Positions 1 to 64,000 of a stretch of DNA of 64,000 nucleotides are shown piece by piece (position 1 is the stretch's first letter; each line of letters opens with the position of its first letter). This DNA is from Fibrobacter sp. UWR4 (GTDB lineage Bacteria; Fibrobacterota; Fibrobacteria; Fibrobacterales; Fibrobacteraceae). The notes beneath the pieces are model-generated. The model did not search any database, had not been told where the DNA came from, and saw nothing but the letters and a program-made list of their open reading frames with translations. The stretch lies in assembly GCF_003149045.1 (NCBI RefSeq), contig NZ_QGDU01000003.1, forward strand, positions 1-64,000, written 5' to 3'. The position numbers and the translations under genes were made by a program.

Positions 1-54
1 TGTAGATGTAAAGATAGCCTACGAATGGGAATCGGAATCGAGAGAATCATCTAG

Positions 55-552
55 CAAGGCTGCCTAAATGCTTCCACACATGTTGATGATGCCTCAAAAA
101 ATTACAACAAAATCAAAAAAAGCCTAATTGATGGCGAATTGAACCTTATAGGAATTACATCTACATTGGAAAATGTTCCAGGAACCGGAGGCGATTTCAA
201 CTACTACGAACTTGGCCCGGAAATGCTTCTGGACGGTTCCTTGAACGAAGAACAGCCTTTAGAAAACATCCGCAACTACATCTACTATACCGAAACCAAT
301 TCCGTCATTGATTCTGCTGATATAGCCAAAAATGGAAACGAGTTTTTCCTAGGTAATCACGACAACGCCGCCTACTATCTTTTCTACAAAAAGTCAGAAA
401 TTACAACTCTTGATTTCGAATTCCTTGGAACCATCAGTCAAAAGGCGGAACGCTATGTGATTTACGCCGACAACTGCGTATTGCCCAAAGATTTTCTTTT
501 CAAGAATAACATCGTGTTTAAGAAAATTCCAAGAGACGTGAGGAAATTCTAA
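55..552 (+). CDS. Type III DNA methyltransferase (Mod), C-terminal end; frame broken upstream
   Basis: This is the last part of a protein whose start is not intact in the window. The frame is open from 55 to 552, with an in-frame TAG at 52-54. The first ATG-like start inside it is a TTG at 139, but the sequence before that (DASKNYNKIKKSLIDGE) still reads like protein, so the true gene begins further left. The tail, with GGDFNYYELGPE followed by an acidic segment, resembles the C-terminus of adenine-specific Mod subunits. The next gene, a type III Res subunit, overlaps its stop as TAATG. Another frame (2-67, beginning VDVKIAYE) also looks coding, so a frameshift near position 50 is possible. 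The methyltransferase motifs would lie left of the window. The Mod assignment rests mainly on the neighbour. Confidence 0.5.
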   Translation, partial: QGCLNASTHVDDASKNYNKIKKSLIDGELNLIGITSTLENVPGTGGDFNYYELGPEMLLDGSLNEEQPLENIRNYIYYTETNSVIDSADIAKNGNEFFLGNHDNAAYYLFYKKSEITTLDFEFLGTISQKAERYVIYADNCVLPKDFLFKNNIVFKKIPRDVRKF

Positions 553-3197
553 TGCTTTTAAAACCGTACCAGAAACAGATTATAGATGACCTTGCTCGCT
601 ATCTTGAAATTTTAAAAGAAAAGGGAAACACTGCAGTTGCCTTCAATGAATTCTGGCAGACCCATCCTCGCACTGCAATTACGCCTATGCTTGGCGAATC
701 CGTGGAACCGTACAAGAACAATGTTCCTGGCGTACCTCATGTCTGCATAAAGGTTCCTACCGCTGGCGGAAAAACCTTTATCGCAGCCAATGCCCTAAAC
801 ACTATTTTCAAGGCTTTCAACAGCACACGCCCAAAAATAGTGGTGTGGCTTGTACCGTCCAATTCGATTCTGGAACAAACCCTTCGCAATTTCGGCAATC
901 CAAAGCACCCGTACCGAGAACAGCTGAACACAGATTTTGCGAACAGGGTTGAAGTCTTCGACAAGAAAATGTTATTGCAGGGCGCAGGCTTCAACTGCAC
1001 CTCCGTTCATGAAAATCTTTCGCTTTGCATTCTAAGTTTCGATAGTCTCCGCGCAAGAAATGCAGAAGACAGAAAAGTCAACGAAGAAAATGGCAATCTA
1101 CAGTCATTTGCCAACCGCGTAGATGAAGAAGAAATCTCGGTAATGTCCGTTCTGCGTTCGCTAAATCCTGTTGTAATTGTTGACGAAAGCCACAATGCAG
1201 AAAGCGAACTCAGTGTGGAAATGTTGAAAAATCTAAATCCCAGTTTTATTCTGGATTTGACCGCTACACCTCGCAAGAACAGTAACATCATCAGCTTTAC
1301 TTCTGCTCTTGAACTCAAGAAAGAAAACATGGTAAAGTTGCCGGTGATTGTTTACAACCATCGCAAAAAAGAAGATGTAATAAGTTCTGCGTTGGAACTT
1401 CGCACTCGCTTGGAAATGGCTGCAAGTGAAGCTAGTAAAAACGGGGCGCCATACATCCGTCCCATAGTTCTTTTCCAGGCGGAGCCAAAAACAAAGAATG
1501 TCAACGCCACCTTTGAAAAAATAAAATCAATGCTTTTGGAATTGAAAATTCCAGAGGAACAGATCAAGATAAAGACTGCCGATAAAAATGAATTGCAGAA
1601 TGTGGATTTGATGTCTGCCGATTGCCCGGTACGTTATATCATTACGGTAAACGCGTTGAAAGAAGGTTGGGACTGTCCATTCGCCTACATTCTTGCAAGC
1701 CTCGCAGACCGTAGTTCCAGCGTAGATGTGGAGCAGATTCTTGGCCGAGTTTTGCGTTTACCTAATGTTCGCAAAAATGAAAACGCAATGCTTAACATGA
1801 GCTATGTGTTTACCGCCTCTGCAAAATTCGGCGAAACTCTGGATAGCATCGTGAAGGGCTTGAACCGTGCTGGGTTCAGTAGCAGGGACTATCGCCAAAT
1901 TGAAATTGAGGAACCGGAAAATTCTGGAAATGCAGGTGGGGCTACTGCGGAAAATACTGGAGCGACTGAACCGTCGCTGTTTGCTGACGTTAATAAGCCT
2001 GACGATTTTGATGTTTCAAAAATTTTCTGGAAGCCGGTTCCCGTGCTTGGCGGAAACGTTGTGGAAAAATCCGCAGGCCATGCATATATCGACAATGTTG
2101 CAGAGCAAAATTCCGTAATCGCAGAAATCACAAAGCAGGCCATTGCCGAAAACCAGAAATTGGAAAATCAAGTTGCGGCAAACGCAAAATCTCCGTTAAT
2201 GCCTAGTGAGGTGAGCAAGCAAGTGAAAACATACGACGTGAAGGGAATCTTCAAGGAATCCGTAGCAAATCTCAGACTGCCGCAGTTCTATTACAGACAC
2301 GCTCTGCAAAATGATTTGTTCAACTTGAACTCGGAACCTTTTGAAAAGGACATGCTCCTGAAAAAGTTTCCCCTAAAAAATGCGGACACGAACATTGATT
2401 TTCAAAATGTCGAATTGGACATCCGTCGTATCGACTTGGATGAAACGCAGAAGGATTTCACTCCCACAATTTTCAATGTAGATAAGCAACGGCAAATCGA
2501 AATACTCGGGTGGCTTACTAGCATCAAGGACTTGGATAAAAAACGCAAGTTGTGTGCTGAAAATCTTCGCGGATGGATTGGCAATATGTATCCCATTCCC
2601 GATCCGGATATAGTTGAATACATTACCCGAGTGCTACAAAACTTTTCGGATGCGGACTTGAACAACATGCTGAATTCCCAATCGCTTTATGCCGACAAGA
2701 TTAAGCAAAAAATCAATGAGCTTTCGGCAAAGTATATCGAAAGCGAATTTGACAAGTCCTTGGATCAAGATAAAATAGAATTGAAACCGACTTACGAAAT
2801 TCCAGAAAAATTAAATCTTTCCGCTGTCGGAAAGCCGCTCCCGAAAACACTTCACGAAGCCGAAGAAAATGTCAATGGTTTTGAGGAAGAAGTAATCAAC
2901 GCTGTCGCCAATATGGAGAACGTGGAATTCTGGACACGCAATCGCGAAAAGAAGGATTTCTGCATCAACGGCTTTATCAATCACTATCCGGACTTTATCA
3001 TCAAAACAAAAAATGGCAAGGTCGTTTTGTTAGAAACCAAGGGCGACCATCTGGATGCCGAAAAGAAAATTAAATTAGGGAAAAAATGGGCGGAAAAGGC
3101 TGGTAATGAATATCGTTATTGCCTGGTGTATAAAACCCGTATGGTTGAGGGTGCATATACGAAAGATGAATTTCTGAATGCACTAGAAAATTGGTAA
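552..3197 (+). CDS. Type III restriction enzyme, Res subunit (helicase-nuclease)
   Basis: 881 aa ATP-dependent restriction subunit. It should couple DNA translocation or signalling to cleavage together with the Mod product encoded just upstream. Superfamily 2 helicase motifs are clear: motif I PTAGGKT (69-75), motif II DESH (211-214), motif III TATP (237-240), and EGWDCPFAYI followed by EQILGRVLRLPN for motifs V and VI. The C-terminus carries a PD-(D/E)xK nuclease pattern, PDFII then LLETKGD, at roughly 812-833. Length and domain order fit intact Res proteins. The ATG overlaps the upstream stop (TAATG), so the two are translationally coupled. If mod really is broken, an active Res without a partner would normally be harmless, because Res needs Mod for recognition. 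Confidence 0.88.
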   Translation: MLLKPYQKQIIDDLARYLEILKEKGNTAVAFNEFWQTHPRTAITPMLGESVEPYKNNVPGVPHVCIKVPTAGGKTFIAANALNTIFKAFNSTRPKIVVWLVPSNSILEQTLRNFGNPKHPYREQLNTDFANRVEVFDKKMLLQGAGFNCTSVHENLSLCILSFDSLRARNAEDRKVNEENGNLQSFANRVDEEEISVMSVLRSLNPVVIVDESHNAESELSVEMLKNLNPSFILDLTATPRKNSNIISFTSALELKKENMVKLPVIVYNHRKKEDVISSALELRTRLEMAASEASKNGAPYIRPIVLFQAEPKTKNVNATFEKIKSMLLELKIPEEQIKIKTADKNELQNVDLMSADCPVRYIITVNALKEGWDCPFAYILASLADRSSSVDVEQILGRVLRLPNVRKNENAMLNMSYVFTASAKFGETLDSIVKGLNRAGFSSRDYRQIEIEEPENSGNAGGATAENTGATEPSLFADVNKPDDFDVSKIFWKPVPVLGGNVVEKSAGHAYIDNVAEQNSVIAEITKQAIAENQKLENQVAANAKSPLMPSEVSKQVKTYDVKGIFKESVANLRLPQFYYRHALQNDLFNLNSEPFEKDMLLKKFPLKNADTNIDFQNVELDIRRIDLDETQKDFTPTIFNVDKQRQIEILGWLTSIKDLDKKRKLCAENLRGWIGNMYPIPDPDIVEYITRVLQNFSDADLNNMLNSQSLYADKIKQKINELSAKYIESEFDKSLDQDKIELKPTYEIPEKLNLSAVGKPLPKTLHEAEENVNGFEEEVINAVANMENVEFWTRNREKKDFCINGFINHYPDFIIKTKNGKVVLLETKGDHLDAEKKIKLGKKWAEKAGNEYRYCLVYKTRMVEGAYTKDEFLNALENW

Positions 3198-3246
3198 TTT
3201 TTGATGAGTCTTGAAATGCTGTGGTTGATGTAGGTGATTGACTATT

Positions 3247-3642
3247 ATGTGTCGCATTTTTCTTTTTTTCGTTCTCGCTCTAGCTGAATTCTCTTTTGCA
3301 GTTGATATTGCGGAAACAGAGGACGAATCAAAGGCCTTTTTAGTTGATGGCGATGAAGTTTTAGAACCCCACGAGGAGCTTGAAGAGATTGAGCCTATAC
3401 GGTGTGGAGCGATGTCTTATTCTTGTGATTCGATAGAGTATATCGTCCCTGAGGAGTCTGGTGGTAATTGGTTTGGTGCGATAGCTGCTTCGGTGACTGT
3501 GACGGGGACCGTCACGTATTTTGTAGGAAGAAGTCGGGGCGAGAATGTGTGTGATCGAAAAAAGGCATCAACGCTACGTATGATAGGTGCTGCCGTATCG
3601 ATTATTGGTGTAATCGGATTTGTATATAGTTTTTGGTTTTAA
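3247..3642 (+). CDS. Small exported or membrane protein of unknown function
   Basis: About 131 aa. I chose ATG 3247 over the in-frame TTG at 3238 because an AGGTGA ribosome site at 3231-3236 fits only the former. The N-terminus is a signal peptide (FLFFVLALAEFSFA) followed by a very acidic segment with two cysteines. The C-terminal half has two hydrophobic stretches (around FGAIAASVTVTGTVTYFVG and MIGAAVSIIGVIGFVYSFWF) separated by a basic Arg/Lys loop, so the protein probably sits in the inner membrane. I recognise no family. It lies between the restriction genes and the lpt operon and has no obvious partner. Confidence 0.6.
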   Translation: MCRIFLFFVLALAEFSFAVDIAETEDESKAFLVDGDEVLEPHEELEEIEPIRCGAMSYSCDSIEYIVPEESGGNWFGAIAASVTVTGTVTYFVGRSRGENVCDRKKASTLRMIGAAVSIIGVIGFVYSFWF

Positions 3643-3715
3643 CAAGAGCTATTGCGGCGCCTCAAGGATTAAATTCCTATACCTACCTGCCCTAAATATT
3701 TGTAAATTTGCAATG

Positions 3716-3730
3716 TGGCACGGATTTTGC
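3716..3730 (+). promoter_or_regulatory. Sigma-54 (-24/-12) promoter consensus ahead of lptC-lptA-lptB-rpoN
   Basis: The sequence TGGCACG-N4-TTGC matches the sigma-54 consensus at all 11 defined bases. If GC at 3729-3730 is -13/-12, transcription would begin at about 3742, which is exactly the ATG of lptC, giving a leaderless message. The operon ends with rpoN itself, so autoregulation is plausible. The GTG at 3715 lies inside this element and is therefore an unlikely start codon. Confidence 0.5.
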
Positions 3731-3741
3731 GAAGAAATAAA

Positions 3742-4509
3742 ATGCGGTTGAACACCAGCTTGCCTGGCGGTCTTTTTCTGTGCCTTTTTCTTGGACTCGT
3801 GACGATCTTTACAGGCTGTGAAGAAATCGAGGAAGACAAGCCCTGGATTCAGGTGGAACGTCCGGACATGCTGTTTACGGATACGACCTTGATGGATAGC
3901 TACGACAAGGGTGTTCTTGCCTGGAAATTGAAGACGGCCTATCTGGAACGCTGGGGCAACAAGGACTTGGTCTTTGTGCGTCCGGTGCTTGTGGATATCT
4001 ACGATTCCCTAGGGGAGCGTACTGCGTTTCTTCGTGCGGATTCCGGCCGGATGGACATGAAGTTCAGCTACGTCCACGCCTACGGGCACGTTTACGCCTT
4101 GACTCCCAAGGGGGCTTCCGTCAGGTCCGATTCCCTGATCTGGAACAAGAGGGACAATCATGTCCGTACGGACAGCTACGTCCGTGTGGTCAGCGAAGAC
4201 GGTGACGTGCTGCAGGGCAAGGGTTTTGTCAGCGACGCCCAGCTGGATAACTGGCGAATACTTTCCAACGTGACGGGAATTTTTCAGGATGCGGCAAAGC
4301 GTCTGAAGGAAGAGGACGAAAAGGAGGCGGAAGCTATTGAGAGCCGTAACCGCGCCATGGCCCAGCCTCCTAAGGCCGCTCCTGCGCCGGAACCGGATCC
4401 AAAGGCGGAAACCGAACGCAAGGCTTCTCCCCGCCGGCCTGTCCAGGACTTCCGTAACCTGAAACGGGCTGGCAATCGTCCCTCTGCGAAAAAGGTGGAG
4501 GGAAATTGA
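3742..4509 (+). CDS. lptC: LPS export protein LptC-like lipoprotein
   Basis: About 255 aa from ATG 3742; a GTG at 3715 would add nine residues but overlaps the sigma-54 motif. The N-terminus is a lipoprotein-type signal ending in IFTGC. The middle follows the LptC pattern: three repeated beta segments on sequestering and modifying a target, ending in GKGFVSDAQLDNWRILSNVTG, the family's most conserved stretch. The last 70 residues are a charged Glu/Lys then Pro/Ala-rich extension not usual for LptC. LptC anchors the periplasmic LptA bridge to the LptBFG transporter. The stop overlaps the start of the LptA-like gene, and LptB follows, the standard lpt gene order. An E. coli-type LptC has a membrane anchor instead of a lipobox. 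Confidence 0.8.
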   Translation: MRLNTSLPGGLFLCLFLGLVTIFTGCEEIEEDKPWIQVERPDMLFTDTTLMDSYDKGVLAWKLKTAYLERWGNKDLVFVRPVLVDIYDSLGERTAFLRADSGRMDMKFSYVHAYGHVYALTPKGASVRSDSLIWNKRDNHVRTDSYVRVVSEDGDVLQGKGFVSDAQLDNWRILSNVTGIFQDAAKRLKEEDEKEAEAIESRNRAMAQPPKAAPAPEPDPKAETERKASPRRPVQDFRNLKRAGNRPSAKKVEGN

Positions 4510-6014
4510 TACGTTTTGACCTCGGACGTTTTCTGCTAGTGTTTATGGCGAGTGTGCTTGTATTTCTCGGCGAGGTACAGGCCCAGAAGTCTCCATTAAT
4601 CATGAAGCATGCAGATAGTCTTGCGGTGGCCCGCAAGCGCGGCTCCCTTCTTTTGCAGGGGCGAGTACATTTTATTCATGATAGTGTGAATGTCAGGACC
4701 CAGCGGGCTACCTGGAATAAGGATGGCGAGGTGGTCGCCTGCGAGGGCGGTTTCCAGTTTACCCATCCCTCTGGCTGGATCGACGCCAAGCAGGGTGTCT
4801 ACCAGAAAAAGAAGGGGATTGCCTCTGCTACGGGTGATGTCCACGCCGGGGATTCCGCCAAGACGTATTATGCCACGGGCGAGTATGTGGAATATGACAA
4901 GGAGCATGAAATCCTTACCATGCCGGAAAAGCCTGTGCTGTATTACTACGACAAGAAGGATACAGTCAGGAACGGTAAGCAGGAAGTTCAGGTGGACACC
5001 GTGACGGTTGTTGCAAAGAGGATTGTCTACAACAAGAAGGAGACTTTTGCGGAGGGCAAGGGAGACGCATCCATCACCCACAAGGACGTGTCCATCAAGG
5101 CTGACGAAATGACCTATGACCGTAAGATCGACTATGCCCGCGGAGTGGGAAACGTGGTGATTACCCACGACTCTGTTACGGTATATGCAGACCGTATCAA
5201 CTACAACAAGAAGGATGATTTTGCGGAAGCCTTCAACAATGTGAAGGTGACTCAGGAAGACATGGTGGTGACCTGCGATACGGGCTATTTTGACCGCAAG
5301 AATAACTGGATGTCCATGAAGGGCAATCCCAAGTGTGAACTGAAGAATTATAACCTGACGGGAGATTCCATTTTCCTGACGTTAGATTCCTCGGGAAAGA
5401 GCTTGAAGTCCGCCCTAGTGATCCGCAATGCTCACGGCCTCCAGCAGGAAGATGCCAAGAGGAACAGCCCCGGCAGTGTGACGGAGGCTTTCGGGGATAC
5501 GCTGTATGCCCAGTTTGACGGTAACAAGATCGAGCGCCTTTACGTGAACTTGAATGCCCGCGGCTTTTTTTACGAGAAGGATCTGGATAACTATCGTAAC
5601 AACATGAACGGGGACCGTCTGGATATGTATTTTGAAAATGGAAAAATGCATCACGCCATCGTATCCGGAAAGGCCCAGAGCACGTATTATTATGTGAAGA
5701 AGGATCGTTCCGTGTCTGGCCGTAACGAGGCTGCCGGCGATACCATCTACATTAAGTTCGACCCCAGAAAGAACGCTGTGAAAACGTTACGAATGTTGGG
5801 CGGTTCCACAACTCCTTCCAGCGGCCGCTATGTGGACATGGAAAAGGAAAACCGTAACAAAAAGAATTTGACAGAATCCGCACCTAAGGCCGATATAGCT
5901 GATAAGCCTGTAGATGTTGTCGGTACTGCTAAGTCCAAGACTTTGAAGGCTGCTACACAGTCCCTGCTCAAGGCAAAGAGGCCGCAGGAAGCCTCCCAGG
6001 AGAAAAAGAAATGA
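4506..6014 (+). CDS. lptA: OstA/LptA-like LPS transport protein, long form
   Basis: 502 aa. The TTG start at 4506 overlaps the lptC stop and is preceded by GGTGGAGGG (about 4493-4502), a strong ribosome site; it yields a clear signal peptide ending VQAQ. The mature protein consists of OstA-type beta repeats such as [40 protein letters not shown] and [21 protein letters not shown]. LptA proteins normally have about 180 aa, so this one has two to three times the usual repeat number and could span more of the periplasm or resemble part of LptD. The C-terminus is Lys-rich. The ATGA overlap with the ABC gene lptB supports co-translation. Confidence 0.78.
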
Positions 6015-6748
6015 AGAACATTGTAAGTACCATTCGCACCGAAAAATTGCGTAAGGTTTATGGCGGTCGCCAGGTGGTGAGCGATGTTTCCATTCGTGTC
6101 TCCCAGGGTGAAATCGTCGGACTTCTCGGTCCCAACGGTGCCGGCAAGACGACGTCCTTCTATATGATCGTGGGCATGGTTCGTCCCGAGTCCGGACATA
6201 TCTTCCTGGACGATATTGAAGTGACGGACAAGCCCATGTACAAGCGCGCCCGCCTGGGGATTGGCTACCTCCCGCAGGAAGCGTCCATCTTCCGCAAGCT
6301 TACGGTGGAAGAGAACATCATGGCGATTCTTGAAACCCAGGATATGAAACGTGCCCAGCGCAAGATCCGCCTGGAAGAACTTCTGGAAGAATTCAAGATT
6401 ACCCACATCCGTAAGACTAAGTCCATGAGCTGCTCCGGTGGTGAACGCCGTCGTCTTGAAATTGCCCGTGCCCTGGCTTCCGATCCTTCCTTCCTCCTGC
6501 TGGATGAACCTTTCGCAGGAATTGACCCCATTGCGGTGGCGGACATTCAGTCCATTATCTCTGGACTTCGCGATAAGGGGATGGGAGTCCTCATTACGGA
6601 CCATAACGTCCGTGAAACGCTTTCCATTACGGATCGCGCCTACATCATGTACAAGAGCCAGGTCCTTACGGAAGGTTCCTCGGAACATTTGGCCAACGAT
6701 CCCGAAGCAAGAAGAATTTACCTAGGCGATAGCTTTAGGCTGGATTAA
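6011..6748 (+). CDS. lptB: LPS export ABC transporter ATP-binding protein LptB
   Basis: 245 aa cytoplasmic ATPase that powers extraction of LPS from the inner membrane. All ABC motifs are present: Walker A GPNGAGKT (40-47), signature [15 protein letters not shown], Walker [14 protein letters not shown], and the switch histidine in [22 protein letters not shown] and the [13 protein letters not shown]-loop region are typical of LptB. Length matches the family. The ATG overlaps the previous stop (ATGA), and rpoN begins 11 nt after the stop. LptF and LptG are not in the window. Confidence 0.95.
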
Positions 6749-6759
6749 AGAGGTTTGTT

Positions 6760-8385
6760 ATGGAAATGGGAATAAACGTCGGAATGAAAACGGGTCTGGA
6801 ACAGACCCTGTCTCCGCAGCTATTGCAGTCGGTTACCATTTTGCAGAAAACCTCCCTGGAGCTGGAGACTGCCATCCGCGATGAGCTGGAGTCCAACCCC
6901 CTGCTTGAAGTGGATGAGTCCGTTTCCGACGAAGACCGGGAGGTCCGCGAAAGCGAACTGGAAGGATCCGACGTCAACGATGATTATGACGCCAGGGAAG
7001 ATTCCTCCGACGGTGATGATTTTGAAAGAGGCGCCCTGGATATGGGTGGCGATTTCGATGACTACGGTAGCGACCGCCTGGGGGATGGAACCCGCGAAGA
7101 CGACGCCTCCTTTAACGAAGTGAACATGATGCGAGAGTCCCCCGAAGAAGAGTGGGACCGCCCCATCAAGGATTTTGGAAAGCCTCTCCAGGAACAGCTG
7201 GAAGACCAGCTAGGTATTTGGAAAGGTACCAGCAAGCTGTTTGAAGACCTGGCCGAAAACGGTTGCGACGAAACCCACTTCCGTGAACTGGTGAAGTACA
7301 TCATCAGTTCCGTAGACGAAGACGGATTCCTTTCCAGCTGTGACGAAGACAAGATTAGTGGAATCAATTCCAGCGACAAGTTTATCGTGGAAATCGAGAA
7401 GGTGATCCGTGGTGAATTGGACCTGAATGAAAACTCCGTTTCCTTGCCGGTACACGAAGCGTTCCATGTGCTTCACGGATTTTCTCCCAGTGGCGTTGGA
7501 GCACGTAACCAGCGCGAGTGTTTTTTAATACAGGCGAATCGTATTCCCGGTTTCCCAGTCCTTGGAATCAAGATTCTTGAAAACTGCTACGAGGATTTGC
7601 TGGCCCTCCGCTATGCAAAAATCGGAAAGACTTTAGGAGTCTCCACTGAAGAAGTGCAGGCGGCTGTCCGTGCTTTCGCCCGCTTGAGTCCCCATCCCGG
7701 TTTCCAGGTGGCAAGAGTTCCTGCGCACACCATTTCCGTGGACTTGAAGCTTGAAGAGAAAAACGGTAAGCTGGAAGTGAAGTCTGTTCGTTCTTCCAAC
7801 AGCAGGCTCCGCGTGAATTCCACCTACAAGGCTCTGGCCAACAGCAAGAGCGCTTCCAAGGAAGACAAGGCCTACATCAGGGCCCACGTTGCCAAGGCGG
7901 AGGAGTTCATCAAGGCTGTCAATAATCGTTACTCCACTATGGAGCAGGTCATGGGCGAAATTCTCAAGCGCCAGAAGGATTTCTTTACCAAGGGGCCTGC
8001 ATTCCTGAAGCCCATGGTGCTGCAGGATATTGCGGATGAAATCGGGAAGGATGTGAGCACGGTGAACCGTGTGACCAACGGTAAGTTCGTGGATACGCCC
8101 TACGGCATTTTCGAGCTGAAACGTTTCTTTACATCCGGTATCAAGCAGAAGACTTCCGCAAGTGGTGATGGCACCGCGGAAGGCTCCGAAGAAGTGGTGG
8201 GTTCCGCCCAGGTCATTGACGCCATGAAGAAGATGATCGACGAGGAAAACAAGAAGAAGCCTCTCTCCGATCAGGCGATTTCCGATAAACTAGCGGAGAT
8301 GGGGATGAAGGTTGCTCGCCGTACGGTGGCCAAATATCGTGAGAACGTTTTGCACGTCCTTACCGCAAGTCAACGAAAGCAGTAA
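6760..8385 (+). CDS. rpoN: RNA polymerase sigma-54 factor RpoN
   Basis: 541 aa. Region I is intact (LSPQLLQSVTILQKTSLELETAIRDELESNPLLE split over the first 50 residues), region II is long and acidic (Asp/Glu-rich, about 50-130), and the C-terminus holds the RpoN box ARRTVAKYRE followed by about 15 residues. RpoN directs transcription from -24/-12 promoters with AAA+ activators. The start ATG 6760 follows AAAGAGG. It is the last gene of the lpt operon, as in many bacteria, and a consensus sigma-54 site precedes the first gene, suggesting feedback. Confidence 0.95.
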   Translation: MEMGINVGMKTGLEQTLSPQLLQSVTILQKTSLELETAIRDELESNPLLEVDESVSDEDREVRESELEGSDVNDDYDAREDSSDGDDFERGALDMGGDFDDYGSDRLGDGTREDDASFNEVNMMRESPEEEWDRPIKDFGKPLQEQLEDQLGIWKGTSKLFEDLAENGCDETHFRELVKYIISSVDEDGFLSSCDEDKISGINSSDKFIVEIEKVIRGELDLNENSVSLPVHEAFHVLHGFSPSGVGARNQRECFLIQANRIPGFPVLGIKILENCYEDLLALRYAKIGKTLGVSTEEVQAAVRAFARLSPHPGFQVARVPAHTISVDLKLEEKNGKLEVKSVRSSNSRLRVNSTYKALANSKSASKEDKAYIRAHVAKAEEFIKAVNNRYSTMEQVMGEILKRQKDFFTKGPAFLKPMVLQDIADEIGKDVSTVNRVTNGKFVDTPYGIFELKRFFTSGIKQKTSASGDGTAEGSEEVVGSAQVIDAMKKMIDEENKKKPLSDQAISDKLAEMGMKVARRTVAKYRENVLHVLTASQRKQ

Positions 8386-8392
8386 ATGATGC

Positions 8393-8500
8393 AAGGGGGG
8401 CACACCCCCCTTGGAACCCCCAAAAAACAATGCGCCATCGCAAACGAAGTTTGCTTAGCTTTTGTTTTTTGTTTGAGGGGCTCTGAAGTGCCTCCTCAAA
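8393..8500 (-). repeat. Dispersed three-hairpin intergenic element (copy A)
   Basis: Between rpoN and hpf. Hairpins in order are AAGGGGGG-CACA-CCCCCCTT (8393-8412), GCAAAC-GAA-GTTTGC (8440-8454) and TTTGAGG/CCTCAAA (8472-8500). Read as reverse complement, it aligns with each unit of the tandem repeat at 39719-40018: a GAGG hairpin, then a CAAA-A-CAAAAG stretch, a middle hairpin, GCGCATT-GTTTT, and a terminal G5-6/C5-6 hairpin. The first stem could also terminate rpoN transcription. No protein is encoded. Confidence 0.6.
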
Positions 8501-8569
8501 AGCGGCATTTTTTCTCTGGTAAGACTGTTCCAAGTTGGAATATGGTTCGGACGTTTTTTGCAAATAAAC

Positions 8570-8599
8570 TTGTTCTTTCGTGGAAAAAAGATGTATATA
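8570..8599 (+). promoter_or_regulatory. Possible sigma-70 promoter for hpf
   Basis: TTGTTC (8570-8575), an 18-bp spacer and TATATA (8594-8599) lie 60 bp before the hpf start codon. The -35 has four of six consensus bases. No sigma-54 match with correct 10-bp GG-GC spacing was found here. Confidence 0.35.
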
Positions 8600-8658
8600 C
8601 TCTAAACGTGGGACGCAAGTCCCGGCAAGAATAACTTTTTTCTACGGAGGTTTTTACT

Positions 8659-8976
8659 ATGGATATTCAGTTTTCTGCTCGCCACTTTAACGCATCTGCA
8701 GGTCTCCAGGATCGTATTCAGGAAGAAATGGACAAACTCGCCAAGTTCTACCCGAATATCACCAGTGCTTCCGTAATCCTTGACCACGAAGTCGAACATC
8801 AGCGTCATTGCGAAATTACCGTGAACATTACCGGTTCCCAGGTGGTTGCTTCCGCTGACGAAGAAAACATGGGCAAGGCAGTGGATGTCACTCTTGAACG
8901 CATCAAGACCCAGCTGAAGAAGGCTAACGAAAAGCAGAATGACCATCGTGCACAGCCTATGTCCGACGTTGTTTAA
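8659..8976 (+). CDS. hpf: Ribosome hibernation promoting factor (HPF/YfiA family)
   Basis: 105 aa, the length of short HPF. It begins MDIQFSARHFNASAGLQDRI and continues with the beta-alpha-beta-beta-beta-alpha pattern of the S30AE domain (SASVILDHEVEHQRHCEITVNI, then DMEENMGKAVDVTLERIKTQ-like helix). HPF binds the small ribosomal subunit and helps silence ribosomes in stationary phase. A strong GGAGG at 8645-8649 sets the start. In many bacteria hpf follows rpoN, and hprK follows it, as here. A rho-independent terminator follows, so it is probably transcribed alone or with rpoN. Confidence 0.92.
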   Translation: MDIQFSARHFNASAGLQDRIQEEMDKLAKFYPNITSASVILDHEVEHQRHCEITVNITGSQVVASADEENMGKAVDVTLERIKTQLKKANEKQNDHRAQPMSDVV

Positions 8977-9012
8977 TTTGTGCTCATCTGAAAGCTTTTG
9001 TCAAATTTTAGG

Positions 9013-9043
9013 GAATCATCTTGAAAAAGGTGATTCTTTTTTT
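9013..9043 (+). terminator. Rho-independent terminator after hpf
   Basis: Ten-pair stem GAATCATCTT/AAGGTGATTC with a GAAA loop, followed by seven T. It lies 36 nt after the hpf stop and separates it from hprK. Confidence 0.88.
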
Positions 9044-9085
9044 ATATCCGGACTTTTGCGAAAGAAAATTGTTTAACTTTAAGGC

Positions 9086-10117
9086 ATGGCTGAATCTAGA
9101 CTGAAAGATATTAAGATCTTGCACAGGGAACGTTTCCTGGTGAGGGACTTCTTCTGCCGCTATGGCAAGGACCTGCAGATGGCCTGCCATTCATCGGACG
9201 CAAGCTTGGACGCTCCCATTGCGGAAAGTGGTATCCATAGACCGGGCCTTGCCATGGCAGGATACACCAAGGTGTACAGCTCCCAGCAGATTCAGGTGGT
9301 GGGCCATACGGAATGGAACTACCTGGAATCTATCGGTCATGAAGGTCGCGTAAAGGTCTTTGAAGGCCTTATGGAGTTTAACGCTCCCATGTGGGTGGTG
9401 ACCCATGCCCAGATGCCCCACCCGGAGCTGAGGGACATGTGCGAACGCAAGGGAATTCCCCTGTTCTCTACCACCCTCCATACTTATGAATTTGTGAAGC
9501 TGGCTCAGCGAATCCTGGAGGAGTTCTTCGCTCCCCACGCCATTATCCACGGAAGCCTCGTGGATGTGTACGGTGTGGGCATGCTCTACATCGGCGACAG
9601 CAATGTGGGAAAGTCCGAATGCGTGCTGGACCTGGTGGAAAGCGGTCACCGTATGGTGGCTGACGATGTGGTCCATATCAGCAACGTAGGACGTTCCATT
9701 ATCGGTCGCCCGGACCCGCTGATCAAGCACCACATGGAAATCCGCGGCGTCGGCATCCTGGATATCCGCTCCATGTTCGGTATCCACGCGATCCGCAAGC
9801 AGAAAAAGATTGAGGCTATCGTGGAGTTGCAGCAGTGGCGCCAGGATGGCTCCTATGACCGAACCGGCCTGAAGGGTGCCGAAGAGGATATCATGGGAAT
9901 CAAGATCCCGAAGATTGTCATTCCTGTGGCACCGGGTAAAAACTTGACCGTGATCTCCGAAGTCATCGCCATGAACACCTTGATGAAGATGAACGGCCAG
10001 AATGTGGCCGAAGACTTCAACGCTGCCCTGATGCAGAAGATCAAGGCTAAGGCCAAGGGCGAGTACGTGGACGAACTGCTGGATTTCGACCCTCAGAATT
10101 GGTCCTACTATGAATAG
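9086..10117 (+). CDS. hprK: HPr kinase/phosphorylase
   Basis: 343 aa bifunctional kinase/phosphorylase acting on Ser of HPr. The P-loop is GDSNVGKS (170-177), preceded by HGSLVDVYGVG and followed by HRMVADDVV, and the family signature EIRGVGILDIRSMFG is intact. Length is about 30 aa above Firmicutes HprK. In Gram-negative bacteria hprK usually sits near rpoN and hpf and works with incomplete PTS proteins in regulation instead of sugar uptake; the same neighbourhood is seen here. The stop overlaps the start of the MCE gene by 8 bp. The ribosome site is weak (AAGG close to ATG). Confidence 0.93.
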   Translation: MAESRLKDIKILHRERFLVRDFFCRYGKDLQMACHSSDASLDAPIAESGIHRPGLAMAGYTKVYSSQQIQVVGHTEWNYLESIGHEGRVKVFEGLMEFNAPMWVVTHAQMPHPELRDMCERKGIPLFSTTLHTYEFVKLAQRILEEFFAPHAIIHGSLVDVYGVGMLYIGDSNVGKSECVLDLVESGHRMVADDVVHISNVGRSIIGRPDPLIKHHMEIRGVGILDIRSMFGIHAIRKQKKIEAIVELQQWRQDGSYDRTGLKGAEEDIMGIKIPKIVIPVAPGKNLTVISEVIAMNTLMKMNGQNVAEDFNAALMQKIKAKAKGEYVDELLDFDPQNWSYYE

Positions 10118-11024
10118 ATTTATCCGACTGGTAAAAGAAAACGTCATTCCCTCCATCGTCTTTGCGATACTGGTGGTTTCCTGTGTTGGTGCCTGGTATT
10201 TCTTCCATCCGTCCAGTCCCTACCATCCCCGTTATTCCTTTGTGGTGTCCTATCAGGCTATTGGTACCTTGTCCCCTGGCAATCCGGTGGAGGTTCGCGG
10301 TATCAAGGCCGGCGAAATTACCAAGGTGGAATTGACCGAGGATGCGGTTTATGTGACCGCCCGAGTTTATTCCACTGTCAAGATTCCCGTGAATTCCGAG
10401 TTCCGCCTGATTAACTCTGGCCTGATGGGTGAACGGGAAATGTGCATCCTGTCTGGCGATAGCGAGAAGCTTATTGCCGACGGGGATACCTTGTTCGGAA
10501 AATACGACGAGGGAACTTCCGGAGTGTTCAAGAGCCTGAGTGAGGCCTTTGACAATCTGACGGATATTCGCGATACATTGAAGGCCCTGATCGAGGCTGT
10601 TACGGAAGGTGACGCAGGCAAGCAGATCCAGCGCGTGATTTCCAAAGGCCAGAAGATTGTCCGTATGACCAAGCAGGACGTAAAGTCCTGGATGGGGGAT
10701 GCGGAAAAACTGCTGGGTGACCTGGACCATTCCCTTTCGGAAGCCAAGGGCATCATGGATAACGCGGTCGGCAAGGGTGGCCCCAAGGTGGAACAGCTTG
10801 GCTCCTATGTGGACCGTCTGGACGCGCTCCTGACTCGAGTGAAAAATGCGTCCGAACAGGTTCATGGCTTACTGGGCAAGTTTGCGGAAAAGAACACGGT
10901 GGGCCTCGTGCTGCAGCCTGGTGGGGCCCTGTCGAAGGAGCTGGATGCTATCCTGAAGGATACGGAAGCCCTCTTTGATGACATCCGCAAGAACAGTCTG
11001 AAACTGAATGTGGACATTTTCTAA
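10110..11024 (+). CDS. MCE/MlaD family substrate-binding membrane protein
   Basis: 304 aa. A single N-terminal membrane anchor (about 13-33, IVFAILVVSCVGAWYFF) is followed by one MCE domain (about 48-125: FVVSYQAIGTLSPGNPVEVRGIKAGEI and LINSGLMGEREMCI). The rest is alpha-helical and low complexity, consistent with the tube-forming helices of MCE proteins. MlaD-like proteins move phospholipids between inner and outer membranes. The ATPase and permease partners (MlaF, MlaE) are absent here, so they must be elsewhere. The gene overlaps hprK by 8 bp and is likely co-transcribed with it. Confidence 0.8.
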   Translation: MNRFIRLVKENVIPSIVFAILVVSCVGAWYFFHPSSPYHPRYSFVVSYQAIGTLSPGNPVEVRGIKAGEITKVELTEDAVYVTARVYSTVKIPVNSEFRLINSGLMGEREMCILSGDSEKLIADGDTLFGKYDEGTSGVFKSLSEAFDNLTDIRDTLKALIEAVTEGDAGKQIQRVISKGQKIVRMTKQDVKSWMGDAEKLLGDLDHSLSEAKGIMDNAVGKGGPKVEQLGSYVDRLDALLTRVKNASEQVHGLLGKFAEKNTVGLVLQPGGALSKELDAILKDTEALFDDIRKNSLKLNVDIF

Positions 11025-11122
11025 ACTTTTTTTTGAGAAGTCTGTCCTTTTTGTAAAAAAAAAGTTATTTATCACTCTATTAGTACAAGTGAACGATTTT
11101 CCCCTTCAACAAGGAGTTAACC

Positions 11123-11593
11123 ATGGCTGAAAAGAAACCTGTGAAGATGAGCGACGCCGACCTCAAGTTTTTTGAAGAAATGTTGATCGAAAAGCGTCGT
11201 GAACTGGTGAACGCCCAGAGCGAAAACGAAAAGGCCGAAACCTTCAAGAGCCAGGTTCAGGCTGGTGACGGTGGCGAATCCAATAGCGCAGATCTGGCTA
11301 CCGACTATAACGCCCTGGAAACCAACTTCTCCCTGGCCGCTCGTGAAGGCAAGTACCTGGTCTATCTGGAAGAAGCCCTGAAGCGCATCAAGAAAGGTAC
11401 CTTCGGTGTCTGCAAGGTTTGTGGCGAACTCATTCCCAAGGCCCGCCTGATGGCGGTCCCCACTGCTACCAAGTGCGTGAACTGCAAGGAAGAGACCAAG
11501 CGCAAGGAACGTGAAGACAGCCGTCTTGAAATGGCTCGCCTCATGGCCGAAGAACAGCGCCGCGAAATGATGAAGAAGAACGCTGGCCGTTAA
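11123..11593 (+). CDS. DksA/TraR-type C4 zinc-finger transcription factor
   Basis: 156 aa. The N-terminus forms a long helix, and a C4 finger lies at Cys97, Cys100, Cys118 and Cys121 (FGVCKVCGE and TKCVNCKEE), the dksA/TraR signature. The C-terminal tail is highly charged. Proteins of this family enter the secondary channel of RNA polymerase and, in the DksA case, potentiate ppGpp. The usual DksA coiled-coil tip aspartates are not obvious (SADLATDYNALE may stand in), so general DksA-like function is inference. Start ATG 11123 follows AAGGAG. A strong terminator follows. Confidence 0.85.
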   Translation: MAEKKPVKMSDADLKFFEEMLIEKRRELVNAQSENEKAETFKSQVQAGDGGESNSADLATDYNALETNFSLAAREGKYLVYLEEALKRIKKGTFGVCKVCGELIPKARLMAVPTATKCVNCKEETKRKEREDSRLEMARLMAEEQRREMMKKNAGR

Positions 11594-11630
11594 TCTTCTT
11601 TTTTCACCAACGAAAAATACGTTTGGGTGA

Positions 11631-11662
11631 AGCCCTGCAGCTAGACTGCGGGGCTTTTTTTT
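11631..11662 (+). terminator. Rho-independent terminator after the DksA-like gene
   Basis: Stem AGCCCTGCAG/CTGCGGGGCT (one G-T pair), loop CTAGA, then eight T. A second imperfect hairpin, TTCACC...GGTGAA, lies directly upstream. Confidence 0.9.
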
Positions 11663-11673
11663 AAATTGGTCAT

Positions 11674-13212
11674 ATGCAGGTTAGGTACATTTATTTTTTA
11701 TTGATGGCCTTCGTGTTGGCTGCCTGTGGTGGCTCTTCCGACGAAGAAAGTTCCAATCCCGTGACTGGTATAGAAGAAGAATCATCTTCATCTACGGTTC
11801 AGTCATCCAGCTCTAAGGAAAATATTCAGTCTAGTTCCAGTACGCCGGAACAATCCACGTCGGAAGAAAGTTCCTCAGGTCTTATTGAATCCTCCAGTTC
11901 GATGGACGTTTCCTCTAGCAGTGAAGATGTGTCGTCTAGTAGCCAGGCGGAATCCTCCGACAGCGAAAGTTCTTCTAGCGAGGAAGAACCCGTTGGCTGC
12001 AAAAGCGGAAGCATTGCGGATTATCCCTTGGTCGACGACTATCTGAATCCTGATATTAATTATGGTGAATTAGTGGATGAACGAGATGGACAAGTCTACA
12101 AGACTGTTGTAATCGGTCGCCAAACCTGGATGGCCCAGAACCTGGCTTTTGAAAGGGATAGTTCTTGCGTAGATTCTCTCAAGAGCAGTGCTAAATTCGG
12201 TGCGCTTTACAAGGAGTATAAGGCGTTTGATCTGGAGCAGCGATTCAGTTCAGGACGTGTAAATGGACACCTACGAGGGATTTGTCCGGAAGGTTGGCAT
12301 ATTCCTACCCACAATGAGTTTGTTGAATTGCATACTTATCTCAAAATGACCTATGATTCCTTGAACTGGGCTTCAAATCTAAAGTCCAAGGACGGCTGGT
12401 ATATTTACCCTTCGTCAGGGGAAGTGTTGTCGAAAGGCGGTCTTAATGGTACCGGTTTTTCTGCAATACCGATAAACCTGGGGGCAAGTTTCTGGGCGGA
12501 CGATAGCGTTGGCAGCTATGAAGTTCTCAAATTGAATCATACTAAGGATGAGGTCTGGCCATACAATTACGAGAGTTTCGTTGTATGGGATGGATGGAGC
12601 ATTCGCTGTATCAAGGATACGGTTTATGAACCAGTGCCTCCTTGTAAAAATGGTGAAGCGGACAATTGCGAATATGGAACGTTTATCGATGAAAGAGATT
12701 CTCAGGAATACAAGACAGTTCATATTGGGCCTATGGAATGGATGGCTGAAAATATTCGTTTCAACACTGCAAATTTCTGGACGAGTAATTCCGATAAGGA
12801 TACCGGAGAACGGTATTATATTGCTGAGCATGCCATAAAAACTGCATGCCCAGAGGGATGGATGTTGCCTAACCGTTCTTTGTGGGAAATGCTATTTGAC
12901 CTAACGGGTGCTAGGGAAAATGCGGAAGTGCTGTATTCAACAGAGGGGTGGGATGCTGGCGAACAGGCTGATGGGTATGGTTTTTCCCTGAAGCCTACGG
13001 GAAAATTTGTGTATGCGGGTAGTCCTGGTAAATTTGAAGAAGTTGGTGTGAACGCCTATTACTGTTATGAGGCGAAAAGTACTTCGGGAAAACTTGAACG
13101 TTATATCGAGTTTGGAAAGAGCAGCTGTAAACATCCCATCTATGCGTCTATAAATACCTCGACTTCCACACACTATTATTCAGTCCGTTGCGTAAAGCGT
13201 CAGACCTGGTAA
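11674..13212 (+). CDS. Lipoprotein with serine-rich linker and two FISUMP domains
   Basis: 512 aa. Signal peptide with lipobox LAAC (Cys about residue 18), then about 80 residues rich in Ser and Glu (repeated ESSSS-type clusters), a surface-exposed flexible linker. Two FISUMP domains follow: the first starts near GELVDERDGQVYKTVVIG with QTWMAQNLAF, the second near GTFIDERDSQEYKTVHIG with EWMAENIRF, each with a CPEGW motif (ICPEGWHIPT, ACPEGWMLPN). This domain is hugely expanded in Fibrobacter and belongs to the wider fibrinogen-like/sulfatase-modifying fold group; its function is unknown. Probably outer-surface attached. The 3' end overlaps the convergent serine hydrolase gene by 13 bp. Confidence 0.85.
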   Translation: MQVRYIYFLLMAFVLAACGGSSDEESSNPVTGIEEESSSSTVQSSSSKENIQSSSSTPEQSTSEESSSGLIESSSSMDVSSSSEDVSSSSQAESSDSESSSSEEEPVGCKSGSIADYPLVDDYLNPDINYGELVDERDGQVYKTVVIGRQTWMAQNLAFERDSSCVDSLKSSAKFGALYKEYKAFDLEQRFSSGRVNGHLRGICPEGWHIPTHNEFVELHTYLKMTYDSLNWASNLKSKDGWYIYPSSGEVLSKGGLNGTGFSAIPINLGASFWADDSVGSYEVLKLNHTKDEVWPYNYESFVVWDGWSIRCIKDTVYEPVPPCKNGEADNCEYGTFIDERDSQEYKTVHIGPMEWMAENIRFNTANFWTSNSDKDTGERYYIAEHAIKTACPEGWMLPNRSLWEMLFDLTGARENAEVLYSTEGWDAGEQADGYGFSLKPTGKFVYAGSPGKFEEVGVNAYYCYEAKSTSGKLERYIEFGKSSCKHPIYASINTSTSTHYYSVRCVKRQTW

Positions 13213-14288
13213 AATCCGAAGAATGTGTCTGCCAGCTTGGCGCGGAAGGCGTGGATGCGGTCTGCATTGGCTTCCCGATGAGGATAGGTGAAGTTGGATA
13301 GCAGCACTACGGCGGCGCCCTGGTCGGGGTCGGCTACGATGCTTGCGCCTGTGAAGCCTGTCTTGCCGAATGCCCGCGGGGAGATTTTCGTGCCCATAAA
13401 TTTTGGGGCGTTCAGTTCCCAGCCAAGGGCGGTACAGTCGCCGGCGGCCCCGGCGGGACAGCTCCCATAGGCGGGATTCATAAAGGCATTGGAGCTGGCC
13501 AACTGCAGGATTCCTGCAGGGGCGACGCGGACACCTTCGCGGGACACGCCGTCGTTCAGCATCATCTGGACGAACTTCAATAAATCCGGGACGCAGCTGA
13601 ACATGCCTGCACTTCCCACAGGGAAAAGTTGACGTAATACCCAGGCACTTTCGTCATGGATTTCTCCCTGAATCTCGCGGCCTCTGAAGGCGCAGATTTC
13701 CGTAGGGGAGATTTCCTCTTTTGGAATCCTATGGAAGTCCCTGGTCAGCGGGTCCCATCCGGAGCGGTTCATGCCCAGGGGTTCAAAGAAATACTTGCGG
13801 CCCTGTTCCTGCAGGCTCATTCCGCTGATCCTGTCCAGGATCATTCCTAGCAAGACGCTTGCGGGGTTGCCGTAATTGAAAGCGTCCCCTGGGGCCTTTT
13901 CGAACTGGTACGTGTACAGCGCATAGAGAATGCCTTCCGGCGGCAGCGTCCTCAAGGTCTTCATGGGGACCCTGTAATCCAGGCTATGGGTCAGCAGGTG
14001 GAAAATGCGGATGTCTTCACGATAGTTTGTTTGTAATTCAGGAATGAAGTCGACGACTTTGCTATCCACCGAAAGTTTCCCTTCCAGAATATAGCGGAGG
14101 GCGAGCGTTGACGTGGGGCAGACCTTGGTAAGGCTTGCGATGTCGAAAACAGTATTTTCGGGAGTGTTCAGGGTAACAAGTTTCTGGGTTCCGTCGGGGA
14201 GGATGAATCCTGCTACCGCCTTGTTGAAAACGCCTTCATTTTCGGCATTTTTCAGCAGTTTTACAATTTCTTCATCGTTGATCATCAT
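13200..14288 (-). CDS. Serine hydrolase of the beta-lactamase/esterase (class C-like) family
   Basis: About 362 aa from the ATG at 14288; the open frame extends to a TTG at 14330 but that stretch has no ribosome site. The catalytic SxxK is in IASLTKVCPTS, the Tyr of the YxN motif is in FNYGNPASVLLGM, and a later GKTGFTGA supplies the KTG-like triad, so all three class C/DD-peptidase motifs are present. No signal peptide is visible, so it is probably cytoplasmic and more likely an esterase or peptidase than a true beta-lactamase. It stands alone, convergent with the FISUMP gene and divergent from the signalling operon. Confidence 0.8.
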   Translation of the reverse strand: MMINDEEIVKLLKNAENEGVFNKAVAGFILPDGTQKLVTLNTPENTVFDIASLTKVCPTSTLALRYILEGKLSVDSKVVDFIPELQTNYREDIRIFHLLTHSLDYRVPMKTLRTLPPEGILYALYTYQFEKAPGDAFNYGNPASVLLGMILDRISGMSLQEQGRKYFFEPLGMNRSGWDPLTRDFHRIPKEEISPTEICAFRGREIQGEIHDESAWVLRQLFPVGSAGMFSCVPDLLKFVQMMLNDGVSREGVRVAPAGILQLASSNAFMNPAYGSCPAGAAGDCTALGWELNAPKFMGTKISPRAFGKTGFTGASIVADPDQGAAVVLLSNFTYPHREANADRIHAFRAKLADTFFGFYQV

Positions 14289-14370
14289 GCTCAAAATATA
14301 AAACTTGTGGAAGATGCGGGCAATCGTCAAAATAAGCCGAAAAACAGACGTTTCTGCCGGTTTGTAAACT

Positions 14371-14400
14371 TTGGGAAATGTATCGAAAAACTTATATTAT
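14371..14400 (+). promoter_or_regulatory. Sigma-70-type promoter of the two-component operon
   Basis: TTGGGA (14371-14376), an 18-bp spacer and TATTAT (14395-14400), followed by the ribosome site GGAG at 14416-14419 and ATG 14428. The only promoter-like sequence I see before the eight-gene operon. Confidence 0.5.
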
Positions 14401-14427
14401 GCTTGTAAAACGTATGGAGATTAGAAT

Positions 14428-15846
14428 ATGAGCAATGGTGGAAAGACCATTCTGGTTGTTGATGACGACAACATGTCCATGAAAATGACGGAATTGATCT
14501 TGCAGGAAAACGGCTATACTGCCGTTACTGCAAATTCTGGGGAATGCGCCCTGGAAATTCTTCGTCAGGGCGGAATAGACCTTGTTCTTCTCGATATTGA
14601 AATGCCTGGCATGAGCGGCATTGAGACCCTGGACGTGATCCGCGGCGATCAGCAGCTGAAGGATATGAAGGTCATCTTCCTTACGGTGATGATGGTGGAA
14701 TTCTACAAGCAGGAGGCATCCCGCCTGGGTGCTGCCGACTTTGTCCAGAAACCGGTCCTGCCCGTGGAACTGGTCTCCAGAATTTCCAAGGTTCTCCGTG
14801 CCAGCGAAAAGCAGCGCATCCTGGTGGTGGACGATGACTCCATGAACTTGCGTTTTGCCAAGCGTATGTTGGGCGATCACTACGAAATCTCCTGCGTCTC
14901 CTCCGGTAGTGAAGCTCTTGCGACCATTGGCGATTTTATGCCGCACCTTGCTCTGTTGGACCTCCATATGCCGGAAATGAACGGCTATGAACTTTTGGCT
15001 GAAATCCGCAAGATTCCTCAGTTCGAGGACCTGCCGGTGGTGTTCCTGACTGCGGACAATGACCGTGAAACGGAAATTCAGGTGTTCAAGGCCGGTGCCT
15101 TGGATTATATCCAGAAACCCTTTATTGCAGATGTGGTATTACACCGTCTAAACAGAATTCTGGATCTGAAGCGCCTCCAGTCCTCCCTGCAGGACGAAGT
15201 GGAAAAGCAGACTGCGGAACTTTCCGAAAGCCGACGCAAGGTAACGAACCTTTCCCTCCAGGTGGTGACCACTTTGGCAAGCACCATCGATGCTAAGGAC
15301 AAGTATACCAACGGTCACTCTATCCGTGTGGCCAAGTATTCCCGAGAACTGGGACGCCGTATGGGCAAGACTCCCCAGGAACTGGAAGAAATCTACTTCA
15401 TCGCCATGCTTCACGATATTGGTAAGATCGGTATTCCTGATGCCATCATCAATAAGACCAGCAAGCTGACGGACGATGAGTACAATACCATCAAGACCCA
15501 TCCGGGCATTGGTGCTGAAATTCTGAAGAACATTTCCGAAATGCCCAATATGGAAATTGGCGCCCATTGGCATCATGAACGCTATGATGGCCGCGGTTAC
15601 CCTGATGGACTGAAGGGTTCGGAGATTCCTGAAATTGCACGAATTATCGCTGTGGCAGATGCCTATGACGCTATGACTTCCCGCCGTAGTTACCGTAGCG
15701 CCCTTCCCCAGGAAGTGGTTCGTGGTGAAATTGAAAAAGGCAAGGGACTGCAGTTTGATCCCCAGATTGCGGATAAGATGCTGGACATGATTGACGATGA
15801 CCGCAACTACGCAATGCGCGATGAAGGAAACTATGGAGCCTTCTAG
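14428..15846 (+). CDS. Response regulator REC-REC-HD-GYP (c-di-GMP phosphodiesterase)
   Basis: 472 aa. Two receiver domains: the first with phospho-acceptor Asp56 (LVLLDIEMPG), the second with Asp178 (LALLDLHMPE). A coiled segment (about 245-275) leads to an HD-GYP domain with HD at 329-330 (MLHDIGKIGIPD) and HHERYDGRGYPDG (382-394), the residues needed for metal binding and c-di-GMP hydrolysis. It is the only stand-alone response regulator in the operon, so it is the likely output of the three hybrid kinases that follow. The second gene's ATG overlaps its end by 14 nt. Confidence 0.92.
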   Translation: MSNGGKTILVVDDDNMSMKMTELILQENGYTAVTANSGECALEILRQGGIDLVLLDIEMPGMSGIETLDVIRGDQQLKDMKVIFLTVMMVEFYKQEASRLGAADFVQKPVLPVELVSRISKVLRASEKQRILVVDDDSMNLRFAKRMLGDHYEISCVSSGSEALATIGDFMPHLALLDLHMPEMNGYELLAEIRKIPQFEDLPVVFLTADNDRETEIQVFKAGALDYIQKPFIADVVLHRLNRILDLKRLQSSLQDEVEKQTAELSESRRKVTNLSLQVVTTLASTIDAKDKYTNGHSIRVAKYSRELGRRMGKTPQELEEIYFIAMLHDIGKIGIPDAIINKTSKLTDDEYNTIKTHPGIGAEILKNISEMPNMEIGAHWHHERYDGRGYPDGLKGSEIPEIARIIAVADAYDAMTSRRSYRSALPQEVVRGEIEKGKGLQFDPQIADKMLDMIDDDRNYAMRDEGNYGAF

Positions 15847-18097
15847 TCCGTCCTTGATAAAAAAATTCGTCAAGATTTTCTTTGACGACGAAATTGATAT
15901 TCAGACAAGAATGCTAAACTTGATCATGTGGGCCGTCTTGGTTGGCGGTTTCCTGATCACTTTGTTCCTTCTGATCCTGGATGGCATCGGCGCTGCGGTC
16001 ATTATCTTCGGCCTGCTCCTGGTGGTGGCCATCGGCATTTTCTTCTCGGTAAAGAAGATGCCCCAGCTTTCGGGTACCTTCGTGACCTGTATGGCCAATG
16101 TGATATTCTTCCCCATTATTTTCTGCCAGATGGGCGGCCTTCGGAGTGGCGTGGTTCTCTGGTTTGTGTTGGGACTCATTTTTGCCTTTATTACCTTGAG
16201 GGGGCTGCTAAGCTTTTTGGTCTATATCATTGGCCTGGCGACGCTGTGTGCCACGATCTTTTTCAGTAACGCCCACCCGGAATATGTGTCCGAAATGCCG
16301 GCCATATTCTGGACGGAAAATACGGTGGTGTCCCTGATTATTGTCTCGGCGGTCTTTGGCGCCATCTTTAAGTATCAGAATTACGTGTACGCAAGACAAA
16401 ATCGCCTGCTGATGGATCAGGAGAAAAAGCTCCGTGAGACCATGGAAGACTTGAAGGTGGCTAGCCGCGCCAAGTCTGAATTCCTTGCCAACATGAACCA
16501 TGAAATCCGTACGCCGATCAATGGTATTTTGGGTATGAACGCCATGCTGTTGAGGGAATGCAAGGACGATAGCCAGAAAGAATATGCAATGAATATTCAT
16601 AGTGCTGGCCATACCCTCCTGTCTATTATCAACTCTATCCTGGATATTTCAAAGATTGAATCCGGTAAGATGGAGCTGATTCCTGCGGACTATGAACTGT
16701 TCTCGGTACTCAATGACTGCTATAATCTGGTTGCATCCAGAGCGGAGGACAAGGAACTGAATTTTAAGCTGGACGTGAATCCCACCCTGCCGTCAGTCCT
16801 GTGGGGGGATGAAGTTCGCGTCCGCCAGATTATCAACAACCTGCTGTCCAATGCGGTGAAGTATACGGAGAAGGGCTATATCAAGCTGTCTGTAGACTAT
16901 GAACTGCCTGCAGGTGATTCCGTCTGTGTGGATGGTTCCCGAGTGATGCTGAAGGTGACTGTCAGTGACTCCGGTATGGGCATCCGTAGGGAAGACCTTT
17001 CCAAATTGTTCCAGATGTTCCAGCGTATTGACGAGAACCGCAACCGTACTGTGGAAGGTACGGGCCTTGGCTTGAATCTGACCAAGAAGCTGGTGGAAAT
17101 GATGGATGGATCCATTGAGGCGTCCAGTGAATACGGCAAGGGATCTGTTTTCTCCGTGTTCATTCCCCAGGTGGTAAAGAACGCCTCTCCCATGGGGGAC
17201 TTCGCTGAAAAGTACAGAGCTTTTGTGGCAAAGGCTGAATCCCAGAAGGAAGTGCTTGTGGCCCCTGGCCGCCATATTTTGGTGGTGGATGACGTGAAGA
17301 TGAACCTGAAGGTGGTGGAAGGCCTCCTGAAGGAAACCAAGATCAAGGTGGACACGGCTACCGGTGGCAAGCAGGCTCTTGACTTGATCCAACGAACCCG
17401 TTACGATGTAATCTATCTGGACCACATGATGCCGGAAATGGATGGCATCGAGACGATGCGCCTGATGCGCTTGCTGCCTGGCAACCAGAACAGGACTACG
17501 CCTATCGTCATGTTGACTGCGAATGCGGTGATTGGCGCTAAGGAATTTTACCTGAAGGAAGGCTTCTCGGATTACCTTTCCAAGCCGGTTCGCGAGGCGG
17601 ACCTGATCGCGTCCCTAAAGAAGTACTTGCCTAAGGAATCCGTAGTTGTCGCAGAAACTCCTGCGGAACCGGTTGCGTCCCTTTCTGAAAAGATGGAAGC
17701 GCGTATCCAGAAGGTGGAAACGGAAGTTGCCGCTAGTGGTAATTCGGCCTTCGAGAAACTGAATGCCATTCCGGATATTGATGCCAAGGCCGGTCTTGAA
17801 CTATGCATGAACGATGAGGAATTCTACCTGGAAATGGTGGAGGAATTCTGCAACGGAAACAAGAAGGCTGACCTGGAAAGACTTTTTGCTGCGAACGATT
17901 TTACGAACTATCGAATTACGGTACATGCGCTGAAGAGCACTTCGTTGACCATCGGACTTTCGGAACTTTCCGCATCGGCGAAGGCGCTGGAAATGGCATG
18001 CGCTAGTAATGATGTGGACTTTGTGAAGGCTAATCACCAGCCGCTGATGGAAAAATACGATCGTATTCTCCAGCTACTGAAAGAAGCTATTTCTTGA
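15833..18097 (+). CDS. Hybrid histidine kinase, multi-pass membrane sensor (HisKA-HATPase-REC-Hpt)
   Basis: 754 aa. I chose ATG 15833 because AAGGAA precedes it at proper distance; an open frame back to 15791 has no such site. The sensor region is five to six membrane segments (about residues 28-180) with almost no periplasmic loop, then a short coil, HisKA with His223 ([13 protein letters not shown]), HATPase with the GTGLGLN box, REC (ILVVDDVKMN, acceptor in YLDHMMPEMDG), and a C-terminal Hpt with His698 (VHALKSTSLTIG). This order carries a full His-Asp-His relay. The phosphate acceptor is presumably the HD-GYP regulator encoded upstream. Confidence 0.9.
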   Translation: MEPSSPSLIKKFVKIFFDDEIDIQTRMLNLIMWAVLVGGFLITLFLLILDGIGAAVIIFGLLLVVAIGIFFSVKKMPQLSGTFVTCMANVIFFPIIFCQMGGLRSGVVLWFVLGLIFAFITLRGLLSFLVYIIGLATLCATIFFSNAHPEYVSEMPAIFWTENTVVSLIIVSAVFGAIFKYQNYVYARQNRLLMDQEKKLRETMEDLKVASRAKSEFLANMNHEIRTPINGILGMNAMLLRECKDDSQKEYAMNIHSAGHTLLSIINSILDISKIESGKMELIPADYELFSVLNDCYNLVASRAEDKELNFKLDVNPTLPSVLWGDEVRVRQIINNLLSNAVKYTEKGYIKLSVDYELPAGDSVCVDGSRVMLKVTVSDSGMGIRREDLSKLFQMFQRIDENRNRTVEGTGLGLNLTKKLVEMMDGSIEASSEYGKGSVFSVFIPQVVKNASPMGDFAEKYRAFVAKAESQKEVLVAPGRHILVVDDVKMNLKVVEGLLKETKIKVDTATGGKQALDLIQRTRYDVIYLDHMMPEMDGIETMRLMRLLPGNQNRTTPIVMLTANAVIGAKEFYLKEGFSDYLSKPVREADLIASLKKYLPKESVVVAETPAEPVASLSEKMEARIQKVETEVAASGNSAFEKLNAIPDIDAKAGLELCMNDEEFYLEMVEEFCNGNKKADLERLFAANDFTNYRITVHALKSTSLTIGLSELSASAKALEMACASNDVDFVKANHQPLMEKYDRILQLLKEAIS

Positions 18098-18105
18098 GAT
18101 TGGGT

Positions 18106-20709
18106 ATGAAAAAGGAAAAAAACAATAGCGAAAAAAAATACTGGTTCCAGTATTTGACAATCCTTGTGGTGACCGTGGTATGCTTGGCGTCTGTGACTTG
18201 GTATACTTTCAATTCTTTTTCCAGGCTCGCTAAGCAGGATGCTGTGAGCATTGGACAGAATTCCATCCAGAAGGATGGGGTTGCCATGAACAACTTCCTT
18301 TTTAAGAAGAAGGATTTGCTGGAGGTTGCCGCCATCCTCATGGAATATGAGCTGAAGCAGGAATCTTCCCAGGAACAGATCAAGTCCCTTATTGATTTTG
18401 TCTCTCAGAGCTATATTGAAAGTACGGACTCTACCTTCTCGGGCTTGTACGGCTTTATTCGCGGTGAATACATGGATGGCCTGAACTGGGTTCCGCCTGA
18501 GGATTATAATCCCTATAAGCGTCCCTGGTATCAGGAAGCGTTCAAGTCCCGTGGTGGCATCGCCCTTGTTTCTCCCTACGACGATACTCGCACCCACAAG
18601 TTCGCTGTTTCCCTGTCCAAGCGTCTGTCCGATCGCCAGAGCGTGATTTCTATCGACCTGGACATGACCGAAGTCTTTGAAACCATGAGACGGGTCCGTG
18701 ACGACAGCGATGGGGACTGGATGGTGATCGATGTAAACGGTCTTGTGGTGGGCCACTCGATTGATTCTCTCCGCGGGAAGAATTTCCTCAGTGCTGAATT
18801 CTGGGGAACGCCTTATGAAGAACTGACTCGCAAGCTTCTTCTGGCAAATGGGAATGATTTCGAATTTCAATATAAGGGGAAAACCTATATGGTATTCTCC
18901 GACATTATTTTCGACAGCTGGCGTGTGGTGAAGCTTTCTGATGAAACGGTTCTTTTTGAACGCGCCCGCTGGATCCTGGTCCGTAACATCATGGTGTCTG
19001 TATTGCTGTTCATCGTGATAGGTGTGTTCTGTACCAGTAGTTTCGTGAACCGTATCAAGACCTTGCGTTCCAATCGTGCAAAGTCCATCTTCCTTGCCAA
19101 CATGAGCCATGAAATCCGTACGCCGATTAACGGTATTCTTGGCATGAACGCCATTGTGCTGAAGGAAGTCCAGGACGATAATCTGAAGGAATATGCTTCC
19201 AATATTCAGAGTGCTGGCCAGACCTTGCTGTCGATCATTAATGACATCCTGGATATTTCCAAGATTGAATCCGGCAAGATGGAGCTGACTCCTACGGAAT
19301 ACGACTTGTTCAATGTGCTGTCGGACTGCTTTAACATTAATGCTCCCAAGGCAACTGCAAAGAACTTGCGCTTTACGGTGGAATGCGATCCGGATATTCC
19401 GTCGGGCTTGTGGGGCGACGAAGTTCGTATCCGCCAGATTATTAATAACCTGCTCTCCAATGCCGTGAAGTATACGGAGTATGGCGAAATCAGCTTGTCC
19501 ATCGGTTATGATTCCATTCCTAGCAGGGATCCTATGAAGGTGGAAAATTCCGTCATGCTGAAGATCGTCGTGAGGGATACGGGTATTGGCATCCACCCCG
19601 AGGATATGGACGCAATCTTTGGCGCCTTCCAGCGTGTGGACCAGAAGAAAAATCGTAACATCGAAGGTACTGGCCTAGGCCTGAATTTGACGAAACAGCT
19701 GGTGCTGATGAATGGTGGCGACATTACTGTTCGTAGCCATTATGGGGAAGGCTCTACCTTTATTGTATCCATCCCGCAGCTGGTTCTGAATGTGGAACCC
19801 ATGGGCGATTTTGCAAACAAGTACAAGCAGGCGGCAACTACTAGCAACCTGCCTACGGATACCCTGTTTGCTCCCAACGCCCGCGTGTTGGTAGTGGATG
19901 ATGTCGCCCTGAACCTGAAGGTGTTCCGCGGACTTCTGAAGGATACCAAGGTCAAGATTGATACGGCCATGAATGGCGCCCAGTGCCTTGAACTGGTAAA
20001 GGAAAAGCGCTACGATATCATCTTCCTGGATCACATGATGCCGGTGATGGATGGTCTTGAAACTTATGAACGCATGAAGATGATGGATACTCCCAATAGC
20101 GATACTCCTGTCATTATGCTGACAGCAAATGCCATTGTGGGTGCAAAGGAATCTTACCTGAAGTCGGGCTTTGTGGATTACCTCTCCAAGCCGGTAAAGG
20201 AATGGGATTTGATCCGTATGCTGAGACGTTATCTGCCTGAAGGTCTTGTCCTGACTGCAGAGGACTTGGTCGGTGTGGATGGAAAAATTCCAAGCGTTTC
20301 CAAGCCTGAATCGACTCCGTCCCCTGTCCAGGAAGCTCCCTTGATGAATGCCCCTGCAAATCCCATGGAAGCTCTTGCCAAGTATCTCAACGTGAAGATG
20401 GGCGTCGAGTACTGTGCTAACGACGAAGACTTCTATAAGGAAATGCTTGAGGAATATACAGGCGGTTGCAAACTTGCAGAAATTGAAAGCGCCTTTGAAA
20501 ATCAGGACTGGAAAAACTACCAGATTATGGTTCACGCCCTGAAGAGTACCTCCTTGACGATTGGTGCCGAGGAGCTGTCTAAGGAGGCCAAGTCCCTGGA
20601 ATTCGCATGCAAGGACAGTAACTTTGATTTTGTCAGGGAGAATCATAAACGCGTCATGGCGGATTATGAAACGATGGTTGCAAATATCAAGAATGTAATG
20701 GGGATTTGA
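18106..20709 (+). CDS. Hybrid histidine kinase with extracytoplasmic Cache-type sensor (HisKA-HATPase-REC-Hpt)
   Basis: 867 aa from ATG 18106 (a TTG at 18094 overlaps the previous stop but is less likely). Membrane helix at about 18-38, a periplasmic region of about 250 residues with WYQEAFKS, SPYDDTRTHKFAVSLSK and DLDMTEVF that read as a double Cache fold, a second membrane helix (about 292-312), then HisKA with His335 ([12 protein letters not shown]), HATPase (GTGLGLN), REC ([20 protein letters not shown]) and Hpt (VHALKSTSLTIG). Cache domains bind small metabolites. The catalytic half is strongly similar to its two paralogues in this operon, pointing to local duplication with different input domains. 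Confidence 0.9.
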   Translation: MKKEKNNSEKKYWFQYLTILVVTVVCLASVTWYTFNSFSRLAKQDAVSIGQNSIQKDGVAMNNFLFKKKDLLEVAAILMEYELKQESSQEQIKSLIDFVSQSYIESTDSTFSGLYGFIRGEYMDGLNWVPPEDYNPYKRPWYQEAFKSRGGIALVSPYDDTRTHKFAVSLSKRLSDRQSVISIDLDMTEVFETMRRVRDDSDGDWMVIDVNGLVVGHSIDSLRGKNFLSAEFWGTPYEELTRKLLLANGNDFEFQYKGKTYMVFSDIIFDSWRVVKLSDETVLFERARWILVRNIMVSVLLFIVIGVFCTSSFVNRIKTLRSNRAKSIFLANMSHEIRTPINGILGMNAIVLKEVQDDNLKEYASNIQSAGQTLLSIINDILDISKIESGKMELTPTEYDLFNVLSDCFNINAPKATAKNLRFTVECDPDIPSGLWGDEVRIRQIINNLLSNAVKYTEYGEISLSIGYDSIPSRDPMKVENSVMLKIVVRDTGIGIHPEDMDAIFGAFQRVDQKKNRNIEGTGLGLNLTKQLVLMNGGDITVRSHYGEGSTFIVSIPQLVLNVEPMGDFANKYKQAATTSNLPTDTLFAPNARVLVVDDVALNLKVFRGLLKDTKVKIDTAMNGAQCLELVKEKRYDIIFLDHMMPVMDGLETYERMKMMDTPNSDTPVIMLTANAIVGAKESYLKSGFVDYLSKPVKEWDLIRMLRRYLPEGLVLTAEDLVGVDGKIPSVSKPESTPSPVQEAPLMNAPANPMEALAKYLNVKMGVEYCANDEDFYKEMLEEYTGGCKLAEIESAFENQDWKNYQIMVHALKSTSLTIGAEELSKEAKSLEFACKDSNFDFVRENHKRVMADYETMVANIKNVMGI

Positions 20710-21800
20710 TGAAGCAGTTTGCTTTGATTGCTATTGCCATTATTCTAGCTATTGTAATTGGAATCTTTTACATCCAGGTAAACAAGCGGGAAACCAACGT
20801 GACCTTGGAGAAAACCCGTGTGGCGTTCATCATGAATGGCACACGTAATGATCACAGCTGGGGTGAATCCCATGTGGAAGCGATGGAGAAGGTGGCCAAG
20901 TCCCTGAACCTGGAAGTGCTCTACAATGAGAATACTCCCTTCGGTAACGAGGCGGAAGGCATCATGGAGGATATGATTGCCAAGGGAGCGAAGGTGGTGA
21001 TCTGCAATTCCTTTGGCCATGGGGAATGGGAACTGAAGGTTGCCGCGAGACATCCCGAAATCAAGTTCTTCCACGCCACGGGTGTCTTGTCTTCCAATAA
21101 CTTGTCCACCTATTTTGGACGTATTTACCAGATGCGCTATTTGTCCGGCATGGTCGCTGGCATGATGACAAAGACCAATGAAATTGGTTACGTGGCCGCC
21201 TTCGGCATTTCCGAGGTGAACCGCGGGATTAACGCCTTTACCCTGGGGGTCCAGAAGGTGAATCCCGAAGCCAAGGTGTATGTCAGCTGGACCAAGTCCT
21301 GGAACAGCGATTCCCTGGCGGCAGTGGCTACCAACAAGCTTTTGGACAACCATAACGTGGATGTGCTGACGGCCCATACGGACGCCCTGACTCCTTTTGA
21401 TATTGCCGAGGAAAAGGGGGTATGGATTATTGGCTACAACTTGGATAATAGCGCTCGTTATCCAAAGAGATTCCTGACGGCGCCTATTTGGCGTTGGGAA
21501 CATTTTTACGAACCCCGCCTGCTTGAAGTGCTCCAGAACAAGTTCATGGGACGTCAGTACTGGCTGGGTGCGGAATCTGGAATGATTGGGCTTGCTCCCA
21601 TGACGGCGGCCGTTCCCGAAGACGTGAAGTCGATAGTGAAGGCTGAAATGCAGAAGATTTCTGATGGTGTATTTGACGTGTTCTACGGTCCCGTGTATGA
21701 CATCGATGGAAACATTCGTGTGGAAGCAGGGGAGAGCATGACTGACGAAGACATGTTGAGCCATTTTGATTGGTATGTAAAGGGGGTAGTGAATGAGTAA
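20709..21800 (+). CDS. BMP/PnrA-family periplasmic binding protein, membrane-anchored (first copy)
   Basis: 363 aa; ATG 20709 overlaps the previous stop as TGATG. An uncleaved-looking N-terminal hydrophobic anchor (about 4-22) lacks a lipobox. The rest follows the basic membrane protein/PnrA fold: VAFIMNGTRNDHSWGESH at the start, ICNSFGHGEWELKVAARHP, FFHATG, YLSGMVAGMMTK and GYVAAFGISEVNRGINAF. Family members bind purine nucleosides, usually for ABC import, but no transporter genes are near. Its position between histidine kinases suggests a ligand-binding partner for them. That role is inference. Confidence 0.82.
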   Translation: MKQFALIAIAIILAIVIGIFYIQVNKRETNVTLEKTRVAFIMNGTRNDHSWGESHVEAMEKVAKSLNLEVLYNENTPFGNEAEGIMEDMIAKGAKVVICNSFGHGEWELKVAARHPEIKFFHATGVLSSNNLSTYFGRIYQMRYLSGMVAGMMTKTNEIGYVAAFGISEVNRGINAFTLGVQKVNPEAKVYVSWTKSWNSDSLAAVATNKLLDNHNVDVLTAHTDALTPFDIAEEKGVWIIGYNLDNSARYPKRFLTAPIWRWEHFYEPRLLEVLQNKFMGRQYWLGAESGMIGLAPMTAAVPEDVKSIVKAEMQKISDGVFDVFYGPVYDIDGNIRVEAGESMTDEDMLSHFDWYVKGVVNE

Positions 21801-22893
21801 GAGGATCACTCTTGCTGTATTTTTGGTTTCGATTGTCCTGTTGGCGGTCATTGTCAACATGGTCAATGGCTTTGGGACCAAGAAGGATGAAATCCGGAAG
21901 AATGTCATTGGACTTATTCTTCCGGGCAGTATTTCTGAAGACGGCTGGAATGGAGATCATTACAGGAGCGTCAAGTCCGTGACGGATGAACTGGGCTCTG
22001 AACTTGTGGTGATGGAAAATGTGAAGGAAGGCTCTGGTCAGGTGGCAAATGCTGCCAAGTCCCTTGTGGAAGCCGGTGCTGGTATGATTATTCTTTGCAG
22101 CTACAATTTTCCGGGAGAAATGGAAAATTACATTAAGGAACAACGGGATGTTTCCTTTTATGGAATTTCCAATGAACTGGACTTGAAGAATTTTACCGCT
22201 TATTCCGCCCGAGTCTATCAGGCCCGCTACCTTGCAGGCGTTATCGCTGGCCTGAATACCAGAACCAATAAGCTTGGCTATGTGGCGGCCATGAATAATA
22301 GCGAAGTGAACCGCGGGATCAATGCGTTTGCTCTGGGTGCCCGTCGTGTAAATCCCAAGGTAAAGGTTTATGTGGCCTGGAGCAATTCCTGGGATAATGT
22401 TTCCGTGGAACGAGAAAACGTGAACAAGCTGGTGAAGGACGCTGATGTAGACGTCCTAGGTTATCACCAGAATAGAACTCATGTTCTTGAAGAAGCTGAA
22501 GCTCAGGGAGTCATGTCTGTGGCCTATAGTCTGAAAGCGTCTCCCTATTCCCCCAATGTTCTTGGTTCCACTGCAACAAACTGGTCCATGGTCTACAAGG
22601 AAATTATCCAGGACTATCTGCAGAAAAAGCATAGTGTGAATAATTACTGGGTCGGTGCGGATAAGAATGCCATCGAAGTTCCGTTCCTGTCCGATGCTGT
22701 AAGCGATTCCGCAAAACAGGTGGTTGGCGGCCTTCTGGATTCCCTGAAGAATGGCATGGATGTCTTTGCTGGCCCTGTGTATGATAATCACCGCAAGAAG
22801 CGTTGCGATAAGAATGAGGTGATTAGCGACATTATCCTTCGTGGAGAAATGGACTGGTTTGTAGATGGGGTGATGGTCTATGAAAATCAGTAG
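21793..22893 (+). CDS. BMP/PnrA-family periplasmic binding protein, membrane-anchored (second copy)
   Basis: 366 aa, paralogue of the preceding gene, overlapping it by 8 nt and the next kinase by 14 nt. N-terminal anchor (about 5-24) without lipobox, then IGLILPGSISEDGWNGDHYRS, IILCSYNFPGEMENYI, YLAGVIAGLNTRTNKLGYVAAMNNSEVNRGINAFALGARRV. The two copies keep the NRGINAF...G..VNP stretch but differ in the first ligand-contact segment (NDHSWGE versus EDGWNGD), so they may bind different ligands. No permease or ATPase is nearby. Likely sensory, as for the first copy. Confidence 0.82.
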   Translation: MSKRITLAVFLVSIVLLAVIVNMVNGFGTKKDEIRKNVIGLILPGSISEDGWNGDHYRSVKSVTDELGSELVVMENVKEGSGQVANAAKSLVEAGAGMIILCSYNFPGEMENYIKEQRDVSFYGISNELDLKNFTAYSARVYQARYLAGVIAGLNTRTNKLGYVAAMNNSEVNRGINAFALGARRVNPKVKVYVAWSNSWDNVSVERENVNKLVKDADVDVLGYHQNRTHVLEEAEAQGVMSVAYSLKASPYSPNVLGSTATNWSMVYKEIIQDYLQKKHSVNNYWVGADKNAIEVPFLSDAVSDSAKQVVGGLLDSLKNGMDVFAGPVYDNHRKKRCDKNEVISDIILRGEMDWFVDGVMVYENQ

Positions 22894-25555
22894 CAAGGAA
22901 AAGTTGTTTATATGGATGGGCTTCTTTGCGCTCATCCTATGTTCCGTGGGATTCTTGCTTCAGGATAAACTGCGAGTCCTCTTTACCGATTACGTATCTA
23001 GCCAGGTGAGCGCCCAGGCGACGACCATGGCGGATTTGATCAACGAAAAGATTTCTGTCCAGCTGAAGTCCCTCAATGGAATTTCCTACGAAGTGGAAAA
23101 GGACAATTCCTACGCCGCGAAAGTTCTGAATGCGTATGTCGGCAGGGAAGATGGTGTCTCCTATGGCATTCTTGCGTTAAATGGAACTCTTGTGGGTGGT
23201 GACACTTCGGTCCATGTTTCCTCTAAGGACTTCGCTGGCATTACACGTTCTTTCCGCGGCAATCCTGCGGCAAGTTTCTGCAAGGGCAAGGGCTTTCTGC
23301 TGAGTACGCCTATTTATCGTGAGCGTAATGTTCGTTACGTGCTCTATAAACTTTACGATGAAGCTAGCGCCCAGAAACAATTCAGCTCCAACTGCTATAA
23401 CGGACATTGCTATACATCCATTCGTGACGAATATAGCGAAGTGGTGATTGGCTCCGACAATAAGGAACTGGCTTCCAATCCTATATGGCAAGGGGACAAC
23501 TTTTCCGAAATTCGACGTAAGCTAAAAAGCCTTCTGAATATTTCCGTTGCGGCAACTGTCCATGAGAAAGTAGAACGGGAAAATTTCTTCTTCTTTATGG
23601 CGGACCTGGAACTGCCGGGGCTTTCCCTGGTGGGCATGGTTCCCGAGGATATTGCGGCCCAGGGACTTGACAACATTACCGCCCTGATCATCTGGGTGTT
23701 CGGTCTCCTGCTTGTGCTTTTTGTTATTGGCTTTGGCTACATCGTCGTGTCTGAACGTAAGGCTAAGGAAAGTGATGAACTTCGTCACGCCAAGTTCCTG
23801 GCGGAAAAGGCAAGTACGGCTAAGAGCCAGTTCCTTGCCAACATGAGCCACGAAATCCGTACGCCTATTAACGGCATTCTGGGGATGGACACCATGCTCC
23901 TGAAGGAATGTAAGGACCCCCAGCTGAAGGAATACGCACGGAATATTCAGAGCGCGGGCAATACCCTGCTTTCCCTCATTAACGACGTGCTGGATATTTC
24001 CAAGATTGAATCCGGTAAGATGGAAATCGTGCCGGTGGAATATAACCTGTTCTCCGTCCTGAATGACTGCTACAACATGGTGGCTATGCGCGCCCGCGAC
24101 AAGTCCCTGAAACTGGATATGATGGTGGAGTCCACTATTCCTGCGGCATTGTACGGTGACGAAGTGCGTATCCGTCAGGTCATTAACAACCTGCTTTCCA
24201 ATGCGGTCAAGTATACAACTCGCGGAAGCATCTTGTTTAGCATGAATTTCCGTCGCTCCAGTGCGACAGGCCCTGTGGCCATTTCCGATGAAAGCCGCAT
24301 CGACCTGATTATTTCCGTTAAGGATACGGGCATGGGAATCCGCGACGAAGACAAGGAAAAACTGTTTAACAGTTTCCAGCGTCTGGAAGTGGAAAGGAAC
24401 CGCAATGTGGAAGGTACGGGGCTTGGCCTAAACTTGACGAAACATCTGGTGGAACTGATGGATGGTACCATTACGGTCGACAGCGAATACGGTGTCGGCT
24501 CAACCTTTACGGTTGTAATTCCCCAGATCGTGAAGAAGGAAATTCCTGTTGGTGATTTTAGTTCCCGTTATAAGGATGCCGTGGATACCTCTACGGAACC
24601 TGTGAACAGATTCCATGCGCCTTCTGCCCATATCCTGGTGGTGGACGACGTGCCCATGAACCTTCGCGTGATGATTGGCCTTTTGAAGGAAACGGGCATC
24701 CAGATTGATACCGCTGATAATGGCATGGAAGCCCTGGAAAAGATCAAGCGTACCCGTTACGACCTGATTTTCCTGGATCACATGATGCCTGTGATGGACG
24801 GCATTGAAACATTGGGTGTCATGAAGACCTTGTCTGACAATCCCAACGAAAAGACCCCTGTCATCATGCTGACTGCAAATGCAATTGTTGGAGCCAGGGA
24901 TTCCTACCTGAAGGAAGGCTTTACGGATTACCTCACAAAGCCTGTCCGTGAAGAGTCCCTGCTGTCCATGCTCCTGAAGTATCTGCCGGTGGATTTGGTG
25001 GAAAGAGTCGCTATGCCGGAGAAGTCGGAGGAAGAAGCTCTGGACAACCAAAGTTCCGCCCAGGCTGCCATAAAGCATGTGGCCAATGCGATCACCAATC
25101 AGAAGGATGTGAACCGCGTGCAGGCCATGGAACCTTCCGGGGCTGCACCTGCAAATACGGCTAAACCCTGCTGTAACGTGACTAATTCGAACGTGCTGAA
25201 TGCATTGGCCGCATCTGGCTTTGCGGATATTTCGATCGGTCTTGGCTATTGCATGAATGACGAAGATTTTTATGAGGAAATGCTTCAGGAATTCTGCAAC
25301 GACGTGAAGGTGGGCGCCTTGCACGAAACGATAACCAAGGGTGACTTTGAAAACTACCGCGTTCTGGTTCATGCCCTGAAGAGTACTGCGCTTACCATTG
25401 GTGCCGTGGACTTGTCCAGCCTGGCAAAGTCACTGGAATTTGCCTGCAAGGAAGGCCGGTACGAATATGTCACCAAGAATCATAATGAACTGGTTCAGCA
25501 GTATAACAACTTCTTGAAAGTTCTGAGGGAGATTCTCGATGGAAGAACAAATTGA
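22880..25555 (+). CDS. Hybrid histidine kinase, third paralogue (HisKA-HATPase-REC-Hpt)
   Basis: 891 aa. Membrane helix at about 12-30, periplasmic region of about 220 residues containing several cysteines ([18 protein letters not shown]), second helix at about 268-288, HisKA with His324 ([12 protein letters not shown]), HATPase (GTGLGLN), REC ([21 protein letters not shown]), a 100-residue Ala/Asn-rich linker, and Hpt ([12 protein letters not shown]). The sensor domain looks different from that of the second kinase. ATG 22880 overlaps the second BMP gene, which suggests the pair is expressed in fixed ratio. The next ORF (Nudix) overlaps its end by 17 nt. Confidence 0.9.
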
Positions 25556-26075
25556 TGTCCTGAATCCGGATGGGACTTTTGCGGGGTATGCCCGCGGTCG
25601 TACGGAAGTACACTCCAAGGGGTTGTGGCATAGAACTGTTCATATCTGGGCGTTTGATAGGAATGACCGAATTCTCTTTCAGCTCCGTGCCCGCGTGAAA
25701 GAAAATAACCCGGGGCTTCTGGATACTAGTTGCGCTGGCCATATTTCCGCTGGCGATACTAGCCGTAACGCGGCTGTGCGCGAATTGAAGGAAGAGCTGG
25801 GTGTAACCAAGAGCCCGGAAGATTTGGAATATCTTTTCGAATCCGGACACGAGAGCGTCCTGAATGGCGGCGCCTATCTGGATAACGAATATTACGATAC
25901 CTACAAGATTGTCCTGACAGATGAGGAAGCGTCTTCCCTGGTTCCGCAGCCAGGCGAAGTGGATGATTTCGTCTGGATGACCCGTCAGGAATTTTTTGCC
26001 AGGCGTAAGTTGAATCCGGAAAAGTTCGTGGATCACCCCGATGATTTTAGATGGCTGGAGAGTGGCTGTGTATAA
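25539..26075 (+). CDS. Nudix hydrolase (IPP isomerase-like subgroup)
   Basis: 178 aa. The Nudix box is GHISAGDT followed by NAAVRELKEELGV: the canonical Gx5Ex7REUxEExGU with Asp replacing the first Glu, a change common in this subgroup. The start VLNPDGTFAGYARGRTEVHSKGLWHRTVHIW is typical of the family that includes isopentenyl-diphosphate isomerases and YfcD-like proteins of unknown substrate. Hydrolysis of a nucleoside diphosphate derivative is likely; the precise substrate cannot be told. It is the seventh gene of the signalling operon, overlapping the kinase before it and the patatin after it. Confidence 0.88.
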   Translation: MEEQIDVLNPDGTFAGYARGRTEVHSKGLWHRTVHIWAFDRNDRILFQLRARVKENNPGLLDTSCAGHISAGDTSRNAAVRELKEELGVTKSPEDLEYLFESGHESVLNGGAYLDNEYYDTYKIVLTDEEASSLVPQPGEVDDFVWMTRQEFFARRKLNPEKFVDHPDDFRWLESGCV

Positions 26076-26934
26076 GGACGTTGCGTTAGTTCTCGAAGGT
26101 GGCGGCATGCGCGGGGCCTACAGCTCCGGCGTGCTGGATGCGATTTATGATGCCGGATTGAAGTTTGGCGGTTACGCCGGGACTTCTGCTGGCGCTACCC
26201 ATCTCTGCAGTTTCCTGTCGGAACAGCGGGAGCGTAACAAGCGTATCGATACGGTCCATTCCAGGGACCCGCGGTATCGTGGCTTCAAGTGGCTTTTGAA
26301 AACCGGCGATTTCTTTCCTCGGGAGTTCTGCTACGTTACCATCCCTCGGGAAGTAGATCCGTTTGACTACGCCAAGTTCGAAGAGAACGCCAAGGTGTCT
26401 CCCTTCTATTGCGTGACGACCAACGTAGAGACCGGCGAGGGCGAGTACCTCCTGACTCAGGAGGTGGACAAGGGCGATGGCCTGGAGTGTGTCCGTGCGT
26501 CAGCCTCCCTTCCCCTTATGAGCAAGATCGTGGAACTCCGCGGGAAGAAACTTCTGGACGGAGGCATTGCCGATAGCATTCCCTTCCAGTTCATGGAACG
26601 TCAGGGATTTGCAAAGCAGGTGGTGATCCTTACCCAGCAGGATGGCTACGTGAAAAAGCCCAATCCCATGATCCCGCTGTTCAAGCTGGTGTACCGCAAG
26701 TACCCGAAGTTTGTGGAAGCGGCTGCGACCCGCCACATTCGTTATAACGAAGCGACCGCAAGGCTGAAGGAATATGAAGCCGCCGGAAAAAGTTTTGTGT
26801 TCCGTCCCAGTGAACCTTTCCAGATTTCCCGTCTGGAGAAGGATACCAACAAGCTGGTGGAACTTTACGAAATGGGACTTCGTGACGGCAAGCGCCTGCT
26901 GCCCCAGCTGATGGAATTCCTTAAGTCATGCTGA
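26068..26934 (+). CDS. Patatin-like phospholipase
   Basis: About 288 aa from GTG 26068, chosen because GGAG (26057-26060) precedes it and family members begin just before ALVLEGGG; ATG 26041 in the same frame would add nine residues without a ribosome site. The oxyanion loop is EGGGMRGAY, the nucleophile Ser lies in GTSAGATH (GxSxG), and the catalytic Asp in LLDGGIADSIPF (DGG). The family hydrolyses acyl esters of lipids; YjjU-like bacterial members act in the cytoplasm. It ends the operon, followed by a hairpin with T-run. Its link with the sensory genes is unknown. Confidence 0.9.
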   Translation: MYKDVALVLEGGGMRGAYSSGVLDAIYDAGLKFGGYAGTSAGATHLCSFLSEQRERNKRIDTVHSRDPRYRGFKWLLKTGDFFPREFCYVTIPREVDPFDYAKFEENAKVSPFYCVTTNVETGEGEYLLTQEVDKGDGLECVRASASLPLMSKIVELRGKKLLDGGIADSIPFQFMERQGFAKQVVILTQQDGYVKKPNPMIPLFKLVYRKYPKFVEAAATRHIRYNEATARLKEYEAAGKSFVFRPSEPFQISRLEKDTNKLVELYEMGLRDGKRLLPQLMEFLKSC

Positions 26935-26956
26935 ACCACGTCATGCGAGTCTCGTC

Positions 26957-26987
26957 ATGCTGAGCTTGTCTCAGCATCGGCTTTTTT
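26957..26987 (+). terminator. Hairpin/T-run terminator formed by a GTCATGCTGAG repeat
   Basis: Stem ATGCTGAG/CTCAGCAT with CTTGT loop, then CGGC and six T. The sequence belongs to the widespread GTCATNCTGAG...CATC palindrome family; a sibling (stem ATGCCGAG/CTCGGCAT, 28474-28493) lies after metY. Confidence 0.7.
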
Positions 26988-27037
26988 AGGTTATAAAAAA
27001 AATCTATCACTTGCTATAAAGACTTCCTTATACGCCG

Positions 27038-27093
27038 TATAATTTCTTTACGGGCGGAACAATTCTGCGTCCCTTTTTATAGCCTAAGCTATA
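27038..27093 (+). promoter_or_regulatory. metY leader: possible -10 and TATAGC/GCTATA palindrome
   Basis: A TATAAT (27038-27043) without a good -35 at 17 bp, an imperfect GGG...CCC hairpin followed by TTTTTAT (about 27052-27078), and a palindrome TATAGC-CTAA-GCTATA (27078-27093). This could be a regulated leader, but I see no recognisable SAM riboswitch. Ribosome site GAAAGGA precedes ATG 27142. Confidence 0.28.
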
Positions 27094-27141
27094 GGAACTA
27101 TCTATATTTATGCCCATAAAAAAATACAGAAAGGAAAAATC

Positions 27142-28419
27142 ATGGCAAATCTCGAAACATTGTGCGTTCAGGCTGGCTGGACCCCGAAAAAGGGCGAACC
27201 CCGCGTTCTCCCCATTTACCAGAGCACCACTTTCAAGTACGACACTTCCGCCCAGATGGCTGACCTGTTCGACCTGAAGGAATCCGGCTACTTCTACACC
27301 CGTCTCCAGAACCCCACCAACGACGCTGTGGCTTCCAAGATCGCACAGCTGGAAGGTGGCGTAGGTGCCATGCTTACTTCTTCTGGCCAGGCTGCAAACT
27401 TCTACGCCGTGTTCAACATCTGCGAAGCTGGCGACCACTTCATTTCCACTTCCGCAATCTATGGCGGTACCAGCAACCTCTTCAGCGTCACCATGAAGAA
27501 GCTGGGCATCGAATGCACCTTCATTGACCAGGACACATCCGACGAAGAAATCGAGAAGGCTTTCCGCCCCAACACCAAGTGCGTCTTCGGCGAAACCGTT
27601 GCAAACCCGGCAGGCAAGATTCTTGACCTGAAGCGCTTTGCCGATCTGGCTCACAAGCATGGCGTTCCTATGATCGTGGACAACACTTTCCCCACCCCGA
27701 TCCTCTGCCGTCCCTTTGAATTCGGCGTGGACATCGTGACCCACTCCACCACCAAGTACATGGACGGTCACGCCATGGCTGTGGGTGGCTGCATTGTGGA
27801 TAGCGGCAACTTTGACTGGGAAGCCCATCACGACAAGTTCAAGGGCCTTACCGAACCGGATCCCTCTTACCACGGTCTCCGCTATACCGAAGCCTTCGGC
27901 AAGCTCTGCTACATCACCAAGGCTACCGTGCAGCTCATGCGCGACCTGGGTTCCATTCAGAGCCCCCAGAATGCATTCCTCCTGAATGTTGGCCTGGAAA
28001 CTTTGTTCCTCCGCATGCCTCGCCACTGCGAAAACGCTCTCGCCGCTGCCAAGTGGCTGAAGAAGCATCCGAAGGTTGCATGGGTTGACTACGCAGGTCT
28101 CGAAGACAACGCTTCCTACGCTCTGGCCCAGAAGCAGTTCAAGGGCGGCCTGCCCTGTGGCGTGCTCACCTTCGGTATCAAGGGTGGCCGCGACAAGTCC
28201 ATCCAGTTCATGGATGCCCTGAAAATGATCTGCATCGTGACCCACGTTGCAGACGCCCGCAGCTGCGTGCTGCACCCGGCAAGCCACACCCACCGTCAGC
28301 TTTCCGACGAACAGCTCATCGAGGCAGGCGTTGCTCCTGACCTGATCCGCTTCAGCGTGGGTATCGAAAACATCAACGATATCATCGCCGACCTGGAACA
28401 GGCTCTGGCACAGGTGTAA
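27142..28419 (+). CDS. metY: O-acetylhomoserine sulfhydrylase (O-acetylhomoserine aminocarboxypropyltransferase)
   Basis: 425 aa PLP enzyme that makes homocysteine (or methionine directly) from O-acetylhomoserine and sulfide or methanethiol. Diagnostic stretches: YQSTTFKYD near the start, TSSGQAANFYAVFNI, FGETVANPAGKILDL, IVDNTFPTPILCRPFEFG, and the PLP lysine in HSTTKYMDGHAMAVGG, which separates MetY from cystathionine synthases; RFSVGIENINDIIADLEQAL at the end is standard. Length is usual. Codon use is the strongly biased type of highly expressed genes. It is monocistronic between two terminators. Confidence 0.94.
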   Translation: MANLETLCVQAGWTPKKGEPRVLPIYQSTTFKYDTSAQMADLFDLKESGYFYTRLQNPTNDAVASKIAQLEGGVGAMLTSSGQAANFYAVFNICEAGDHFISTSAIYGGTSNLFSVTMKKLGIECTFIDQDTSDEEIEKAFRPNTKCVFGETVANPAGKILDLKRFADLAHKHGVPMIVDNTFPTPILCRPFEFGVDIVTHSTTKYMDGHAMAVGGCIVDSGNFDWEAHHDKFKGLTEPDPSYHGLRYTEAFGKLCYITKATVQLMRDLGSIQSPQNAFLLNVGLETLFLRMPRHCENALAAAKWLKKHPKVAWVDYAGLEDNASYALAQKQFKGGLPCGVLTFGIKGGRDKSIQFMDALKMICIVTHVADARSCVLHPASHTHRQLSDEQLIEAGVAPDLIRFSVGIENINDIIADLEQALAQV

Positions 28420-28507
28420 CAGGTGTGAGGGCGGCCTTCGGCCTTTGAGGTATGAGGTCGTCGCTCCTGCGTCATGCCGAGGACTCTCGGCATCGGCTGA
28501 AAAAAAA

Positions 28508-28536
28508 TCCCGCGACGTTCAATCGCGGGAGTTTTT
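28508..28536 (+). terminator. Terminator between metY and the next gene (left copy)
   Basis: Stem TCCCGCGA/TCGCGGGA, loop CGTTCAA, then GTTTTTG. It is preceded by an A-run and by a second hairpin (28474-28493). An identical stem-loop stands at 29485-29507 after the following gene. Confidence 0.8.
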
Positions 28537-28560
28537 GTTTATATTTCAAAAGAGGTCCTC

Positions 28561-29478
28561 GTGAAATTTCGTATTTGCAATATAGCCTTGGCAATGTTGT
28601 TCATTGTTCTGCTGGTAGGGTGTGGTACTCCCGTTTATAGACAAGGTATCGTTAACAAGGGCTCTTTTGAAATCGGGGTGCCGGAGAATTTTGCCGGTGT
28701 AGGAAAGGCCATTCCTGAAAATTCCACCATCAACAGTTTTTCCGTAGGCTTTGATTACACCACATCTGCCGAGATGAAGGTGCGTGGAGTCAAGAATTCG
28801 GAACTTAAGCTCAGCGATTACGACCCTTTGTACGGCGGTTCCGATAATGATTTCACCGTTATAAAAGAAACGAAAGTCAAGAGTTTCAAGTATAAAAGAA
28901 ATCGTTTTCCTCTATCTGCAAGCTATACGCGCCTTACCAAAAAGTCATCTGAGTTCTATGGTTTTTCTGCGGGGTTTGATCCTGAGCCCTTTGGTCGCTT
29001 TATTTTCGGGGTCAACAAGGAATCCTTTGAATTTGGCGGCTATGTAGACTTGGGACTGGGAGTTTTTGGAATTGGAGACGTGACGGTTGACTATTACGAA
29101 TGTCTGTACGTTTATTCAAAGGAAGAACGGTGTTCCGAACGGACCAAGGAACGGCATTTCGAGACAGATGACGGGGCCTTCTGGCGGGCAGGCCTTGGAG
29201 TTTTTGCCTCATACTTTGTGAAGAACTTTGCCCTATCATACTCTCCATATCTGTATAAACCGCATCTCCAGGAATTTTTTGACATAAAGGATGAGGACGG
29301 AATTTCTGCGGAATTTGGAATACCTGTAATCTATCCGTGGGTGCTTAGCCAGTATGCCGGTGCGTCCCTGTGGCTTAACGAGCACTGGAAAGTGTCCCTA
29401 GGCGTAACAGTGTTGAACAGTCTGGATTTTGATGACTTCTTCTTGACAGCCAACGGCTCCATAGGCTTCTGGTTTTAG
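28561..29478 (+). CDS. Putative outer-membrane lipoprotein, beta-barrel-like, unknown function
   Basis: 305 aa from GTG 28561 after an AGAGG ribosome site. Lipobox LLVGC (Cys about residue 21). The mature part alternates hydrophobic and polar residues with many aromatic strands, and ends in SIGFWF with a terminal Phe, as in outer-membrane beta-barrels. Segments such as FSVGFDYTTSAEM, PLSASYTRLTKKSSEFYGFSAGFD and AGASLWLNEHWKVSLGVTV support a barrel. A lipid anchor combined with a barrel is unusual, so one of the two readings may be wrong. I recognise no family. It sits alone between two identical terminator hairpins. Confidence 0.6.
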   Translation: MKFRICNIALAMLFIVLLVGCGTPVYRQGIVNKGSFEIGVPENFAGVGKAIPENSTINSFSVGFDYTTSAEMKVRGVKNSELKLSDYDPLYGGSDNDFTVIKETKVKSFKYKRNRFPLSASYTRLTKKSSEFYGFSAGFDPEPFGRFIFGVNKESFEFGGYVDLGLGVFGIGDVTVDYYECLYVYSKEERCSERTKERHFETDDGAFWRAGLGVFASYFVKNFALSYSPYLYKPHLQEFFDIKDEDGISAEFGIPVIYPWVLSQYAGASLWLNEHWKVSLGVTVLNSLDFDDFFLTANGSIGFWF

Positions 29479-29484
29479 AAAAAA

Positions 29485-29512
29485 TCCCGCGACGTTCAAT
29501 CGCGGGATTTTC
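29485..29512 (+). terminator. Terminator after the barrel-like lipoprotein gene (right copy)
   Basis: Same 23-nt stem-loop as at 28508-28530 (TCCCGCGA, CGTTCAA, TCGCGGGA), followed by a weaker T-run (TTTTC). It faces the convergent TIGR02147 gene and may act in both directions because an A-run precedes it. Confidence 0.65.
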
Positions 29513-29534
29513 TGCATTTTCGAATTGCAGTGTT

Positions 29535-30356
29535 CTACTTGATTTTTTCTGTCAGGGGGAACACTTGCATGTTGACGCGGTAGACGCGATCAATTTGCTT
29601 GTCCTCTGCGACGATTGACATAATGCGGTGGCGGCATTCTGCCAGTTCCTTAAGGATTTTGTCGTAGGAACCTTCGGAAATCCCCAGGGTGAGTCCCGTA
29701 AATTGACGTTCCTCCAGAGGGATGTTTTCCAAGGCGTCCAGCGCGAAAGTTCCCATTTGACGGTGCATGTTACGCACTGCCAGAGGTACAAAATCAGCGA
29801 CTCCGGAACTGAGGACTTTGTCCGTCTGGATGTAGTTTCCGTTTTCGTCTATTTTAAGCAGGCCTGCCTTCACCAGGAACTGCAGGGTTTCCGTAACTTC
29901 GGCTGCAGTAATCTTTTGCTTGCAGGCGTGGGCCATGTCCAAAGGTTTTGCGCCGGTCATGACAGGCGCCAGCTCGCGGATCACGGGATTTTTCCAGGAA
30001 TCGAAAAAGGCGAACTCCTCGGCACCCATGATTTTAACATTGTTCTGGTTGGCCACTTCCTGCATGGTGTCGATGGCTTTTTTGCGGTCGGCATCGTTTT
30101 TTGCATGGTCAAATGCGACCAGTGCTCTAAAGAACTGCTGTTCATAGCCTGCCAGGTGCATGGCGTTAATAACCTTTTCTACGGCTAACGCGCTTAGACT
30201 CTTTTTGCCATCACAAACCAACTTCAAGTAAACAGGAGAACCAAAGCCCGCCTGGGCGGCGAAATCGCGCCAGGTAAAGGCTGATTTCTGCTTGTGTTCT
30301 TCGTAGTATTCCCGAATGAACTGACGATAGTCTTTATATTCGATAATCGGTTTCAT
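29535..30356 (-). CDS. TIGR02147 family protein (Fibrobacter-type putative regulator)
   Basis: 273 aa. The N-terminus IIEYKDYRQFIREYYEEHK followed by FTWRDFAAQAGFGSPVYLKLVCDGKKSLS is diagnostic of TIGR02147, a family abundant in Fibrobacter and some Deltaproteobacteria; the AAQAGFGSPVYLKLV part looks like a helix-turn-helix of the lambda-repressor type. The C-terminal half (CKQKITAAEVTETLQFLVKAGLLKIDENGNY) resembles a winged helix. Function is unproven but DNA binding is likely. The gene starts 20 nt after a large lipoprotein gene on the same strand, and a repeated GGATACAAA motif lies upstream of that pair. Confidence 0.85.
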   Translation of the reverse strand: MKPIIEYKDYRQFIREYYEEHKQKSAFTWRDFAAQAGFGSPVYLKLVCDGKKSLSALAVEKVINAMHLAGYEQQFFRALVAFDHAKNDADRKKAIDTMQEVANQNNVKIMGAEEFAFFDSWKNPVIRELAPVMTGAKPLDMAHACKQKITAAEVTETLQFLVKAGLLKIDENGNYIQTDKVLSSGVADFVPLAVRNMHRQMGTFALDALENIPLEERQFTGLTLGISEGSYDKILKELAECRHRIMSIVAEDKQIDRVYRVNMQVFPLTEKIK

Positions 30357-30376
30357 AATTCAGAATCCTGCGAGAA

Positions 30377-32488
30377 TTACTTGATGGAACATCCGTTGTA
30401 CTTACCAATGCCTGCAATATATACCGCACCTGTTGCCGCAGAATTGCTGCCGTCAAAGGTGTTAATGCTGGGGCTTATGGCGATGGATGCGGAACTTTTT
30501 GCAGCTTCCAAGGGGTCTATTTTGTATCCAGTATTTTCATTGAGTTCTTCCCACTTGAAGTTGGCGACAGTGAGTTCCATGGAAGCAGGGAGTTTTGCGA
30601 AGTTGAATTTGTATTCATTATCTGCTCCAGTTTCAATGAACAGGTTCATGACAGATGTGGATGCATAGATTACGCATACGCCTTCCCAGTCGGAAATATC
30701 GGCGGTTAGGTCTTGAGAACTTTTGGGAGCAGTCCAGAATCCGAATCGAATTTGAGAGTAGGGATGATTTTCGTTCAGTTTATAAGTGAACTTTGCGCCC
30801 TTGGCCTCAAGGAGTTCTTCTGCGATTCCATCGCTATTGTACCTGACGAAGTACTGACTTGTGATTTCTTCACCGTCTTCATGGTAGACTTTGGCAGAAC
30901 TTGCGTTATTGTCTTGATCAAGCATCAGAATGGAAGAATATCCAAGAGGATCGTCGGGATCCACGGTTACAACGGAATCCTTGGCGCCATTCCAGAGGTT
31001 GGCTTCAAATTTCTTGTCCATGGAGAAATCATTCAAGGATGGAGTAACAACGGCGCCATCTTTACATACGAAGCACTGGTCGCCAGATTCGCTCTTTACA
31101 ATGTCGCCGTCTTTTTTACAAGAGATGGAAGCGCTGATTTGCTGGTACTGGTTTTTGGTAAGCAAATTCCACTTTCCCTCTCGGCAGATCTGGTAGATGT
31201 TTTGCTCGGGATCGGCGTATAGCTTGCCCTGGTCTGCGGGAGCTGCAGTGCATGCGCCGGTTTCCACTTCTTCTTCACTCAGAAGTCGCCAGCCACCAAT
31301 GTCACATGCATATTGTTCGCCCTTATAGGCACTTGCTGCATTGTCGTAAGAGACGATTTCGCCATACAGATCCTCGGTACATTCGCCAACTTTTTCTTCG
31401 GGGAGCATGTCATTCCATGTTCCGTCGTGGCAGATTAAAACGTCTTCAAAGCGATTGCCTTCGTCCGCGGCGGAACAGTTGCCGTACTTTATTTCGTTAG
31501 AAGAGAGCTCACGCCACATAACGTCTTTGTCTGTTCCAAACTCGTCGCATACGAAGGTCTTTTCGAAGTTCTTGCTCAGTTCGTTCTTTACATTTGCTGT
31601 CTTACCGATGTTCTCGGAGGTGCAGCTTCCAATACCAAAATTTTCTGCCCAGTAAGTTGCAACGAATTTTTCAAATTTCGGAATGTCAGTGGAAATCTTC
31701 CAATCCAGAATGTTCTTTTTTACCTTGTCAAGATCGAGTTGGACGGCTTCATCAGCGATGTCTGTCAAAATCTGCTTGTCATCAATGACACCGTCTTTTT
31801 CCAGGTCTTGTGCGATAAGGGCCAGGCGTTCGCTGAATGCACCTTCGCTGGCAACGCCTTGCATCAAGATGGACAGGGCCAGCAGGGCGCCGTCGTTTTC
31901 AGACTTACCAAAGATGGACAGTTCTTCGGCGTTGATGGATTTTTCCACATCGATACCGAAGGTACTGAGAATTTCCTTTTGGGCTTGGGTCTTGGCTGCG
32001 CCGTATTCCATGCCTTCTTCAAGGATCAGGTACTTGACGCGGTCGAATTCCAGATGGGTAAGGAGGTTCACGTTAGCGGTGTTACGGTCGGTCAAATCGC
32101 TCAATGCGTTCAGCTTGATGGGCGCTGTGGATTTTACTCCGGTATTTTCGTTGCGGTAGTAACCGTCGGCAATAAGCAATGCGAAGTTAGAAGAAAGATC
32201 CTTGTAGGAAATTTCAAATTCGCCCTTGTCATTCTTGATCTTGTCGGGGAAAGAACGTCCGCTTAGATCAAACGTCTCGCCGTCGACCTCGTGCAGGGTG
32301 ATGGTGGAGCCCACAAGGAAAGGTCCCTTCTGGGATACGCCGGTCACTTTGCCGGTGTAGGCGACGATACCGTCTGCTTCTTCTACAACGCCGGAGTTAT
32401 TAGTTCCGGATTCTCCGCAAGCGCTGAATAGACTTGCCCCTGTGACCAGGGAGAGGGTGGTCAAGGTCTTGCTGAATTGCGTCTTCAT
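30377..32488 (-). CDS. Large Fibrobacter-type lipoprotein with Cys-rich repeats
   Basis: 703 aa from ATG at 32488, fixed by AGGAGG with good spacing; the open frame extends further to 32545 but crosses the promoter. Lipobox LFSAC. The first 250 residues contain GKVTGVSQKGPFLVGSTITLHEVDG and LNALSDLTDRNTANVNLLTHLEFDR, a block shared by many F. succinogenes lipoproteins. The middle has three to four copies of a Cys-pair repeat (WRELSSNEIKYGNC, GECTEDLYG, LLSEEEVETGACT, each with IC.DG.W or similar). The C-terminus is beta-rich and may bind carbohydrate, which is a guess. Surface-attached adhesin or substrate-binding roles are possible. Confidence 0.78.
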   Translation of the reverse strand: MKTQFSKTLTTLSLVTGASLFSACGESGTNNSGVVEEADGIVAYTGKVTGVSQKGPFLVGSTITLHEVDGETFDLSGRSFPDKIKNDKGEFEISYKDLSSNFALLIADGYYRNENTGVKSTAPIKLNALSDLTDRNTANVNLLTHLEFDRVKYLILEEGMEYGAAKTQAQKEILSTFGIDVEKSINAEELSIFGKSENDGALLALSILMQGVASEGAFSERLALIAQDLEKDGVIDDKQILTDIADEAVQLDLDKVKKNILDWKISTDIPKFEKFVATYWAENFGIGSCTSENIGKTANVKNELSKNFEKTFVCDEFGTDKDVMWRELSSNEIKYGNCSAADEGNRFEDVLICHDGTWNDMLPEEKVGECTEDLYGEIVSYDNAASAYKGEQYACDIGGWRLLSEEEVETGACTAAPADQGKLYADPEQNIYQICREGKWNLLTKNQYQQISASISCKKDGDIVKSESGDQCFVCKDGAVVTPSLNDFSMDKKFEANLWNGAKDSVVTVDPDDPLGYSSILMLDQDNNASSAKVYHEDGEEITSQYFVRYNSDGIAEELLEAKGAKFTYKLNENHPYSQIRFGFWTAPKSSQDLTADISDWEGVCVIYASTSVMNLFIETGADNEYKFNFAKLPASMELTVANFKWEELNENTGYKIDPLEAAKSSASIAISPSINTFDGSNSAATGAVYIAGIGKYNGCSIK

Positions 32489-32509
32489 ATGTCCTCCTGA
32501 ATTATTTAC

Positions 32510-32644
32510 GGATACAAATATAAACACTTGCATCCTGAAAGTCAAGAAAAATGGGATACAAAATGAAGATTTTTTGTAAAAATTGGTTAATTATTTGTTT
32601 GTTAGCGTAATTTTTGATAAAAACGGGATACAAATGCGCTGTGA
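32510..32644. repeat. Three direct copies of GGATACAAA upstream of the lipoprotein-TIGR02147 pair
   Basis: GGATACAAA occurs at 32510-32518, 32554-32562 and 32636-32644. The first copy overlaps the predicted -10 region of the minus-strand promoter, which fits an operator. Spacings are 44 and 82 bp. Confidence 0.45.
32517..32545 (-). promoter_or_regulatory. Sigma-70 promoter of the lipoprotein gene
   Basis: On the minus strand TTGACT (32545-32540), a 17-bp spacer and TATATT (32522-32517), about 30 bp before the start codon at 32488. Five of six -35 bases match. Confidence 0.65.
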
Positions 32645-32645
32645 T

Positions 32646-33554
32646 TTATTTCTTCTTGTATTCCGCCATGATCATGCCAGTCACAATGGCGGCGGCACCT
32701 GCAATGGCTACGGAGGAAATGTGTTCCCCGATAGTGATTGCCGCAGTAATCATGGTTATGAGAGGGAGGGCGAAAATGTAGTTGGACGCAAGAACCGTTC
32801 CCAGCTTGTCCATGACCTTGTTCCAGATCAGGTAGCCGAAGAGGTTGCTGAAAATGCAGAGGCAGAGGAAGTTCATGATGACCACCGGTTCCTTGAAGGC
32901 GTCCCATGGAATAGGATGTGCGACGAAATTCCCTTCAGTTCCAAGGCCGAAGTAGTCCAATGCGAAAATGGGAAGGGATGTCAAAAATCCATAGAAGAAA
33001 ATTTTTCGGATGGCGAATAGGGTGGAATACTTGCTCCGAACCGATTCCGTGGAGTAGGAATAGACGGTCCAGGCAATGGCTGCGCCGAAGGCCAGCATGT
33101 CTCCTACGGGAGAAAGCTTCAGTACGAATTTTCCGTTAAGCACCACAAGCACCATGCCGATGAAGGTGATGAAAGATCCTGCAATTTGCCGGGGCAGTAA
33201 CTTTTCGCGCTTAAAAAAGAATACGCCCACTAGCAAAATCAATAGCGGGTTGGTGCAGACGATCAGCGAGACGTTGCTGCTCTGGGAAATGGTCAATGCG
33301 GTGTTTTCTGCCCAGAAGTAGATGGTGCATCCCGTGACGCCGCCTAGCAGGAAGAATAGTTCATCTTTCCAGCTGTTGGAGTGGAAGCGAATATTTCGTA
33401 ACCCTACTACCAGCAGCATCAAATAAGTTGCCGCGAAGCGGATGGTGAAAATCTGCACCGCAGAAAACCCGTGGTTAATCAGCACCTTGGTGCTGACGAA
33501 ACTGGTACCCCAGAACAAGATGGTCGCGATGGCGAGAATATGCCAGACGGCCAT
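32646..33554 (-). CDS. EamA/DMT superfamily transporter
   Basis: 302 aa from ATG 33554 (AAGG just upstream); the frame is open to 33809, but that would overlap the divergent sigma factor gene. Ten hydrophobic segments in two repeats, beginning MAVWHILAIATILFWGTSFVSTKVLI and with a second half of SPVGDMLAFGAAIAWTVYSYSTE, identify two EamA domains. ISQSSNVSLIVCTNPLLILLVGVFFF and GAAAIVTGMIMAEYKKK at the end are typical. The drug/metabolite transporters export amino acids, nucleotides or other metabolites; the substrate is unknown. It is single, divergent from the ECF sigma operon. Confidence 0.9.
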   Translation of the reverse strand: MAVWHILAIATILFWGTSFVSTKVLINHGFSAVQIFTIRFAATYLMLLVVGLRNIRFHSNSWKDELFFLLGGVTGCTIYFWAENTALTISQSSNVSLIVCTNPLLILLVGVFFFKREKLLPRQIAGSFITFIGMVLVVLNGKFVLKLSPVGDMLAFGAAIAWTVYSYSTESVRSKYSTLFAIRKIFFYGFLTSLPIFALDYFGLGTEGNFVAHPIPWDAFKEPVVIMNFLCLCIFSNLFGYLIWNKVMDKLGTVLASNYIFALPLITMITAAITIGEHISSVAIAGAAAIVTGMIMAEYKKK

Positions 33555-33656
33555 GGAACCTTGATTTTTTAAGCCGATTTTCACGTCAACAAATATAAAA
33601 ATCAAAAAAATTATATTTGGGGTAACACTTTTACTTCCCTGTGGTGTTTTACAGGT

Positions 33657-34160
33657 ATGAATAGGCAAGATATTGCAGACAGAGTGGCTTTTTCCAAGGT
33701 TTACGAGACCTTCGCACCCATGGTGATGCGTCGTTGCCTCGCTATGCTGAAGGATGAAGCCGAAGCCAGCGATATGATGCAGAATGTTTTCCTGAGAATT
33801 TACGCCCACCGCAATACTTTGGACTTGTCCAATCCATCAAGCCTCCTGTGGAATACGGCCACCCGGCTTTGCCTGAACCGTATTCGCGACAAGAAGCGTA
33901 GGGGCCTGAATGTGGATTGCAGCGAAATGCTTTTGCAGATTGCTGCCGCCGATGACGAGTTGGAGACTTACGAATCTGCGGGTATCCTCAAGAAGATTTT
34001 CGCCAAGGAGCCTGAGTCTACCCGCACCATGGCTGTTCTGCATTTTGTGGATGGCATGACTTTGGAAGAAACCGCAGAAGCCGTAGGGCTTTCCGTTAGC
34101 GGCGTCCGTAAACGTCTCCGCACCTTGCAGGAGAAGGTCAAGAACTTGGAGGTAAAGTAA
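33657..34160 (+). CDS. ECF-type RNA polymerase sigma factor
   Basis: 167 aa. Region 2 is in FSKVYETFAPMVMRRCLAMLKDEAEASDMMQNVFLRIYAHR, where the acidic DMMQNVF segment matches the DxxQ(D/E)xF core binding motif, and region 4 in LHFVDGMTLEETAEAVGLSVSGVRKRL, a clear helix-turn-helix. The sequence between is short, as in group IV (extracytoplasmic function) factors. Its stop overlaps the following anti-sigma-like gene (TAATG), and that overlaps the caspase gene, so all three are co-translated. The target promoters are unknown; autoregulation is usual for this group. Confidence 0.9.
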   Translation: MNRQDIADRVAFSKVYETFAPMVMRRCLAMLKDEAEASDMMQNVFLRIYAHRNTLDLSNPSSLLWNTATRLCLNRIRDKKRRGLNVDCSEMLLQIAAADDELETYESAGILKKIFAKEPESTRTMAVLHFVDGMTLEETAEAVGLSVSGVRKRLRTLQEKVKNLEVK

Positions 34161-34969
34161 TGAATTCCAGAAAGAATGGTCCTGTAACGGACTTCAAGAT
34201 GGAGCAGTACCTCATTGGTGCTCTTCCCGAAAACGAAATGAAGGAACTTCGTGAACGCGAAGCTTCCGACGAAATTTTTGCGGCGCGGGTTCGGGAACTG
34301 CGGGAACAGAACGCAAAAATCCTGAAGGAAAATCCTTTTGAAAATCTTGCCCGGGACTTGGACAAGATGGATGCCGTTGCTCCTGACATGAATGATGTCC
34401 GCGCAACCATCGCCCGCTTTAACATGCTGAAGATTGCAGCTGCTGTAGTGATCGCCCTGGGAATCTTCTCTGCAGTGTTCGTCGTCGACAAGGATGACGT
34501 TTTTTATTCATCCGAGACGAAAGATATTTCTGCGAATATGGACGTGGCCATGGCCACCGTGGACGACCAAACCCGAATCAAGGGAATGGATGCCCGCATG
34601 GAAGTGTGGAAAAAGTCCGAAGGCGGCATTGTCCAGTTGGATGATATGTCCACCGCTTCCGAAGGGGATGAAATCCAGTTGCGTTACTCCGTTCCTGAAA
34701 AGTGCTACGGCATGATTTTCAGTATGGATGGAAATGGTACGCTGACTGTCCACATGGGGAACGATAATGCGGCCATCGCCCTGGAACCCGGCAAGATGAT
34801 TTCCCTGCCTTATGCCTACAAACTGGATGACGCGCCCCACTTTGAAAAGTTCTTCCTGCTGACGTCCCAGAAGGAGTTCGCTGTATACGTCGGCCAGCTG
34901 GATGAGATTCTGAAACAGGACGGTATCAAGACCGTAACTGTCACGCTTCGTAAGAATGGGGGAGTATAA
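34160..34969 (+). CDS. Membrane-anchored anti-sigma-like protein with DUF4384-like periplasmic domain
   Basis: 269 aa. The first 85 residues are acidic and helical (MEQYLIGALPENEMKELREREASDEIFAARVRELREQ), similar to the zinc-free anti-sigma domains that follow ECF genes. One membrane helix lies at about 92-113 (LKIAAAVVIALGIFSAVFVV). The periplasmic part has EGDEIQLRYSVPEKCYGMIFSMDGNGTLTVHMG and LPYAYKLDDAPHFEKFFLLTS, a pattern like DUF4384, which often accompanies caspase-like peptidases. Likely it holds the sigma factor until a signal, possibly proteolysis, releases it. Overlaps neighbours by 1 nt on both sides. The assignment is by context and topology. Confidence 0.7.
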   Translation: MNSRKNGPVTDFKMEQYLIGALPENEMKELREREASDEIFAARVRELREQNAKILKENPFENLARDLDKMDAVAPDMNDVRATIARFNMLKIAAAVVIALGIFSAVFVVDKDDVFYSSETKDISANMDVAMATVDDQTRIKGMDARMEVWKKSEGGIVQLDDMSTASEGDEIQLRYSVPEKCYGMIFSMDGNGTLTVHMGNDNAAIALEPGKMISLPYAYKLDDAPHFEKFFLLTSQKEFAVYVGQLDEILKQDGIKTVTVTLRKNGGV

Positions 34970-37230
34970 TGTTTAGGAGTGCAATTAATACGTTTATAAG
35001 CCTCTGCGGCTTTGGTCTGATCGCCTTGCTTGGCTTGGCCAGTTTTTCCCACGCGGCGGAGAACAATACCATCGACCGTTATGTCATTGCCATCAGCGCA
35101 AACAACGGTGGATCGAATCGCCCCATGCTTCGCTATGCGGAAAGCGATGCCAAGTCCTTTGCCAATGTGCTCAAGGACATGGGTGGCGTAAAGCCCCAGA
35201 ATTTGATTTTGATTCAGGAACCAAGTGTCAGTTTTTTGAATTCCCGCATGGAAGACCTAGATAAGATCCTCGTAAAGAATCAGGGCAAGAACGGTCGTGA
35301 AGAAGTGCTGGTCTATTACAGCGGCCACGCCGACGAAAAGGGCTTACGCCTGGGTAACGAGGTTTACGCCTGGTCTGAATTCCGCAAGCGTGTGGATAAC
35401 CTGAGCGCCGATGTGAAGATTGCAGTCATCGATGCTTGCGGTTCCGGTGCCATTACCCGCGCCAAGGGCGGTGTGGCGGTACCTGCCTTCATGATTGACC
35501 AGAGTAGCGACATGAAGGGATACGCCTTCATTACCAGCAGCACCCAGGATGAATCCAGCCAGGAAAGCGACAAGCTGAAGGGCTCCTTCTTTACCCACTC
35601 CCTGGTCAGCGGCCTTCGCGGGGCAGGGGACCTGAGTGGCGACGGGAAAGTCACTCTTTCCGAAGCTTACCAGTTCGCCTTCAACGAAACTCTCCAGAAG
35701 ACTCAGAGCACCATGGGCGGCGCCCAGCATCCTAGCCGCGATATGAATCTGGCAGGTACCGGCGACGTGGTCATGACGGATTTGCGCAGCATGGGTGCAG
35801 GCGTTTCCTTCCACAAGGATCTGGATGGCCGCCTGTTCATTCGAGACGACAAGGGCTCCCTGGTGGCAGAACTTTACAAGGCTGCCGGTCGTAACATGTC
35901 CCTGGGTTTGCCTGCTGGCGCCTACGAAATCCATCTGGAAAAGTCTGCCGTACACAAGACTGCAAGCGTCAACCTGTCCAACGGTAAAATCGAGAACGTT
36001 TCACTAGCGCTGTTTAAGGACGTAAACGTCGAAAAGACTGTTGCCCGTGGGGAACTGGGTGGCAAGAGGTCTTGCGCCAATGGCGATTCCGTCATGTGTT
36101 CTCTTGACTCGCTTGACCATAGCGCAACATTTCGTACCACCTTCAACGCGGTGGACAAGGATACTCTTCCCCGCAAGGGCTTGCAGATAGGCGTCTTTAC
36201 CTCTCTTACGACGGATTACATGATTGGTGGTCAGTTGAGCTTGTTCGTGAACGCGTCCAAGAAAGAAATGCATGGCATTCAAGTGGCAGGTGTTGCCGAC
36301 ATTAGCCGTGATCATATTGAGGGCGCGCAAATTTCAGGCATTGTGAACTACGCAGGAAGTTTTGATGGCTTACAGCTTTCTCATGTCAACATTGCAAAGG
36401 ATAATTCCGAGGGTGTTCAGATTTCCACCGTAAATCTGGCTCTCGATACGCTTAGTGCCGTACAGGTAGGTGCCATCAACTACGCAGGTTATGTACCTGT
36501 CCAGGTGGGGGCAGTCAACGTTGCCGGTGCGTCTGACATTCAGGTGTCCTCCATTAACGTGGCCGCTTCCGTAGAGAAAACAATGGTGGGCGCCATCAAT
36601 GTGGCTGGCAGCAACAATTCCGTGGACGTGGGTGCCATTAATGTGGCCGGTTCCTCGAAAGGTCGTCAGATTGGCGTCATCAACATCTGCGGAAACTGCG
36701 AAAAAACTCCCATCGGCCTCATCAACATTGTGGGTAATGGCGTATGGACTGCTTCGGGAATCTTCAACGAAATGGGCGGCACCGGCATCAAGCTGGACCT
36801 GGGTACGGCCTACTTCTACACTAGCTTTGAAACATCCCGCAACTTCAAGGAAGGTCACTTGCTCAAGAGCTATGACGATATCTGGGAAGACGGTTTTGGC
36901 GTTGGAACCCACTTTGGCATGTACGGCCATCACTTTGCACTGGAATACATGTTCCTGAATGTGGCTGATAAGTATAAGGGCAGCTATGGTGGCAGCGATG
37001 AAGACGACAAATTTGCCTTCCATCACCGCATCCGCCTGGGTGCGACATCCAAGCTGTTGCCTGGTGTGGGCTTGACTGGTGGCCTGTCCCTCAATTTGGC
37101 ATCCAGGGGCTATGCGGATAGAAACCCCTTGAAGCCTCTGGGCGAATACCATGATGATTTCGGCTCTGAAAGACATGCAGCCCGATTCTGGCCAGGCTTC
37201 TACGCAGGCCTCACCGTCGGAAGATTCTAG
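34969..37230 (+). CDS. Exported caspase-family (C14) peptidase with beta-helix repeats and barrel-like tail
   Basis: 753 aa. Signal peptide ends near FSHAAE. The caspase fold covers about 30-270: His in LVYYSGHADEKG and Cys in AVIDACGSGAI form the dyad, and HPSRDMNLAGTGDVVMTDL closes it. A 100-residue beta segment (possible PEGA-like) follows. From about 435 to 610 there are about ten repeats of the form QVGAINxAG (VGAVNVAG, VGAINVAG, IGVINICG, IGLINIVG), predicting a beta-helix. The last 140 residues are aromatic beta strands ending in GLTVGRF with a terminal Phe, as in outer-membrane barrels. It is therefore probably anchored to the outer membrane with the peptidase in the periplasm. Co-translated with the anti-sigma-like gene. 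Confidence 0.85.
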   Translation: MFRSAINTFISLCGFGLIALLGLASFSHAAENNTIDRYVIAISANNGGSNRPMLRYAESDAKSFANVLKDMGGVKPQNLILIQEPSVSFLNSRMEDLDKILVKNQGKNGREEVLVYYSGHADEKGLRLGNEVYAWSEFRKRVDNLSADVKIAVIDACGSGAITRAKGGVAVPAFMIDQSSDMKGYAFITSSTQDESSQESDKLKGSFFTHSLVSGLRGAGDLSGDGKVTLSEAYQFAFNETLQKTQSTMGGAQHPSRDMNLAGTGDVVMTDLRSMGAGVSFHKDLDGRLFIRDDKGSLVAELYKAAGRNMSLGLPAGAYEIHLEKSAVHKTASVNLSNGKIENVSLALFKDVNVEKTVARGELGGKRSCANGDSVMCSLDSLDHSATFRTTFNAVDKDTLPRKGLQIGVFTSLTTDYMIGGQLSLFVNASKKEMHGIQVAGVADISRDHIEGAQISGIVNYAGSFDGLQLSHVNIAKDNSEGVQISTVNLALDTLSAVQVGAINYAGYVPVQVGAVNVAGASDIQVSSINVAASVEKTMVGAINVAGSNNSVDVGAINVAGSSKGRQIGVINICGNCEKTPIGLINIVGNGVWTASGIFNEMGGTGIKLDLGTAYFYTSFETSRNFKEGHLLKSYDDIWEDGFGVGTHFGMYGHHFALEYMFLNVADKYKGSYGGSDEDDKFAFHHRIRLGATSKLLPGVGLTGGLSLNLASRGYADRNPLKPLGEYHDDFGSERHAARFWPGFYAGLTVGRF

Positions 37231-38681
37231 CCCTTCTTGTCGAACAGTTCCAGGGTTTCCTTCAACTTGTTCGCTACGGCGATGGCGTTATCAAAGATGT
37301 GCCTGATTTCGCCCTGGATCTGGTCGAACAGTTCCTTGTTGCAGAACAAGTCTTCGCGGGCCTGCTTGTTCGCCATGAACAATTCCTTCAGGGCCAGCAT
37401 GTCCTTGGTCTTCTTTTCCAGCTGGGTCTTTGCTTCTGCCTTGCATTCTTCCAGCTGGACTAATTTCTGCTGGTGGATTTCAGGATCGTTTTCCTTCAGG
37501 ATGTAGCTAGGCAGGGTGGCGAAGTCTTCGAACTTGTTGCTCAGCGTGTTGGTGCTGATGGAGCTACGCAGGCCAATGCCCTTGACGGAAGAGTCAATGG
37601 AAATGGTGCAGCTGGAAGTTCCGTGATAGTTGCAGCGGACTCGGGTTTCCACCTTGCGGAATTCGTTGAAGGGGTTGAAATCTTCGTCGGATTCCATATA
37701 GCGCAGGGGGACGTACAGCGGGGTAGGTTCGCCCGCAATCGTCACGCGGTAGGAAAGGCAGGGCTCGTTGTTGAAAATCTTGGTTTCGTACAGGTTGCAG
37801 CTGCTGTGGAGCAGACGCTTCACGTTCTTGTACAGTCTAAGGGCGTCGTAAGGTTCGCCCAGAAGGTCGGGAATATCCTTCATGATCTGGGCCTTTACGA
37901 TTTCGTTGAAATTTGCGCTGATGGTTGCGTTGGAGCTGGACTTGCCCCAGATGGAGGTGCCTAGGAAAAGGGCATCCGTAAACTTGGTTTCGGTTCTTTC
38001 GTTAAAGAAGGCGATTGCCTTTACCATGTTGGTCAGGGCGATCCACTTACGGATAGAAACGTAGATGCCTTCCTTGTCGCAGAGTTCCGCCATCTTTCCG
38101 ATAATGCACAAGGTGTCTGTGGAAAGGGTGACCTTCTTGATTTCGGAACACCATGCCTTGGCTTCTTCGGGAGCGATGGCGATGCCCATTGGCACATGGA
38201 AATCTTCCAGCTTGCTCTGGTTCTGCAGCAAGTCGCACAAAGCTGCGGAGGAGAGACTTTCCGGCAGGGAAATACTCAAGGTGACGCGGTCCACAATGTC
38301 GGCCCTGCTCAAGGTCACTTCCGGACGCTGGTCGCTGGTAATGATCAGCGGAGCGTTTTCCCTATCGGAAAGGGCGATCTTGATGTTATCCTTGGTTTCG
38401 TCGTCCAGAGGGTTGAAGTTCTGGAAGATGATGACGTCAAAAGAGGCGAGATTGTTGGGGAATGCCTGCTGGCGTCTGCCCACCTTCAGGATCTTTGCGT
38501 TCTTGAAGGCGTTGGCCAGTCGTTCTGCCAGTAAGTTCTTGCCGGAGCCGGACCTGCCGAAAAGGTAGAAGGGTTCACCGCAGACGGCCGCCAGAAAACC
38601 GAGCTGGAAGCAGCTTTCCCTTTCGGGAATACCCGTGTTCAGTGCGGTCAACAATTCAGAAATTCTTTTTGTGAGCGTCAT
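37227..38681 (-). CDS. RavA-like MoxR AAA+ ATPase
   Basis: 484 aa from ATG 38681, which follows AGAGGA; a TTG nine bases earlier is less well placed. CFQLGFLAAVCGEPFYLFGRSGSGKN contains the Walker A, but the residue after GK is Asn, where Ser or Thr coordinates Mg in nearly all P-loops. The Walker B stretch is FDVIIFQNFN, lacking the usual DE pair, and sensor 1 may be LIITSDQRP. Family members (RavA-VWA pairs) are chaperone-like; here no VWA gene adjoins. The loss of the Mg-binding Thr/Ser and the Walker B acid pair suggests weak or no ATPase activity. The stop overlaps that of the convergent caspase gene by 4 nt. Confidence 0.65.
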   Translation of the reverse strand: MTLTKRISELLTALNTGIPERESCFQLGFLAAVCGEPFYLFGRSGSGKNLLAERLANAFKNAKILKVGRRQQAFPNNLASFDVIIFQNFNPLDDETKDNIKIALSDRENAPLIITSDQRPEVTLSRADIVDRVTLSISLPESLSSAALCDLLQNQSKLEDFHVPMGIAIAPEEAKAWCSEIKKVTLSTDTLCIIGKMAELCDKEGIYVSIRKWIALTNMVKAIAFFNERTETKFTDALFLGTSIWGKSSSNATISANFNEIVKAQIMKDIPDLLGEPYDALRLYKNVKRLLHSSCNLYETKIFNNEPCLSYRVTIAGEPTPLYVPLRYMESDEDFNPFNEFRKVETRVRCNYHGTSSCTISIDSSVKGIGLRSSISTNTLSNKFEDFATLPSYILKENDPEIHQQKLVQLEECKAEAKTQLEKKTKDMLALKELFMANKQAREDLFCNKELFDQIQGEIRHIFDNAIAVANKLKETLELFDKKG

Positions 38682-38743
38682 ATTTTCCAATCCTCTTAAG
38701 AAAAATATAACAACAAAGAAGGATTGGTTATGAACAAAAGACT

Positions 38744-39673
38744 CTATTTCGCGAGAACTTGCTGAATTTGGGCCCGAGCGGAGTCGTGAACTTGTACCGA
38801 TTGTGTAGCGATGAAGATACGGGGATCGTCCAGCAGGTCCTTGGAGAGTCTGAGGGCGTCTTTCTGGGTAATGACCAAATTTGCCTGGGCTGAGTCACGG
38901 AGAATTCCGCTAGTGATTTTTTCAAAATTCCTGTCGTGGTCGGGACGGAAATTCCATTTCGTGGGGTTCAGTTCCGCACGTTTCAAATCGTGGATGAAAC
39001 GCTCAGGATCTCCGAGGCCACACAAAGCTATAGTTTGTCTGTACTGCGGGAATTCTCCCTTGCAGTTGGAGATGCAGTCGATGTTGAACAGGACATCTGG
39101 ATTCGCGCCATAGCAGCGGAGCGCTAGGGTCCTGTCCAGGTCCCGGGCGTGGTCCTGCAATAGGCTTCTGAACTTCCCTGCAGGGATTAGCTGGTTTATG
39201 TCCGTGGGCGCCTTCTCCCAGTCCAGCCGGATAATGGCGTGGGGCCGAAGGCGACTGTCCTCGAAACCGTCGTCGCATAGGATAAAGTCCGGCGCCGTTT
39301 TGCTCTTGCCGCTTCCCTCGGGGGCTATCCCCCGGTCGATTTCCCGGGCGGTCCTGTAGCGGTTGTCCGTCCCCACGATTTCTGCAAGTCCCTGCCGGAT
39401 CTGTTCCGCCAACTCCTGCCGGTACAGTCGGATTTCGTCAAAGGCGGACCTATGGCAAAGGATCGCCACACGCTTCCCCTGGGCGGTCATGCGCCGGGCG
39501 AGCCACAGGCAGAAAGGCGTTTTTCCCGCACCACCCGCCCTGAAACTTCCGATGACGACAAGCTTGGAATTTTTCAGCGGACATCCCGGTCTAAGGAACA
39601 GCTTGTGATGCAACGAATACGCCGCCCAGTAGTAGGCCGCAAGAATCCCCCGCAATTTCCGAACGATATCCAT
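38744..39673 (-). CDS. lpxK: Tetraacyldisaccharide 4'-kinase
   Basis: 309 aa inner-membrane kinase of lipid A synthesis. The P-loop is GSFRAGGAGKTPF, in the place of the family's GNxTxGGTGKTP, and the conserved DDGF is in ILCDDGFEDSRLRPHAIIRLD; the N-terminus (AAYYWAAYSLHHKLFL) is the membrane-associating helix. The GNIT motif is altered to GSFR, so it is a divergent member. With the lpt genes it confirms an LPS-bearing envelope. It is followed on its strand by the RavA-like gene 54 nt away and preceded by the 150-bp tandem repeat. Confidence 0.88.
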   Translation of the reverse strand: MDIVRKLRGILAAYYWAAYSLHHKLFLRPGCPLKNSKLVVIGSFRAGGAGKTPFCLWLARRMTAQGKRVAILCHRSAFDEIRLYRQELAEQIRQGLAEIVGTDNRYRTAREIDRGIAPEGSGKSKTAPDFILCDDGFEDSRLRPHAIIRLDWEKAPTDINQLIPAGKFRSLLQDHARDLDRTLALRCYGANPDVLFNIDCISNCKGEFPQYRQTIALCGLGDPERFIHDLKRAELNPTKWNFRPDHDRNFEKITSGILRDSAQANLVITQKDALRLSKDLLDDPRIFIATQSVQVHDSARAQIQQVLAK

Positions 39674-39718
39674 ACGACATCTAAAATAAAAATATCGGAT
39701 GGATGCTTCCCTATTGCA

Positions 39719-40018
39719 TCATCATCCAACTCGCGGTACAAATCCTGCGATCCTTTGAGGAGGGGCTTTAGCGCCCCTCAAACACAAAAGGATTGAGCGC
39801 CCGGGCAACGCCCGGGCAGCGCATTCGTTTTGTCGGGGGAGTCCAGAGGGGGCATAGCCCCCTTTGCGTCATCATCCAACTCGCGGTACAAATCCTGCGA
39901 TCCTTTGAGGAGGGGCTTTAGCGCCCCTCAAGCACAAAAGGATTGAGCGCCCGGGCAACGCCCGGACAGCGCATTCGTTTTGTCGGGGAAGTCCAGAGGG
40001 GGCGGCAGCCCCCTTTGC
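39719..40018 (+). repeat. Two tandem 150-bp units, each with three GC-rich hairpins
   Basis: Unit 1 is 39719-39868 and unit 2 is 39869-40018, with only a few substitutions and one single-base length change. In unit 1 the hairpins are GAGGGGC/GCCCCTC (39760-39779), GCCCGGGC-AAC-GCCCGGGC (39799-39817) and AGGGGGC-ATA-GCCCCCT (39847-39863). The order matches the reverse complement of the element at 8393-8500. It fills the whole lpxK-aroC gap; no gene is present. The identity of the two units points to recent duplication. Confidence 0.85.
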
Positions 40019-40022
40019 TCCA

Positions 40023-41105
40023 TTACAAAAAATGGCGTTTCTGCTGCAGGAATAAATCGGCCAGCACCAATGCAGCCATGCTCTCTACGATCACGGGAGC
40101 GCGTACGGCCACGCAGGGGTCATGACGTCCGCGGGCGGCCAAGGTCCCGTTTTCGCCACCACGGCCCGCAGTCTTCTGTTCCTGGCTGATGGTTGCGGTA
40201 GGCTTGAAAGCCACCTTGCAGTAGATAGGTTCGCCGTTGCTGATACCGCCCAGGGAACCGCCAGCGTTGTTGGTCCTGGTGTGGTAGGAGTTTCCGTCGA
40301 AGAAAAGTTCGTCGTTATGTTCGCTTCCATGCATGCGGGCGGCAGCAAAACCGCTACCGATTTCAAAGCCCTTGCTTGCAGGGATGGAAAGCATTGCCTG
40401 CGCGAGAAGTGCGTCCAGACGGTCGAACACCGGTTCACCGAGAGCGACAGGCGGGTTCTTCACCAGCAGGCAGACAGTTCCGCCTACGCTGTCCATGTTC
40501 TCACGGGCGGAAAGAACCGCCTGCTCCATTTTTGCACTTGCGGCAGGATCCGGGCAGCGCACGGGGGAAGCTTCAATCTGGTCCAAAGTCAGTTCGTCCA
40601 GGTTCAGGGGGCCGCAGTCCACTTCGCCGATGGAGTTGACCCAGGCCATGATTTCGGTACCGGCCACCTGCTTCAAAAGCTTCTTTGCTACAGCGCCAGC
40701 GGCGACGCGGCCGATGGTTTCGCGGGCGGAACTACGTCCACCGCCACGATAATCCCTGAAACCGTACTTCAGGTCGTAGCACAGGTCTGCATGGCCCGGA
40801 CGGTACCACTTCTGGATTTCGGAATAGTCATGACTACGCTGGTCTTCGTTGAAAACAGCGAAAGAAATGGGCGTACCTGTGGTTTTTCCTTCAAAAACGC
40901 CAGAAAGGATCTTTACCTGGTCCTTTTCGTCGCGGGGGGTGGTCATCTTGTTCTGGCCAGGGCGGCGACGGTTCAGTTCTGCCTGAACGTCTTCTTCGGT
41001 GAGGGGGAGGCCTGCAGGGCAGCCGTCCAGGACGGAACCTACACCTGCACCATGGGATTCACCCCAGGTCGTGACGGAAAAAATCTTACCAAAAGTGCTA
41101 GACAT
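40023..41105 (-). CDS. aroC: Chorismate synthase
   Basis: 360 aa, final shikimate-pathway enzyme, converting EPSP to chorismate with reduced FMN. All three signatures are present: GESHGAGVGSVLDGCPAG, FRDYRGGGRSSARETIGRVAAGAVA, and the C-terminal AFKPTATISQEQKT with RGRHDPCVAVRAPVIVESMAALVLAD. The length is that of the long bacterial form. It is transcribed alone from a promoter within 35 bp of its start. Confidence 0.96.
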   Translation of the reverse strand: MSSTFGKIFSVTTWGESHGAGVGSVLDGCPAGLPLTEEDVQAELNRRRPGQNKMTTPRDEKDQVKILSGVFEGKTTGTPISFAVFNEDQRSHDYSEIQKWYRPGHADLCYDLKYGFRDYRGGGRSSARETIGRVAAGAVAKKLLKQVAGTEIMAWVNSIGEVDCGPLNLDELTLDQIEASPVRCPDPAASAKMEQAVLSARENMDSVGGTVCLLVKNPPVALGEPVFDRLDALLAQAMLSIPASKGFEIGSGFAAARMHGSEHNDELFFDGNSYHTRTNNAGGSLGGISNGEPIYCKVAFKPTATISQEQKTAGRGGENGTLAARGRHDPCVAVRAPVIVESMAALVLADLFLQQKRHFL

Positions 41106-41110
41106 GCTAC

Positions 41111-41139
41111 AAAATATAGATAAAAGCAGTTTTTTACAA
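41111..41139 (-). promoter_or_regulatory. Promoter of aroC
   Basis: Minus-strand TTGTAA (41139-41134), a 17-bp spacer and TATTTT (41116-41111), leaving a very short leader of about 5 nt before ATG 41105, so the transcript may be nearly leaderless. Confidence 0.4.
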
Positions 41140-41165
41140 AAAAAATTGCTTGAGTCACTCGTCTT

Positions 41166-41193
41166 TTAACAAAAGTTTACTATCTTTTACAAT
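41166..41193 (+). promoter_or_regulatory. Promoter of the secreted-protein gene at 41211
   Basis: TTAACA (41166-41171), a 16-bp spacer and TACAAT (41188-41193), followed by AGGAGA (41201-41206) and GTG 41211. Divergent from the aroC promoter. Confidence 0.4.
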
Positions 41194-41210
41194 GGTTTTT
41201 AGGAGATACC

Positions 41211-41810
41211 GTGCGTAGAGTAAACCTTATCATAATGGTTTTGGTGATGCTTCTGTCTACAGAAGTATTCGCACGTCGTACTCCCGAACATACCCAGGAC
41301 TTCGCAGGCATTGCCTTTGGCTCCTCCCGCGAGACCGTTATCGAAGAAGTCATGAAGATGGGTTACCAGCCTTACGGACAGTCCGGCAAGGAAGGTGAAC
41401 GCGTGGTCGTCCCCATTTTCAAGTTCGGCGAACTGCCGGTCCAGGTAGACTTCATCTTCAACAGCAACGAAAAGTTCTGTTCCTTCGAAATCCGTACTGG
41501 CCGTGTAGAGCGCGCCCGTATGAGCAAGGCCTTCGAAGCTGTGGAATACATGTCCGACCAGTTTACCCTCAAGTACGGCAAGCCCAACAGCAATCCCCGC
41601 ATTGACGAGGATTCCCACCTGAAGGAAGGCGTCCGTAATTTCTTCCTGGAATGGCTGTCCGTTTCCACCCTGGATATTAATACTGCCGTTGTCCAGCTGG
41701 AAGGTCGCTACTTCGCTGTCGGTACTGTTACCCATCGCGTTCTTACCAACGAAAAGCAGAAGGGTTCCGCCCCCGCCAAGGCAAAGACTTCCAACGCCCC
41801 GGTGTTCTAG
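41211..41810 (+). CDS. Secreted protein of unknown function
   Basis: 199 aa from GTG 41211, set by TAGGAGA. Signal peptide MRRVNLIIMVLVMLLSTEVFA. The mature protein starts with HTQDFAGIAFGSSRETVIEEVMKMGY, a pattern seen in small periplasmic proteins where a short helix follows G.xxGxxxxxV, then a beta-rich part (LPVQVDFIFNSNEKFCSFEIRTG) and a Lys/Ala-rich tail. One cysteine only. I do not recognise a family. It is monocistronic, ending at a clear terminator. Confidence 0.65.
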   Translation: MRRVNLIIMVLVMLLSTEVFARRTPEHTQDFAGIAFGSSRETVIEEVMKMGYQPYGQSGKEGERVVVPIFKFGELPVQVDFIFNSNEKFCSFEIRTGRVERARMSKAFEAVEYMSDQFTLKYGKPNSNPRIDEDSHLKEGVRNFFLEWLSVSTLDINTAVVQLEGRYFAVGTVTHRVLTNEKQKGSAPAKAKTSNAPVF

Positions 41811-41836
41811 AAGCCTTCATCTTTCCCAGGTTTTAG

Positions 41837-41863
41837 CAAGTGGTTTCGCCACTTGTTTTTTTT
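41837..41863 (+). terminator. Rho-independent terminator
   Basis: CAAGTGG-TTTCG-CCACTTG followed by eight T, 27 nt after the stop at 41810. The rest of the gap to 42045 holds nothing I recognise. Confidence 0.88.
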
Positions 41864-42045
41864 ATATAGGCTTGGCCACTTGCCTATTATATACGGAACG
41901 AAGTATGCTGCCGGGTTTCAAGGGGCCGGCTTTATTGTTGCCGTGGGGTTTTGAATTTTTCCGTGAAATTCGTCTTGTCTTAGGATATATTAAGTAGGTA
42001 GTTTATTACGGTCGTAAAAGAGTCCAAAATTTTTTCAAAAACCTA

Positions 42046-42090
42046 TTGACAATTATTTGTAATTATTATAAATTTGTAATTGTTACAAAT
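42046..42090 (+). promoter_or_regulatory. Promoter with two overlapping Fur/PerR-type operator boxes
   Basis: TTGACA (42046-42051) is followed by box 1, ATTTGTAAT-T-ATTATAAAT (42055-42073), and box 2, ATTTGTAAT-T-GTTACAAAT (42072-42090). Each is a 9-1-9 inverted repeat with one mismatch, the form of Per boxes. A -10 (TATAAA, 42067-42072, or TAAATT one step on) lies inside box 1. They precede rubrerythrin and a Fur/PerR gene, which is the expected regulator. Confidence 0.7.
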
Positions 42091-42187
42091 AACAAGGCGA
42101 GAACGCCGTCTCGAATTAACCCGCGCGAAGGTTTTATGGCAAATAGGCATCGCGCTTAACCTCGGCTAGAGCCGAAGGAGAATGATT

Positions 42188-42772
42188 ATGAAGGTTTGGA
42201 AGTGCAAGGTCTGCGGTTATATCCACATGGGTGAAGAAGCTCCGGATGAATGCCCCCTCTGCAAGGCAAAGAAGGCTGCATTCGTGCTTCAGGGTGAATC
42301 CGCTCCCGCAGCAGCAGCTGCCGGTGCCAAGGTGGTAAAGACCGTCTTCGCTGACGAACATAAGGTGGGTATCGCCCAGGGTCTCGATCCGGAAGTGGTC
42401 CAGGGTCTCCGCGAAAACTTCAACGGTGAATGCTGCGAAGTGGGTATGTATCTTGCCATGAGCCGTCAGGCCGACCGCGAAGGCTACCCGGAAGTTGCCG
42501 AAGCCTACAAGCGCATCGCTTTCGAAGAAGCTGAACACGCTGCAAAGTTTGCAGAACTCCTGGGTGAAGTGGTCCACGCCGATACCAAGTTGAACCTCCA
42601 GCTCCGCGTGGCTGCAGAAGCTGGCGCTACCGAAGGCAAGCTTGCTCTTGCTAAGCGCGCCAAGGAACTGAACTACGACGCTATCCATGACACCGTCCAC
42701 GAAATGTGCAAGGACGAAGCCCGTCACGGTGGCGCCTTCGAAGGTCTCCTGAACCGCTACTTCAACAAGTAA
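42188..42772 (+). CDS. Reverse rubrerythrin (N-terminal rubredoxin, C-terminal diiron domain)
   Basis: 194 aa from ATG 42188 (AAGGAG seven bases upstream; ATG 42182 would be too close). Rubredoxin-like iron site first: [12 protein letters not shown] and [10 protein letters not shown]. The ferritin-like diiron domain follows, with [30 protein letters not shown] and [15 protein letters not shown] carrying the Glu/His ligands. In classic rubrerythrin the order is opposite; the reverse form acts as NADH-linked peroxidase in anaerobes. It detoxifies hydrogen peroxide in this presumably strict anaerobe. Under two PerR-type boxes and upstream of the likely regulator. Confidence 0.9.
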
Positions 42773-42794
42773 CTGTTAACCATCGAGGTGGGTT

Positions 42795-43274
42795 ATGAAA
42801 GACTCCGTAGCAATTCTCACGAGACACAAGATTCGCCCCTCCGTCCAGAGGGTCAGTGTGCTCCATTACCTGCGGGGAGTCAAGACCCACCCTACGGTGG
42901 ATACCATCTACCAGGCTCTCCTTCAGGAAAATCCCGGCATGTCCAGGACTACGGTCTACAACACGCTGGAACTCCTGAGGGACAACGGCATCGTGACGGC
43001 TCTGGACTTCGGGGAAGGTTACCTGCGCTATGACGCGCAGAGAATTCCCCATAGCCACTTCCTCTGCGACCGCTGCGGAAAGGTTTACGATATCATGACT
43101 CCGCCCCCTAACTGTCTGGGACTTCTACCCACGGGTTTTGCCCTCAAGCGGACTCAACTCAGTATGGGCGGCATCTGCGCCGAGTGCATGCAGGCTCCCG
43201 CTACAACGGAATCCGAACAGAAGGAGTTGGACGAAGCGGCCGCCTCGAAGCGTCTGTCCGAAGTGATGTACTAA
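42795..43274 (+). CDS. Fur family regulator, PerR-like
   Basis: 159 aa. HTH region RPSVQRVSVLHYLRGVKTHPTVDTIYQALLQENPGMSRTTVYNTLELLRDNG is standard Fur. Metal ligands are in HSHFLCDRCGKVYDI and ICAECMQ, giving two CxxC pairs for structural zinc and a His for the regulatory metal. The position right after rubrerythrin makes PerR (peroxide sensing through iron-catalysed His oxidation) more likely than Fur, but the distinction rests on context. It starts 22 nt after rubrerythrin and is probably in the same transcript, giving autoregulation through the two boxes. Confidence 0.86.
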   Translation: MKDSVAILTRHKIRPSVQRVSVLHYLRGVKTHPTVDTIYQALLQENPGMSRTTVYNTLELLRDNGIVTALDFGEGYLRYDAQRIPHSHFLCDRCGKVYDIMTPPPNCLGLLPTGFALKRTQLSMGGICAECMQAPATTESEQKELDEAAASKRLSEVMY

Positions 43275-43320
43275 ATCTTGATTGCCGGACATTGTCTGCG
43301 TCCAAAATCTGTGAAAGAAA

Positions 43321-43350
43321 AATCCGTCGGGTAAAACCGGCGGATTTTTT
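43321..43350 (+). terminator. Terminator after the PerR-like gene
   Basis: Stem AATCCGTCGG/CCGGCGGATT with GTAAAA loop, then a run of T reaching 43350. Confidence 0.85.
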
Positions 43351-43389
43351 GTTGCTTTAGGGCTAAAATTGCGGGAAATCGCGAATTGC

Positions 43390-43563
43390 TAGTACGAAAA
43401 TCAGATATTCTCAAAATTCATACTACAAAAGCGGGGCTTATGGTGGTCTACACTAGTACAAATTTCCCCTAATGAGTGAATTCATACTAGTGTTGTCCTT
43501 GCAGGAGAGGTATCCTGCTGAAAATCGTAGTATGAAAACGCTTTTTTGCGGAAATTCATCCTA
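43390..43563. repeat. Array of three 36-bp inverted-repeat units (TAGTA...TACTA)
   Basis: Units at 43390-43425, 43454-43489 and 43528-43563. Each starts with TAGTAYRAAW and ends with ATTCATACTA (the last has TTCATCCTA); the 16 interior bases differ. Unit starts are 64 and 74 bp apart, about six and seven helical turns. Between units 2 and 3 there is a further hairpin GCAGGA-GAGGTA-TCCTGC (43501-43518). The array fills the convergent gap between the PerR-like gene and trkA; no coding sequence is seen. Confidence 0.8.
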
Positions 43564-43587
43564 CTGTTGCAGCCCCCTTACGTCTTA

Positions 43588-44244
43588 TTATGCCTTCAGT
43601 TTGTCCAGGGCGTCGTTGGAGCCGATGACGAACAGCACGTCGTTTTCCTTAAGGATGTAGTCTGCGATGTTACCGATTTTCGGGGTGGGTTCCAGCGGGT
43701 CGCGGATGGCGATCACCTGGATGCCGTACTTGTGGGTAAGGTTCAGTTCCTTCAGGGTCTTGTCCCAGAAAGCTGCAGGGCAGGCCAGTTCCACGATGGA
43801 GTAACCGTCCATAAAGGGCAGGTAGTCCACCATGTTGGGGCGGTTCAGGCGTTCTGCCAGAGAAATTGCCATGTCTCGTTCCGGATGGAAGATGTCCGCA
43901 ACGCCCAGCTTTTCCAGGATGGTGGTATGGGCGGGGCTACTGGACTTGGCGATAATGTGCTTGACGCCCAGTTCACGAAGGTTCAGAACCGTCAGGAGGG
44001 AAGCCTGCAGGTCTTCGCCGATACAGCAGATCACGCTGTCCACCTTTGCTAGCGGCAGGGACTGAAGCTGCTTCTTGCGGGTGCCGTCGGCAACGACTGC
44101 CTGGGCAACCTGGTTGGAAATATCTTGAATCTTTTCGGGACTGGGGTCCACCACCATGACGTCGTGACCAAGGGCGGTCAGGTGACGTGCCAGAAAGTAG
44201 CCTGTATTACCCAGGCCGATCACTACAAATTGTTTTGAAGCCAT
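43588..44244 (-). CDS. trkA: Potassium uptake regulatory protein TrkA/KtrA (RCK domain)
   Basis: 218 aa. RCK-N nucleotide-binding fold: VIGLGNTGYFLARHLTALGHDVMVVD shows GxGxxG and the Asp that binds NAD ribose. The C-terminal RCK-C part is LPFMDGYSIVELACPAAFWDKTLKELNL. The size fits KtrA-type single-RCK subunits. It gates the TrkH/KtrB channel encoded 770 nt upstream on the same strand, with a FISUMP gene in between. No good ribosome site is seen before ATG 44244, where the short palindrome GTATC-TTT-GATAC occurs. Confidence 0.92.
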   Translation of the reverse strand: MASKQFVVIGLGNTGYFLARHLTALGHDVMVVDPSPEKIQDISNQVAQAVVADGTRKKQLQSLPLAKVDSVICCIGEDLQASLLTVLNLRELGVKHIIAKSSSPAHTTILEKLGVADIFHPERDMAISLAERLNRPNMVDYLPFMDGYSIVELACPAAFWDKTLKELNLTHKYGIQVIAIRDPLEPTPKIGNIADYILKENDVLFVIGSNDALDKLKA

Positions 44245-44274
44245 GTATCAAAGATACAAAATATGGGCGAGCCT

Positions 44275-44994
44275 CTAGAGGCTGTCGAAGGCAGATGACT
44301 TGCTGAGGCTCCTGTAAATCTTGGCATTATTGGGCTTTTCACCCTTGATGCAACGAACAGAATTGGCCTGATCCTTGTAAAAACCCTTCTTTTTCCATCC
44401 ACCTAGGGACTCGTAGGTGAAAAAGAAGGCGTAATCGGCGTAATCCGGGTCCTGGTCCGCGGTCCAGAAGACGGCCGTGTAGTCGTAAGCGTAAAAATCC
44501 CCGTTAAAGGCTCTGAAACCGCCCCTGACCTCAAAGGAGGGTTCTACATGGATGATCTTGTCCAGCTCGTTAGCTGTGGGGAGACGCCATCCCTCGGGAC
44601 AGGCCCTCTTGGCCATTTCCCAGGTGTAAAGTCTGCCAGTCTTGAGACAGGTGCGGTCGTTGTTCTCGAAGCAGACGCTGGGCACTTTACGGATGTTCAT
44701 GTTCTGCGTCATCCATAAGTTTCCTTTAATCCACTTGACTTTGTAAACCTTGTTATCGCGGGGGTCCGTGATGGTTCCTTCCAGCTTGTTAAGATCGGAA
44801 CCGTCGTCGGTTCTTTTGATCGCAAGCTTTTCCTGTGCCGCGATGGAATCTCGTTTTGCCTTTTCTATAGCTTCTCGGCGGGCTTGTTTTTCTGCCTTGG
44901 TCTCAAGGGGGCTTTCATCCCAGGGGGAGGCCAGCGCGTTCACCGCTGAAATCAGCAAAACCGCAAGAAGCAAACTCAATCTTATGTGCATCAT
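44275..44994 (-). CDS. Secreted FISUMP-domain protein between Trk subunits
   Basis: 239 aa. Signal peptide ending NALASPWDE, no lipobox. A Lys/Ala/Arg-rich helix (residues 30-65) leads to one FISUMP domain: GTITDPRDNKVYKVKWIKGNLWMTQNMNIR, then RACPEGWRLPTANEL and SVRCIKG at the end. It is placed between trkH (24 nt upstream) and trkA (30 nt downstream) on the same strand, so it is probably co-transcribed. Whether it has a role in potassium transport or is only a passenger cannot be told. The helix could associate with membranes or a partner. Confidence 0.8.
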   Translation of the reverse strand: MMHIRLSLLLAVLLISAVNALASPWDESPLETKAEKQARREAIEKAKRDSIAAQEKLAIKRTDDGSDLNKLEGTITDPRDNKVYKVKWIKGNLWMTQNMNIRKVPSVCFENNDRTCLKTGRLYTWEMAKRACPEGWRLPTANELDKIIHVEPSFEVRGGFRAFNGDFYAYDYTAVFWTADQDPDYADYAFFFTYESLGGWKKKGFYKDQANSVRCIKGEKPNNAKIYRSLSKSSAFDSL

Positions 44995-45017
44995 TCTACC
45001 TAACCCCTAGCCCCTAA

Positions 45018-46424
45018 TTAACCCACCATGATGTCTTCTTCGGCGTACCACATGCCGTCGTCCTTGTTGGTTGCCACGGCGGAAATCAGGAACAGGGGGC
45101 CCATACGACCAATGAACATGACGGAGCAAATCAGGATTTTTCCCGGGATGGACAGATCCGGGGTGATTCCCATGGAAAGCCCGCAGGTGCTGTAGGCGCT
45201 GACCACTTCGAAAAGGATGGTCAGGAAGTTGGATTGCTCGATGGAGTTACCATTGGCCTCGGTCTGGAGCAAAATCAGGGTGGCGGCAACGATGACCACG
45301 ATAGCTACCACAAAGATTCGGACAGCCTTATCCACCGTGGTTTCCGGAATGGTTCGGCCGAGAATCTGGGTTTTCTTGCGGCCCAGCAGGCGGTTGAACC
45401 CCAGGAGGGCGATCACGGCGGTGGTGGTCGTCTTGATACCGCCGCCACAGCTACCGGGGTTGGCGCCAATCAGCATGATCACGATAAAGAAGAACAGGCT
45501 GCCGATACTCAGGGCGGGAACGTCCACGTTGTTGAGGCCGGCGGTACGGCTGGTAAAGGCCATGAACACGCTGGACTGGACCTTTTCCCCGAAGGTGAGG
45601 CCTGCGAAGACGTTGCTCCATTCGCTAAAGATAAAGAAGGCGATACTGACACCGACGATAATCAAGGTAAAGGTAGTGGCGATTCTAGTATGGAGGGAGA
45701 CCTTCTGGAAGGAGCGCTTCTTGAAGTCGAACACGTAGCGGGCTTCCGTAATGGCCAGAAAGCCGAAACCGCCGGCCAGAGCCAGCACGCAGGTGGTGAT
45801 GTTCGCCACCGGATTCAGCTGGAAACGGACCATGGAGTCCGGGAACAGGGTGAAGCCCACGTTACAGAAGGAACTGATGGCCTGGAAAATGCTGGCGAAG
45901 ATACGGTCGTACAGGGAATACTCTTCCAGGACGAATTCGTTGAACTGGGTAAAGTACATGACCGCGCCAATAGCTTCCAGCCCGAACATGAAGGGCAGCA
46001 CTGCCTTAAGGATTCGGGCGGCGTCCACGTTACCTTCCTGGGTGTAGTTGGCTAACAGGGCGGACTGATGGTTGAATCCCGGGTGCATACCTGCCAACAG
46101 GATGATTACCGTAGAAATCGTCATGATACCCAGACCGCCTGCCTGCATGAGGATCACCAGGATCCAGTTGCCGAAGGCGTTAAAACTGCTACTAATATCA
46201 ATAGTGGAAAGTCCCGTCACACAGACTGCGGAGGTTGCCGTAAAGAAGGCGTCCAGAATACCGATGTGTTCGCGCTGGGCGAAGGGCATGGACAGCAGAA
46301 AAGCTCCGAGGGAGATCAGGGCCAGGTAACCTGCCACAATCATCACGATGGGGTTACCGGACTTTTTCTTCTTCTCGACGGTCTTTTCGACATAGTCGAA
46401 TGCTTCATATCTTGAGCGTAACAT
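45018..46424 (-). CDS. trkH: Trk/Ktr potassium transporter membrane subunit
   Basis: 468 aa with about ten membrane segments. Selectivity filter segments include SAVCVTGLST, SSFCNVGF, ANPGSCGGG and VSAYSTCGLSMG, the four P-loop positions of the Trk/Ktr/HKT superfamily. Length is between KtrB and TrkH. It imports K+ (Ktr forms use Na+ as well) under control of the RCK protein encoded two genes later. First gene of a three-gene minus-strand unit. Divergent from the BASS transporter gene. Confidence 0.92.
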   Translation of the reverse strand: MLRSRYEAFDYVEKTVEKKKKSGNPIVMIVAGYLALISLGAFLLSMPFAQREHIGILDAFFTATSAVCVTGLSTIDISSSFNAFGNWILVILMQAGGLGIMTISTVIILLAGMHPGFNHQSALLANYTQEGNVDAARILKAVLPFMFGLEAIGAVMYFTQFNEFVLEEYSLYDRIFASIFQAISSFCNVGFTLFPDSMVRFQLNPVANITTCVLALAGGFGFLAITEARYVFDFKKRSFQKVSLHTRIATTFTLIIVGVSIAFFIFSEWSNVFAGLTFGEKVQSSVFMAFTSRTAGLNNVDVPALSIGSLFFFIVIMLIGANPGSCGGGIKTTTTAVIALLGFNRLLGRKKTQILGRTIPETTVDKAVRIFVVAIVVIVAATLILLQTEANGNSIEQSNFLTILFEVVSAYSTCGLSMGITPDLSIPGKILICSVMFIGRMGPLFLISAVATNKDDGMWYAEEDIMVG

Positions 46425-46500
46425 GGGGCCAAAGATAGAAATTTTGGACCATTCAATAGTCTTGCCGTTGCCCCTGCCTTAAGCTAAATTTGGGCGCGTT

Positions 46501-47397
46501 ATGAAGAATTTGCGCGCTATTTTGATGCCCATAGCCATTATTTTGGGCATTTTGCTGCCTCAGGCCGGCGTTCTTTCGCCGACTTTGCCCTTCCAGATCG
46601 GAGCCATGATGCTCCTGACCTTTATCGGGAAGGTGCCGCCCCAGGAACACGGTGTGACCTTCAAGATCGAGGTCCGGGCCTTTATCGCCAGCATGCTCCT
46701 GCTTGCCCTTCTGTGGGGCGCTGTGGAAATTTTCGGTCTGCCCCGCGATGTTCTTCTGGGTGGCGCCATCATCTGCCTTTGCCCGCCGGCCAACGCGGCC
46801 CCTGCCATGGCCAAGATGCTGGGTGGAAACCCGGTGCTTGCCCTGAAGATCTTTTTGTGCGGGCACCTGGTGGCCTGCTTCAGCATTCCTATTATATATG
46901 GCTACCTGACGGGCTCCGAGGCGGGCTTTGCAGAAATCGCCCTCCGTATTTTCAATTCCATCCAGCCGATTATTTCTATCCCGCTGGCCATTGCCTTGGG
47001 CGTTCGCAGTTTCTACCCCGAGGTGGCTGACAAGGTGGCGAAATTTTCTAAGTACACCATCTTCATCTGGACCTTCAGCGTTTTCGTGATTTTGGCAAAG
47101 GCCAGCCACGACGTTCGCGAAATGGGTTTTGCCGACCTGTGGAACAGCGGTACCTTGCCCTTGCTTGCAGTGGTCGCGTTGGTCATTTGCATTTTGCAGT
47201 TTGTGTTGGGCTGGTTCTGCGATAAGAAACATCCCATTGAAAGTTCCCAGAGTATGGGACAAAAGAATACAACGCTTGTGATTTGGATTGCAAGCCTGTA
47301 TGCCGGCCCCGTGGCAGCCATTGCCCCCACCTGCTATGTGGTGTGGCAGAACCTTGTGCTCAGCTACATGAGCGCAAGAGTCAAGCCCAAGAAGTAG
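46501..47397 (+). CDS. Bile acid:sodium symporter (BASS/SBF) family transporter
   Basis: 298 aa, nine to ten membrane segments. CPPANAAPAMAKMLGGNPVLALKIFLCGHLVA, with its Pro/Asn-rich kink, is the conserved crossover of the BASS family (CPGG.aS in classical members), and the second inverted repeat ends with VAAIAPTCYVVWQN. The family carries organic anions, including pantoate and other keto acids; the substrate here is open. Start ATG 46501 has no clear ribosome site. It is alone, convergent with a lipoprotein gene 10 nt after its stop. Confidence 0.78.
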   Translation: MKNLRAILMPIAIILGILLPQAGVLSPTLPFQIGAMMLLTFIGKVPPQEHGVTFKIEVRAFIASMLLLALLWGAVEIFGLPRDVLLGGAIICLCPPANAAPAMAKMLGGNPVLALKIFLCGHLVACFSIPIIYGYLTGSEAGFAEIALRIFNSIQPIISIPLAIALGVRSFYPEVADKVAKFSKYTIFIWTFSVFVILAKASHDVREMGFADLWNSGTLPLLAVVALVICILQFVLGWFCDKKHPIESSQSMGQKNTTLVIWIASLYAGPVAAIAPTCYVVWQNLVLSYMSARVKPKK

Positions 47398-47407
47398 ATT
47401 GCTCCTG

Positions 47408-48301
47408 TTATTTAGTAGAGCAAGTCACGTAGTTCAAAATAATTCCGTGCCTGAAAGCCCTGGAGTCGGTTACATAGGTCACCTTTGCTTCGCAGGAATA
47501 ACCTGAATAGGTGAACCTTGCGTTATTGATGGTTCCGCAGGTATAGGTGCCGGAAGGTGCGTTGGCGTAGGAGGAATTGGTTCCGCCCAATGTTTTGTAC
47601 TCGCAGCCCTTTCCGTCGTTGCTATGGTTAAATGTCCAACCCTTCATGAGCAATTTCGATTGCAAGGATTCAAAATCCATGCTGACAACATCCATACCAT
47701 CAATGGAAGCGTCGGAGGCGGATGCTTCCATCTTGTTGTAGACGATTTTGTTGTTGATGTAGTTGCTGCTGAGGATTCCGGTGAAATAATATTTGACGAT
47801 ATCCTTTGCGCTGGTAACTGTGGTGCTACTGCCGACGGTACTGCTGCTTCCAAGGCTGGTTCCGCTTCTCTTAGAAAATACAGCGTTGAAATCGTAACCG
47901 GTTTCATTAGGTGTCAGCCACATATGGAATATGACGGTATAGTTATCGCCATAATATTTCCGGTACATATACTTTTCTGAATTTTTTCCAATAAGTTCGT
48001 CTGCCGGAATTTTGTCTGCAGTCAATTCATCGAAATACCATGATTTAAGATACTGGTAGTAATCGTTTATTTTGACTTGAAGGCTGCTGTAGGGAATGTG
48101 GGTGATGCAAACATCGTTTCCTTGATCGACCCATTGGAGATCTGTTGTAAATATGGTCTGAAAACCTTCGGGTTGCGGCAGTAAAGATTTAGACAAATCT
48201 TTACAGGAGGAGCCACCTGCGTCGGAAGAAGGACCGGAGCTGGAGTCGGAAGAACAGGCTGACAAAACAGCGGCGACGAGCAGGCAGAGGATTTTCTTCA
48301 T
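47408..48301 (-). CDS. Lipoprotein of unknown function
   Basis: 297 aa from ATG 48301 (AAAGGAG upstream); the longer frame to 48319 is less likely. Signal with lipobox VLSAC followed by Ser/Asp-rich linker SSDSSSGPSSDAGGSS. Mature part contains five or six cysteines, including SCKDLSK, GCEYKTLGG, TYTCGTINN, YSCEAKV and VTCSTK at the end, suggesting disulphides. I recognise no domain; the Ser-rich start is typical of Fibrobacter surface lipoproteins. Convergent with the BASS gene. Confidence 0.65.
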   Translation of the reverse strand: MKKILCLLVAAVLSACSSDSSSGPSSDAGGSSCKDLSKSLLPQPEGFQTIFTTDLQWVDQGNDVCITHIPYSSLQVKINDYYQYLKSWYFDELTADKIPADELIGKNSEKYMYRKYYGDNYTVIFHMWLTPNETGYDFNAVFSKRSGTSLGSSSTVGSSTTVTSAKDIVKYYFTGILSSNYINNKIVYNKMEASASDASIDGMDVVSMDFESLQSKLLMKGWTFNHSNDGKGCEYKTLGGTNSSYANAPSGTYTCGTINNARFTYSGYSCEAKVTYVTDSRAFRHGIILNYVTCSTK

Positions 48302-48436
48302 GGGTATAGCTCCTTTCAAGGGGACAAGTTTTTCTGATACTTACCTAATGTAACTTTTTTTTAGCAAAACGTTTCGGGTTAAATGCCTTTTTAAGGGATT
48401 TAGTACTATTTTCACGTCTTTTGCTAAATTGAGGGC

Positions 48437-49276
48437 ATGACCCACGCAGAACTTGTCAAGAAGCTTTTTGAAAATCAGGACCTGAAGTACAAGGAATTCC
48501 ACCTGCCCTTGGTGCCGGGGGTTTCCAGTGATTCCCTTATCGGGGTGAGAGTTCCTGTGCTGCGAAAGCTGGCCAAGGAATTTTTTGGTACTGCTAAAAC
48601 ATTGGGCAAGTCGCAGACAGGGACCGCGCGGACCGTTGGTGGGTCCGTCGCCAAGTTCATGGACACGCTTCCCCACAAGTACTTTGAGGAAAACCATATC
48701 CATTCCATGCTGCTGGAGCACATCAAGGATTTTGACGAGTGCCTTGCCCGTACGGAGCAGTTTTTGCCCTACATTGACAACTGGGCCATTTGCGATGGGA
48801 AAAAGCCTCGCGCCCTGCTGAAGGATGTTCCGCAATTTCTGAAACGCATTCAGGAGTGGGTCAAGTCGGACCACCCTTATGTGGTGCGGTTCGACATCAA
48901 CATGCTGATGGATTTGTTCCTGGATGACCGCTACGACCCGAAGTTTTTGAAGTGGGTGGCCGCTGTGGATACGGCCAAGTTCAAGTCGCTGCCGGAAGGG
49001 GCTCCAAGTGAGCCGGCTGCGGTGATGGCGCCGAACCCGAGGGTGGCTGCGGCAACCCCTGCGGGCGTTACGCTTGCAAATCCCGAATACTATGTGCAGA
49101 TGGAAGTGGCCTGGTATTTCGCTACCGCACTTGCGAAACATTGGGACGACGCCTTGCCTTACATTGAAAAGCGTAAGCTGGATCCGTGGACCCATAACAA
49201 GGCCATCCAGAAATCTATCGAAAGCTTCCGCGTGACCGACGAGCACAAGGCCTATTTGCGTACGCTGAAGGTTTAA
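48437..49276 (+). CDS. DNA alkylation repair protein, AlkD-like
   Basis: 279 aa. HEAT-like helical repeats with the family patterns IGVRVPVLRKLAKEFF, FEENHIHSMLLEHIKDFDECLARTEQFLPYIDNWAICD, YVVRFDINMLMDLFLDD, YYVQMEVAWYFATALAKHWDDALPYIE and KLDPWTHNKAIQKSIES. AlkD flips and excises alkylated bases (N3/N7-methyl) in some bacteria. Two insertions (about 50-75 and 185-215, the latter Ala/Pro-rich) are longer than usual. The active Asp/Trp positions DNW and YFA are kept. Followed by the second 36-bp repeat array. Confidence 0.85.
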   Translation: MTHAELVKKLFENQDLKYKEFHLPLVPGVSSDSLIGVRVPVLRKLAKEFFGTAKTLGKSQTGTARTVGGSVAKFMDTLPHKYFEENHIHSMLLEHIKDFDECLARTEQFLPYIDNWAICDGKKPRALLKDVPQFLKRIQEWVKSDHPYVVRFDINMLMDLFLDDRYDPKFLKWVAAVDTAKFKSLPEGAPSEPAAVMAPNPRVAAATPAGVTLANPEYYVQMEVAWYFATALAKHWDDALPYIEKRKLDPWTHNKAIQKSIESFRVTDEHKAYLRTLKV

Positions 49277-49310
49277 ATTGCCACGATTTGATGCCAATTT
49301 TTGATTTTTG

Positions 49311-49525
49311 TGTCACTGAATTGAAAAAAAAGTTTGTTTAGTGATAAAAATTTTGAATAAAGTAACTAAAATTTAGCCTATGTCACGGGAATTATGTCAC
49401 TAAAAGAACCGAACGGCTGATTTGGTGACAATTTGAGTTGGCGTAAACTCTTAAAAATGTTAGTTTGATTTTGTACAACATAATATTTTTGTTACTAACT
49501 TTAAAAAAAGAGCCTTTTGGTGACA
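49311..49525. repeat. Array of three 36-bp inverted-repeat units (TGTCAC...GTGACA)
   Basis: Units at 49311-49346, 49395-49430 and 49490-49525. Each starts TGTYACTRAM and ends TTTRGTGAYA (for instance TGTCACTAAA and TTTGGTGACA), with 16 variable bases in between. Unit starts are 84 and 95 bp apart, about eight and nine helical turns. Partial half-sites (AGTAACTAAA at 49361, TGTCAC at 49381) lie between units 1 and 2. No gene is present here. Confidence 0.8.
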
Positions 49526-49575
49526 AAAAATATCCAAAAAGCTTGCTGCGCGTTCTGAATAGCTACATTTGAGAA

Positions 49576-49791
49576 TCATGCCCTCCAATCTGCAGTCAAG
49601 AATCCTTCATCTGCCGGCGTCGACGGCCAACAACCGGATGCGTAAACGTAAATTTCCGCCAAGTCCGCATCGAGCATCACCTTTACCCCGCGGATGGTAT
49701 ATATCCGCGACTTGAGCAAATCCTCGTCTATCAGGGAAAATCCGGGCTTTTTCGGCGCGACGGCCTCGGCCGCACTGGCCGCACCAGTTTG
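49576..49791 (-). pseudogene. ORF6N-domain protein, N-terminal fragment without start or rest
   Basis: Minus-strand frame reads KSRIYTIRGVKVMLDADLAEIY, the hallmark of the ORF6N DNA-binding domain of phage and host proteins. It is open from 49791 to the TGA at 49578-49576, but begins right after a TGA (49794-49792) without a proper start codon, and shifts into unrelated sequence after LAEIYVY, where intact members continue to the C-terminal half. It is a relic at the left border of the defence island. Confidence 0.7.
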
Positions 49792-49829
49792 TCAATAGGC
49801 CCGCGCGATATTCTGAAAATTATTTTGGT

Positions 49830-49900
49830 GGGGGAAGTCTCCCCCTCGCTCTAACCGCCTTCGGCGTTTTTCGCTACCCCTTCTAGCGGGGACACCCCGC
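49830..49900. repeat. Three-hairpin intergenic element, distant relative
   Basis: Hairpins GGGGGA-AGTC-TCCCCC (49830-49845), CGCC-TTC-GGCG (49856-49866) and GCGGGG-ACA-CCCCGC (49886-49900). Same plan of three GC-rich hairpins as at 8393-8500 and 39719-40018, though the sequence is different. Confidence 0.5.
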
Positions 49901-49989
49901 AACGCCCCGACTGCAAAAATAAACGAGATTTGCCTCGGAAACCTTGAAATTGCCATCTTTTGTCTTCAAAAAGGGTATATTTCCCTTGT

Positions 49990-52900
49990 ATGTCAATCAA
50001 GTTCATTTCTCCTAAAAAGTCCGTCAATTCCGCGTTCCTCAAGCTCCCTGTTTCCGTCGAAAAGATGGAGGATTTCAAGCTTTCGCTCAAGAATCTTTAT
50101 AGCAAGCGGAACGCAGCGCAGGACGAAGAATACCACAAGGGCGAAATCTGGAATTTTTTACGCAAGATTTTTGAACCTGATTATTCGGTGCAGGTCAACC
50201 GCCCGATAGACCTTGCAATTTTTAACGGGAATACGGCAAGTGCAAAGCCGGCGGTGATTATCGAAGCGAAGTCGCCGACGAATGTTGCGGAAATGTTTTC
50301 GGCGGAGCACCCGAACGTAAAATCGTTGCAGGAACTCGTCTATTACTTTATGCTGGAATACGTGCAATCGGGCAATCACGAAATCAAGTGGCTCGCCATC
50401 ACGAATTTTGACGAATGGTATTTCTTCGACGTAAAAGACTTTATCCGCTATTTTGGGAACAAGACGAAACCGATATACGATCAGTTCCTAAAATTCAAGG
50501 CGAATCAGATGAGCGGCAACAAGACCTCCGATTTCTACAACGAAATCGCGAAACCCGCCATCGACGACTTCCTCGCCTCCTGCGACATCAACGTCGTGCA
50601 TTTCAGCCTTGCAGATGCTTGCAAGAACGTCATTGCGAGTCCCGGATCAAAGTCCGGGATAAACTCCACGAAGCAATCTAATGCAGCGTGTCATCCTGAG
50701 CGGAGCGTAAGCGGAGTCGAAGGATCTAAAAAGCTCCTCCCCCTTTACAAATTCCTCTCCCCGGAAACTCTCCTTGCCAAGCCTTTCGCAAACGACAGCA
50801 ACAGCCTTGACCGCAATTTTTATGCGGAACTCTTGCACATCATCGGCCTCGAAGAAGTAAAAGAAGACAAGGGCGGCAAGAAAGTCATCCGACGCAAGAA
50901 CCCCGCAAATCGCGACAAGGCGAGCCTCCTCGAAAGTGCCATCTACCAGCTTGAAGACGATTTCCCGAACAAGGAAGAATGCGAGGCGATGGCACTCCGT
51001 CTCTGCATCACATGGGTGAACCGCCTGCTGTTCCTGAAACTTGTCGAATCGCAAATCCTCATGTATCAAAAGGGCGATGCATCGTACCGGTTCATGAGTA
51101 CAGACAAAATAGCGAACTTCGACGAACTGAATATTTTCTTTTTCAAGGTACTCGGCAAGAAAATCGAGGATCGCGACGAAGACGTACTCAAGCGTTACCC
51201 GAACGTCCCTTACCTGAACAGTTCACTTTTTGAGCCGACCGAAGATGAAAAGCACTTGAAAATCCGAGGCATTCCCGATGCCCAGATGGAAATTTTCAAC
51301 AAGACTGTCCTGAAGGACGAACGCGGCAAACGTGCGAAAGGCACTCTCCCGAATCTGGATTACATCTTCAAGTTTCTCGATGCGTATAACTTTGCAAGCG
51401 ATGCCCAAGGCGGTGTGACCTCTACGAGCAAGACGCTCATCAACGCGTCGGTTCTCGGACTCATCTTCGAAAAAATCAACGGCTACAAAGACGGCAGTTT
51501 CTTTACGCCGGGGTTCATCACCGACTATATGGCCCGCGATGTGCTGGAACGGACCGTGGTGCAGAAGTTCAACGAGAAAAAGTCCTGGAAATGCGAAAAT
51601 TTGGAAGATGTCTCGGACAAGATTGAGGACATTTCAGAAGCGAATGAAATTGTCGATGACATCCGCGTTGCCGATGTCGCCGTAGGTTCTGGACATTTCT
51701 TGGTGTCGGCCCTTAATCGCCTGCTTGCAATCAAATCGGAATTGAACATTTTGTGCGATGCGGACGGCAAACGCATCAAACGTCGCGACCTGATTTTGAA
51801 AGTAGATAACGATGAACTTTCTGTTGTTGATGACGAGGGCGAACCGTTTGAATACAAGCCGGGCAACGAAGAAAGCCAGCGGTATCAAGAAGCTTTGTTC
51901 AACGAGAAACGTCGCATTATCGAGAATTGCCTTTTCGGCGTTGACCTGAACCCCAATAGCGTGAATATCTGCCGTTTGCGCCTTTGGATTGAACTTTTGA
52001 AGAACGCCTACTACACCAAGGAAAGTGACTACAAACAACTTCAGACACTCCCGAACATCGACATCAATATCAAAGTCGGCGATTCGTTACTGAGCAAATA
52101 CCCCGTGCAGAACGGGCATGTCGTTTTGGACTTTTTGCAGAAAGAAGACAAGGCCGACAAGAAAAACGGACTCGCCGCGAAACTCAAGGAATACAGGAAA
52201 AACGTTCAGGATTACAAGGCGGGCGGAACGAGCTACAACAAACAACAGCTTCGCCTGAACATTGCTGGTCTCAAGTCGCAACTCAAGGAGCCGCCCAGCA
52301 TCGACCTCTTCGGAAACGTAGTCAAGAACAACGATATTGATTTTTCCAACTCGCTTGAATGGATGTTCGAATTCCCAGAAATCCTCGACGACGAAGGCCG
52401 CTTTACGGGCTTCGACGCCATCATCGGAAACCCGCCGTATGTGCAACTCCAGAGCATGGGCGAGATGAGCGACGTTTACAGCAAACGGGATTACAGTTGC
52501 TACAACAAATCCGCAGACCTTTACTGCCTCTTTGTGGAACGCGCCTACAGCCTGCTGAAAAAGAACGGATATTTTTCGTTCATCATGCCGAACAAGTGGA
52601 TGCTTGTGGATTACGGCAAGGAACTGCGGCAATTCATGAGCCAAACATCGCTCAAAAAAATTCTCAATTTTGGCGATGTCCAGTTCTTTGCCGATGCGAC
52701 CATTTACGTGTGCATATTCGTATCGCAAAAGTCCGGCGACAAGATGCCTGTTTTGGCGTGCTCGCTGAACAGCAAGAACTATCACGGCGAATTTGAAAAA
52801 GAAGTCAAGGCGGCGACATTCGAGTTCTCGGCAGAAAATTTCGGAGCAAGCGAATGGAGTATCCGCAACAAACTCCACGATTCCGTATTGCAGAAAATGA

Positions 52901-53859
52901 ATGTCGGCACGGCTCTGAAAGATATGCCGATTTCCATTAATTACGGCATCAAGACCGGATTCAACGACGCATTCTTTATAGATGGAAAGACGAGAGAAAA
53001 ACTCATTGCCGAAGACCCCAAGAGCGAAGAACTCATAAAGCCCCTGCTTCGTGGCCGAGACATTAACGCATGGGTGACGGAAAGCGATCAGTATCTAATC
53101 AATCCGCATAACGGAATAAAAGAAAGGAACATTGCGCCCATCAATATTGATGAATATCCTGCAATAAAAAAGCATCTTGATCAATTTATAGATAAGCTGG
53201 TTAAACGTGGGGATAAAGGCGCGACTCCATACAATTTACGCAATTGTGCCTATTTGGAAGAATTTGCCAAACCGAAAATCATGTATCCGAACATGACCTC
53301 GGTATTCCCGTTTACCTATGACGAATTTGGCTCCCTTAGCAATGACAAATCTTTTATCATTACGGAAAAGGACAATTCGCAGAATTTGCCAAAGGGAACG
53401 GAAGACGTCATTGCGAGCGAAGCGAAGCAATCCAATGCGGAATGTCACCCTGGAGCCGAAGGCGATAGGGCCCACTTACTAAAAGCCCTCCTCGCCATAT
53501 TCAATTCCAACCTCGTCAAACTCTGGATATGGTATAACTGCCCCGAACTCATGGGCGGCACCCGCGAAATCCGCAAAGTCTATTTCGAAAACTTCCGCAT
53601 CCCCCTAGACAACGCGGAACTCCTGCAACAACTCGCCACCCTCGCCGACCAAATCATCGCCGCTAAAAAGCAGGCTTCGTGTCATCCTGAGCGGACCCTG
53701 GAGCCGAAGGCGATAGGGGAAGTCGAAGGATCCAGTGAAGTAAGTGACGAAGCAATCCAAAGGAATATCGCCACCCTCGAAACACAAGTCAACACTCTCG
53801 TCTATCAACTCTACGGCATCACCGATGCTGAAGAAATTGAAGCCGTGGAGAAGAGGTGA
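49990..53859 (+). CDS. Eco57I-like (type IIG) restriction endonuclease-methyltransferase
   Basis: 1289 aa from ATG 49990; an open frame from TTG 49960 is possible but less usual. N-terminal nuclease: IEAK at 91-94 in AVIIEAKSPTN, part of a PD-(D/E)xK fold. N6-adenine methyltransferase: motif I VADVAVGSGHFL (about 560) and catalytic NPPY (814-817, IIGNPPYVQLQ). The C-terminal third (SINYGIKTGFNDAFFID, LLRGRDINAWVTES, LMGGTREIRKVYFENFRIP) is the target recognition part. Such enzymes cut and methylate the same site. Three short palindromic DNA elements are inserted in frame (residues about 214-246, 1140-1162 and 1231-1248) at loops, without breaking the frame. Confidence 0.9.
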   Translation: MSIKFISPKKSVNSAFLKLPVSVEKMEDFKLSLKNLYSKRNAAQDEEYHKGEIWNFLRKIFEPDYSVQVNRPIDLAIFNGNTASAKPAVIIEAKSPTNVAEMFSAEHPNVKSLQELVYYFMLEYVQSGNHEIKWLAITNFDEWYFFDVKDFIRYFGNKTKPIYDQFLKFKANQMSGNKTSDFYNEIAKPAIDDFLASCDINVVHFSLADACKNVIASPGSKSGINSTKQSNAACHPERSVSGVEGSKKLLPLYKFLSPETLLAKPFANDSNSLDRNFYAELLHIIGLEEVKEDKGGKKVIRRKNPANRDKASLLESAIYQLEDDFPNKEECEAMALRLCITWVNRLLFLKLVESQILMYQKGDASYRFMSTDKIANFDELNIFFFKVLGKKIEDRDEDVLKRYPNVPYLNSSLFEPTEDEKHLKIRGIPDAQMEIFNKTVLKDERGKRAKGTLPNLDYIFKFLDAYNFASDAQGGVTSTSKTLINASVLGLIFEKINGYKDGSFFTPGFITDYMARDVLERTVVQKFNEKKSWKCENLEDVSDKIEDISEANEIVDDIRVADVAVGSGHFLVSALNRLLAIKSELNILCDADGKRIKRRDLILKVDNDELSVVDDEGEPFEYKPGNEESQRYQEALFNEKRRIIENCLFGVDLNPNSVNICRLRLWIELLKNAYYTKESDYKQLQTLPNIDINIKVGDSLLSKYPVQNGHVVLDFLQKEDKADKKNGLAAKLKEYRKNVQDYKAGGTSYNKQQLRLNIAGLKSQLKEPPSIDLFGNVVKNNDIDFSNSLEWMFEFPEILDDEGRFTGFDAIIGNPPYVQLQSMGEMSDVYSKRDYSCYNKSADLYCLFVERAYSLLKKNGYFSFIMPNKWMLVDYGKELRQFMSQTSLKKILNFGDVQFFADATIYVCIFVSQKSGDKMPVLACSLNSKNYHGEFEKEVKAATFEFSAENFGASEWSIRNKLHDSVLQKMNVGTALKDMPISINYGIKTGFNDAFFIDGKTREKLIAEDPKSEELIKPLLRGRDINAWVTESDQYLINPHNGIKERNIAPINIDEYPAIKKHLDQFIDKLVKRGDKGATPYNLRNCAYLEEFAKPKIMYPNMTSVFPFTYDEFGSLSNDKSFIITEKDNSQNLPKGTEDVIASEAKQSNAECHPGAEGDRAHLLKALLAIFNSNLVKLWIWYNCPELMGGTREIRKVYFENFRIPLDNAELLQQLATLADQIIAAKKQASCHPERTLEPKAIGEVEGSSEVSDEAIQRNIATLETQVNTLVYQLYGITDAEEIEAVEKR
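50629..50726. repeat. Two palindromic repeat elements inserted in frame (GTCATTGCGAG and GTCATCCTGAG types)
   Basis: GTCATTGCGAG...GAAGCAATC (50629-50678), with an internal CCCGGA...TCCGGG hairpin, is followed by GTCATCCTGAG...GAAGGATC (50690-50726). Both types are known as widely spread bacterial intergenic repeats. Here they are translated as VIASPGS... and CHPERSVSGVEGS inside the restriction enzyme. Confidence 0.8.
53407..53475. repeat. In-frame palindromic repeat, second insertion
   Basis: GTCATTGCGAGCGAAGCGAAGCAATC-type unit (53407-53432) and a partial GTCACCCTGGAGCC...GGCGATAGGG unit. Translated as VIASEAKQSNAECHPGAEGD in the target-recognition part. Confidence 0.78.
53681..53732. repeat. 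In-frame palindromic repeat, third insertion
   Basis: GTCATCCTGAG...GTCGAAGGATC unit with the internal GGAGCCGAAGGCGATAGGG segment shared with the second insertion. Translated as CHPERTLEPKAIGEVEGS. Confidence 0.78.
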
Positions 53860-53898
53860 ATGAACTGAAAAATTTAACAACAAAAAGGAAGTGATAAA

Positions 53899-54427
53899 AT
53901 GAAAAAAATTTATTGTAAAAGGATATTTTGAATTTCCTCTTAGAGAAGTGAATACTCCAAATAGGAAGGGAAAAGAGATTGATTTGGGTGAAATAAGTGA
54001 TTTTTGGAGATGCGTTGATTGTGGTGAATGTATTTCGTCAAAGAAAGGCGTTTATATTTTTGCAAATAAAGTTAGCCATGGGTTTAAACCAATTTATGTT
54101 GGCATGACTAAAAAGTCTTTTAAAACCGAATGCTTTCAAGCTCATAAAATCAATAAATTACAGGATTTTTTTGATAAATCGTTGCGAACGAAATTGGTGC
54201 TCTTTTTTGTTGTGAAAGAAAGTAGTAGAAATGCTAAAGATGACAATGATATTATTGCCGATGTAGAAAGTTTCTTTATTCATCAAGCTTATATGGCGAA
54301 TGAAAATCTTCTGAATGACCGTAAAAAAGACCCAAAATGGTCTGTTCAAGATGTTTCTGGAGATAGAACTCCTGGACAGCCAACGATGTCTGTTCAGAAT
54401 TTGAAGCAATGTTTGGATATGGATTGA
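53899..54427 (+). CDS. GIY-YIG domain protein, start separated by one extra A (frameshift)
   Basis: Best start is ATG 53899, preceded by AAGGAAG, but its frame stops after ten codons. The run of seven A at 53902-53908 has one base too many: with six the protein reads MKKFIVKGYFEFPLREVNTPN and joins the open frame that otherwise starts at GTG 53948. The domain shows KKGVYIF...KPIYVGMTKK (GIY and YIG positions) and a Glu in DVESFFIHQAYMANENLLND, the metal ligand with downstream Asn. So a small GIY-YIG nuclease of about 175 aa. It precedes the RloC-like gene by 34 nt; both may be one transcript. Base composition is AT-rich unlike the core genes. Confidence 0.65.
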
Positions 54428-54460
54428 ATTTAACTACAATGAAAAGGAATGAAATGATTT

Positions 54461-56672
54461 ATGATTGATAAAATAGAAATGAATGGTGTAGCGTCGTACA
54501 AACAGGCAACTTGTTTAGAGACGGATAAAAAAGTCAATCTTGTATATGGCTTAAATGGTGTAGGGAAAAGTACCCTGTCTAATTTTTTATACGATCCCAA
54601 AAATGAGATGTATAAAAATTGTAAACTTCATTTCCCAGAAGGTGATTCTTTAGATAATTATGAGATTTTGGTTTACAATCAAACATTCCTAAAGGAAAAT
54701 TTTTACGAGTCTTCCGAGATAAAGGGGATATTCTCTTTATCTAAAGAAAATAAGGATGCACAAAAGGCTGTGGATGATGCAAATATAGAGTTAAAAAGAA
54801 TTGATGAGGAAAAGAAAACAAAAAAACAGCGAAAAAGAAAAGCTTAAAAATGAAAAAAAGGATATTGAAAAAAAGTATGAAAATAAGGTATGGCAGATAA
54901 AGGTAAATTATGCAGACGATGATAAAACATTGAAATATTGCCTTACTGGATATTTATCTGAAAAAAACAAATTATTTGAATATTTAAAATCAATAGAAAA
55001 ACCTTCTGCTATTCCCAGTAGAAGTATAGATGACTTAAAAAGAGAAACTGAAATTCTATCATCAAGTAGTTCGATAACAATCCCATCTATATCCCAATTG
55101 ATATATGATTTGGATGTTTATGAATCGAATAATTTATTGAAAAAAGAAATTGTAGGTAATAAAAATAGTTCTATTTCGTCTTTTATTGAAGAATTGAAAA
55201 ATTCAGATTGGGTGAAAGCTGGAAGAAAATATTTGAAACCAAATTTAACAAAACAGAAATGTCCGTTTTGTCAATCAGAAACGATAGATGAAAATTTTAT
55301 TAAAGAAGTAGAATCATATTTTGATGAATCCTATGACAATGATATGGAGCAGCTAAGATCAAATTACAAAGCATACAAAACTAAAAGAGATTCATTCAAA
55401 GAAATTGATGTATTTAAAATTTATAATTCTATTCTTGGCTCATTTTACGATAGTTACCATGCTGCGTTTGTCTCATTACTTGCGTGTTTAGATGAAAATT
55501 TGAGATTGGTCGAAAATAAAATTGAAAAACCGAGCTTAAGTATTTCATTGAAAAATACAAAACCATTTTTTGATAAAATCAATATTATTCTTAGTCAAGC
55601 TGAAATAGTGCGTAAAGAATACAATGAAAAAATAAACAACAAGAATCAATCCTTGAATAACATAAAAAAAGAATTTTGGCAAATAATTCGTATAGAATAT
55701 GATGATGTTTTGGATGATTGTGATAAAGAATTGAAATCAAAGGAAAAAGAAATTAATCTTGTAGAAAATGAGATACAGAAGTTAGTTGAAAAAGAAGGAA
55801 TTCAAAAGAACATTATTGAGGATAACCAAAAAAATATTATTAATATTGACGAATCAATAGAACATATCAATAATGGTTTAATAGATATTGGGATAGACAA
55901 TTTTAAAATCAAAAAATATTCTGACAATCTTTATAAAATAGAAAGAGAAGGTGTAGATGAAGATGTCTTCAAAACATTGAGTGAAGGCGAAAAAATGATC
56001 ATTAGTCTTTTGTATTTTATTGAAAGATGCAAAGGGGCTATTAGCAAAGAATCTTCTCCGAAAAAGAAAATCATTGTTATAGATGACCCCATTTCGAGTT
56101 TATCTCACATATATGTTTACAATGTAGGGCGCCTAATTATTCAAGAATTTACAGACGCAGATGAAAAAAATAAAAATACAACAAAATATGATCAAATATT
56201 CTTATTGACGCATAGTCTATACTTTTTTTATGAAATGGCTATTGTAAAAAGAAAGGGAAAAGAAGATGATTATAATCAAAAACTTTTCCGTATAAAAAAA
56301 ACAGAGAAAGGTAGCTCAATAGCGGAAATGAAATATGGAGAAATTCAAAACGACTATCAATCATATTGGGCTGTAATAAAAGACAAAGACAATGCTTCCC
56401 CTGCTTTAATTGCAAATTGTATGAGAAATATTATTGAATATTTTTTCTCGTTTATTGAAAAATTGGAACTAAATAATGTTTTTAATCGACCGGAATTGCA
56501 AAATAGTCGATTTAAGGCATTCAATCGTTATATCAATAGAGAATCTCATTCTTTTGGACAAAATATTTTTGATATTAAGGAATTCGATTATGATTCCTTT
56601 AAAGAGGGGCTTAGGCTTGTCTTCAAAGAAACTGGTTATGAAGATCATTATAAGAAGATGATGAAAGTGTAG
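54461..56672 (+). CDS. RloC/PrrC-like ATPase with HEPN-type anticodon nuclease, split by a frameshift
   Basis: Two frames, 54461-54847 and then 54801-56672, join near a run of seven A at 54820-54826. One A less gives a single protein of about 735 aa. The first part has Walker A GLNGVGKS (30-37) and YNQTFLKENFYESSEIKGIFSL; the second has a long coiled coil, a zinc-hook-like CPFC (near nt 55260), signature LSEGEKMII, Walker B IVIDDPISSL, the H-loop LTHS, and a C-terminal RNIIEYFF...RYINRESH, an R-x6-H pair like the HEPN nucleases of RloC/PrrC. Such proteins cut tRNA anticodon loops when restriction is disabled. The neighbouring restriction gene fits that guard role. Active only if the frameshift is corrected. 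Confidence 0.72.
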
Positions 56673-56714
56673 TTAAAAAGATTTTTGTCATTAAAGAAAA
56701 AGTTAGGTGAATTT

Positions 56715-57920
56715 ATGTCTGATTTAAAGATAAAAAAAGACCAAGATGCGATAAAATTGTTTTATAGGCCTAGTAACGATTGGCTGGATGAAAAAATTGC
56801 AAAAAATGAAGAATTTTGCATATATCATACATTTAATTTTGTAAAAGGCGATATTGTCAATCGTGATTTGACGGATTTCGGGTGGGAAGAATATGAATTT
56901 GTAATAGCAAATTCGTTTGATGATGAGTATTATAAAATAAGAAAGGAAGTCTTTGACATTGATAATGATATTTATGTTTCAAAGACTATTTCTCCCAAAA
57001 TTGAAATCTTTTCATTTAGGCAACATTCTGTATTATTAGAAATTTCAATGATTACTAAAGATCCGATATGGATTGGCGGTTCCCATGAAAATGCGATATC
57101 AAATGATTTGTTAAACGCTGTTCTTCAATGCTTTCCGACAAAAATAGAGACAGATAGATATGTTCTCTCTAAGATTCAATCTGTGTTGAGTGAGGTTTTT
57201 GAAAATGTAGTAGATTATGAAGCCAAATATGATAAGTATGTTGCTAAGAAACAAGCAAAATTACATTCGTATTTGGAACTATCAGAAAAGCAGGAATTAG
57301 TCGATCTTTTTAAAGAATATGAAGTTGATAAATATACTAAGGTCTTAGAAAAATTAAAAGCAATGCTTAATGAGTCAGAAGCAAAATACAATGAGAAACA
57401 ATGGCAAAATGCTATTGTTGATATTCTTTTGCTCTTGTATCCTAAATATGTTAAGGTTTTGTCAAATGTGAAAATATATGACCCCTATCAAAAGAAAGAC
57501 AGATTTTTAGATTATTTGTTTGTTGATGTGAATGGTTACTGTGATGTGGTTGAAATTAAGAAGCCTTTTTCTAGTTGCATAATATCTGATATTCCATATC
57601 GTGATAACTATATTCCAAAACGAGAATTGACTGGGGCTATAATGCAGGTGGAAAAATACCTGTTTAATATGAACAAGATGGGAATTTCGTTAGAACAAAA
57701 AATAACTAAAGATCGACAATCAGAGTTACCTCCAAATCTAGAAATAAAAATTGCAAATCCTAAAGGGTTTGTTATCTTGGGAAGAACTGATTCAAACATG
57801 GATGTTGAAAAAAAATTGGATTTGGAAGTTATAAAGAAAAAGTATGCTAATATAATTGACATTCTTTCTTATGACGACCTATGCGATAGGCTAGAAAGAA
57901 TCATTGAAAAGTTTAAGTAA
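56715..57920 (+). CDS. sduA: Shedu anti-phage nuclease (SduA, DUF4263)
   Basis: 401 aa from ATG 56715 (AGGTGA upstream; the frame is open to TTG 56685). The C-terminal DUF4263 domain holds the PD-(D/E)xK nuclease: DRFLDYLFVDVNGYCDVVEIKKPF with E280-x-K282, then NYIPKRELTGAIMQVEKYLF and NPKGFVILGRTDS, as in Shedu proteins. The N-terminal 160 residues are a family-variable domain that usually senses the invader or controls oligomerisation. Shedu acts as a single gene. It follows the RloC-like gene by 42 nt on the same strand. Confidence 0.85.
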   Translation: MSDLKIKKDQDAIKLFYRPSNDWLDEKIAKNEEFCIYHTFNFVKGDIVNRDLTDFGWEEYEFVIANSFDDEYYKIRKEVFDIDNDIYVSKTISPKIEIFSFRQHSVLLEISMITKDPIWIGGSHENAISNDLLNAVLQCFPTKIETDRYVLSKIQSVLSEVFENVVDYEAKYDKYVAKKQAKLHSYLELSEKQELVDLFKEYEVDKYTKVLEKLKAMLNESEAKYNEKQWQNAIVDILLLLYPKYVKVLSNVKIYDPYQKKDRFLDYLFVDVNGYCDVVEIKKPFSSCIISDIPYRDNYIPKRELTGAIMQVEKYLFNMNKMGISLEQKITKDRQSELPPNLEIKIANPKGFVILGRTDSNMDVEKKLDLEVIKKKYANIIDILSYDDLCDRLERIIEKFK

Positions 57921-57985
57921 GTTATATTTATCTTTTCATTCCCAAAGTTTAATTCAAAATCCCATTTTAACTTAACTGACAAATT

Positions 57986-59641
57986 ATGTTTAACGCAAAA
58001 CCAGAATCCTCCAATTACAATGAACTAATAAACAACATTGAATCAGGTCGTGTTAAAATTCCTCAGTTTCAAAGAAAATTCGTATGGTCTTTGGATATGA
58101 CCGTCAAACTTCTTGATAGTATTATCAAGGGTTATCCCATAGGGTCTTTTATTCTTTGGAAAACTAGGGAACGCCTACGTTCTATTCGTAATGTCGGTGG
58201 AATTTCCTTGCCGGAGCCCCCTGATGGCGACATGATTCAGTATGTGTTGGATGGTCAACAGCGTATGACCAGCTTGTATGTTGCCATGAGAGGCTTGAAA
58301 ATAAACGATGATGATCGCAATGACGATTTTTCTGAAATCTATGTGGATCTTGAGGCTAAAGAGGATGAGCCTATTGTCATTGGAAATATTGAGGGTAAGC
58401 CGACTGATACGTTGGTTCGTTTTACAGACTTGTTAGGAAGCACGGTCAAAGTTGCAATGGCACATCCAAACTATAGTGAAAAAATTGAAGCATATAGTCA
58501 GGCTGTAAAAGGGTATCAGTTCTCTATAATCTCTGTAAGTGATGCTCCTATTGAAATTGCAACAGAAATTTTTACCCGATTGAACGAAGGCGGTAAACGG
58601 CTTTCCGTATTTGAAATTATGGTTGCCAAAACCTATGATCTTCCGTCTAACTTTGATCTTTCTGAGAAATACGAAAAACTTGTAGATGAACTTAAAAAAT
58701 CTGATTTCGAAACCATTTCGAGTGCTGTAGTACTACAAGCTGTGTCCGCTTGTCTTGTTGGAGAGTGTGCAAAGAAACATATTTTAAAATTGGATAAGTT
58801 CTCGATTATTAAGGAATGGGATAATATCATTAATGCATTCAAGGAATCGGTCGATTATATGCATTCGTTCTTCCGTATTCCGGTGTCCCAGTTAATGCCC
58901 TATGATTCGTTACTTGTTCCCTTTACATATTACTTCTACAAACACAAAGAAAAACCTATTGCAGAACAGCAGATGTATATGCAAGATTTCTTCTGGCGTT
59001 GCGTCTTGACTTCAAGGTATTCTGCTGCAACAGAAACAAAGCTCGCGCAAGATATCAAGCGTATTGATGCTGTTATTTCAGGAAATAAGCCGGATTACGA
59101 CGAGCCGATTGATATTTCGGAAGATTTTTTGAAATCTCATGGTGGATTTTCAACGGGAGCGGCTTTTATCAAGGGTATGCTCTGTCTGTTAGCGTACCAT
59201 CATCCGCAATCCTTTTTGGATAACAGTCTCGTGACTATAGACAATTCCTGGTTAAAACAAGCCAATAGCAAAAACTACCATCACTTCTTCCCTAAAGCCT
59301 ATATGAAAAAACGTGGCTTTGAGGATTCTATAGTCAATCACATAGCCAATATCACAATTGTTGATGATTTCCTTAACAAACGTAAAATTCAGGATAAAGC
59401 ACCGTCAAAATACATTAAGGAATTCAAAAAGAATAAGAAACTGGAAAGTGCCTTACAGACTCATCTCATTTGCATTCCGAACCAAGAAAATGCTGACGAT
59501 TCGAAAATGACTTTTCAAGAGTTGCTTGCTGATTGGGGAGTTACAAAAGATGATTATGAAGTATTCTTCAAAAAACGTCTTGAACAGTTTAACAAGGAAC
59601 TCAAGGAACGCGTTATTTTAACAAACCTTGATCGTTCGTAG
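57986..59641 (+). CDS. GmrSD-like DUF262/DUF1524 protein (type IV restriction family)
   Basis: 551 aa single-chain form. The N-terminal DUF262 (ParB/sulfiredoxin-like) domain shows IPQFQRKFVWS, GYPIGSFILW and the DGQQR motif in YVLDGQQRMTSLY, which in GmrS binds or hydrolyses nucleotide. The C-terminal domain has NYHHFFPKAYMKKRG and later HIANITIVDDFLNKRK, a His-Asn arrangement like the HNH nuclease DUF1524. GmrSD enzymes cleave DNA with glucosylated hydroxymethylcytosine and related modifications. Here the target modification is unknown. Independently transcribed after a 65-nt gap. Confidence 0.85.
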   Translation: MFNAKPESSNYNELINNIESGRVKIPQFQRKFVWSLDMTVKLLDSIIKGYPIGSFILWKTRERLRSIRNVGGISLPEPPDGDMIQYVLDGQQRMTSLYVAMRGLKINDDDRNDDFSEIYVDLEAKEDEPIVIGNIEGKPTDTLVRFTDLLGSTVKVAMAHPNYSEKIEAYSQAVKGYQFSIISVSDAPIEIATEIFTRLNEGGKRLSVFEIMVAKTYDLPSNFDLSEKYEKLVDELKKSDFETISSAVVLQAVSACLVGECAKKHILKLDKFSIIKEWDNIINAFKESVDYMHSFFRIPVSQLMPYDSLLVPFTYYFYKHKEKPIAEQQMYMQDFFWRCVLTSRYSAATETKLAQDIKRIDAVISGNKPDYDEPIDISEDFLKSHGGFSTGAAFIKGMLCLLAYHHPQSFLDNSLVTIDNSWLKQANSKNYHHFFPKAYMKKRGFEDSIVNHIANITIVDDFLNKRKIQDKAPSKYIKEFKKNKKLESALQTHLICIPNQENADDSKMTFQELLADWGVTKDDYEVFFKKRLEQFNKELKERVILTNLDRS

Positions 59642-59703
59642 AAATAGTGAATACGTGTGTGCAAAATCGTAAGAAAGGATAATCGACCTGAAAAGCTTAA
59701 ATT

Positions 59704-59800
59704 CTCGTCTAAATGGCAATTTTAAAGACGAAACTTAGACGAGCTTTAGACGAAAATTGGAGAAATTGAGCGAGAAACGGCAAAATTTTAGACGAGAAAA
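59704..59800 (+). promoter_or_regulatory. Phased TTAGACGA repeats upstream of the helicase operon
   Basis: Copies: reverse TCGTCTAA at 59705-59712, then AAAGACGA (59724), TTAGACGA (59735), TTAGACGA (59746) and TTAGACGA (59788). Start-to-start distances of the forward copies are 11, 11 and 42 bp, all close to whole helical turns. The cluster is 95 bp ahead of the start codon, a place for a repressor or activator. A possible promoter downstream is TTGTGA-N16-TATTTA (about 59838-59865). Confidence 0.6.
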
Positions 59801-59894
59801 ATGTTTTTTTCGGAAAAACGGCGGTTTGACATTTTGTGACATCTGATTGTGAGTATATTTAGCTAGAATGGATTCCTCTAGATAAAAAGGACGT

Positions 59895-62800
59895 ATGAAA
59901 AAGAATATCTTAGATTTTATTGATTCTGGACGCGAAAACGGTTTGCTTCTCGTTGATCCGAATACCGGAAGTGGCAAAACGTTCTGGTCTTGCCAGGCAA
60001 TTCACGATTATGCTCGGAATCCCAATAACAAAAAGAAAATCTTTTTCACGACGACTCTCTTAAAAAATCTTCCAGAAGATGAACTTAAAAAAGCGTACAA
60101 TAATGAAGTTCTTTACAAAAAGGAAGTTTTGGTTATAAAGTCCAATGTTGATTTCGTCAAGGAAAATATCACCAGGGTGAAAGTTCCCGAAGAATTCCAA
60201 GGAGACGAATATCAGTCTCTATACCATTTAGTTGAAGCGTGTACCGAGCCGAATTATGGTAAAACGCCTGGGATTTACAGAGAGGAAATGGATAAGCGAC
60301 TCTCTGAAGCGGAAGTTGTTTTTAGAAAATATTTGAGGAAAATCATTACCACACAAATGAAGGGCTCGGAGCAAGAAAAAAAGGATAACATTCGACATAA
60401 TTCAAAATATCGGTGGATTGGTGAAATCTATCCAACAGTTTTCACTGATGATTTCAAGATTTATCTTTTGTCAATTAGTAAGTTTTTGCGTCGAAACGAT
60501 ACGCTGGTCAAACCCTCATATCCGTTTATTTCAGCGGATGTTTTAAAGAACTCAATTGTTTTTATTGATGAGTTTGACGCATCTAAAGATACCATTCAAG
60601 AATTTATCATAGAAAAGGCTGTTGAGTCTCAAAATGACTACCTGGACATGGTTAAGGAACTGCACGGGAGAATGCGAGATTACCGCCCTGCCAGCTCCTT
60701 TTACGGCTCCTATGAGAAATACGTCGAAAATAAGCCTTATCTTCGCACTCTCAAGACTTTGCAAAAAGAAGTAGAGGGCTTGTATGAAAAGTACGCTCTG
60801 TATTTCAATTACAAGACGAATGATGGATTTGATCGTAGTCGTAGTTTCTTGTTTTTTGATGGCGCATTCCGTAGTTATTTAAGTAACAATAATCATTACA
60901 TCCGATGCGTCAAGGATGGCGATAATCAGCAGGTTAAGATTTATTACGAAAATAAAGATGTTTACGAAAAAAATCGCGACCTTGACAACGATATCAACAT
61001 CTATTCTTTGTTGCGTGACGTGACTCATTTCCTGAATGAGTTTGCAAGATTTATTGCCAACTGGGCGGAACGCTACGCGGTTGCAGAAAATATTAAAAGA
61101 AAAAAACAGAATGCTGTCTTAGAGTCTTACACGGTAGAGGATGCAGTAGATACTATTTGCGATGCTTACTTCCGCAGCAAACATTTGAACAATATTTTTC
61201 ATGATTTGATCACATCGTCGTCCATTCGAAATATCCGCGAAGAAGAAACCGTTATTGACGATTTTTCTTTCTTTAATCGAGGGTTCAAGTTCTTTGAATT
61301 TGTAGATGGTGACAAACATAATGAAGAAACGAAAATCAATTTTATTCAGATTGATGAAACTCCTGAAAAAATCCTTCTTTTCTTGGCGAAAAACACGAAA
61401 GTAATCGGCCTTTCAGCAACTGGACGTATCAATTCGGTTCTTTCTAATTATTCCCAGAAATATTTAAGGAATGAACTTAAGGACTCTTTGCTGATGCTGA
61501 CGGAAGATACTTACGAATCCTTAAAAAAATCACAAGAGGAAAAATGGTCTCCCTATCAAGATGGCTCAATCAAAGTCAATATTGAATCTGTTGATCGAGG
61601 CGAAGAAAATAAATCCATTCAAGAGCGTTTAAAGCAAATAACACAAAACAAAGATCTTGAGCGAAACTTCTCCAGAATGTTGGAAAATCTGGATATACAG
61701 CAAAGCAATAAAGAATATTATCAAAAACGTTACTGCAACATCTTCGCTGTATTGAAGAATTTCATAGACAATGAGAATGTAGAGTCACTTCTTTGCTTGA
61801 ATATGGCGCTTCCCAAACGAAACCTTGCAACTTTTGATTTAGGGGTGTTTGAAAGATTTGTAGAGCAGTATTGCAAAGTTTATGGGAAAAGTAGCCCTAA
61901 AATCAAGGTCTTAAAAAGTGGTAGCGATTTTGAAGACGAAAAGGACTCGCTTTTAAAGGAACTTGCCAATGGTGAAAAGATCTTTGTTTTTTCAGCTTAT
62001 AAAACTATTGGCGCCGGTCAGAATCTACAGTATAAAATTCCACAAAGAGATATAGATAGCGAATCTATTGTTCAAATTGGTCGCAAACAAGATGTAAAAG
62101 ATTTTGACGCGATTTACTTAGGTGATGTCACGAATGTCGTTACAAATATTAACGATGTAAAAAAAATCAGGATGAAGGAACTTCTTGAATTCCTATTTGA
62201 AATCAAGTATCTTTACGAAAATAACGAAATTAGTCCCCGTGATTTGAATCAGCTTGTTCAGGCGGGCTTTAAAGCATATACGAATAAGAATGATTACAAT
62301 GCACCAATGGAAGTCGTGAGACATTCTACAAGTGTAAGACGCAAAATAACTCGCGATGTCATCCAGGCTGTTGGAAGACTTTGTCGCACCAACAATAAAA
62401 AAAAGGATATCTTCATTTACACAAATAACGCTCTGCTTGCAACATTGGATGTTGCGAGTGTACGAGTAGATTTGATGAATCCGGAATTAAAAAAACTTTT
62501 TGAAATTGCGGCAAATTTTGCACAATCGCTTCCGGAAGAAAAATCTTTAGTAGAAAATGAAGCGAACCGTAAGTCTGAAAGTGCTAATTCCTACATTCAG
62601 GGCATGCTGCGCCACGATTGGACTCTTAAAAGCATGCGTCTTTGGACAGAATTACGAGAATGCACACTTAGACATCCTACGGCACCAAGTAACTTGGCTG
62701 AAAAAGATCATATCTTGGGCGACTACTATATTCAAAATTTTGAAAATAGATCCAATTACTATTATGCGCAGAAAGGCGATTTTTCAGGAATAATTGTCAA

Positions 62801-63383
62801 TTTGTTTAAGGATCGTTCCGATTTTGAGAAGGGACTTGATGAAGAATACGCTCGAAATATTGGCCATGTGAGCGAAAAATCTGCAAGATTGCAGCAATTC
62901 TTCTTATATAGTGGAATGAAGAAACATTTTGAAAAAATGCACTATGCCACGGAATTCGGAAAAGATGATTTAATTCTTTCTCCTGTTCTATTCAATAACA
63001 TTTATAAGGGTGCTCTTGGAGAAATCGCAGGAAGATTCATTCTTGAACAAGAATTGAATTTGACATTGAAGGAAATTGAAGATCCTGCAAATTTTGAATT
63101 TTTTGATTTTATGCTCATCGATGGGGTGTATGTAGATTTCAAACATTGGAAAAGAACGGTTGCAAAGAGTACAGAACGATTCCATTCTGAAATCGAAAAG
63201 AAGTTGAATACGATTGGAGCTAAAAAAGCTTATGTGATTAACATTATAAAAGAAGGCGAATCGGTAATATCGTCTGATAAAGATGGCAAAATCATAGAGA
63301 TTCCCTGGCTTATTGATGAGAAGGGGATGCCGAATGAATCTGCAATCAAGATGCTTATAGAAGAGGTCCACAATGGCAAATAA
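59895..63383 (+). CDS. Unassigned helicase-nuclease, probable defence protein
   Basis: 1162 aa. Superfamily 2-type motifs: GSGKT (25-29) in DPNTGSGKTFWS, DEFD (225-228) in IVFIDEFDA, SAT (507-509) in VIGLSATGRI, FSAYKTIGAGQNLQY, and QAVGRLCR (824-831). The inserts between motifs I and II and between II and III are unusually long. The C-terminus has GEIAGRFILEQ, then FDFMLIDGVYVDFKHW (D1081-x-K1083) and AYVINII, a PD-(D/E)xK-like nuclease. I do not recognise a named defence system. The ATG follows AAGGACGT. The stop overlaps the next gene by 11 nt, so the two form a unit. The last neighbours on the left are Shedu and GmrSD-like genes. Confidence 0.7.
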   Translation: MKKNILDFIDSGRENGLLLVDPNTGSGKTFWSCQAIHDYARNPNNKKKIFFTTTLLKNLPEDELKKAYNNEVLYKKEVLVIKSNVDFVKENITRVKVPEEFQGDEYQSLYHLVEACTEPNYGKTPGIYREEMDKRLSEAEVVFRKYLRKIITTQMKGSEQEKKDNIRHNSKYRWIGEIYPTVFTDDFKIYLLSISKFLRRNDTLVKPSYPFISADVLKNSIVFIDEFDASKDTIQEFIIEKAVESQNDYLDMVKELHGRMRDYRPASSFYGSYEKYVENKPYLRTLKTLQKEVEGLYEKYALYFNYKTNDGFDRSRSFLFFDGAFRSYLSNNNHYIRCVKDGDNQQVKIYYENKDVYEKNRDLDNDINIYSLLRDVTHFLNEFARFIANWAERYAVAENIKRKKQNAVLESYTVEDAVDTICDAYFRSKHLNNIFHDLITSSSIRNIREEETVIDDFSFFNRGFKFFEFVDGDKHNEETKINFIQIDETPEKILLFLAKNTKVIGLSATGRINSVLSNYSQKYLRNELKDSLLMLTEDTYESLKKSQEEKWSPYQDGSIKVNIESVDRGEENKSIQERLKQITQNKDLERNFSRMLENLDIQQSNKEYYQKRYCNIFAVLKNFIDNENVESLLCLNMALPKRNLATFDLGVFERFVEQYCKVYGKSSPKIKVLKSGSDFEDEKDSLLKELANGEKIFVFSAYKTIGAGQNLQYKIPQRDIDSESIVQIGRKQDVKDFDAIYLGDVTNVVTNINDVKKIRMKELLEFLFEIKYLYENNEISPRDLNQLVQAGFKAYTNKNDYNAPMEVVRHSTSVRRKITRDVIQAVGRLCRTNNKKKDIFIYTNNALLATLDVASVRVDLMNPELKKLFEIAANFAQSLPEEKSLVENEANRKSESANSYIQGMLRHDWTLKSMRLWTELRECTLRHPTAPSNLAEKDHILGDYYIQNFENRSNYYYAQKGDFSGIIVNLFKDRSDFEKGLDEEYARNIGHVSEKSARLQQFFLYSGMKKHFEKMHYATEFGKDDLILSPVLFNNIYKGALGEIAGRFILEQELNLTLKEIEDPANFEFFDFMLIDGVYVDFKHWKRTVAKSTERFHSEIEKKLNTIGAKKAYVINIIKEGESVISSDKDGKIIEIPWLIDEKGMPNESAIKMLIEEVHNGK

Positions 63384-64000
63384 TCTTGACGGAAATAAAT
63401 TTCCGATTTACACGAATAATATTAAGGTTGAAATTGACCGCAAGAAGGTAGATGAAAAATTTGTCGTGTACCAGATTGCAACAAAGGATCTCTTTTTGAA
63501 AGAGAATGTTTTAGACTTGCCTGCTGAACAATTTAAGGCACAATCCGTCGCATATTATCAAAAAACACGATGGTTTGCCATGTTTAATAAGGGTAATGTC
63601 AACTTTGACAAGTTTAAACAAGAAATTCAGGCAAAGGACGATTCTGCGGTCGCAAATGAGGTGGACCTTTTTTGTCAAGATGAAACCTCCAAAGAAGGAA
63701 TTAAGGATGTTGAACTTGCACAGTTGCTGGTGAATTCGCTTAAGAATCGTTCAAGCGATATATTTGCATATAACAACATTACTGGTAAATTGTATTATTC
63801 ACCTGTCATTAAACCAAATGCAAAAACAATTGAGTTTCTGAGAATCCGTTTTTTTACTGCTTTAAATTCAATTTTTTTGGAAGCCAATACAGAAACTTTT
63901 TCCGAAGTCAATGCTTTAAAAAAATACGGCAAACGAAATGTTGAACCGAAGTTCCTTTTTGATGAAGAAACTGGAGAATTTCGTCGAAAACTTCATGCTG
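63373..64000 (+). CDS. Partner of the helicase-nuclease, N-terminal part (cut by window end)
   Basis: The first 209 codons are present, without a stop. ATG 63373 overlaps the helicase stop, a sign of translational coupling. The protein is soluble, acidic and mixed alpha/beta: IKVEIDRKKVDEKFVVYQIATKDLF, QSVAYYQKTRWFAMFN, LVNSLKNRSSDIFAYNNITGKLYYSP, FLRIRFFTALNSIFLEANTETF. I find no motif that names it. The helicase-plus-large-partner layout resembles systems where a helicase delivers substrate to a second effector or sensor, but this is inference. The sequence beyond 64000 is needed. Confidence 0.6.
   Translation, partial: MANNLDGNKFPIYTNNIKVEIDRKKVDEKFVVYQIATKDLFLKENVLDLPAEQFKAQSVAYYQKTRWFAMFNKGNVNFDKFKQEIQAKDDSAVANEVDLFCQDETSKEGIKDVELAQLLVNSLKNRSSDIFAYNNITGKLYYSPVIKPNAKTIEFLRIRFFTALNSIFLEANTETFSEVNALKKYGKRNVEPKFLFDEETGEFRRKLHA

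Follow-up and report, generated by a model that had tools for sequence, protein, structure and literature searches.

The EDxHD homing endonuclease I-Bth0305I is a dimer whose target, at nearly 60 bp, is very long (PMC3943268). The enzymes of this type that have been described are those of phage and intron homing. REPIN-RAYT systems, as presented in two reports, consist of intergenic chromosomal palindromes that are paired with one gene, are present in many copies per genome and are lineage-specific (PMC3116915, PMC3733652). Several sites for one protein, TnsB, are found at the ends of the transposon Tn7, and PDC-S68, a candidate of the PADLOC collection, is represented by models of approximately 1200 residues. 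RAYTs are Y1/HUH transposases, which act on single-stranded hairpins. The system described in the following, which couples a predicted nuclease with arrays of phased palindromes, shares traits with each of these, but fits no family tested. It is apparently undescribed: no account of such a nuclease-array system, or of the array geometry (already thought new in the initial annotation of this DNA), was found in the literature searched, which covers few subscription papers or preprints.

The window, i.e. the whole stretch of 64,000 nucleotides of Fibrobacter sp. UWR4 that was analysed, contains two three-unit arrays (table 1); its genome is G000, other G numbers denote Fibrobacter genomes of a 61-genome genus set, and C numbers denote contigs, of G000 unless another genome is named. 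The array of interest (hereafter the window array) has a DNA-alkylation-repair-like gene (PF08713) on one side and the beginning of an MBL-fold gene on the other, the latter recognized by eye from an HxHxDH motif and giving no match in Pfam. All three units are 36 bp long, built as 10 + 16 + 10 and placed exactly as the initial annotation had it, with spacings of 84 and 95 bp, i.e. 8 and 9 helical turns. In the shuffling test that had been named there as a possible refutation, the intergenic DNA concerned was dinucleotide-shuffled 2000 times: a three-unit 36-bp array of equal score never appeared (0/2000), and any three-unit array at all arose in 1 of the 2000; the first array of the window, which is that of the fur/trkA site, is equally beyond chance (0/2000). 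Conserved linker motifs, absent from the initial annotation, follow unit 1 and precede unit 3 in five type-2 arrays. Across the whole of G000, the type-2 arm pattern gives seven matches, all of 36 bp (the window array, a three-unit array at C1:249569-249782 and a single unit at C3:70671), with none for the reversed pattern, and type-2 arms recur as 36-bp units in 9 of the 61 Fibrobacter genomes, again with a reversed-pattern control of 0. Type-1 arms recur as arrays on contigs C24, C31, C9 and C22.

Table 1. Coordinates, in the window, of the palindrome units of both arrays and of associated features.
Feature	Position	Strand	Remarks
Palindrome unit 1	49311..49346	no strand	TGTCACTGAA-16-TTTAGTGATA, type-2 arms
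Palindrome unit 2	49395..49430	no strand	TGTCACTAAA-16-TTTGGTGACA, type-2 array
Palindrome unit 3	49490..49525	no strand	TGTTACTAAC-16-TTTGGTGACA, type-2 array
Linker motif TTTTGAAYAAAGTAA	49351..49367	+	Common to type-2 arrays of different loci; five-locus alignment, family consensus
Linker motif, second copy	49468..49485	+	Before unit 3; five-locus alignment; also called as repeat
138-bp direct repeat, left copy	49486..49623	+	83% identity to right copy, ~C3:70668-70805; defence island between
MBL-fold hydrolase gene, 5' remnant	49578..49623	+	Intact behind orthologous array in G024, G071, G056
First array (type-1 arms), unit 1	43390..43425	no strand	
First array (type-1 arms), unit 2	43454..43489	no strand	
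First array (type-1 arms), unit 3	43528..43563	no strand	
Array-less site	8398..8516	no strand	Orthologue in G052 is a multi-unit array (C8:54.5-54.8 kb)

In G024, G071 and G056, the same array is found ~50 bp upstream of the MBL-fold gene, and it is absent from the orthologous site of G052. Its arms are 95% identical in G024 and G071, as compared with ~76% for spacers and linkers (p 8e-4 each), these two genomes being close to each other. The type-2 arrays of G000 are classed as orphans: four nuclease genes were found in this genome, and type-2 arms go with none of them; a cognate type-2 nuclease gene is present in G009, G041 and G056. Some orphan arrays could reflect genes on missing contigs, many of the genomes being MAGs. 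Judged from sequence, the window array counts as a solo array that is conserved, orphan in G000, and it very probably belongs to the arrays of the nuclease family considered next.

The gene that partners the arrays encodes a protein of ~270 residues; on contig C31, a 270-residue member is flanked by two near-identical type-1 arrays, and a homologue in G009 has type-2 units ahead of it. The protein matches no Pfam or NCBIfam family and is predicted to be a Vsr/EDxHD/TnsA-like PD-(D/E)XK nuclease on the basis of middling fold matches, of conserved E, PD and EH residues and of a match to a PADLOC domain. In the AlphaFold model (pLDDT 90), an N-terminal helical hairpin tipped by a small beta-sheet is joined to a C-terminal domain, for which the catalytic domain of I-Bth0305I is the best structural match (Z 8.8, 2.6 A over 89 residues), with further matches to TnsA (Z 8.3), Bax1 (8.1) and Vsr (6.8); a Foldseek search with the predicted fold gave no match at E <= 0.001. 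Residues E168, P197-D198 and E213-H214 are invariant or nearly so in the family, and the nuclease domain matches the C-terminus of PDC-S68 in 20 of 20 members, with E down to 1.5e-28. An AP2- or integrase-like nature of the N-terminal beta-sheet was also considered and was abandoned when the domain folded alone gave generic coiled-coil matches only. The expectation that the two arrays of the window belong to one family of sequence-specific proteins of diverged specificity was borne out; each of the nuclease genes has its own arms. A recombinase as their owner, which had been suggested as well, gives way to the predicted nuclease.

The gene is present in 8 of 25 relatives and in 43 of the 61 genomes of the genus, with up to 8 copies each. 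A scan of genome contigs yielded at least 579 confirmed candidates, the best 80 of which come from Fibrobacter, Treponema, Lachnospiraceae, Clostridiaceae and near relatives, and the nuclease-array system appears to be widespread in gut and rumen bacteria. A phage- or plasmid-borne family was rejected: there are three phage records (one covers 84% of the query) and seven plasmid records, which match the nuclease domain only, and none was confirmed in IMG/VR. The plasmid matches, from Hymenobacter, Rhizobium, Vibrio and others, are proteins with the annotation AAA family ATPase that share the nuclease domain alone.

When 108 non-redundant genes of the family with at least 450 bp upstream were surveyed for three or more same-arm palindromes within 700 bp upstream, 85 were found to have them, against 1 in shuffles, 0 in gene bodies and 8 downstream. 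These upstream arrays hold 3-8 palindromes, every lineage has its own arms, and arrays are found at Treponema and Lachnospiraceae loci too. The half-site cores measure ~10 bp, with half-site centres 27-30 bp apart inside the unit, and the centre-to-centre spacings are of ~53, 63, 74, 84, 95 and 106 bp. The whole-turn spacing initially read from the window array extends to 236 spacings in the 85 arrays, with a period of 10.55 bp (R 0.92, Rayleigh p ~1e-33, one spacing per array), a pattern that indicates proteins bound along the same side of duplex DNA. At L343:6943-7150 (C9:83.9 kb), next to a tRNA-like region, lie three units with GGTATAAA/GGGATAAA-like arms and spacings of 64.5 and 107, which are possibly another solo array. 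Short repeats of the types TCCTTCGCTTCGCTCAGGATGA and GAGGGGCGCTGAAGCGCCTCCTCAA occur in several of the same intergenic regions (L018:9798-9850; L257; L364). A match of the de novo scan at L309:13858-14100 (C1:53.9 kb) was discarded as an ordinary 105-bp tandem repeat in three copies, unrelated to the arrays.

How arms and protein are matched can be approached through their joint variation. Arm similarity follows protein identity (Mantel r 0.46, 0/999 permutations), and residues 41-66, which form the beta-sheet, retain a partial r of 0.228 after removal of overall identity (0/999), as compared with at most 0.122 for any other stretch of the protein; this treatment of the correlation controls shared ancestry only partly. 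Among pairs 55-90% identical, residues 41-66 alone reach r 0.78 against 0.55 for the whole protein, and the correlation is weak in distant pairs (r 0.11 below 45% identity). Particular arms also occur together with their cognate gene: TACATACT (11/3/4/43, p 9e-7), TGTCACTA (3/0/6/52, p 0.002) and AAGGACTA (p 0.045, the gene class being loosely defined). Among the genomes examined, type-2 arms occur without the cognate gene in G000, G007, G011, G024, G071 and G073. At queA, the arrays of G000 and G052 align through their linkers and their arms differ together, TAGTATGAA in the one and TAGTGCAAA in the other, matching in both cases the genome's own nuclease. G052 carries a close homologue of nuclease P0001, taken as its orthologue, with arms TAGTGCAAA; this pattern has 38 matches over about ten loci of G052, as compared with 2 for the control and 3 in G000. 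At the fur/trkA site, the arm switch between G000 and G052 is only partial. The cognate co-occurrence, the arms that change together and the conservation of arms show co-adaptation and constraint at the level of sequence: arm sequence and nuclease evolve together, and solo arrays usually lie where a cognate nuclease occurs. From them we strongly infer that the nuclease binds the palindrome arms.

With these features at hand, the described systems can be set against the present one. Like REPINs, the palindromes are intergenic, chromosomal, numerous in a genome, lineage-specific and paired with one gene; unlike them, they combine 10-bp arms with variable 16-bp centres and whole-turn spacing, and are paired with a PD-(D/E)XK domain, all of which speaks for double-stranded DNA, and membership in REPIN-RAYT was rejected, the partner gene being no Y1/HUH enzyme and having a predicted PD-(D/E)XK fold with no Pfam or NCBIfam match. 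The TnsA-like fold and the several protein sites per array recall Tn7, but most genes are flanked by an array on a single side, and paired arrays are direct instead of forming inverted ends; a transposon with array ends was rejected on the same observations (0 inverted, mostly no array downstream). The match to the C-terminus of PDC-S68 concerns the nuclease domain, whereas the much shorter proteins of this family have another N-terminus. A CRISPR or guide-RNA array was rejected, as the ~10-bp arms alone are conserved and the 16-bp centres vary, and an RNA element likewise, with no Rfam family at gathering score and two weak sub-threshold matches near the first array. EDxHD homing endonucleases provide the best structural match to the predicted C-terminal domain, and the spread of a gene into its own site is the mechanism favoured here; the nuclease genes considered here, however, are stand-alone chromosomal genes with phased palindromes upstream and solo arrays elsewhere, and they lie beside a complete array instead of interrupting their own target, as EDxHD genes do.

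The candidate footprints of homing are genomic only, and consist of array-gene-array arrangements and of filled and empty sites. At about nine loci, the gene stands between two arrays; these repeat the array in full, at 77-98% identity, and their orientation is direct in every case (0 inverted). At queA, an array-gene-array is found in G000 and a solo array in G052, where the surrounding backbone is mostly 85-88% identical to G000 and where a nuclease gene lies a few kilobases away, at a place where G000 has none; such solo and filled sites would result if an array-gene unit had inserted itself where a solo array stood. In the mechanism proposed, a nuclease dimer would bind each palindrome with one beta-sheet per arm, and phased dimers would line up along the same side of the DNA and cooperate. 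Less certainly, the array would serve the nuclease gene in two ways, as its control region and as its site of homing or attachment: where a solo array is broken or nicked, repair from an array-gene copy would lead to array-gene-array, and recombination between the direct repeats would remove the gene and restore a solo array. Copying of type-1 solo arrays between loci was also considered and set aside, no clear linker homology being found. The explanation as a whole, from the window array as a solo copy of a recognition array of this nuclease-array system to the mechanism just outlined, is given a probability of about 0.5; homing-like, array-directed spread of the gene, taken as a part of it, is put forward tentatively, at somewhat less than even odds.

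The main point against a purely selfish reading is that the arms of solo arrays are more conserved than their linkers, since cutting should favour broken arms and conversion would homogenize the linkers too; furthermore, the array adjacent to the gene would get cut as well unless it were protected. Constrained arms with drifting linkers speak for the strongest rival, a guard or storage role, in which the arrays would hold the nuclease ordered and inactive until it is released or redirected, as a suicide nuclease, upon phage attack or chromosome damage, and in which the private arms would stem from an arms race with decoys. The many arrays per genome (38 units in G006), the up to 8 homologues with different arms in one genome, the likeness of the nuclease domain to a defence candidate (PDC-S68) and the near lack of the family in plasmids and phages are also in its favour. 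Nevertheless, solo arrays persist where the cognate nuclease is missing, and the direct repeats of array-gene-array loci are left unexplained, so that this role is considered rather unlikely.

The position of arrays directly upstream of nuclease genes, the multiple phased sites, which suit cooperative regulators, and the short distance between the window array and the MBL-fold gene in the three genomes mentioned above would also be expected if the nuclease were a transcriptional regulator and the arrays were operators of its own gene and of the members of a regulon. The target in the window would then be the MBL-fold gene, with a likely promoter shortly after unit 3. Solo arrays, however, are enriched between convergent genes (10/19 vs 27/139, p 0.003; 9/18, p 0.007, after removal of an orthologous duplicate), and convergent intergenic sites have no expected promoter, which disfavours promoter operators as the general function and makes this explanation improbable.

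The placement between convergent genes would suit instead a role in chromosome organization or as recombination hotspots, the nuclease starting breaks or looping DNA and thereby aiding exchange of the adjoining DNA, with the island of the window having entered there. This defence island (~49624-70667, i.e. to C3:70667) lies between the two copies of the 138-bp direct repeat and carries genes for a type IIG restriction enzyme, AAA_13 (PDC-S06), Shedu SduA, GmrSD, RAMA/DUF4357 and DUF1016-YhcG; the repeat begins at unit 3, in the right copy too, and extends into the MBL-fold gene. Immediately within it, at 49640-49760 on the minus strand, the start of an ORF6N domain (IYTIRGVKVMLDADLAEIY) was read by eye alone as a relic. 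The array is most likely older than the island, since it precedes an intact MBL-fold gene in G024, G071 and G056, and the island was most likely inserted later, using or duplicating unit 3. The initial suspicion of an integration locus is therefore right in that an insertion happened there, and is not supported in taking the array as a marker of the island. One island only is in evidence, and no recombination tract stands out around the C1 array, so that a hotspot is quite improbable; the C1 array at first looked much better conserved than its neighbours, a difference that faded in a finer profile.

A further reading takes the palindromes as miniature repeats that some other enzyme mobilizes and that stand beside nuclease genes by habit only. 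It would agree with their being intergenic, multicopy and palindromic like REPINs, but is very improbable in view of the confinement of the arm-protein correlation to one domain, of the cognate co-occurrence and of the helical phasing. Chance palindromes can practically be dismissed, given the shuffles and the arm-pattern controls, both at zero.

With about an even chance, the nuclease and its arrays represent a chromosomal system of a new class, whose nuclease would read DNA through a beta-sheet and co-evolve with phased arrays spread over the genome, giving each lineage private addresses and allowing several systems to coexist in one genome. The gene family is widespread, has no name in Pfam or NCBIfam, and brings along its own candidate binding sites. 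Nature supplies about a hundred pairs of protein and site, and the specificity signal lies within ~25 residues, so that a recognition code can be tested directly. Solo arrays that match the resident nuclease also offer an unusual example of protein and DNA co-evolving across a bacterial chromosome. Homing-like spread, if it is real, would be a new means by which nuclease genes persist; a guard role of the arrays, if that is the right reading, would be a new form of defence or self-recognition.
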